DNA of 29,003 bases from a virus: positions 1-29,003 of the IMG/VR virus record IMGVR_UViG_3300028383_000229, one strand, 5' to 3'. Under the pieces are notes generated by a model. It was not told the origin of the DNA. It searched no databases and saw only the letters and a program-made list of their open reading frames with translations. Positions 1 through 29,003 of the stretch are shown here, piece by piece; positions within the stretch are counted from its first letter, which is position 1; each line of letters starts with the position of its first letter. A program made the position numbers and the translations under genes.

Positions 1-161
1 GGGATGCCCTTGCTCTGCCAGGTAGCAGAACCCATGATGACAGTCTTACCGTCAGTCATTCTCTTAAAGTAATTCAAATCTTCGTGATTTTTGGGCCAAG
101 GCAGTGTGCCGTCTTTGCCAATGCCACCTATATCATCACAGGCTAGAATCGCGTTAATCAT
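1..161 (-). CDS. folA: dihydrofolate reductase, N-terminal part (cut by window edge)
   Basis: Dihydrofolate reductase reduces dihydrofolate to tetrahydrofolate with NADPH and supports thymidylate synthesis during phage replication. The ATG is at 161-159 and about 53 codons are visible before the window ends. The translation opens MINAILACDDIGGIG, then has the family hallmark GTLPW (residues 19-23), an acidic residue just before DLNYFK that matches the catalytic acid, and GKTVIMGSATW, the conserved GK-MG-TW cofactor-binding block. Its start overlaps the stop of the upstream membrane-protein gene by 8 bases, so it is probably translated by coupling. This is the last visible member of the dexA-to-folA cassette. 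The C-terminal two thirds lie outside the window, so intactness cannot be judged. Confidence 0.93.
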   Translation of the reverse strand, partial: MINAILACDDIGGIGKDGTLPWPKNHEDLNYFKRMTDGKTVIMGSATWQSKGI

Positions 162-447
162 TGTGTATCGCCTTTATCAGTTGTTGATTTTCTTGTGCTA
201 CTTCTTGTTGTGCCTCCCGCCATTTTTCCAAGGTTTTATCTACAACATACCATAACCAAACGCCTAGTATTAACAGAGGCACTACAAGGTATACGAACAG
301 AATGCCTGCATACGCAATCACATGCTGCAGGGTGTATCCAAACAGAGTGGCAATATAATGAATCACAATGCCTGTTCCTATCACAGTTGCAGGAATCAGA
401 ACAGGCTTTGCAATGTTTTGCAGGAAACGTTTTTGTACCCTGCTCAT
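154..447 (-). CDS. small two-helix membrane protein, unknown function
   Basis: This is a 97-residue protein with two hydrophobic stretches, at about residues 15-35 and 46-68 (the second rich in Leu/Val and ending WLWYVV), followed by a charged C-terminal tail that looks coiled-coil-like. An open frame extends upstream into the ferredoxin gene, but the ATG at 447-445 is preferred. It is preceded by AAAGGAGA and it starts directly after the ferredoxin stop (TGAGATG). The gene sits between ferredoxin and dihydrofolate reductase in an overlapping cassette. I do not recognise the family. A membrane partner for the ferredoxin is only a guess from position. Confidence 0.8.
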   Translation of the reverse strand: MSRVQKRFLQNIAKPVLIPATVIGTGIVIHYIATLFGYTLQHVIAYAGILFVYLVVPLLILGVWLWYVVDKTLEKWREAQQEVAQENQQLIKAIHND

Positions 448-448
448 C

Positions 449-802
449 TCAGTCTCCTTTGCCGGGGTTTGGCGAAAAGTATTTTTCCAGTTTGTTTTCC
501 ACACCGTCCCAATCTGGTGCATCTTCAGGGACGTCGTCTTCTCTCATCTCTGTAATATTGGGCCACAGTTTAGCATATTTTGCATTGTGTTCTTCCCACA
601 GTTTTCGGATGTCACCTTCCAGTTCATTGTCAGGAACAATCGCATCTGCCGGGCATTCTGGAACACAGACACCACAATCAATACACTCGTCTGGATCGAT
701 TGCCAACATGTTATCACCTTCGTAAAAACAATCTACTGGGCAAACTTCTACGCAGTCCATGTATTTGCACTTGATGCAGTTGTCAGTTACAAGATAAGTC
801 AT
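449..802 (-). CDS. fdxA: 7Fe (3Fe-4S + 4Fe-4S) ferredoxin, FdxA type
   Basis: A small soluble electron carrier of the Azotobacter ferredoxin I type. All cluster cysteines are present: C9, C17 and C50 for the 3Fe-4S site, C21, C40, C43 and C46 for the 4Fe-4S site, plus the extra C12 and C25 typical of the family. The C-terminal extension runs to residue 117 and ends [10 protein letters not shown], closely resembling proteobacterial FdxA (known from memory, not searched). The ATG overlaps the endonuclease III stop (ATGA). Cyanophages usually carry a plant-type 2Fe-2S ferredoxin instead, so this type argues for a proteobacterial host. The partner reductase is not in the window. Function in infection is inferred to be electron supply to a phage or host enzyme. 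Confidence 0.95.
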
Positions 803-1485
803 GTTTTTTCTTTTTGCACCTCTCTCAAACGATATTTAGGGACGCCAATGTCTCTTTTGTCGCAATATATCTCAAGTATACACTCATCACACAGAGGCTG
901 TCTACTCCTGCACACTGCCTTCGCGTGAGTGATTAACTGCATGTGGGCAGCATACTTGTATTTGTCTGGCGTAGTGTCATTCACAATCTCGCTTGTCTTT
1001 CCTTCATCCAGCGAATCAGTCCAACCAAGTCTCCACAGCAGCCTAAATACGTGAGTATCTACAGCTATCGTAGGCTCGCCGTATACAAAACGCATCACAA
1101 TGTCAGAACTCTTTTTGCCTACACCAGGCAACGTCATCAGTTCTCGCTGTGTAGTAGGCACAGCACCGTCATATTCATCTATTAACTTCTGTGAGGTAGC
1201 AAGGATGTTTTTCGACTTTGCTTGAAACAATCCTGCAGGACGGACTGCTTCTATCACTGTATCCCTATCTAATTTTACCATGTCCCAAGGGTTGTCTGCT
1301 AGAGCAAAAAGTTGACGGCTTGCTTGTGCAGTGCGCTTGTCTTGACTCTGAGCACTCAGCATTACGCCTATGAGACTTTTATAAGCATCCTTGTGAATCT
1401 TCGCATCAGGCTGAGAGTTTCTATACTGCGGATACTCCTTGCCTAACTGCTCATAGATAAATTGAATATTATCTGCGTTCTTCAC
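799..1485 (-). CDS. nth: endonuclease III (DNA glycosylase/AP lyase)
   Basis: A base-excision repair enzyme that removes oxidised pyrimidines and cleaves the abasic site. At 228 residues it is close to the usual bacterial length. The helix-hairpin-helix is LPGVGKKS (119-126) with the catalytic Lys at 125, followed by AVDTHVFR with the catalytic Asp at 143. The C-terminal 4Fe-4S loop is complete: C192, C199, C202 and C208, spaced C-x6-C-x2-C-x5-C. The start is GTG at 1485-1483, overlapping the stop of the clamp-loader gene (GTGA). T4 itself uses the unrelated DenV for repair, so a cellular Nth here is an acquired gene. It lies directly ahead of ferredoxin. Confidence 0.95.
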
Positions 1486-2405
1486 TCTGCATTCCTTGCA
1501 AGTTTGATAAGAGTTGCTGCTAGATTTATTTCAGGATCAGCCACAAGCGTGTGATCCACAAGTCCTTGTTTGATAATAAGCACGGCTTGATCCTGTTTCT
1601 CTTCTGTTGCGCCAAACAATTCAATATTAGTATACAGCCAGCGGTAGATTTCCTCCATTTCCTCAGGACGAACAGTGCCGCACAGCAATTTTCTCGCATC
1701 CTGAATCTTGCCTGCCTTGAACAGTTCTACCATATCCAGTTTCCAGTCTGCTTCCCCTGTGTCACCTTCGTGCGGAGCAACAAGAGCGCCATCCTGTGAA
1801 TTCATCTGCACAGTATTAATACACTTGCGCAAGTCAGGATAGGTTGCTTTTACATAAGTATCCAAAACATCAATGTCTGGCGTAACACCTTCTGAGATGA
1901 GAATCTCTGCTACCCTCGCAGTAAATTCTGTCTCGTCAATTTTCGCAATATGGAAACCCTGACAGCGAGAATGTATAGCAGGAATAATTCTGTTGGGATA
2001 GTTACAAGTAAGAATAAATCTCGCTGTAGTGTGATACTCTTCCATCACACCACGCAGTGCTGCCTGAGCGTTTGGTGATAGATAATCTGCCTCGTCCAGT
2101 AGCACAATTTTAAAATCACCGAACGGAATCATCTGCACAAAATTAACAATTCGATCTCTCACGTCATCCACTGAGTTTGTGCGCGAAGCGTTGATTTCAA
2201 GAATGTCTAAATCATTTATGTCCAGTTCGTGAAACAGGATTTTAGCAAGTGTAGTTTTCCCAATCCCAGCATTGCCTGAGAACAGCAGATGCGGGATTGT
2301 TTTATCCTTGATCCAAGTTTCTACCTGCTTTCTCTGTTCTGCATCACGGAATACATATCCGTCTATAGTTTTTGGACGGTACGCCTCTACCCAAAGATTC
2401 TTCAC
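1482..2405 (-). CDS. 44: sliding-clamp loader ATPase subunit (T4 gp44 type)
   Basis: An AAA+ ATPase that loads the phage sliding clamp onto primer-template DNA, normally with gp62 as partner. The protein has 307 residues. It opens with WVEAYRPKTIDGY, which is typical of the family. Walker A GNAGIGKT is at 44-51, Walker B VLLDEAD at 101-107, sensor-1 TCNY at 133-136 and the SRC motif with the arginine finger at 146-148. The start is GTG at 2405-2403 overlapping the dexA stop (GTGA), the same GTGAAGAA junction as the next gene. No gp62 or gp45 gene is in the window, so it is separated from its usual partners or they lie elsewhere. Confidence 0.95.
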   Translation of the reverse strand: MKNLWVEAYRPKTIDGYVFRDAEQRKQVETWIKDKTIPHLLFSGNAGIGKTTLAKILFHELDINDLDILEINASRTNSVDDVRDRIVNFVQMIPFGDFKIVLLDEADYLSPNAQAALRGVMEEYHTTARFILTCNYPNRIIPAIHSRCQGFHIAKIDETEFTARVAEILISEGVTPDIDVLDTYVKATYPDLRKCINTVQMNSQDGALVAPHEGDTGEADWKLDMVELFKAGKIQDARKLLCGTVRPEEMEEIYRWLYTNIELFGATEEKQDQAVLIIKQGLVDHTLVADPEINLAATLIKLARNAE

Positions 2406-2938
2406 CTTGTTGCTCCTAGTTCTGAATATGCGATTTGAATTGCTTTTGACTGATAGTATGCATCCGCTAGAGCGTTATGTAAATCGTTTTGGATTTGTTT
2501 GCGAGGATCTTGTTTACATACTCTAAACAGTGTGCGACTGTCTAGAATCTGCCAAAAGTTCCAGGGAATAGGTCTTTCAATGCTTCGATACATATCTTCC
2601 AGCATCGTATAGTCAAATCCGTAACCCTGACCCCAAAACGTGTCAACACCTACTGCGAATTTTGAAATTTCAGCAAGAGCATCTTCTACTGTGACAGCAC
2701 CCGTTTGATCAAATGCTTCTTCCATAATTTTGGGATCCTGCTTACCCCACCATTCCAATGTGGATTCGCTCACTGTTCGATTATACCGATCTTGGTCGTC
2801 AATGCTGATTTTGATATACAATTCAGAATGCGGTTCTTCCGAAGTCAGCGGATTGAATTTTACAGCACCGAGACTGAGCACAGTTGCCTTCGGGAGTACA
2901 TCAATAGTTTCTAGGTCAATTGTTGCGTGTGTAGCCAA
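2402..2938 (-). CDS. dexA: DexA-like 3'-5' exonuclease (DEDDh fold)
   Basis: A 178-residue DnaQ/RNase H-fold exonuclease, closest to the T4 DexA/Rv2179c group. Visible catalytic residues are D8 and E10 in TIDLET, D109 in GFDYTML, and H154 and D159 in HNALADA. The start must lie upstream of D8, and the only suitable codon is TTG at 2938-2936. It is preceded nine bases earlier by AGAGGA, a good ribosome-binding site that lies in the 3' arm of a hairpin. It heads an overlapping cassette with the clamp loader and endonuclease III. A role in degrading host DNA or in end processing is inferred from T4 DexA. Assignment within the wider DnaQ superfamily is fairly secure but not tested by search. Confidence 0.85.
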   Translation of the reverse strand: MATHATIDLETIDVLPKATVLSLGAVKFNPLTSEEPHSELYIKISIDDQDRYNRTVSESTLEWWGKQDPKIMEEAFDQTGAVTVEDALAEISKFAVGVDTFWGQGYGFDYTMLEDMYRSIERPIPWNFWQILDSRTLFRVCKQDPRKQIQNDLHNALADAYYQSKAIQIAYSELGATR

Positions 2939-2940
2939 AG

Positions 2941-2989
2941 AAAAAAATCCTCTACTATTTTATAAAGTGTAACACCTTACAGTAGAGGA
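2941..2989 (-). terminator. hairpin plus T-run: terminator or RBS-masking stem ahead of dexA
   Basis: On the minus strand, TCCTCTACT (2989-2981 region) pairs perfectly over nine bases with AGTAGAGGA (2956-2948) across a 24-base loop, followed by seven T residues (2947-2941). This is the form of an intrinsic terminator for the halogenase transcript. The 3' arm also holds the AGAGGA ribosome-binding site of dexA, so any read-through transcript would hide that site. The loop is long for a strong terminator. Confidence 0.6.
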
Positions 2990-2994
2990 GTCAA
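2966..2994 (-). promoter_or_regulatory. sigma70-like promoter for the dexA cassette
   Basis: On the minus strand TTGACT (2994-2989) and TACACT (2971-2966) are separated by exactly 17 bases. The first matches the -35 consensus at five of six positions and the second the -10 consensus at four of six. The start of transcription is predicted near 2959, after the 5' arm of the hairpin, so the dexA ribosome-binding site would be unpaired in this transcript. An early or middle promoter read by host polymerase is inferred. Confidence 0.5.
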
Positions 2995-2999
2995 TGTCT

Positions 3000-4424
3000 T
3001 TAATTTCTATTATCAAAGAAAAGTTCGCATTGTTTTTGTTTCATAATTCCAGTAGGAATATCTACATTCTTGAATTTAAAGTCATATCCAGTTAATATGT
3101 CTATCCAAGACACGTCATTAAAAGCCCAGATACTGTTATCTGGTCTATTAGTTTTATTTGGCATAAAGTTACGATACTGGTCCAATCTAGCTAGTAATCT
3201 AGGATGCCTTTTACGTGACGATTGATATATCCAAAATTCACTGTCCTGTCTATTACTTAACATATAATGAGTGTCTATAAAATCTTGAACATCTTCGATA
3301 TAGGACCTAATTTGCGAATTATATCTTTCACTTATACTTTGATCAAAATACCTATTTTTCAACATAGTAGCAAGTAGACGTGATGAAATAACAAACCAAC
3401 TTATTCCTGTCGCCTCTAATGGTTCAATAAATCCTGCACTAAGTCCTATATTCACAACATTATTTTTCCATGGGCTTAACAAGCTCTCTGAGGAAAATGA
3501 TATTTTTTGTAAGTCACTTTCTGTTATCTGATTATTCCAATAATCAAGCAATTTATATTTGGCTTCTTCGTAGCTACAAAAATTTGTATTGTAAACACAG
3601 CCGCTGCCTAGTCTAGAAGAGAGCGGAATAGTCCAAATCCAGCCGTTTGTCCATGCATCTGCCTTTGTGTATGGAATAGTTTCTTTGTTAGAGATTTTTT
3701 CGTAGGGTATTTGAGCAGCAATAGCTGCATTTACATTTCCTTCATACCCGTCGGTTGTAGTGTTATCAATAGCATTTGAAAGTGACCTTGAAAAACCAGT
3801 ACAATCAATGTACAAATCTGCTTCTAGTTTTTTGTTTTTGTCTAATTCAATACTCTCTATTTTATCATTGGAATGTATAAAGTAATCATTGTAGTATACG
3901 ACATCTATAGATTTTCCGAGAAAATCAAGCACGTAGCTTGCCATTTTATCAGCATCAATATGCAGTGCATATGGCATTGCAGTTGATGATAGATTATTTT
4001 TTACACAAAGTTCGAAACTTGGATGGACGCATCGATAGTAATCAGTTAACGGATATTTTTCCGGGTAAAGACCATGCATCTTATGATAATGATGTGCGCG
4101 GGTGTATTGGGATTGTCCTGATAAACTAGTAAAAGGATGCCAATAATTCTCCCCTATCAGATTCCAATTCTTATAATAGATTCCATGTTTTAGTGTGCAA
4201 TCAACTTGTTCAATAAATTCGAATAGGTCTATTCCTGCATCCTCTATAAGATCAACAAGGTCTGGTTGTGTGCTTTCGCCTACTCCTATATTTTTGGAGT
4301 TTTTAGGAATCATAATTGAAATTGCAACGTCGGGCAAAAAAGTACGAAGCGTTAAAGCGGTAATAATTCCTGCACTTCCTGCGCCTAAGATACCAATATG
4401 TTGCAGATAAGTTCCTTCTTGCAT
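3000..4424 (-). CDS. flavin-dependent halogenase (tryptophan-halogenase family)
   Basis: A 474-residue flavin-dependent halogenase that would use FADH2, oxygen and halide to halogenate an aromatic substrate. The FAD-binding GAGSAG (GxGxxG) is at 14-19, GVGES at 47-51, the catalytic Lys at 79 in TLKHGIYYKNW (the same number as in PrnA), the diagnostic WxWxIP as WIWTIP at 262-267, and a Glu at 337 in GFIEPLEATG. Everything needed for catalysis appears present. Related viral halogenases are known from marine cyanophages (VirX1 of Syn10, an iodinating enzyme). The substrate here is unknown, and no flavin reductase is in the window. The gene is visibly richer in A+T than gp31 before it and dexA after it. 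It starts ten bases after the co-chaperonin stop, with a weak upstream ribosome-binding site. Confidence 0.92.
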   Translation of the reverse strand: MQEGTYLQHIGILGAGSAGIITALTLRTFLPDVAISIMIPKNSKNIGVGESTQPDLVDLIEDAGIDLFEFIEQVDCTLKHGIYYKNWNLIGENYWHPFTSLSGQSQYTRAHHYHKMHGLYPEKYPLTDYYRCVHPSFELCVKNNLSSTAMPYALHIDADKMASYVLDFLGKSIDVVYYNDYFIHSNDKIESIELDKNKKLEADLYIDCTGFSRSLSNAIDNTTTDGYEGNVNAAIAAQIPYEKISNKETIPYTKADAWTNGWIWTIPLSSRLGSGCVYNTNFCSYEEAKYKLLDYWNNQITESDLQKISFSSESLLSPWKNNVVNIGLSAGFIEPLEATGISWFVISSRLLATMLKNRYFDQSISERYNSQIRSYIEDVQDFIDTHYMLSNRQDSEFWIYQSSRKRHPRLLARLDQYRNFMPNKTNRPDNSIWAFNDVSWIDILTGYDFKFKNVDIPTGIMKQKQCELFFDNRN

Positions 4425-4431
4425 TTTTTTA

Positions 4432-4833
4432 TTATTTCCTTACAAATGACGACGCATCAACAGTGGCAGATTCTCCGTCTGAATATTCATTGCCAAGCAC
4501 AGCACCTTCAGGCTTTTCGTCTGCCCATCCAAGTATGGATTCTGCCTCTACCATTCGTATTTCTCTTTCTTCGCCGTCGTCAATGGTAATACCGCGTGTC
4601 CAACGACCGTGTTCAACGAGGACCCAATCACCTTCTGAATAAGGATCATCATTGTAAGGACCTTTCTTGTATACACAGCCCCAACGTGGATACACACCTC
4701 TAGTAGTACCGTCATCGTCTCTGAGGATAATACCGCCTTGCGTGGTTTGTTCTCCAAAATACATGTCAGAAACTAGCACTCGATTGCCTACTGCTTTTAA
4801 TTTACCTTTTACAACTGAAAGGTTTTGACTCAT
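4432..4833 (-). CDS. 31: GroES-like co-chaperonin (T4 gp31 type)
   Basis: A 133-residue co-chaperonin that would cap host GroEL and support folding of the major capsid protein, as gp31 does in T4. The N-terminal part shows the GroES signature: VGNRVLVSDMYFGEQTTQGG at residues 15-34 (core strand plus the mobile-loop Gly pair), followed by IILRDDDG. Further on GDWVLVEHG resembles the second barrel strands. It is longer than GroES (about 97 residues) and gp31 (111), with an acidic, Ser-rich tail after residue 105. Its ATG overlaps the stop of the preceding gene (ATGA) and has a strong GGGAGG ribosome-binding site. The position next to the tail module fits a morphogenesis role. Confidence 0.8.
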   Translation of the reverse strand: MSQNLSVVKGKLKAVGNRVLVSDMYFGEQTTQGGIILRDDDGTTRGVYPRWGCVYKKGPYNDDPYSEGDWVLVEHGRWTRGITIDDGEEREIRMVEAESILGWADEKPEGAVLGNEYSDGESATVDASSFVRK

Positions 4834-5171
4834 TTGTCCTCCCGCTTAACAAAATTACCGTCTTCGTCTTCTATCCAATCATTGGTTGCTTCAGGCTCTT
4901 CCCAATCGTCGACCAAATCCTTTTCCGCTTTCTTTGTGGGTTTTTTGGTTGGGACTTCATCAGCAACGGGTTGATTGTTTTTGTAATATTCGTTCACTGT
5001 TTCTTCGCGCTTTTTGATAATCTCACCGCCTTTACCTAAAAGATCACCTCTTGCATTTACCCGTGCATTACCCACTGCGGGTGTGAGTTCATTTCTCTGC
5101 CTTAGCAGATCCATGTCTACAGTTTTACCCTGCATTGTTTTGTATACTTTTCTCTGTGTTGGACGTGCCAT
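4830..5171 (-). CDS. small charged phage protein, unknown function
   Basis: A 113-residue hydrophilic protein with a basic N-terminal part (RPTQRKVYKTMQGK) and an acidic C-terminal end. The central PTKKPTKKAEK looks unstructured. The start is ATG at 5171 with AGGAGA eight bases upstream. I believe similar short proteins occur in marine T4-like phages, but I cannot assign a function. Neighbouring genes suggest either a minor virion protein or a morphogenesis factor. It is coupled to the co-chaperonin by an ATGA overlap. Confidence 0.75.
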   Translation of the reverse strand: MARPTQRKVYKTMQGKTVDMDLLRQRNELTPAVGNARVNARGDLLGKGGEIIKKREETVNEYYKNNQPVADEVPTKKPTKKAEKDLVDDWEEPEATNDWIEDEDGNFVKREDK

Positions 5172-5173
5172 AA

Positions 5174-5554
5174 TTAGTCTCCTGTTATATATGTACTTAT
5201 CTCAAGAACTCTCGCCAATCCAGGCCATACTGAATTGAATTTATTATCGATATCAAGTTCTTCTGCCATTTTGAATATGAACCATTCAGATATATCAATG
5301 TTCTTGTATTCTTCTGGCATTAACCACTCAGACTGACACACTGAATCAAATTCTCGTTTGTCTGCGTCAATAGGAATATATTTCTGTAATACAGGTAGGC
5401 CGTTTTCTTGTGCAGCCTCATTGAATCTATCAACTTCGTCTGAAGGATCGCAGAGAACTATGTGGCACTTATCTGAATTGCCACCGTAGATCATATCGAT
5501 AAGATCTTGATTAGAGAATCTTGGGACACCAAGTTCGTCAGTTTTCATAAGCAT
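5174..5554 (-). CDS. conserved-looking phage protein, unknown function
   Basis: A protein of up to 126 residues. Two ATG codons are possible, at 5554 and 5548, and neither has a clear ribosome-binding site. The N-terminal half reads as alternating strand and helix (KCHIVLCDPSDEVDRFNEA), and the C-terminal half has many aromatic and acidic residues (EWLMPEEYKNIDISEWFIF). No catalytic motif is visible. It is not a recognised family to me. It follows the 77-residue gene by eight bases and is followed by the 113-residue gene after two, so it is part of the same transcription unit. Confidence 0.7.
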   Translation of the reverse strand: MLMKTDELGVPRFSNQDLIDMIYGGNSDKCHIVLCDPSDEVDRFNEAAQENGLPVLQKYIPIDADKREFDSVCQSEWLMPEEYKNIDISEWFIFKMAEELDIDNKFNSVWPGLARVLEISTYITGD

Positions 5555-5562
5555 TAGTTATT

Positions 5563-5796
5563 TTAATCGATATTGATTAGATTGTCAAGATCAGAATCTT
5601 CGTCGTCGTTGTCAGAGTTCTGTTTTTTATATAATCTTGTAGTCTGTTCTTGCTTAAACATATCTAGAATAACCGCAATTTGGTTTTGCAGTTCGGGATT
5701 TCGAGTTTGGAAATAGCGTCGAGAAAGATCCTGTATCTTTTCCTGTAGCTGGGTGTCGTTCAAATCTTCAAAACTGTCTACTAGCGGATTGAACAT
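5563..5796 (-). CDS. small helical phage protein, unknown function
   Basis: A 77-residue protein predicted to be mostly helical in its first 55 residues (FEDLNDTQLQEKIQDLSRRY), with an acidic tail rich in Asp, Asn and Ser. The ATG comes directly after the stop of the preceding structural gene (TAGATG), so translational coupling is likely. It has no recognisable domain. Short helical proteins at this place, just after tail genes, are common in marine T4-like phages, but their role is not known to me. Confidence 0.7.
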   Translation of the reverse strand: MFNPLVDSFEDLNDTQLQEKIQDLSRRYFQTRNPELQNQIAVILDMFKQEQTTRLYKKQNSDNDDEDSDLDNLINID

Positions 5797-6402
5797 CTAT
5801 ATAAACTTACCTAAATAATTAGCATGAACAGTATCACCGCCGTCTATCGTCCAAAACTCAACAACAACAGGATCTTCCTCACTGTTAATCACAAAAGGAT
5901 CTGGAAAATCGCCTACTCTAATTTCAGTAGAATCACTTAACAAGAATGAATTCCCCTGATTTCGTTTAATAGTCCCAGGATTGTCATCCTTTAGTGTTGC
6001 CCATTGAACTATTCTATCAATTCCGGTCAAAGACACAACTAGTTTAGCATATCTCTCTTCGCCTGGCCACCCGTCAAGTGTAAGAGTAATGTCGTCGTCT
6101 ACAGCTATGGTTTGATAGTGTCCATTTTGAAAATTCACAGTTTGATCTGTGTCGACGTTGCCGAAGTCGTAAGTTGTTTTTGTGATTTTATCTAGATCGG
6201 CATTGACAATTCTATTTCCAAAGAATTCACTGTCTTCGTTGGTTTTTGCTGTGTTTTCCTGTAAATCGGTAATCTCAGACTCAGCTGCGTCAAGATTGTT
6301 AACAATTTGATCAAAGTTGTCTCTGAATCCCTGTGTATCGTTATCTTCGCCTGCTACAGGATAATTTTTATTAATTTGATTTGTGTTTATATTACTGGCC
6401 AT
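5797..6402 (-). CDS. virion/tail-associated protein with shared N-terminal motif
   Basis: A 201-residue protein. Its N-terminus, NTNQINKNYPVAGEDNDTQG followed by FRDNFDQIVNNL, is a variant of the GNDGTGD-(R)-(F)-K-N-N motif at the start of the 242- and 2551-residue proteins in this window. A short coiled-coil-like helix (residues 38-52) follows, then a beta-rich C-terminal half. A common attachment or trimerisation element is inferred. A late promoter CATAAATA lies at 6425-6418 and AGGAG stands before the ATG, so it can be transcribed separately from the 855-residue gene upstream. Confidence 0.75.
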   Translation of the reverse strand: MASNINTNQINKNYPVAGEDNDTQGFRDNFDQIVNNLDAAESEITDLQENTAKTNEDSEFFGNRIVNADLDKITKTTYDFGNVDTDQTVNFQNGHYQTIAVDDDITLTLDGWPGEERYAKLVVSLTGIDRIVQWATLKDDNPGTIKRNQGNSFLLSDSTEIRVGDFPDPFVINSEEDPVVVEFWTIDGGDTVHANYLGKFI

Positions 6403-6417
6403 GCGTTGCTCCTAACA

Positions 6418-6425
6418 TATTTATG
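6418..6425 (-). promoter_or_regulatory. T4-type late promoter
   Basis: The minus strand reads CATAAATA, a full match to the NATAAATA late motif of marine T4-like phages. It overlaps the stop codon of the 855-codon gene and is followed by TGTTAGGAGCAACGC and the ATG of the 201-codon gene. Confidence 0.65.
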
Positions 6426-8988
6426 CTAGATTGAATTGATAATTTCCAAAAACTATGTATTTTTCTCTAGCGCTTTCGGCTGTAGATTCCACAATCAGCC
6501 TGTCCACGTCAAATTCAAATGATCTAAAATCGATGTCTTTTGTTCTTATTCCAGACAGAATGCGCTTGCTTTCTCCTGGTTTGCAGTAGGCTAGAGGCAC
6601 TGCTAGTGTATAGCCTAGTTCTTGCACTGTTCCTGGTTGTGCTGTTCTCATCCAAAGGGGGAGAAAATTTCTTTCAGTAGCACCTACCTCACGCAATTGA
6701 TCTCTAAAATTTGATATGTTTGTGATATATCTTGTAGTGTCATTTACGTTAGAAACTTTGATAGAATTTGAGTCAGTGGTAATAGTATTTTCAGGAGACT
6801 GTTCAAATACCAAATTCGTTGAACTGCCAAATTCATAATCAGGTTCTAGCAGGGTTCCGTCTCTCGTTTCCAAAACAGAATCATATTCAAGAAACCAGCT
6901 TACTCCATTATCACGAGTTTCAATATCTAGCGTGTTACCAAAATATATTTCGTTGAATGGAAAAAGCCTAGTGCCCACAGTGAGATTATTGATAGGCCTA
7001 TTTTCAAATTCATTTCCTCTGCGTATAGAATTTACAAGGATTTTATCAGAATTAGAAATTGAGATCTTTTTTCTTACCTTGCTATTCTTTTCATAAGGAT
7101 CATATAAGTCGAGATAGACTACTTCGTATAAAACTGTGTTTGTTCCCGGAGCCCTTGCCACCGCAGCCTTTACATCTCGAATTTTGAGAGTTTTCCTACT
7201 GGCATATTTTGCATAAGCTGCTACATACTGTTCAATTTCGCTCTGTTCTAGTCCTGCAAAAACAAGGATTTTTGGATCTGTCTGTATCCCAAATCTCGGA
7301 TCATTGCTCCTATAAATTGCAGATGCATCAAATATTTCTGAATCACTTACAAGGTCTCTAAACTTCTGTCTTTGATCTGCAGGTAGTAGTGGCTTGTAAT
7401 ACACATCACTGTAAACTTTATCATCTTTGTCGGTGACAGATATTGTGAAGGTTCTTTCGATTTCAGAAAAGCCAAACTGGTCTCTTGCTTTAATTGTAAA
7501 TTCGTAATCTGTAGGACCATCTACAGCCTCGCTTGAAATCTTGCCAAAGATTTCGCCTGTGAATGATAGAGTAAGGCCGGGAGGTAAATCACCAGATTCA
7601 AGGTTGTATAACAAAAACGAATCAGGAACATTAGACTGTGCTTCTACTTTGAATAAACTTACATGATTCGAAGGCACTGTTCCCAGGTCAGGATCAGTTA
7701 GCCATTGTATTGTGCTGTCTATTTCGCCTAACAGCTTAACAGTAAAAGTTTTACTTTCGTCTGCAATTTCAGTGGTTTGAGAACTTATGCGTCTAGCGTT
7801 AACAGTAAATTTATATTCAATTGTGACTGCCGGCTGGTAAGGCACTCTGCCAAAGATTTCTCCCGAAGTTTGATCAATTTCGGTGCCAGGAGGTAATTCG
7901 CTTTTTGTTTCTGGTTGGATAACTTCAAAGTCATCTTCATCTTCTGCAGCGACATTGTTAATTTCGTCAACAGGCACTTCTTGTGAAATTTCCCAAAAAC
8001 CTTCTACTTCCTCCTGAGTTTCTTTGATTAGATAAGTTCCGGGGTTTGTATCTCTCACTTCATATACTACTCTACCGGGTAGTGTGTTTGTGTCTATCAC
8101 TTCTAGAAATAGTGTAATAAAGTTGTTAGCACGTTTGAATCCTAGATTGCTCGGGGTTAACCAAACAGGAGTGCGCAGGAAGGTATTATCTGAAGTAAAC
8201 ACCCCTGTTCCCACTTGCATAATTGTGTTATCTGCTCTTAGAAAGTCGTCTCCTACTACAAAGATTTTGAATGTTCTTTTTGTTACAGAATCACCGTCTG
8301 ACACTGATACCGTAAATTCAAAATATCTATTAAGCTTTCTGGGTGTGCGTGCTTCGCTATAAAAATCATAAAGTCCTACATCGTAAAATTCTGGACTTTC
8401 GAATCTTCCTCCCTCCCTTAGAGCAAAGTCGTACGGATATCGATCAAATCTCGATTCGTCATATGCGCCATCTCCGGCTTGCTTTTCCAATCCTAAAATT
8501 GGATCAACTATACCAGTCAATCTTCCAGATTCTGAGAGGCTAATACCGGGCGGAAGCTCGCCGTCACCACTTGCTATGAAATATTTTAAAGTCTGTCCTG
8601 CAGCGACGTCTGGATCTGTAGCTTCTAATTGAAAATCAACAAAACCGTTATCCAGTATATAAAAGGCATCCCCTTTCCCTATAGGAAGTAGTCCTGAATC
8701 AGTTTGCCATTCAGGATCATTTGATCCGATAACAGTGACGGAAAATGTTCTATCAGCAAAGCTCGCGCCATTAAATGCTCTAAGGACAAATCTAAATTCT
8801 GTTTCTCTTGAAACTTGAGCAGGCGTTCCTTGAATTGTTGTGCCCTCAATAAATAAACCGTCGGGCAGTTTGCCAGTAATGACCGAAACGCTGGAATTCG
8901 ATTGTACCGGTAAGTCGATTGTAACAGACTCACCTTCATTTACATTTGCAAGTTCAAATCCGCTTGTTTCGTTCCAAATTTCAGTCAT
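6421..8988 (-). CDS. large virion protein with repeated Ig/cadherin-like domains
   Basis: An 855-residue structural protein. At least four segments carry the signature of putative Ig domains (He_PIG type), LPxG-x-hydrophobic-x-x-G-x-hydrophobic-x-G: LPDGLFIEGTTIQGTP near residue 43, ELPPGISLSESGRLTGIV near 145, ELPPGTEIDQTSGEIFGRV near 364 and DLPPGLTLSFTGEIFGKI near 470. Each is followed by a strand with FTV or FTI before the next repeat. The last third (about 520-855) is different and unassigned. Such domains occur in phage tail or head decorations and in adhesins. Binding of host surface glycans is an inference. The ATG follows the stop of the 242-codon gene immediately (TAAATG). Confidence 0.8.
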   Translation of the reverse strand: MTEIWNETSGFELANVNEGESVTIDLPVQSNSSVSVITGKLPDGLFIEGTTIQGTPAQVSRETEFRFVLRAFNGASFADRTFSVTVIGSNDPEWQTDSGLLPIGKGDAFYILDNGFVDFQLEATDPDVAAGQTLKYFIASGDGELPPGISLSESGRLTGIVDPILGLEKQAGDGAYDESRFDRYPYDFALREGGRFESPEFYDVGLYDFYSEARTPRKLNRYFEFTVSVSDGDSVTKRTFKIFVVGDDFLRADNTIMQVGTGVFTSDNTFLRTPVWLTPSNLGFKRANNFITLFLEVIDTNTLPGRVVYEVRDTNPGTYLIKETQEEVEGFWEISQEVPVDEINNVAAEDEDDFEVIQPETKSELPPGTEIDQTSGEIFGRVPYQPAVTIEYKFTVNARRISSQTTEIADESKTFTVKLLGEIDSTIQWLTDPDLGTVPSNHVSLFKVEAQSNVPDSFLLYNLESGDLPPGLTLSFTGEIFGKISSEAVDGPTDYEFTIKARDQFGFSEIERTFTISVTDKDDKVYSDVYYKPLLPADQRQKFRDLVSDSEIFDASAIYRSNDPRFGIQTDPKILVFAGLEQSEIEQYVAAYAKYASRKTLKIRDVKAAVARAPGTNTVLYEVVYLDLYDPYEKNSKVRKKISISNSDKILVNSIRRGNEFENRPINNLTVGTRLFPFNEIYFGNTLDIETRDNGVSWFLEYDSVLETRDGTLLEPDYEFGSSTNLVFEQSPENTITTDSNSIKVSNVNDTTRYITNISNFRDQLREVGATERNFLPLWMRTAQPGTVQELGYTLAVPLAYCKPGESKRILSGIRTKDIDFRSFEFDVDRLIVESTAESAREKYIVFGNYQFNLA

Positions 8989-9717
8989 TTATGACAGTGT
9001 TCCCAGATCAACATCAAATTCAACAAACCCGGTGTCTGCGTCGTCTATTGGACCAAAATCAAGATCTTCTTTCAGGACGAGATAGTCTAGAAACGAAGCG
9101 ATTCTTGTTTGAACAATTTTTCCAAAGTCCCAATTGTTATCGAAGTATGCATTGATGTCTCTAATATCTATATCATACACTGTGCCTTCAAGTGGTCCGT
9201 CGAATTTATCTGCACTAACAGTTCCTGCGTTATTGATATTATATCCGCGTGCTTCTAATTTTGTACTTAATCTAGGAGACGTGTCGTGTGCTAGCACACC
9301 TTCGTCAGCAAGGTCTACAAAAACTGTATTTGATGCTGGCACTGTTCTTGTGGTGATAACAGATCCGCCATTGATTTGAACGTGGGGAGACGGAGCATTC
9401 AGCGTAAGGCTGCCTTCATCCGTTAAAACTAAGATATCACTTATTCCTCCTTCGCTGTTGATTGTAATAGACGAATTATTTGAACTAAGAGAAATGTTAC
9501 TTCCACCTATGAGTTCTTTGAAATTTAGAGTATTTGAATCTTTTGATGCATAGATTCCTTCGCCAGCACCTCCTAGATTATTGCCTTCTATTGCAGGTTC
9601 CTGTGCTGCATTCTCAAGATAAAGCAGATTATTGTTAACCTTGATAAAGGCTTCTCTAAGATCGTCGCCAGTGCCATCGTTTGCAATATTACCTACATTA
9701 ATAGTTTGGATTGTCAT
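8989..9717 (-). CDS. virion/tail-fibre-like protein with GNxANDGTGD motif
   Basis: A 242-residue protein. It opens MTIQTINVGNIANDGTGDDL followed by REAFIKVNNNLLYLE, the same element that begins the 2551-residue protein, then becomes Gly/Ser/Asn-rich and beta-strand-like, with the C-terminal 50 residues acidic. No enzymatic motif is seen. A small attachment protein or fibre segment of the tail is inferred from motif and neighbours. It has its own late promoter (AATAAATA at 9743-9736) and a GGGG-type ribosome-binding site, so it may be made in a different amount from the upstream 709-residue fibre. Confidence 0.75.
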   Translation of the reverse strand: MTIQTINVGNIANDGTGDDLREAFIKVNNNLLYLENAAQEPAIEGNNLGGAGEGIYASKDSNTLNFKELIGGSNISLSSNNSSITINSEGGISDILVLTDEGSLTLNAPSPHVQINGGSVITTRTVPASNTVFVDLADEGVLAHDTSPRLSTKLEARGYNINNAGTVSADKFDGPLEGTVYDIDIRDINAYFDNNWDFGKIVQTRIASFLDYLVLKEDLDFGPIDDADTGFVEFDVDLGTLS

Positions 9718-9735
9718 ATCTGTCCCCGTGTTTAT

Positions 9736-9743
9736 TATTTATT
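9736..9743 (-). promoter_or_regulatory. T4-type late promoter
   Basis: The minus strand reads AATAAATA, a full NATAAATA match that overlaps the stop codon of the 709-codon gene. It lies 18 bases ahead of the ATG at 9717, with GGGGA in between as ribosome-binding site. Confidence 0.65.
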
Positions 9744-11871
9744 AGGCACTTCCGCCTAGAGCGGTAACCGCTGCGGCTAGTCTATCAAGTGCTTCTGACA
9801 CTGTTTCAGGTGCAGGCGTTGCCCAGTCACTTGTTGTAGTAGCAGAATAAGGTAGATTGCCATTTACGCTGTCTACTAAGGTGACATCTGCTGCAGAAAG
9901 GACATCACCTGTAAAGGCAGAAGCAGTAACCGACGTGAACTCAACGTCGTCGGTGGTACCTACGGATTGACCGATTGCTATTGTGCCAGCAGAGTAGGTA
10001 ACTCCTGTACCTCCTGATAGATGAGAATCTACTAGACCGTCTGCATAATAGAGATTAGAAGTGCCTTCTGTTAAATCATCTGTGCTTTTACCCGAAAAGT
10101 CACTGTCAAAATCTGTGGATTTGTAGGTTATAACTTCTAGCGCGCCGGTGTTAATGTCAAGAGTAATGTCACCTACAGGCGTAAGCAGACTTCGCACTTC
10201 TTCGGCAGTTCTCTCTTCGAAATCAAAATTACCTGTACTAGCATTATAGGTTAAATCTCCGCTTGCAGAAAATGTCGCCCTGGCTCTGCTTTCACTGAAG
10301 TATAGATTACTTGAACCTTCTGACAAATCGTCAGTGGTATGATTTGAAATGTCACTCACGGTACCTGAAACATTCGCTTGTACAGTTCCAGCAACGAAGG
10401 TTTCGGCTCCGACAGTCCAATAATCGTTAGTCTCGTCCCATACTAGAGTCTTGTTTGATTGTGTACCCCTATTAACTTCTATTCCAGAATCTTCTGATGG
10501 AGTATCTCCGGTATAATCTGAATTTAAAAGAATAGTATTATCAGCAAGATTGATAGTTTCTGTGTTTACAGTTGTGGTTGTTCCTGATACAGTAAAATTT
10601 CCATTCACTGTGACATCATTGAAAGCAACATTGTCGCCTGTGCCGACAGCTTGGCCAATTGATATTTCGCCGCCGGAGAAAGAGACTCCTGTTCCTCCAT
10701 TTAGATAGTTTTCTACCAATGAATTTGCATAGTAAAGATTAGACGTTCCTTCGGATAGATCGTCGGTGGAATTATTACCGAGATTGACAGTAGCATCTGT
10801 AGCATTTATCATTTCTATATCGTCGTCAGCATAAACACTACCGTATAAATCACTGGTGACTTTGGTACTTGTGATATTATTAAATGTAACATCGTCGGTT
10901 GTGTTAACAGGCTGTCCTATGCTAATATCGCCTGCGTCATATGAAACCCCAGTACCTCCTGACAAGTGATCGTCAACTAAACTGTCAGAAAAGTATCTAT
11001 TCAGTGTGCCTTCAGGAAGATCGTCTGTAGTGTTGTTTTCAAGGAAAACGGTGTTGTTAGTAGCGTCTAATAGCACCGCGCCATTTGAAATAGATACAAC
11101 GTTACCGGTCAAAGATGACACAACAGAAGCGAAACTAACATTATCACCTGTTCCACTTCGTGCAAAATTTGTTCCGGTGATGCTTGCACCGTTGAAATCA
11201 AAAGTTGTTGAAGATTTTATAATGACATTTCCGTCAATACTAACATCTGTTTGATTAGCATCATTTCCGATGATAACATTGCCTATGCCGCTAAACCTAC
11301 CTATTTCAATTTGACCGTTGTTAACAGAGTCTATTGTTACGTAGTTGTCTGCAGTAACAGATAAATTTCCTTCACTGTTTGTAACGGATTCTGTGTCTAC
11401 TGGGCCAGTAACCTTTGAATTCAAACCATCTACTAGCATGGTACTATCATCGGAAAAAACAGATCCTATAAGATCACCTTCGAATATGTTTGCTCGGAAC
11501 GTCTCTGTGCCTATGCTCCATTTGTCATCTGCCTCGTCCCACAATAGAGATTTGTTTCCAGCTTGATCTCTATTAACAACTATGCCAGCATCTTCTGAAG
11601 GTGTGCTACCTGAATAATCACTGTTCAACACAATTTGATTATCTGCAAGAGTAACTTCCTCAGTATTAACAGTTGTGGTTGTGCCCTGTACTGTAAGATC
11701 ACCGTTTACAACTAGATTGTTAAAATTAGCGTCAAATTCTTCTGTGCCCTGTAAAAGATCTGCTAGTAAGGTTTTTTTAGTTGTAGAACCGTCATTTAAT
11801 ATAAGCACATCGTCTGGAGTAATATCTCCTGCGCCCGCTGTTGGTAATTCTGATATCTTTTTAACTGCCAT
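9742..11871 (-). CDS. repetitive tail-fibre-like protein
   Basis: A 709-residue protein built from repeats. The block VNGDLTVQGTTTTVNTE...GTETF (residues 53-125) recurs at 417-492 with the same order of motifs: LADNxIxLNSDY, TPSEDxGI, NKxLxWDE. A second module, TDDLxEGTxNxYxxxxxV then LxGGTGV then IxIGQ, appears at about 282-330, 368-416 and 597-645, with a partial copy at 513-536. The C-terminus EALDRLAAAVTALGG is a likely trimerising helix. Repeats of this kind are known from cyanophage and pelagiphage tail fibres. No catalytic residues are visible. Its start follows the stop of the 316-codon gene by three bases. Confidence 0.85.
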   Translation of the reverse strand: MAVKKISELPTAGAGDITPDDVLILNDGSTTKKTLLADLLQGTEEFDANFNNLVVNGDLTVQGTTTTVNTEEVTLADNQIVLNSDYSGSTPSEDAGIVVNRDQAGNKSLLWDEADDKWSIGTETFRANIFEGDLIGSVFSDDSTMLVDGLNSKVTGPVDTESVTNSEGNLSVTADNYVTIDSVNNGQIEIGRFSGIGNVIIGNDANQTDVSIDGNVIIKSSTTFDFNGASITGTNFARSGTGDNVSFASVVSSLTGNVVSISNGAVLLDATNNTVFLENNTTDDLPEGTLNRYFSDSLVDDHLSGGTGVSYDAGDISIGQPVNTTDDVTFNNITSTKVTSDLYGSVYADDDIEMINATDATVNLGNNSTDDLSEGTSNLYYANSLVENYLNGGTGVSFSGGEISIGQAVGTGDNVAFNDVTVNGNFTVSGTTTTVNTETINLADNTILLNSDYTGDTPSEDSGIEVNRGTQSNKTLVWDETNDYWTVGAETFVAGTVQANVSGTVSDISNHTTDDLSEGSSNLYFSESRARATFSASGDLTYNASTGNFDFEERTAEEVRSLLTPVGDITLDINTGALEVITYKSTDFDSDFSGKSTDDLTEGTSNLYYADGLVDSHLSGGTGVTYSAGTIAIGQSVGTTDDVEFTSVTASAFTGDVLSAADVTLVDSVNGNLPYSATTTSDWATPAPETVSEALDRLAAAVTALGGSA
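10396..10623 (-). repeat. internal gene repeat, copy 2
   Basis: Codes for residues 417-492 of the 709-residue fibre and matches residues 53-125 (copy 1 at 11497-11715). Conserved words in the same order are TTTTVNTE, LADN, LNSDY, TPSED and the W-D-E with TF ending. The copies have diverged at many positions, so the duplication is not recent. Confidence 0.75.
11497..11715 (-). repeat. internal gene repeat, copy 1
   Basis: Codes for residues 53-125 of the 709-residue fibre. It pairs with the copy at 10396-10623, about 0.9 kb further along the gene. Confidence 0.75.
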
Positions 11872-11874
11872 TGG

Positions 11875-12825
11875 TTACCCCGTGCTATCTCCAAAGTCTA
11901 TTGCGTCACCGCTTTCTGTGTTTATTTCCACGCCGTCTTCTGTTTCGATAACGTCATACTGCACTATTGGTATCCAGTGTCCGCCCAAATACTTGTAATA
12001 GATATTATTATCTGTCTCTAACCACTCGTCACCTGGTAGAGGATTGTTTGGTTCTAATGCCTGTTCCACATACGGATTTCGCCAAACAAAACCGCCTTCT
12101 CCTGTGCTTTGTAAAGAATCGCCTACTTCGCCTGTATCTGTGACGTCTAGGTGAGCTGAAGTGATACTGTTATCTGTTACAGAAATTGCGCCGTTCTGAT
12201 AAGTGATAGTAGAATCTGTTGAAATGTATGCATCGAGAGATGTAGGATTTAGATAGCCAGAATCGTTATCAAATCTAGAATTTTTCTGAGGCCTGTTAAC
12301 AATCTCTCCCCATTTAACAAAAGCAGGCCGCCACGCGCCGTTTTCAAACTTTAAATATTTGTTCGTAGTATTGCCTGTTATTACAACATCATTTAAATCA
12401 CTTATAGAATTATTTGTTAAATCAAATTGATCATCAATATTTCCTGGTACAAATTCGCCTTCTTCTGAATCATATATCAGTGCCTGTCCGTTTTGTGGTT
12501 CTGCCTCTGAAACACCTCCTAGTTGTCGAATAGAAATAGGTAGATTATTTTTTCTCAGCAATTCTGGTATGTCTGTTAGATCATCCCAGCTTCCACTAAA
12601 TCCTGAAGGAACATTTGCTATAAGATCATCGTAGTCACCTGTAAAAGCAATCTCGTTAAGTGTTCTACCATCTACCTGTAACGCCACGGTGTCAACAGTC
12701 CCGGTCTGTATGCTGTCTGCTTTTACAATACCAGAATTTTCTAGGTTTAAATTATCACCAGACGGTAATTCTTTTATCTTGTTGCCATCTGATATATCAA
12801 CTATTAATGGGAATCTATCTGCCAT
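11875..12825 (-). CDS. tail-fibre-like structural protein
   Basis: A 316-residue protein opening MADRFPLIVDISDGNKIKEL, then PSGDNLNLENSGI, a start I associate with tail proteins of marine T4-like phages. A middle segment contains SWDDLTDIPELL and a later WGEIVNRP, both reminiscent of the short loop repeats in phage fibres. The last 80 residues contain NPLPGDEWLETDNNIYYKY, which resembles C-terminal domains that describe display modules. No enzyme motif is found. Its ATG overlaps the stop of the 2551-codon gene by one base (TAATG), so it is strictly coupled to it. Confidence 0.8.
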   Translation of the reverse strand: MADRFPLIVDISDGNKIKELPSGDNLNLENSGIVKADSIQTGTVDTVALQVDGRTLNEIAFTGDYDDLIANVPSGFSGSWDDLTDIPELLRKNNLPISIRQLGGVSEAEPQNGQALIYDSEEGEFVPGNIDDQFDLTNNSISDLNDVVITGNTTNKYLKFENGAWRPAFVKWGEIVNRPQKNSRFDNDSGYLNPTSLDAYISTDSTITYQNGAISVTDNSITSAHLDVTDTGEVGDSLQSTGEGGFVWRNPYVEQALEPNNPLPGDEWLETDNNIYYKYLGGHWIPIVQYDVIETEDGVEINTESGDAIDFGDSTG

Positions 12826-15800
12826 TATACTCTTCCTACTACTACTTCAACGGTGTCTTTGCCGTCTGTTGTCTTGTCTTGCAGAGCTTTACCTATCACA
12901 GCACCTACTCTAGGATCATTATCTACCACGGCATATTCTGGTATGGCAGACGAAACAAGAAGATCTCCCTTTTCTACTCTGCCTAGCACCTTACATTGAA
13001 CTCTGCCTTGTAGAGCTATGGGAACAGTGTTTTTCTCTTGTAGATCACTGTTCATAAGATAGGCCGGATTTTCTGACACTATACCAGCTATCCTTCTATC
13101 ACCTTTTCTGTCAGTGACAGTTACTTCCTTGTCTCCTCCAAAGATAACCACAGTACCTATATCATAATTGTTATCTGCTTGATAATTCTCAGCTAAGTCG
13201 GCATATTTTGCTTCAGTTGCTACGCCATTGAAAACGTCCGCGTATACAGTGTTGAACCTTGATCCGTTTGCACCAATGTTACGTGAGCTATTGACATCGG
13301 GCAGGACGTTTGAACCTATCCTGGCATTAAATGTTATAGAATCATCTGAATCGGCGCCAATAACTAAATCGTCCAAGATTCTTATTGTATCGGCATCAAT
13401 TACCAGCTTTTCCCCGCCGTTTGTAACGAAGTCTATTACATTTGGACCAGAGTTTGCAAATCCTGTACCGCTTACTACCCCAGGATCTGGTGGTAACCCG
13501 CCTATTGAAATGCCTGTTGAGTTGCCGTCACGCTCGCCTGCAGCTTCGATGAAATTAGTATACATCCAATCTACTGCTAACCATCCTTCGCCTGCAAAGC
13601 CCGAACCTGCTTGGAAGTTGCTTTCCGAAGAGATAGACGTAAGTCCTATATCAACATTTCCAGGAAATCCGGTAACAAGAGATCCAGTTGTATTGCCTTC
13701 TGCTTGAAGTATGCGGGCGCCGCCGGGTGTTTGTAGTCGGAATTCACTGCCCGATACAGTTGCAATATCGGATCCGCCTATCCTGTATCCCTGCGCATCA
13801 AGAAAACCGTTGTCTCTTCTTCGCGCAATTGTGTTACTGCCAACATCTTCCGATATTGGAGTTACACCATACGAGCCAGTATCTAGTTTTACAAGAACAT
13901 CTCCAGGAAAGTTTTCGTCTTCTCTGTCTATTGTATTTGTAAAATCGTCGTCAGCCAGGCCGCCACCGTCACTTATAACCGTAGAAAAACTCACACTGGT
14001 TAGGTTACCTGTTCCGCTGTCTGATCTTCCTAGTACAGTTTGTTCCGGAATGTCTTGGATTTCGGTGTATACAATACCGCCTTCTTTGATTCTTACATAA
14101 CCTTCGTCTATCTCAAAATTTTCATCCGAAAAAGAAGCAAGACCTAGATCAGATTGTACCTTGGTTTCACTGTCCCACCCTGATATCTCATTACTTTCAG
14201 GAAAAAGCACAGCCTTTTGCATATCAAGTTTGCTTTGAAGTATGCCTGCAGAGGAATTTATATCTGCATTAGTAACAGAATCATCTTGAATCTGAAGATC
14301 GTAGGTAACCTCGTCTTCTTGTCTTTCTATGTTTAGATTGATTACACTTGATTCGTTTTCAGCAGCATGGGCTATCTCATCAAACGGACCGTCGGTAATA
14401 GTTGTGCTTGCCAAGCCGTTAGTTACAGTATCTTCGTCTTGGAAATCTGCAAAACTGACCTCGTCGACTGTGGCACTTAGTTCGCCTGATGATGTGCCAG
14501 TTAGCGTATAACTATTATCGGTATCCCAGTCATCTTCTCTACTAAATGCTTCTAACGTTATTACGTCGGTTCCACTTAAATTCCTTGACACCATGCCATT
14601 TGCACCGGTTTCTTCTTGGGTGAGAATTTCTCCTTCAGAAACTGACACATTACCAGACAAAATCAAACGCAGCAGAGGTGAATAGGTAACAATCTGTCTG
14701 CTACCTTCGATTTCGTCGTTTCTTTCTTCTATATCAACAATTTTGCCTTGTTTAAAGCCACTCTGTGACTCTATGTTATCATTTACTTGCCACGGCCCGC
14801 CTATAACAGGCTCTACAAATATTTTTTTCTTTCCTGTTGCAAGGATTATATCGTTCTTTTTAATTGTGTTGACTTCAAGATTTCTTAAGTCTTCTATTGC
14901 ATCATATGCTTGTATTGATGCGTCCACATAACTTTTGCTTGCTGCATCGCTTGCTGATCCCGGAAGAGGCAAATTTTCTAAAGAATTGCCGTTCATGTCC
15001 AAAGGACCCTCCATGCCATTACCGCCAGTCAGCGGCAAGAAGCCCGGACCAATCCTTGTGCCTCCATCATCTGGAGAGTCGAGTACAGCACCTGATGAAA
15101 CATTAAATCCCAACACTCGGTCTATATAACTTGCGGTTGCTCTCTCTGTAGGCACTGCATCACTGGAATTGTCAGAAAAAGTCGAGTCAGCGGAAAATTC
15201 GTTAATGGTTACACCACGTTTGAAGCCAAGTGAGTTAGCACCAGTTAATCCAATACCACCAGAAAATTCTATATCGCCTGTTCCCTGGTTCACAGTAAAG
15301 AACTTGCCTACACGAAAGAATCCGTCTTCGTCTGTGCTAACAAAAAATACTCTGCCTTTCCTACGTTCCTCTACCTGAGCTGCTTCGTCAGGGTCGTTAT
15401 TTGGCTCTCCTAGAATTACATTAGGATAGTTAGAATCATTGTATCCGCCTGTGCCTATCTGAGTAAAATCGTGCCCTGTTGCTCTTAGAAGTGATATTGC
15501 TTGGGTAATTTCTGCCTTGCTTCCACTAGGCAAACCTGCTCTAAATGTTCTTTCATGTGTATTCGGAATGCCTTGGGACAGTCCCACTGTGCCCGATTCA
15601 GATAGATCTGCGTTAACGTCTGTTATTTCTATGTAAGGAACAGTGCTATCCGTTTGATAATCTACAATCTGATGTGTTTTACCAGCATATGAGAATATCA
15701 TGCCACCTTCATAATCTGCGCCGTCGTTTGGCTGTCTTCCTTCAATATCTCGCAAAAGCCTTTCAATTTCATCATCATTAGCAAGCGGTTGGATAGGAAT

Positions 15801-18800
15801 TTTTGTATCGCCTTGGGTCAGTCCAAAACCTTCAGACAGTGCAGAGATATCTACCTCCAAGTTAATAAATTGGAAATTCACATCAACAACGCTGAGAACC
15901 TCCCCGGTTGGCAAATCTACAGAAAAGGCATCAGAGCCCGAAAAAGACAGAGTCCTATACGTAAATTCTGTACTTTCGTCGAAGTTAATTGCTGTACTCG
16001 GAGTATTAGTCAATTTATTTAATGGAGTGCTTAGATCTTGAAATACATGTGTCCTGTTGTTTCTATAGTTTATGAACGCATTGTTTGGTAGATCTGCCTG
16101 CAGAGACCCGAAGAAATTTTGTGCGTTTTCTGTATCTGCAATAATGTTTAACCTATATACATTGCCGCTGACCACTGAATCTCCAGCAACAACGTCGTCT
16201 GGTTCCTCTCCTATATCACCATCATTATCAGTATCGGAAAAATTCTCAACACTAGAAATCCTGTAATCCAAAACTCCGATACTAGGCCCGTGATCGATTG
16301 TAACAATGCTCTCTGCTGTTGGAGGGAATTCAAAATCATAAACAAAGAGAAAAGAATCTCCTTGCAGATTAGGAAATTCATTTGTTGTATATGCCTTGCC
16401 AGGTTGTGACATCGGATTCTTAAGAGTTACACGATCAGGTATTTCATTAGGATCCGCGCCTTCCGCAACTAACCCAAAATTGCCATAACCATTAGATCCA
16501 TTGAGAGAACGTATTTCAGATCCATTTTTGGCATAATATGCTACTTGACAATAGTAGGTAAACATGGACACCATTTCTGAGAAGGCGCCGTTAGTTGTTA
16601 CAAGACCATATCCTAGATCATTTATTTGAGTAAAGTCGTTACCAAGCATAGATCTATTCCCTGCAGTTTGCAGGAATATTTCTTGTCCTGTGTCTCCAAG
16701 GTAACCTTGTCCCTGAAAATCACTATCTTGATTTGAATTAGCGTCAAGGAATATAGTTGCTCTTCTTTGGCTTATTCTGCTCAAAGCATTTACTTGGTAC
16801 CTCTGACCATCTAGATAAAAAGGACACGGAAGTTGCGGAGTTCTAATTGCAAGTCCTTCCCCGTCGTTGCTTTCTATTTCTAGTTCAAAAGCATTTTCGA
16901 TACTAGTGATTCTTGCAGGAATATTACCAACAAAGGCATCTACAAACATTCCTCCTCTAAAGCGTTTTTCATTGTCGCTTTTAGAAAATGAAGAACCTGT
17001 TTGAATATACGGTGACTTTGTAAGGATCTGTCCGTCGGGATCTAAAACAATCATAAATCCGCCATGTCCCTGCACAGTGACGTTTCTTAGAATAGTAGCA
17101 TCGCCCATCATAAAAACGTCAACGCCGTCGTCGTCGTTGCGTTTTGGAGGATTATAGCTATCGTTGAACGCAAATCTCACCACAGCTACTAAGCTACTCA
17201 AACGTATCACGGTGTCTTCTGATACTTGACCTTTACTAGTATCTGGTTTAACCTCACCAGACTGACTTGGTTGATTTCCTCTTAAAAGACTCGCAAGCAG
17301 GGTATTGATTTCTATAATTACGCTATCAGTTTGATCACGTTCTTGTTCTCCTGTAACAAGATCATAAAACCCCTGTACTTCTAGTGTAAACTCAGTTCCG
17401 CCTCTTTCAAAATCTCGAGCTAGACTTTCTATCAATCTCCTTGTGTTTTCAAGATATTGAGATTCGTTATATTGGAATCCAAACCAAATGCTATCAGTGT
17501 TATTTTCACTATTTGCGGCAGTAATTTGATTTGTAATAAACGCAATTACTTCTTGTTGTATGTAAGATATATTTGCAATTAAAATTGCAGCAGCAACATC
17601 AAACCCACCAGGATTGTCTACTTCTTGCCCTACATTTTTTGGCGAGTATGGGTCTCTAAGATAATGCCTTCCAAAGTAACCTTGAACATCATTTGTTTGA
17701 TTGAGGAAGCCACCGACCTTGGCTTCTATAACGTACATTTCCCCAGATTCGTTTGCAAACTCAATTGGTGTACCTTCTTCGGTTTCGGATACCTGTATTT
17801 CTAGAGTAGATTCGTCGATATTTTGCACATAGTATATCGTGTTCTTTTCTAACTCAGATCCGATAAGATTATTGCCTATAAATTTTACTGGCAGGTTTTC
17901 AGAAATCCAGCTGATATCATCTACTTTTATGCTAGGGCTGGTTGCGAGATTACTGCTACCAATTTCCGAAACAGCACTGTGTTTTTTCTCTAGTATGGAA
18001 ATATCATCAAATTCTAAATCTCTGTAAAAATAAGTATCTGCCCAGATAGACTGAGATGTTCTTCTCTTAGGTCTTATAATTACACGTCTAAATTCATCGC
18101 CCTTTAGTGACACATTTGCTGAAAGTTTTATTGGTAAATCTTCTTCGTAGGTGCCAGATTCTATTCGTATTGTTACCTGTTTCTGTTTTACAAAGTTTCC
18201 AAACTCCACCGCCTCGCCGATTCTAAAATCCGATGGAGTAAGCTGCTCTAGTTCTATTCTGTTTACATTTTGGCCATTGATTGAGTCACGAGTGATATTT
18301 ACAATTCTTCCTTGCGCACCTGACAGCTTTCCAACAACTATTTTGTTTGGCAGTGTGTCTTGTATTTGATCAATGTCATCCTTGGTATCTAGTCCTAAAG
18401 CTATTTGGTAATTGTTGCCGGGGATAATGCCAGTGCCTTCATCTATACCTTGCACTAATATATTTTTTACAAGTTCGAATTTGTCGTCTATTGCATTGCG
18501 GTTGTTGATATCAACATCAGGATCATCAAACGATTGTGTGACCTTTATGCTATCGAAATCTTGAATCCTGTCTTGGAATACCAAGCCTATAACTCCGCTG
18601 TTAGCTTCGTGGTCGCTAAAACCTGAAATGTCCCACAGGTTTTCTAACTCTGCGTCGGTATACAATTCAAGCAGTTTTCCCTCTAGATTGCTGTCGTCTG
18701 TTTCGATATTTCTCACATAGGCTGTTAAACCGTTCAATTCTGTCATACCATTGACGTCTTTAAAGAAAATCTGATCACCGTTAGAAAAATTGTGCAATTG

Positions 18801-20480
18801 ATTGGTTGCTATTCTTGCCTGTTCATTAACTACGCTGTCTTCTCCAGGAGAAGTTATAGATTGAATAGATTTCTGTTGATAGAGCTGATTGAGTAGAACT
18901 CTTTCTGTAGAATCTTTCAGGAAATCAATTGCTGATAGATTTTCTGTGAGCTGTCTAGATATTGCAATTCTACCATTTATGCTGTTAAAAAATGTTAATG
19001 CAGCAAGGCGAGTCAGAGAGTTTGCGTCTCTAGCTCTATTCACGTCATATGCGATTGATTTGATAATTCTTTCATATGATGATCTATAAAGGTCACTATC
19101 ATACTCAAGATTTGGGTATCTGGTATCTAAGAATGCAAGCGCTTCTCGAACTAAAAAATCTGTATTTTGATCAATAAGATTTCTGGTTTGTTCGTTTTGT
19201 GGAGCAATTACGTCAGCTTCTAGAACAGTTGCATCAAACTCTCTATTATCACCTGTGATTGTTTGAAAATAAGGTCCAGGCTCTGCGGGACTTGTTTCGA
19301 TTATTTCTGCTGCTCTTCTTGCTGCTTCGCCTATTGTTCTAAAAGCATAGGCTAGTGCTGTGCCTTCTCTGCCTTGTGGCACGCCTACCATTGTATCGTC
19401 ACCGAATGTGCTTACAAAAAGATTTTCTGGCGAAGAATATGCAGAATTATCAACATAGAGTTTGGTAGCTGCTTGTAGATCATCTTCTCCGTTAATCACT
19501 CCGAACCCAGATAGATCGCCCGGGTGATCCTCCAAGAACAGATCCCCTTCCATGTTGTCGCCTTGTCGCCTTACAATGCTTTCTCTTGGGAGCGCGACAT
19601 CAGACAAGAAGTTGCCAGGTAGGTCTGGGTCGAAAGCAGCATCAGTGATTGTGTGTAAACCGTCGTCTCTTATAATGGCATTAATGGCTATTTTCCTGCT
19701 ATTTGCTTCGGAATCACTTATAAGATTGGCATCATCTCGATTATCAAATAGAGAAATTTGATCTGAGTTGACTACCCTAATAAAATAGGTCTCACCGTTT
19801 TCTAGCTCCTCTGGCACATCATATCTTGATTCAAAAACATACGGTGTTCCGTTGACAGCGCGAATTAAACCATGACCGGGTATAAGAAGATTTCCAGAAT
19901 CAGTGTAACTTTCTATTTTAAGGGTGTATTGGTCAACTGAAGTAGGTTCACTATCGATTCTAAGGTTTTCCGAAGATACATATCTTTGGTCGGCATAGCC
20001 TTTGGTAATTACAAGATCGTCTATGCTGATGTCGTCGGTGTCTGTGTACTCGGTATTAAATCTTTCTACAGCTCCTTGAGTAATTGAAACATTTGCAATA
20101 CCATTTCCTGCAGCATTGAGTGGAGCGTCGAGAGTAGGTTTTTGATCGTCACTAAGCTTTTTAAACACATTAGAAATAACAATCTTCCCTGGTACCGAAT
20201 AATCAAAGAAAATAGTATCGTCTTCGTTCTCGTCAAGGTCGCTGTTTGAACCGAACTCAACAAGGTTAAGGAATGTACCGTCTGAATTCACAAATGGAAC
20301 ATGATTTGGTAGAAGGGTGTCAGGAGTATCATCAAGAGCTCTAAAGGTTATTCTGCCACCTTCATCGAAAGCACCATACAGTTCGGTAAAGTTTTCGTTG
20401 GTTTTTCTAAAACTTTCTCTTATGCTATCACCGGTGCCGTCGTTGCCTTCTACACCAATATCAATGTCTTGTTGTGCCAT
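12825..20480 (-). CDS. giant virion/tail-fibre protein (2551 residues)
   Basis: The largest gene in the window. Residues 6-30 carry the GNDGTGDSIRESFRKTNENF attachment-like motif. Around 768-815 is a segment with RIESGTYEEDLPIKL, then VSLKGDEFRRVIIRP, the look of a right-handed beta-helix of pectate-lyase type. Near 1120 RNVTVQGHGGFMI continues this fold, and near 1310-1335 SEIRSLNGSNGYGNFGLVAEG appears, typical of large marine-phage fibres. Near 1845 ASDAASKSYVDASI resembles repeats of T4-like fibres. The end (about 2420-2551) has YADLAENYQAD and RRIAGIVSENPAYLMN, resembling Peptidase_G2/intramolecular-chaperone domains, an inference. ATG at 20480 has GGAG upstream and a TTTAAATA late-like motif. 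Glycan binding or degradation is plausible but no catalytic residues were assigned. Confidence 0.85.
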   Translation of the reverse strand: MAQQDIDIGVEGNDGTGDSIRESFRKTNENFTELYGAFDEGGRITFRALDDTPDTLLPNHVPFVNSDGTFLNLVEFGSNSDLDENEDDTIFFDYSVPGKIVISNVFKKLSDDQKPTLDAPLNAAGNGIANVSITQGAVERFNTEYTDTDDISIDDLVITKGYADQRYVSSENLRIDSEPTSVDQYTLKIESYTDSGNLLIPGHGLIRAVNGTPYVFESRYDVPEELENGETYFIRVVNSDQISLFDNRDDANLISDSEANSRKIAINAIIRDDGLHTITDAAFDPDLPGNFLSDVALPRESIVRRQGDNMEGDLFLEDHPGDLSGFGVINGEDDLQAATKLYVDNSAYSSPENLFVSTFGDDTMVGVPQGREGTALAYAFRTIGEAARRAAEIIETSPAEPGPYFQTITGDNREFDATVLEADVIAPQNEQTRNLIDQNTDFLVREALAFLDTRYPNLEYDSDLYRSSYERIIKSIAYDVNRARDANSLTRLAALTFFNSINGRIAISRQLTENLSAIDFLKDSTERVLLNQLYQQKSIQSITSPGEDSVVNEQARIATNQLHNFSNGDQIFFKDVNGMTELNGLTAYVRNIETDDSNLEGKLLELYTDAELENLWDISGFSDHEANSGVIGLVFQDRIQDFDSIKVTQSFDDPDVDINNRNAIDDKFELVKNILVQGIDEGTGIIPGNNYQIALGLDTKDDIDQIQDTLPNKIVVGKLSGAQGRIVNITRDSINGQNVNRIELEQLTPSDFRIGEAVEFGNFVKQKQVTIRIESGTYEEDLPIKLSANVSLKGDEFRRVIIRPKRRTSQSIWADTYFYRDLEFDDISILEKKHSAVSEIGSSNLATSPSIKVDDISWISENLPVKFIGNNLIGSELEKNTIYYVQNIDESTLEIQVSETEEGTPIEFANESGEMYVIEAKVGGFLNQTNDVQGYFGRHYLRDPYSPKNVGQEVDNPGGFDVAAAILIANISYIQQEVIAFITNQITAANSENNTDSIWFGFQYNESQYLENTRRLIESLARDFERGGTEFTLEVQGFYDLVTGEQERDQTDSVIIEINTLLASLLRGNQPSQSGEVKPDTSKGQVSEDTVIRLSSLVAVVRFAFNDSYNPPKRNDDDGVDVFMMGDATILRNVTVQGHGGFMIVLDPDGQILTKSPYIQTGSSFSKSDNEKRFRGGMFVDAFVGNIPARITSIENAFELEIESNDGEGLAIRTPQLPCPFYLDGQRYQVNALSRISQRRATIFLDANSNQDSDFQGQGYLGDTGQEIFLQTAGNRSMLGNDFTQINDLGYGLVTTNGAFSEMVSMFTYYCQVAYYAKNGSEIRSLNGSNGYGNFGLVAEGADPNEIPDRVTLKNPMSQPGKAYTTNEFPNLQGDSFLFVYDFEFPPTAESIVTIDHGPSIGVLDYRISSVENFSDTDNDGDIGEEPDDVVAGDSVVSGNVYRLNIIADTENAQNFFGSLQADLPNNAFINYRNNRTHVFQDLSTPLNKLTNTPSTAINFDESTEFTYRTLSFSGSDAFSVDLPTGEVLSVVDVNFQFINLEVDISALSEGFGLTQGDTKIPIQPLANDDEIERLLRDIEGRQPNDGADYEGGMIFSYAGKTHQIVDYQTDSTVPYIEITDVNADLSESGTVGLSQGIPNTHERTFRAGLPSGSKAEITQAISLLRATGHDFTQIGTGGYNDSNYPNVILGEPNNDPDEAAQVEERRKGRVFFVSTDEDGFFRVGKFFTVNQGTGDIEFSGGIGLTGANSLGFKRGVTINEFSADSTFSDNSSDAVPTERATASYIDRVLGFNVSSGAVLDSPDDGGTRIGPGFLPLTGGNGMEGPLDMNGNSLENLPLPGSASDAASKSYVDASIQAYDAIEDLRNLEVNTIKKNDIILATGKKKIFVEPVIGGPWQVNDNIESQSGFKQGKIVDIEERNDEIEGSRQIVTYSPLLRLILSGNVSVSEGEILTQEETGANGMVSRNLSGTDVITLEAFSREDDWDTDNSYTLTGTSSGELSATVDEVSFADFQDEDTVTNGLASTTITDGPFDEIAHAAENESSVINLNIERQEDEVTYDLQIQDDSVTNADINSSAGILQSKLDMQKAVLFPESNEISGWDSETKVQSDLGLASFSDENFEIDEGYVRIKEGGIVYTEIQDIPEQTVLGRSDSGTGNLTSVSFSTVISDGGGLADDDFTNTIDREDENFPGDVLVKLDTGSYGVTPISEDVGSNTIARRRDNGFLDAQGYRIGGSDIATVSGSEFRLQTPGGARILQAEGNTTGSLVTGFPGNVDIGLTSISSESNFQAGSGFAGEGWLAVDWMYTNFIEAAGERDGNSTGISIGGLPPDPGVVSGTGFANSGPNVIDFVTNGGEKLVIDADTIRILDDLVIGADSDDSITFNARIGSNVLPDVNSSRNIGANGSRFNTVYADVFNGVATEAKYADLAENYQADNNYDIGTVVIFGGDKEVTVTDRKGDRRIAGIVSENPAYLMNSDLQEKNTVPIALQGRVQCKVLGRVEKGDLLVSSAIPEYAVVDNDPRVGAVIGKALQDKTTDGKDTVEVVVGRV

Positions 20481-20493
20481 TCTCTACTCCGAT

Positions 20494-20501
20494 TATTTAA
20501 A
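20494..20501 (-). promoter_or_regulatory. late-promoter-like motif before giant tail gene
   Basis: The minus strand reads TTTAAATA, one mismatch from TATAAATA. It overlaps the stop of the IscA-type gene and is followed by TCGGAGTAGAGA and the ATG at 20480. Spacing matches the better sites in this window. Confidence 0.45.
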
Positions 20502-20826
20502 AACTTATGCTGACGCCGCAGCCACACGCAGATTCTACATTTGGATTGCGCACTTCCATTCTTGAACTCAGCATCTCTGTCACATAGTCAACTTCTGTGC
20601 CTTCAAGAAAAGGCTGGCTAAACGCGTCTATTACCAAATTGCCCTCGCCTGTTTCGATTACTTCGTCATCGTCTTGCACATTTTGTTTTGACACTGTGCC
20701 CCAACTGTATTCAAATCCGGCGCACCCTCCTCCTTTTATAGAAAGAGAAACTGCGAAACAGTTCTGTTCTGTGCAGATTTTGTTTATGTGTGCTTGAGCT
20801 GCTTCTGTGATAGTGCAAATTGCCAT
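20497..20826 (-). CDS. A-type iron-sulfur cluster carrier (IscA/ErpA/HesB family)
   Basis: A 109-residue carrier that takes a nascent Fe-S cluster from a scaffold and passes it to apoproteins. The three ligand cysteines are all present at the expected places: C35 in KGGGCAGFEY, and C101 and C103 in the C-terminal SACGCGVSISF. Length is typical. Homologues are known from T4-like marine phages. Here it could serve the phage's own Fe-S proteins, endonuclease III and ferredoxin, or simply maintain host enzymes. It is driven by a well-placed late promoter (GATAAATA, 20852-20845) with AAGGAG ahead of the ATG, so it is made with the virion genes. Confidence 0.92.
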   Translation of the reverse strand: MAICTITEAAQAHINKICTEQNCFAVSLSIKGGGCAGFEYSWGTVSKQNVQDDDEVIETGEGNLVIDAFSQPFLEGTEVDYVTEMLSSRMEVRNPNVESACGCGVSISF

Positions 20827-20844
20827 TTGGACGTCTCCTTAAAT

Positions 20845-20852
20845 TATTTATC
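20845..20852 (-). promoter_or_regulatory. T4-type late promoter for IscA-type gene
   Basis: The minus strand reads GATAAATA, a full NATAAATA match, followed by ATTTAAGGAGACGTCCAA and the ATG at 20826. It is probably also a main promoter of the long tail-gene transcript. Confidence 0.7.
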
Positions 20853-20884
20853 GTATTTTTTTATAAGCTTAATGTAAATACTAG

Positions 20885-21172
20885 ATGTATTTAGGTGAAT
20901 ACGAAAAGAAAACTCGTCACAAAAGGCTAAGCAAGAATGGTCACAAACACTCATACGTTCGCAAAAAACGCTGGGTACGATTGAGATGTGACAGTTGTGA
21001 GGCAGAATTTGAAAGAGAACGCAGAAGCATGGACCCTAACAGGCTCAACAATAATTTCTTTCATGTGTGCGAGAACTGTGATGCAAAAAGATTTGCGCAG
21101 AAACGAGGAGCAGAGAAGAGAACTATCTGGAAGCTGACTGCTAGCAGTTCGATTCCTATTTCTAGGCTCTAG
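20885..21172 (+). CDS. zinc-ribbon protein, unknown function
   Basis: A 95-residue, strongly basic protein. Two CxxC pairs, C35-x2-C38 and C62-x2-C65, would bind one zinc ion. The spacing, with RLRCDSCEAEF and VCENCDAKRF, has the form of a zinc ribbon, and the basic N-terminus suggests nucleic-acid binding. It is the first plus-strand gene. An in-frame TAG precedes the ATG directly, so the start is fixed, yet there is no ribosome-binding site. A TGTAAATA late-like motif ends four bases upstream. The stop shares bases with the stop of the oppositely oriented 58-codon gene (CTAG). Similar proteins exist in marine phages from memory, without known role. Confidence 0.8.
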   Translation: MYLGEYEKKTRHKRLSKNGHKHSYVRKKRWVRLRCDSCEAEFERERRSMDPNRLNNNFFHVCENCDAKRFAQKRGAEKRTIWKLTASSSIPISRL

Positions 21173-21345
21173 TCTTTCTTTAATATTGTGTAAACACCGT
21201 AAGCAATAGCAGCATAGGCTATGATAACCGCTAAAGGCTTAAAGATAAGGTATGAAATTCCGGCTGCTATCAATACAATTCCGTCTAACGTAGTTCTTTC
21301 TTTCAGTCTGTTTTTGATAAATTTTTTAATCACTAATACTTCCAT
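21169..21345 (-). CDS. small membrane protein (58 residues)
   Basis: A short gene ending at TAG 21171-21169, convergent with the zinc-ribbon gene. The protein reads MEVLVIKKFIKNRLKERTTL, then DGIVLIAAGISYLIFKPL and AVIIAYAAIAYGVYTILKKD. It has a basic N-terminal helix and two short hydrophobic segments. The ATG at 21345 overlaps the preceding gene by 13 bases. An alternative GTG at 21333-21335 forms a TAGTG junction with the upstream stop and has GGAAG close by, giving 54 residues. I recall similar short membrane proteins in marine T4-like phages, with no function known. Confidence 0.7.
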   Translation of the reverse strand: MEVLVIKKFIKNRLKERTTLDGIVLIAAGISYLIFKPLAVIIAYAAIAYGVYTILKKD

Positions 21346-21497
21346 ACGCCTTTTTTGGTGTTGGGATTCTTTTTGCTTGATGGATATCTTTTTGGCAATT
21401 GATGAAGATTGGTAGGAAGCTCTGGCTTAACCTGTAGGTAATTGGTTTTTGTATCTGCTCTGTTACCAATTATTCTATCTAGACGTAGGTATTTCAT
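21333..21497 (-). CDS. small basic protein (54 residues), unknown function
   Basis: A 54-codon gene, opening MKYLRLDRIIGNRADTKTNY and ending in the Lys/Asn/Pro-rich stretch SKKNPNTKKGVWKY. Support comes from expression signals rather than homology: AGAGG eight bases before the ATG, and a full late-promoter match GATAAATA (21524-21517) directly before that. It overlaps the start of the small membrane-protein gene. I recognise no family. Confidence 0.65.
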   Translation of the reverse strand: MKYLRLDRIIGNRADTKTNYLQVKPELPTNLHQLPKRYPSSKKNPNTKKGVWKY

Positions 21498-21516
21498 ATT
21501 TGTAACCTCTTTTTAA

Positions 21517-21524
21517 TATTTATC
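21517..21524 (-). promoter_or_regulatory. T4-type late promoter, minus strand
   Basis: The minus strand reads GATAAATA, followed by TTAAAAAGAGG and then the ATG at 21497. It forms one half of an inverted repeat (TATTTA-TCAT-TAAATA, 21517-21532) with a weaker plus-strand motif. Confidence 0.65.
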
Positions 21525-21532
21525 ATTAAATA
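21525..21532 (+). promoter_or_regulatory. late-promoter-like motif, plus strand
   Basis: The plus strand reads ATTAAATA, one mismatch from NATAAATA. It faces the SAP-like gene, whose ATG at 21560 has AAAAGGAGA ahead of it. It is back to back with the minus-strand motif at 21517-21524. Confidence 0.4.
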
Positions 21533-21559
21533 GAAAACCATTATTAAAAGGAGATACAG

Positions 21560-21823
21560 ATGTTTGGATGGTTAAAGAAACTTTTTGGTGACGACAATGC
21601 TCCTACTCTTGAGAAGCCAATTGTGACTCCTACAGTAGAAGCAGCAAAGCCAAAAACCAAGAAGAAGTCTACAGCAACTACTGGCAGGAAGACGACTAGT
21701 AAATCTGCAGATCTTGACGCAATGTCAAAGACTCAGCTGATCGAACATGCTAAAAAGAAAGGCGTTAAGGTAAACGCCAGCATGAAGAAAGCTGATCTTG
21801 TGAAAAAGATCAAGAACGGCTAA
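21560..21823 (+). CDS. SAP/HeH-like putative DNA-binding protein
   Basis: An 87-residue protein in three parts: an amphipathic N-terminus (MFGWLKKLFGDD), a Lys/Thr-rich linker (about 30-50), and a C-terminal helix-extended-helix that reads MSKTQLIEHAKKKGVKVNAS (55-74), then KADLVKKIK. This last part matches the SAP/Rho-N/HeH pattern, where a Leu-rich helix, a turn with GV-V and a Lys-Asp-Leu-x2-Lys-Ile helix bind nucleic acid. A strong AAAGGAGA ribosome-binding site precedes the ATG. The gene converges with the next one and overlaps it by 14 bases. A chromatin-like or packaging role is only a guess. Confidence 0.75.
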   Translation: MFGWLKKLFGDDNAPTLEKPIVTPTVEAAKPKTKKKSTATTGRKTTSKSADLDAMSKTQLIEHAKKKGVKVNASMKKADLVKKIKNG

Positions 21824-22094
21824 GAGCTGCAGTAACTTTTTCAAGACTGCTTTCAGTGCGGGCGAGCTTGCGTTCTAAAACGTCTATAGCCGCCCGCTGT
21901 TTTTTGACCTGTTCTTCTATGCTTTGCACATATCTTTGAGACGGGATCTGCCTTTCCTGACCATCTTCACCAAGAATAGAAAGTGTGTCTACACCTTGCG
22001 CTCTTAAACCACCAGCTACCCTATTAGGGTTTTTGTTAGATTCAACAGGCTCTGTCTTTGTGCCCCTGCCATACATTTTGTTTAGATAACTCAT
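21810..22094 (-). CDS. coiled-coil phage protein, unknown function
   Basis: A 94-residue protein. The N-terminal half is polar and Gly/Asn-rich (MSYLNKMYGRGTKTEP), with ILGEDGQERQIPSQRYVQ in the middle. Residues 55-94 form a heptad-like helix (EEQVKKQRAAIDVLERKLAR). This layout resembles short structural or scaffolding proteins I associate with marine T4-like phages. It starts immediately beside the plus-strand metallopeptidase frame, and a late-like CGTAAATA lies at 22107-22100 on its strand. No clear ribosome-binding site is visible. Confidence 0.7.
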   Translation of the reverse strand: MSYLNKMYGRGTKTEPVESNKNPNRVAGGLRAQGVDTLSILGEDGQERQIPSQRYVQSIEEQVKKQRAAIDVLERKLARTESSLEKVTAALSRS

Positions 22095-22098
22095 ATGT

Positions 22099-22118
22099 GT
22101 ATTTACGTCAATAAATAC
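22099..22118. repeat. inverted repeat with back-to-back late motifs
   Basis: GTATTTA and TAAATAC form a perfect seven-base inverted repeat with a six-base centre. One arm gives a minus-strand GTAAATA-type motif, the other the plus-strand AATAAATA (22110-22117). Confidence 0.55.
22110..22117 (+). promoter_or_regulatory. T4-type late promoter, plus strand
   Basis: The plus strand reads AATAAATA, a full NATAAATA match. It ends only four bases before the ATG at 22122, so a transcript from it would be leaderless or start inside the codon. It may belong to a later start. Confidence 0.45.
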
Positions 22119-22121
22119 TGT

Positions 22122-22637
22122 ATGGGCAACAAGGTGATATTTTTCTGGGCTATATTCATACTGCTAATAATAGGCACAGTTTCCTATCATTCGCAGCCAC
22201 ATCCTTTTGATGCTCATATTGAATGGTTGACTGCGAACAGCGAATTTGAATATCACGGGGAAGACTATCCTGAAGTTATATACAAGACCGAAGAGCAAAT
22301 ACAGGTAATTGCTTATACTCAAGACAAAGTCGACGAAGCAAACAATAACGGAACAGACATTCCACGCATAAAGGCACTGTATAATCACCAAGACAATGTG
22401 ATTATTCTACAAAAAGGCACAGATATAAAGTCTCATGACACAGCTTATATAATTGTGCATGAACTTGTGCATTATCTACAAATGATAAATGGTATTACCA
22501 AACAGGAATCTTGTATACCTGCTCTCGAGTTTGACGCTTATCGACTTCAATACAAATGGCAAAAAGCGCACGATCATCCAGGCCCTTATCCTAACTGGTT
22601 GTTCGTAAAAATGTTGACATCAAGCTGCAGATCTTAG
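22122..22637 (+). CDS. membrane-anchored HExxH metallopeptidase-like protein
   Basis: A 171-residue protein with a hydrophobic N-terminal segment (residues 5-20, FFWAIFILLIIGTV), either a signal anchor or an uncleaved signal peptide, then a soluble domain. The motif IIVHELVHYLQ places H113, E114 and H117 as zinc ligands and general base. E136 in PALEFDAY is a good candidate for the third ligand, which gives a gluzincin-like arrangement. A periplasm-facing peptidase acting on an envelope protein, for example in lysis or superinfection control, is inferred. The frame is open upstream to an ATG at 22095, but that would put a charged leader before the hydrophobic segment. Neither start has a ribosome-binding site. 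Confidence 0.75.
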   Translation: MGNKVIFFWAIFILLIIGTVSYHSQPHPFDAHIEWLTANSEFEYHGEDYPEVIYKTEEQIQVIAYTQDKVDEANNNGTDIPRIKALYNHQDNVIILQKGTDIKSHDTAYIIVHELVHYLQMINGITKQESCIPALEFDAYRLQYKWQKAHDHPGPYPNWLFVKMLTSSCRS

Positions 22638-22644
22638 ATAAATA
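22637..22644 (+). promoter_or_regulatory. T4-type late promoter before GIY-YIG gene
   Basis: The plus strand reads GATAAATA, a full NATAAATA match overlapping the stop of the metallopeptidase gene. It gives a leader of about 60 bases before the endonuclease ATG at 22708. Confidence 0.6.
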
Positions 22645-22649
22645 CAAGT

Positions 22650-22680
22650 GCGGATCGCGATGCTACCAACATCCACCCGC
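22650..22680 (+). other. imperfect GC-rich hairpin in leader
   Basis: GCGG pairs with CCGC and, inside it, GATG with CATC around a CTACCAA loop, separated by an internal loop. There is no T-run behind it. It could slow transcription or translation of the endonuclease, or mark a former target site. Confidence 0.35.
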
Positions 22681-22707
22681 TCTAAAGACTAGATAGGAGT
22701 CAATAGC

Positions 22708-23412
22708 ATGAATATTTATTATGTCTATGAATTAATAGATCCCTTAACGAACAAACCGTTTTATATCGGTAAAGGAAAAGAAAAGCGGGCGTGGACTCAT
22801 AATACCTTTACTAGCAGGACAAACAATCCCTATAAAGATAGAAAAATTAAAAAGATACAAAAAAACGGTTATCAACCTATTGTCAACCTTGTTTCCTGTA
22901 ATCTAAGTGAAGAAGATGCATACAACTTAGAAGAACAACTTATAGAAAACATAGGAATTGATCATCTTACCAATATTTGTCTAGGATCTAAGCCTCCAAA
23001 GTGTATCGGAAACAAAAACGGCTTTTACAAAAAAACACACACCAAAGAAAATAAGATACTTTGTGGAAATTCTAACAGAGGAAAAGATACTAAAACAGCA
23101 GAAGGAAAAGAATCTATATCTAACTCTATGAAAAATAGGTGGCAAGATCAAGAGTTTCGCGATAAACAAACACAAATGTTAAAAAGCAGAAAAGGAGAAA
23201 AAAGAAGTGAAGAAGCTATTGTAAGCTATAAAAAAGCTGCTAAAAAGCGATATGAATCAACAACACGCGAGGAAAGATCAAACCGAGCTAAAAAAGCAGC
23301 TCAGACTCGTAAAGAAAAATTCAAAGGATACGGCCGAAAGTCTTATATTGATGAATTTGGTAATAAACGGTTCAAATGGGTTTTGAAAGAAAATCTTCAT
23401 AAAGACGCATAG
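22708..23412 (+). CDS. GIY-YIG homing endonuclease
   Basis: A 234-residue free-standing homing endonuclease. The N-terminal GIY-YIG nuclease domain reads YYVYELIDPLTNKPFYIGKG (residues 4-23), with arginine at 28 and an acidic helix LEEQLIENIG, the likely metal-binding Glu. Around 100-115 GNKNGFYKKTHTKE resembles a NUMOD3 DNA-binding motif. The second half is very basic and helical and would contact DNA. TAGGAG stands before the ATG. The gene is A-rich and points against all its right-hand neighbours. Its last 41 bases overlap the end of the UV-endonuclease gene. This marks it as a likely mobile insertion. Target site and activity are unknown. Confidence 0.88.
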   Translation: MNIYYVYELIDPLTNKPFYIGKGKEKRAWTHNTFTSRTNNPYKDRKIKKIQKNGYQPIVNLVSCNLSEEDAYNLEEQLIENIGIDHLTNICLGSKPPKCIGNKNGFYKKTHTKENKILCGNSNRGKDTKTAEGKESISNSMKNRWQDQEFRDKQTQMLKSRKGEKRSEEAIVSYKKAAKKRYESTTREERSNRAKKAAQTRKEKFKGYGRKSYIDEFGNKRFKWVLKENLHKDA

Positions 23413-24412
23413 AGGCTAAATTTTTGTTCTTGCTCTCACACATAATGTCAAAGTGATCCCAAAACTGATAGATTAACTTATTAAGGGCACGATTAGGATA
23501 ATAATCGCTGTGTGCTCTAAGTTTTCCTTTTTTGATACCCTTATCAATAAAGTGATCAAAATTTGGTAATGAATTACTATCCTGTAAATCTAGATATTCT
23601 TCTTTTGATACAGAATAATGCATGGCAGGCCTAACTCCTCTCCAACTATCGATTACTTTCTGTATTTTTTCGTCTGATGGTAAAAGATGTTCGCCGTGAC
23701 TATGTATAAAATGATGATGATTGTCGAACACAAGAGCCACAATATCAGAGATTTCTAAAATTTTGTCTAATCCTGAGCTATACTCATCGTTTTCTATAGT
23801 AATAACATTTCTAGCTTCCGGACTCAGTTGAGCATAAGATTTTCTAAATGTGTCTGTGCCGCCTCTCCCACTCAGATGGACATTGCATTTGAAATCTTGA
23901 AATTCTTGACCGAATCCCATCCAACGAATCATATCAACATGATATTCAAATTCTTCAATAGATCTTTTAATTACGTCGTCATTATCACTAGCAAGGCAAC
24001 AGAACTGACCAGGATGCATTGAAAGACGAACATCAAGCCGACGAGCAGCTTCTCCCACCTTGATAAACTGTTTTTCGCAGTAGTCTCTGACATCGCTTCG
24101 CCGCCAAAAATAACTCCAAGTCGGCTCAGTGTACACAGGTAAGCAATCGCTGCCCAGTCTAAGCATTCGTAGATTTTCTGGTAAACTGCCCGCATATTCT
24201 ATCAGTCTCCGATAAGATTCTATATTGTGAACCATTAAATCCCATAAACGCTGTTCTGCATCTTCTTGGGTTTGACGATTAAGCCACGCTACTGTGGTTG
24301 CTCTAGTATTTAAAGGACGCTGTGATTCTTCCAGCAGTTTCTTTTTCTGTGATTGGTCTGGGTCGAGATATTTACAGGCAAACCCCAAACGCTGTATAGA
24401 TTGGTTAAACAT
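23372..24412 (-). CDS. uvsE: UV damage endonuclease (UvsE/UVDE)
   Basis: A 346-residue TIM-barrel endonuclease that nicks DNA 5' to UV photoproducts and other lesions and opens an alternative excision-repair path. Family motifs in order are RLGFACKYL (8-16), RLGSDCLPVY (86-95), RLSMHPGQF (129-137), ITIENDE (204-210) and VFDNHHHF (228-235), with the expected metal-binding His, Glu and Asp. Length is normal for the bacterial enzyme. The ATG overlaps the stop of the 38-codon gene by eight bases. Its 3' end overlaps the convergent endonuclease gene, so the last ten or so residues may have been replaced by the insertion. T4 uses DenV for this damage, so this is an alternative solution. Confidence 0.92.
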   Translation of the reverse strand: MFNQSIQRLGFACKYLDPDQSQKKKLLEESQRPLNTRATTVAWLNRQTQEDAEQRLWDLMVHNIESYRRLIEYAGSLPENLRMLRLGSDCLPVYTEPTWSYFWRRSDVRDYCEKQFIKVGEAARRLDVRLSMHPGQFCCLASDNDDVIKRSIEEFEYHVDMIRWMGFGQEFQDFKCNVHLSGRGGTDTFRKSYAQLSPEARNVITIENDEYSSGLDKILEISDIVALVFDNHHHFIHSHGEHLLPSDEKIQKVIDSWRGVRPAMHYSVSKEEYLDLQDSNSLPNFDHFIDKGIKKGKLRAHSDYYPNRALNKLIYQFWDHFDIMCESKNKNLASMRLYEDFLSKPI

Positions 24413-24521
24413 TATTTTTTTTATCTTTCTTAAATTTTTCTAGCTCTTGTTGCCATTCCTCGTAAGAAAGATTATGCCAGCCTCTGCAATGATCAGGCGA
24501 CCTACCACATGCACATGTCAT
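24405..24521 (-). CDS. tiny Cys/His protein, CDGSH-like
   Basis: A 38-codon gene reading MTCACGRSPDHCRGWHNLSY, then EEWQQELEKFKKDKKNNV. The start overlaps the TauD-like stop (ATGA) and has AAGGAG upstream; its stop overlaps the uvsE start. The residues C-x-C-x2-S-x3-C-x-G-x-H recall the C-x-C...C-D-G-x-H ligand set of CDGSH 2Fe-2S proteins, but with two fewer residues between the second and third Cys. Cluster or zinc binding is therefore plausible, not established. It is too short for most gene finders. Confidence 0.7.
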   Translation of the reverse strand: MTCACGRSPDHCRGWHNLSYEEWQQELEKFKKDKKNNV

Positions 24522-25453
24522 TTGTCCACTCCTTGTATCTCATTTTGTTTAGCAATCCATTCAGGGTCTTTTGCATTAGATATTCTAAAAGTAATCCTAT
24601 GCAATATTCTTTTAGAAAGAATATCAGGATCGTTTTGGTCTCTTTTATGTAAACTTAATAGTTGGTCGCTTAACACAATATCACCTATTTCATAATAGTG
24701 CTGGTACATAAATTTTTCTTGAAAAGTAAAGTCTTTTAAGTCTTCATATAGTGTAGCATCTTTTGTACATATTTTGCAATCGTTATTTGTGTAAAAATAA
24801 ATTCCTTTTTTGCCACATATATTTTTTTGTATAAGCCACATAGCATATTTGCTTTTGTTTTTTAGCATATATTTCTTTTGTTCTTTAGGCAATCCTGATG
24901 CCCAAACCTCAGGAGAATACTGGTATTCACAGTACACATTCTTGCATCTATCTAATAAGTCTGCCGGCATTTCTTCTAAGACTTTGGCAGTGTTTAACCA
25001 TGTAGTGCTAGTTCCTTCACAATCTTTATATCCCTGTAACGCAACTCCGTCTGCTCTAGTGAGTCCGTTTAAATTTGCATGCCAATCTAGAATCCCTGTT
25101 CCAAATATTCCCGAATAATTACCATCTACTTTTTTACCAGTTACTCTCTGCACGGGATAAGACGAAGGATCTGGCCAAGTAGTAGGATCAATCATAGTCT
25201 TTGCATTTCTAGGGTCGTACTCTTGTTTTCCAGTAATAGGATCCCAAAAAAACTGCGTGAAGTTTGCAATCGGCCCAATATGTTTAACAAAATTAGTAAA
25301 ATATGCCGGTTCGGTAGGTTGTTTCTTTAACACAACAATTAGGTTATTATGTAAGGTTTCCTTAACCTTACTAGCCTCATCTACAGAAAATTCTGAAATT
25401 TTGAAATCTTTAATTTCGGCAGCAACACCGTTTTTGATATTGTTTATATACAT
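24518..25453 (-). CDS. TauD/TfdA-like Fe(II)/2-oxoglutarate oxygenase
   Basis: A 311-residue protein with the TauD fold: the metal motif DWHANLNG at 123-130, a following ADGVALQGYKDCEGTSTTWL segment matching the region that binds substrate and 2-oxoglutarate, the distal His at 269 in LLSLHKR, and Arg residues at 282 and 286 for 2-oxoglutarate. The usual H-x-D carries Asn at 127, so the carboxylate ligand is missing. The enzyme may work with an unusual metal site, have changed chemistry, or be a binding protein. Substrate is unknown. The ATG follows AAGGAA and nine bases separate it from the glycosyltransferase stop. The composition is A+T-rich. Confidence 0.82.
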   Translation of the reverse strand: MYINNIKNGVAAEIKDFKISEFSVDEASKVKETLHNNLIVVLKKQPTEPAYFTNFVKHIGPIANFTQFFWDPITGKQEYDPRNAKTMIDPTTWPDPSSYPVQRVTGKKVDGNYSGIFGTGILDWHANLNGLTRADGVALQGYKDCEGTSTTWLNTAKVLEEMPADLLDRCKNVYCEYQYSPEVWASGLPKEQKKYMLKNKSKYAMWLIQKNICGKKGIYFYTNNDCKICTKDATLYEDLKDFTFQEKFMYQHYYEIGDIVLSDQLLSLHKRDQNDPDILSKRILHRITFRISNAKDPEWIAKQNEIQGVDK

Positions 25454-25462
25454 GGTTTTTCC

Positions 25463-26284
25463 TTATTTCCAATTCTGTTTTACCCAAGGGTCTTCCACTA
25501 GTTCAGGGTTCGGATCACCGTGAAACACAGTGACACAGCATTCTGGTCTCGGCTTTACATCTTCTACGTCTTTGAAGCGCCGATTACCTCTAGTGCCTCC
25601 TGGCGCAAATTGACGTGATTTTCTGATTTCCCACTTCCAAGACAGTATCCAACTTTCTGGCCAGAACATGGGTTTTTTATCTGCAACAGCATACAACCAA
25701 TCTTGGTCACCATAGAACTTTCGTTGATATTGAGTTCTGTTTGCTTTGAAATCTTGCCACAGATGATCTAGTTGTCCCGAATTAAATCTTATAACGGAAG
25801 AATTATATTTCTTCCAATTAGGACGCAGTGCTCTTGTAAAGTCTCTAATTATAAACCAATGATGAGGAGAGTATCTAAACAGTTTATCTATATTTCCTGC
25901 GATAACAACGTCTAGATCCATGTAAAGAATAGTGCCTTTTAGACCCAAATTGTTTGAGAACATATAGGGCTTTGCCCACCAACCTTTTAGATCAGTAGGC
26001 AAAGGAATCGTTCTTATGTTTTCGTCTAGTCCGTTCGTATCTTCTGTGAGGCATACAAATTCAAAAGGCAGTGAACAGTTGCGCGAAACCATTCGATACA
26101 GAGTGTTTACATATTCTGCAGAATACTTTTTTCCGTGTTTCACGCAGACTAGATAGTATTGTGAATCACTAGCAGGCTCAGTGTATGACTCTTCCTCCTG
26201 CTTTTGCTGCTTTTCTTGCCGACGCTGTTCTCTTATCTTTCGCCATTCTGCCTTAGAGTATTGGCTTTTGTCGATTTTTGCCAA
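25463..26284 (-). CDS. GT-A-fold glycosyltransferase (family 8-like)
   Basis: A 273-residue protein. A basic, Gln/Lys-rich helix (residues 1-35) precedes a GT-A nucleotide-sugar domain: YLVCVKHGKKYSAEYVNTLY near 44-63, KGTILYMDLDVVIAG with the metal-binding D-x-D at 123-125, and YNSSVIRFNSG near 160-170 as acceptor-side loop. The start is TTG at 26284 (GAGGG upstream), since the next in-frame Met lies beyond the N-terminal domain. It could glycosylate virion proteins, DNA or host surface polymers. The C-terminal CCVTVFHGDPNPELV is typical of this group. It stands between pterin genes and the TauD-like gene in a tight operon. Confidence 0.85.
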   Translation of the reverse strand: MAKIDKSQYSKAEWRKIREQRRQEKQQKQEEESYTEPASDSQYYLVCVKHGKKYSAEYVNTLYRMVSRNCSLPFEFVCLTEDTNGLDENIRTIPLPTDLKGWWAKPYMFSNNLGLKGTILYMDLDVVIAGNIDKLFRYSPHHWFIIRDFTRALRPNWKKYNSSVIRFNSGQLDHLWQDFKANRTQYQRKFYGDQDWLYAVADKKPMFWPESWILSWKWEIRKSRQFAPGGTRGNRRFKDVEDVKPRPECCVTVFHGDPNPELVEDPWVKQNWK

Positions 26285-26287
26285 ACT

Positions 26288-26752
26288 CTAGCCCTCATAG
26301 ATAGCAGAGTTTGCACCATGCTCAAACACTTCTACACTTTTTACTCGTGCTGTGGGATTAAGAGCATCACCGTTCTTTTTGGCATATTCAATAATTTCAG
26401 CCATTTTGTTGTAAGCCATTTCCGCAAATCTCTCACAACCCACTGCTGGCACAATGCGTATATCTGCAGTCTCTCGAGGAAGTGCTTCAAATACTTCACG
26501 CTGTGGATCGTCCTCCGCAATTAACAGAGTATGGTCGAACATGTGTTCTGCCCACCGTTTGAAGTTTTTTAGCCCACCGAAATCAAACACCCAATTACGC
26601 TCATCTAGCTCGTCGCACTCAAATATCAGCTTGATGCCAATTGAGTATCCGTGTATCAGTGAACAGTGAGAATGAGTGCTGCGCCACTGCCTAAACGCAC
26701 AACTAAGTCCTCTATCTGTCCCGTATGTCTTGGTCGAATAAAATTTTGCCAT
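26288..26752 (-). CDS. QueD-related (6-carboxytetrahydropterin synthase-like) protein, divergent
   Basis: A 154-residue member of the pterin synthase fold. The start is set at ATG 26752-26750, in a TAATG overlap with the upstream paralogue, not at the longer frame beginning at 26776. The N-terminal block STKTYGTDRGLSCAFRQW is followed by HSHCSLIHGYSIG (27-39). Compared with the neighbouring QueD, Cys30 and His34 keep their places but the third zinc ligand His becomes Tyr36. The FDHTLL and VPAVGCERFAEM segments are further family marks. This variant type is known in bacteria and phages, its activity less clear. A partner or specialised paralogue of the upstream gene is inferred. Confidence 0.82.
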   Translation of the reverse strand: MAKFYSTKTYGTDRGLSCAFRQWRSTHSHCSLIHGYSIGIKLIFECDELDERNWVFDFGGLKNFKRWAEHMFDHTLLIAEDDPQREVFEALPRETADIRIVPAVGCERFAEMAYNKMAEIIEYAKKNGDALNPTARVKSVEVFEHGANSAIYEG

Positions 26753-27177
26753 TACAGTGATACCTCCGCTGCACATTTTCTAGTTTCTTCAATTACAACT
26801 TTTGTTAATTGTACACCCGTACCTTTAAGTTGTCTAGGGCCAATTTCATCAACGAGATATTGACCCATATTTTCGGCGGTGGGATTGAAATCCACAACTA
26901 CAACGCCTGCAGGATCTGTTTCTTTCAGTATGGTTGCCCACGGGTCATCTTCAAAAATTAAAAACTTGTGATCCCAATTTAGTTCAAGCCATTCACAGAG
27001 ATAATCTTTGATTACAGAAAAGTCCATCACCCTTCCCACAGTATCAAGTTCTTCCGCCTCAATTGTAAAAGTAATTCTATAGTTGTGGCCATGGAGGTGA
27101 CCGCACTTGCTTTCATGACCGTATACTCTGTGTCCGGTCGAAAAATCGTGATATCTTGTTGCTGTTGTTTTTGCCAT
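26752..27177 (-). CDS. queD: 6-carboxy-tetrahydropterin synthase / 6-pyruvoyl-tetrahydropterin synthase
   Basis: A 141-residue enzyme that turns dihydroneopterin triphosphate into 6-carboxy-tetrahydropterin, the first dedicated step toward 7-deazaguanine (preQ0) compounds. Zinc ligands H16, H29 and H31 and the catalytic Cys25 are seen in FSTGHRVYG and CGHLHGHNY, with the second-shell LNWDHKFLI and the C-terminal VVIEET conserved. Length is normal. The ATG has AAGGA seven bases ahead. Many large phages use such genes either to spare host tRNA queuosine or to modify phage DNA. No queE, queC or folE is visible here, so the pathway's end cannot be read from this window. Confidence 0.92.
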   Translation of the reverse strand: MAKTTATRYHDFSTGHRVYGHESKCGHLHGHNYRITFTIEAEELDTVGRVMDFSVIKDYLCEWLELNWDHKFLIFEDDPWATILKETDPAGVVVVDFNPTAENMGQYLVDEIGPRQLKGTGVQLTKVVIEETRKCAAEVSL

Positions 27178-27208
27178 CTTGTATTCCTTGTTTTGATGAC
27201 ACGCAGAA

Positions 27209-27216
27209 TATTTAGA
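27209..27216 (-). promoter_or_regulatory. possible promoter before queD
   Basis: The minus strand reads TCTAAATA, one mismatch from NATAAATA, 32 bases ahead of the queD ATG. Upstream, TTGACG and TATTCT are 16 bases apart and could form a sigma70-like promoter instead. The 65-base gap at 27178-27242 holds nothing else. Confidence 0.35.
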
Positions 27217-27242
27217 GTGGGGTGAGCGTCAAAGTCCACAAT

Positions 27243-27827
27243 TTAAGTATATGTGAAATTACTTATCTTGTCAACTTGAACATTGGTGCAATTCCATTTT
27301 TCAGGCAGCTGCCAATCAGGTGTTTGATAAATGGTGAATTCGGTTTGAGGGAAGCATTCAAATACTCGACCGATTTGATGAATCCAATATCTAGGGTCTA
27401 CTGCTCTTTTATTCGAAGGGTCATAATTTTCTGTATCTTTGTAACAGTTGTTTACAAACTTTGTTTCGCTCCATAGATCAAATCCTATCATTTCAACTAT
27501 GTTTGAAAGACCTGCTGCAAGCAAAACAGCGTATGGACCGCTCCCCCAGTGAAACGAATCGTCCCACCTTTGATTCCCAGTGTAAGGTAAGTGAGGAGCA
27601 GAATTAACTTTCGGATCTTTAAAAGAATCTACCCAATTGGAACGAGTATATATTTTATCAAATTTAGAGCTATGATTATTAATGCTTTCAATTACCATTC
27701 TTCTATCTACACATATCAAATGATTGACGAAACTGTCTCTCACAACAGCATTGCATGCCACAGTTTCTCTTGATATGCTAGAAAGCTCTATGGATTTTCG
27801 GCTTTCACCGTTACCGATCACTATCAT
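27243..27827 (-). CDS. unassigned protein with Rossmann-like N-terminus
   Basis: A 194-residue protein opening MIVIGNGESRKSIELSSI. GNGES starts a Rossmann-like nucleotide-binding fold and resembles the DUF115/glycosyltransferase-associated group. CNAVVRDSFVNHLICVDRRM and later HWGSGPYAVLLAAGLSNIVE follow, ending with a conserved-looking FDLWSE. I cannot name the activity. Because it lies near a glycosyltransferase, a role in sugar transfer is possible, but this is inference only. Its ATG overlaps the membrane-protein gene by 17 bases. Confidence 0.7.
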   Translation of the reverse strand: MIVIGNGESRKSIELSSISRETVACNAVVRDSFVNHLICVDRRMVIESINNHSSKFDKIYTRSNWVDSFKDPKVNSAPHLPYTGNQRWDDSFHWGSGPYAVLLAAGLSNIVEMIGFDLWSETKFVNNCYKDTENYDPSNKRAVDPRYWIHQIGRVFECFPQTEFTIYQTPDWQLPEKWNCTNVQVDKISNFTYT

Positions 27828-28128
27828 CTGAGTCTTGTAGGTATTTTTTGAAATCGTTGATACTGGCTTTTAGCGACTGTAGCCCTTTTGAAGCAGCTTC
27901 TAGTCCTTTTAGAACATCAACCAGTTTATGTAGTGCCCACCACCACCAAAAAACTGATATCGCAAAAAATAAAGTCGCTGTCATAACAATGGTTTTATCT
28001 AGCCAATCATTGAAACCAACAAAGTGTATAAAAACAATTGCTGATAGAGCAACAAATGGCAGAGTCCAAGCAGCATACTTCCATAAACGAACTTGTTTTT
28101 CTGTGCGTTCTATATTTTCTTTTGCCAC
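27811..28128 (-). CDS. two-helix membrane protein, unknown function
   Basis: A 105-residue protein with a charged start (MAKENIERTEKQVRLWKY), two hydrophobic segments (about 19-36 and 46-65, the latter with SVFWWWW) and a helical C-terminal tail (LKGLEAASKGLQSLKASI). The start GTG at 28128 is preferred because GGAG stands seven bases before it. The longer frame to 28164 would begin with TTG and lacks a ribosome-binding site. A late-like TTTAAATA at 28158-28151 lies upstream. Holin- or spanin-like roles were considered but there is no evidence beyond topology. Confidence 0.7.
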   Translation of the reverse strand: MAKENIERTEKQVRLWKYAAWTLPFVALSAIVFIHFVGFNDWLDKTIVMTATLFFAISVFWWWWALHKLVDVLKGLEAASKGLQSLKASINDFKKYLQDSDDSDR

Positions 28129-28150
28129 TTGCTTTCTCCGTTGCCCATTG

Positions 28151-28158
28151 TATTTAAA
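28151..28158 (-). promoter_or_regulatory. late-promoter-like motif
   Basis: The minus strand reads TTTAAATA, one mismatch from TATAAATA. It is followed by a purine-rich stretch with GGAG and the GTG at 28128, so its spacing is like that before the giant tail gene. Confidence 0.4.
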
Positions 28159-28189
28159 GCGCAACAGGAAGAATTTATGTTATCTTTTT

Positions 28190-29003
28190 TTACTTGGAAA
28201 TAAAACCGAACGGTTTCCATTCGCCAGGAGAACCTTCTCGAACACAGATCCAGCCAACATATCCTGAGGGTTTAGGTGCATCGTTCCATACAATATCTCC
28301 CAATCTATATAAGCCAGACTGAGGATATGTTTTTGCAACTTCGAATTTTTTATCTTGAAATCTGAGGCTGCCGCTGATCGTTAAATCAACGTCTTGAGCA
28401 GGATTATTCACTCCTATTGACACAGAATCACTAAACGTAGTGTGAGATTTGATTGTGACTGTGCCCTTCCGTGATACATGGATTCTAGACGAGTTATCTG
28501 TAATAAAATCCAGCCCTGTGTTACTCCACGAACCTATTCTCCAATCTTCACGATCGTCGTTATCTATAATAAACTTTTGATCATTGTGCCCTATTGCAAA
28601 AACTTCGGATCCTGTATCCGTGCCAATAGCAAAACTTTCTGTACCGGAATCATAAAAAACAAAATCATCGATAGAAACATTACCTGCAACTTCAAGATTA
28701 TTTAGAAGTCCTAGTTCTCGAATACTGCTTTTGACTACAGTAGGTCCGAGAACACTCTCTGTGAGCACAGTTGCATTGCCTATCTTGTATTCTTTTCCAT
28801 TGTGGAGGTCGATTGACTCAGAAGACCATAGCCTGTCACTGTTAGTTCTAAACTTAAATTGTTTAGTCGTGCTACCGCCTGTCCATATTAGACCATTACC
28901 TCTGGAATCTTCGTTTAGTTTAAACTCTACAGGATTTAGAGCATCATTTCTGTTTTCTGCTGTAAGCTCTTTGACATGCAGTTTACTTGCAGTAACTTCA
29001 CCC
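28190..29003 (-). CDS. virion/tail-fibre-like protein, C-terminal part (cut by window edge)
   Basis: The frame is open without a stop from the right edge down to TAA at 28190, giving about 270 C-terminal residues. The visible beginning near the edge reads GEVTASKLHVKELTAENRND, and the sequence goes on through beta-rich, Gly/Asn/Asp-rich fibre-like stretches such as FAIGTDTGSEVFAIGHNDQ. It ends PKPSGYVGWICVREGSPGEW, then KPFGFI, an ending I associate with structural proteins of marine T4-like phages. A GTG at 28768 is a possible internal start, but nothing favours it over the longer frame. Its role is presumably virion or fibre; the N-terminus needed for a closer call is missing. Confidence 0.8.
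   Translation of the reverse strand, partial: GEVTASKLHVKELTAENRNDALNPVEFKLNEDSRGNGLIWTGGSTTKQFKFRTNSDRLWSSESIDLHNGKEYKIGNATVLTESVLGPTVVKSSIRELGLLNNLEVAGNVSIDDFVFYDSGTESFAIGTDTGSEVFAIGHNDQKFIIDNDDREDWRIGSWSNTGLDFITDNSSRIHVSRKGTVTIKSHTTFSDSVSIGVNNPAQDVDLTISGSLRFQDKKFEVAKTYPQSGLYRLGDIVWNDAPKPSGYVGWICVREGSPGEWKPFGFISK

Follow-up and report, generated by a model that had tools for sequence, protein, structure and literature searches.

The locus analysed here raises a simple question: why should the promoter of a phage replication operon lie inside a hairpin that also contains the ribosome-binding site of the gene behind it? The window, i.e. the whole stretch of 29,003 nucleotides that was analysed, comes from a 29-kb virus fragment (IMG/VR record IMGVR_UViG_3300028383_000229). 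On its minus strand, a TTG start codon (2938-2936) opens a 178-aa ORF (2402-2938) for a DexA-like 3'-5' exonuclease (PF16473), which is 29% identical to T4 DexA over 154 columns (E 1e-13). The next gene of the operon encodes a gp44-like large subunit of the clamp loader (1482-2405, minus strand), and behind it follow, in the same operon, an endonuclease III-like gene (799-1485) and a ferredoxin gene (449-802). The nearest clamp loaders belong to jumbo phages of the PA5oct/Paride type; a comparison by DNA found no close named phage, and the proteins showed less than 60% identity. The genes upstream of the element are structural or GroES-like. A tryptophan-halogenase-like gene (3000-4424, minus strand) sits between the structural genes and the replication operon, and its stop codon adjoins the element.

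The original prediction had described a TTGACT-17-TACACT promoter on the minus strand, nested in a hairpin with the Shine-Dalgarno (SD) sequence in its 3' arm, seven T residues behind it and a TTG start, and all coordinates of this anatomy were confirmed. The -35 hexamer TTGACT occupies positions 2989-2994, and the 5' arm (TCCTCTACT, 2981-2989), an anti-SD arm that is recognizable by sequence, fold and covariation, begins with the final base of this hexamer. After a 17-base spacer, the -10 hexamer TACACT (2966-2971) falls within the apical portion of the hairpin. Going by promoter geometry, transcription should start at 2959, about 7 bases past the -10, and an RNA that starts there is predicted to lack the 5' arm. 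The 3' arm (AGTAGAGGA, 2948-2956) holds the SD sequence AGAGGA (2953-2948). Directly past the stem lies a U-tract of seven T residues (2941-2947) that doubles as the spacer between SD and start codon. The nine-base stem was present as described, but an inner helix had been missed: in the predicted fold, TAAGGTG (2973-2979) pairs with CACTTTA (2963-2969), and these 7 bp shrink the apparent loop of 24 bases to 3. As modelled, an element of about 50 bases would combine a promoter, a ribosome-binding site and a hairpin that locks this site in messages begun upstream.

Taken alone, the window element is mildly unusual. Its minimum free energy is -18.4 kcal/mol (z = -2.2 for a 111-nt segment). The window has one perfect 9-bp inverted repeat with 6 or more T among the next 7 bases, where shuffling leads one to expect 0.067 (such a repeat arose in 3 of 60 shuffles). 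In a promoter scan it ranks low, with 9 of 12 matches; its own -10 is weak, and one outer pair of the hairpin is lost. No Rfam family matched in the window at the gathering score. Seen by itself, so weak an element could also be an accident in AT-rich DNA, its promoter match being poor and its inverted repeat due to chance, and we therefore turn to its relatives.

A search with the exonuclease led to 80 viral loci, on contigs that are themselves fragments. At the head of the same exonuclease/clamp-loader operon we found 60 distinct promoter elements, nearly all with the nested anatomy. The element directly precedes the exonuclease gene in about half of the distinct loci. In most others a small membrane-protein gene heads the operon, and the element lies in front of this gene, some 210-230 bases farther upstream. 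The element stays with the operon while the upstream genes vary between loci. Fifty of the relatives' elements fall into the TTGACT register, and hexamers of the sigma70 (early) type at a distance of 16-18 bases are conserved. The relatives' nested promoter (TTGACT-17-TATAAT, usually with GC or GT before it) is better than that of the window, which argues that the geometry is selected rather than accidental. Other sigma70-like promoters on these contigs mostly read TTGACA (27 with A and 14 with T, 5 of them this element). A few relatives have the promoter without a clear mask (L041, L053, L049, L054, L045, L056). The pattern TTGACTCCT..GCTATAAT was tried as a marker of the device and rejected: it also matches a cyanophage-type promoter (AGGTTGACTCCTCCTTTTTTT..) without clear SD-matching arms, so this -35 extension alone does not imply a hairpin. 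A conserved cyanophage-type promoter of this kind, AGGTTGACTCCTCCTTTTTTTCTTGCTATAAT, stands before a small conserved gene (MSIKLALLKSGE..) in L081, L083, L089 and many other loci, again without clear SD-matching arms.

The original prediction would have been refuted, by its own terms, had the arms failed to covary or been missing in close relatives; they were present there and covaried strongly. The alignment was anchored by TTGAC and the first GGA[GAT] past the -10 only, never by pairing. At 14 paired positions in 47 distinct elements, 92.2% of the cells were paired, compared with 72.9% after shuffling and 35-56% when the arms were slid against each other. Cells changed on both sides numbered 130 (44 shuffled), and the covariation score of 0.502 (0.152 shuffled) was reached in 0 of 500 shuffles. 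Arm positions 9-11, counted from the first T of TTGAC as 0, lie outside both the -35 and the SD; they were paired in 96% of the cells versus 48% with shuffled partners. Counted on a tree of the exonuclease proteins, double changes left a pair intact in 72 cases and disrupted it in 8. Chance origin is refuted by this strong covariation and by the architecture that the 60 relatives share. Judged by the comparison of sequences, the element is real and strongly selected.

An inverted repeat at a promoter might also act as DNA, either as an operator for a dimeric protein or by cruciform extrusion that opens the -10. The centre of the palindrome does lie near the -10, and T4 has palindromic early promoters without the SD in their arms. 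However, the arm sequences change freely while complementarity is kept, unlike a protein site, and the arms take several registers relative to the promoter yet reach the SD. Among derived wobble states, G-U (33) was more common than A-C (13), a preference also seen in the raw counts at covarying positions; a DNA structure would explain this less well than RNA of the coding strand. We regard a role as DNA as highly improbable.

In RNA that comes from upstream, the SD is paired in a helix according to both the predicted fold and the covariation, whereas promoter geometry in the window and its relatives places the internal start such that the transcript lacks the 5' arm. The predicted SD accessibility had a median of about 0.0005 when the RNA came from upstream and of 0.41 when it began at the nested start; shuffling the 5' part gave 0.32. 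Accessibility was low even in promoter-started RNA in L192, L153, L161 and L086, and was 0.15 in the window. These models suggest that the hairpin hides the SD in read-through RNA and that RNA from the nested promoter cannot form it. Most relatives have a hairpin of 18-21 bp with -14 to -28 kcal/mol and the -10 in the loop. Such near-perfect stems would also suit RNase III, and cleavage of the read-through RNA, not masking, could then be the point of the long stem. We consider this very unlikely, since the helices of the window and of the mazG, regB and denV elements described below are shorter or interrupted, while most of them still cover the SD.

The stem is followed at once by a U-tract, as in intrinsic (rho-independent) terminators. 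At least 5 T in the 7 bases after GGAG were found in 45 of 50 elements, while among 129 other genes of these phages only 7 qualified. The U-tract is thus selected, and termination is probably part of the device. An intrinsic-terminator function also appears to be under selection on this sequence evidence. Unlike the usual terminator, the stem is AT-rich and long, its apical loop holds the -10, its 3' arm is the SD and its U-tract serves as the spacer to the start codon. One could nevertheless read the element as essentially the intrinsic terminator of the upstream (late) operon, with SD and promoter placed in the 3' arm and the loop to save space. The strong selection on the U-tract would suit such a terminator, as would the upstream genes ending immediately before the element. 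The TTG start fits as well: it opens the gene in 23 of 31 adjacent TTGACT cases, goes together with the U-tract and lengthens the T-run. It may also, as the original prediction proposed, add sensitivity. The terminator reading does not account for elements with a poor U-tract that keep the SD pairing (L007, GGAGATTCTATG; L112, GGAGATCTCTTATG; L065/L066), which indicate that masking is the more constant part, or for the T4-type regB and denV elements, which have no U-tract and whose arms nonetheless cover the SD. A terminator pure and simple therefore seems unlikely to us. The original prediction had upstream transcripts either terminating or folding the SD away, and the selected U-tract and the near-zero accessibility in read-through RNA support it.

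Hairpins that sequester a ribosome-binding site and contain an internal late promoter are known from T4 e, soc, 49, I-TevI and segB (PMC3014915, PMC2988022), and the genes under such hairpins are all late genes according to a review (PMC2988022). As in the window, the transcript of the nested promoter lacks the 5' arm and longer transcripts hide the SD (PMC3014915, PMC2988022). In T4, however, late promoters are nested and the RNA that is silenced is early or middle, whereas the nested promoter of the window is of the sigma70/early type. The internal promoter is not a T4-type late promoter (TATAAATA) but TTGACT-17-TACACT or TATAAT, and NATAAATA, a late-type motif discussed below, occurs elsewhere. 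The window element further differs from the e/soc/49 type in that it serves replication and nucleotide genes and has a U-tract past the stem. The mobE hairpin of Aeh1 likewise sequesters a ribosome-binding site in a T4-like phage, but it belongs to a homing-endonuclease gene and is listed among the arrangements of late promoter and hairpin (PMC2988022). By analogy, the element would work as T4 e, soc, 49 and I-TevI do, except that an early promoter takes the place of the late one. The relevant passages of reviews on T4 early transcription and post-transcriptional control make no mention of early promoters in such a position. Nothing nearer was found in the full-text literature outside subscription papers.

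An early promoter nested in this way would make sense if late RNA entered the operon from upstream. The T4 consensus TATAAATA was tried as the late promoter of the window and was absent; motif enrichment then gave NATAAATA, a T4-type late motif that is about 27-fold enriched upstream of genes in the window and four relatives. In G001, G010, G016 and G018 the motif reads NATAAATA, often CGATAAATA, unlike the TATAAATA of T4. It lies on the strand of the element, 2.5-3.3 kb before it, in the same four relatives, and the window has a late-promoter-like site, ATAAATA (6418-6424, minus strand), 3.5 kb upstream. With structural genes upstream and a late motif on the same strand, late RNA running into the operon is to be expected. 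The original prediction that the order is inverted relative to T4 agrees with these upstream late promoters, but its contrast with T4 has to be amended in one point, since T4 itself has an early version at regB, denV and other genes. The operon would, in our inference, be early and shut late.

The exonuclease operon is not the only place where we found the device. Pattern scans located it before mazG, dUTPase, primase-like and DsbA-like genes, where the names dUTPase and primase come from reading the sequence and have no family match. In such a scan, 49 of 51 sites were masked, but this is partly built into the pattern and was not used as evidence. In the four contigs that were scanned, the exonuclease element was the strongest site combining mask and promoter, and usually the sole strong one. 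In G018 (L231-L235), two further candidate TTGACT promoters in SD-covering hairpins are located at 76771 and 49544. Fixed-register covariation at mazG was weak because of a bulge. In the cyanophages S-SM2 and P-SSM2, mazG lies directly behind other genes and leaves no room for the device. In a swap test that asked for 8 bp or more of helix across the SD, arms with their own partner succeeded in 84% (dexA), 78% (mazG) and 74% (regB/denV) of cases versus 33, 36 and 15% with swapped partners.

A scan of T4 matched regB, denV, alc, alt.-3, nrdC.8 and 30.8, and later motB.2. At regB, denV, alc, motB.2, nrdC.8 and 30.8, an early promoter has its -10 between the arms and the SD in the 3' arm, and the arms of regB and denV covary between phages as they do in the relatives of the window. 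These T4 versions differ in that they have no U-tract, their -35 is GTTTAC and their arms usually start past the -35. A naive count of T4 early promoters with a masked SD gave no excess over shuffles (12 vs 12.7), since pairing comes easily to short segments in which the SD is fixed, and z-scores and swap tests were used instead. Of 45 GTTTAC sites in T4, 17 fold with z < -3, compared with 3% of random segments. In relatives of regB and denV, the SD-covering helix is kept across many different sequences, some of them in another register. Upstream of denV in L492, L498, L499, L506, L508, L512 and L520, the 5' arm shares bases with the -10 and stops at the predicted start; in this alternative register the 3' arm covers GGAG, and the promoter's own RNA would again lack the 5' arm. 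The paper by Valerie et al. (1986) on the sequence of this T4 region reportedly mentions stem-loops in front of denV and further ORFs.

Masking is not the sole use of such palindromes in T4, since about half of its early promoters nested in hairpins exclude the SD. Early promoters of T4 (L476-L479) were seen in near-perfect inverted repeats with the -10 in the loop, the SD excluded and no U-tract, which masking does not explain. They lie at 65769 (ipII), 73909 (ipI), 57960 (mobD.2), 20582 (dmd), 146113 (frd.2 region), 133301 (cd.2/cd.3 region), 129889 (30.7) and 7185 (motB region).

Our main reading, to which we give a probability of roughly 77%, is that the element ties translation of the operon to the promoter that made the RNA, the SD being free early and hidden or terminated in late read-through. 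A host-type sigma70 polymerase would start about 7 bases past the -10, on the loop side of the hairpin, and the resulting mRNA, without the anti-SD arm, would have its SD free and be translated in the early phase. RNA begun upstream would contain both arms, and the hairpin would bury the SD. In the clade of the exonuclease element, where the U-tract lies directly past the hairpin, much of the read-through RNA would probably also terminate. Given the late promoters on the same strand and the structural genes upstream, the main read-through RNA would be late, and the operon would be shut at that time. On balance, we also lean towards a broader reading, in which T4-like phages widely use an early-gene lock: genes under it would be translated only from RNA of their own promoter and be silent in all read-through. 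Such a lock would unite promoter, RBS-masking hairpin and, outside T4, terminator in one element of 50 bases. Its evolution would have produced several registers, with examples at exonuclease, mazG, dUTPase, regB, denV and further early genes.

These findings suggest that the shut-off of early proteins involves more than stopping early promoters, RegB or RegA. Through individual promoters, the genome can apparently make an early gene unreadable in any RNA begun elsewhere. The design is compact, combining promoter, insulator and ribosome-binding site. Since T4 regB, denV and alc have the same anatomy, the idea is open to a test in the best-known phage, for which tools and RNA data already exist.
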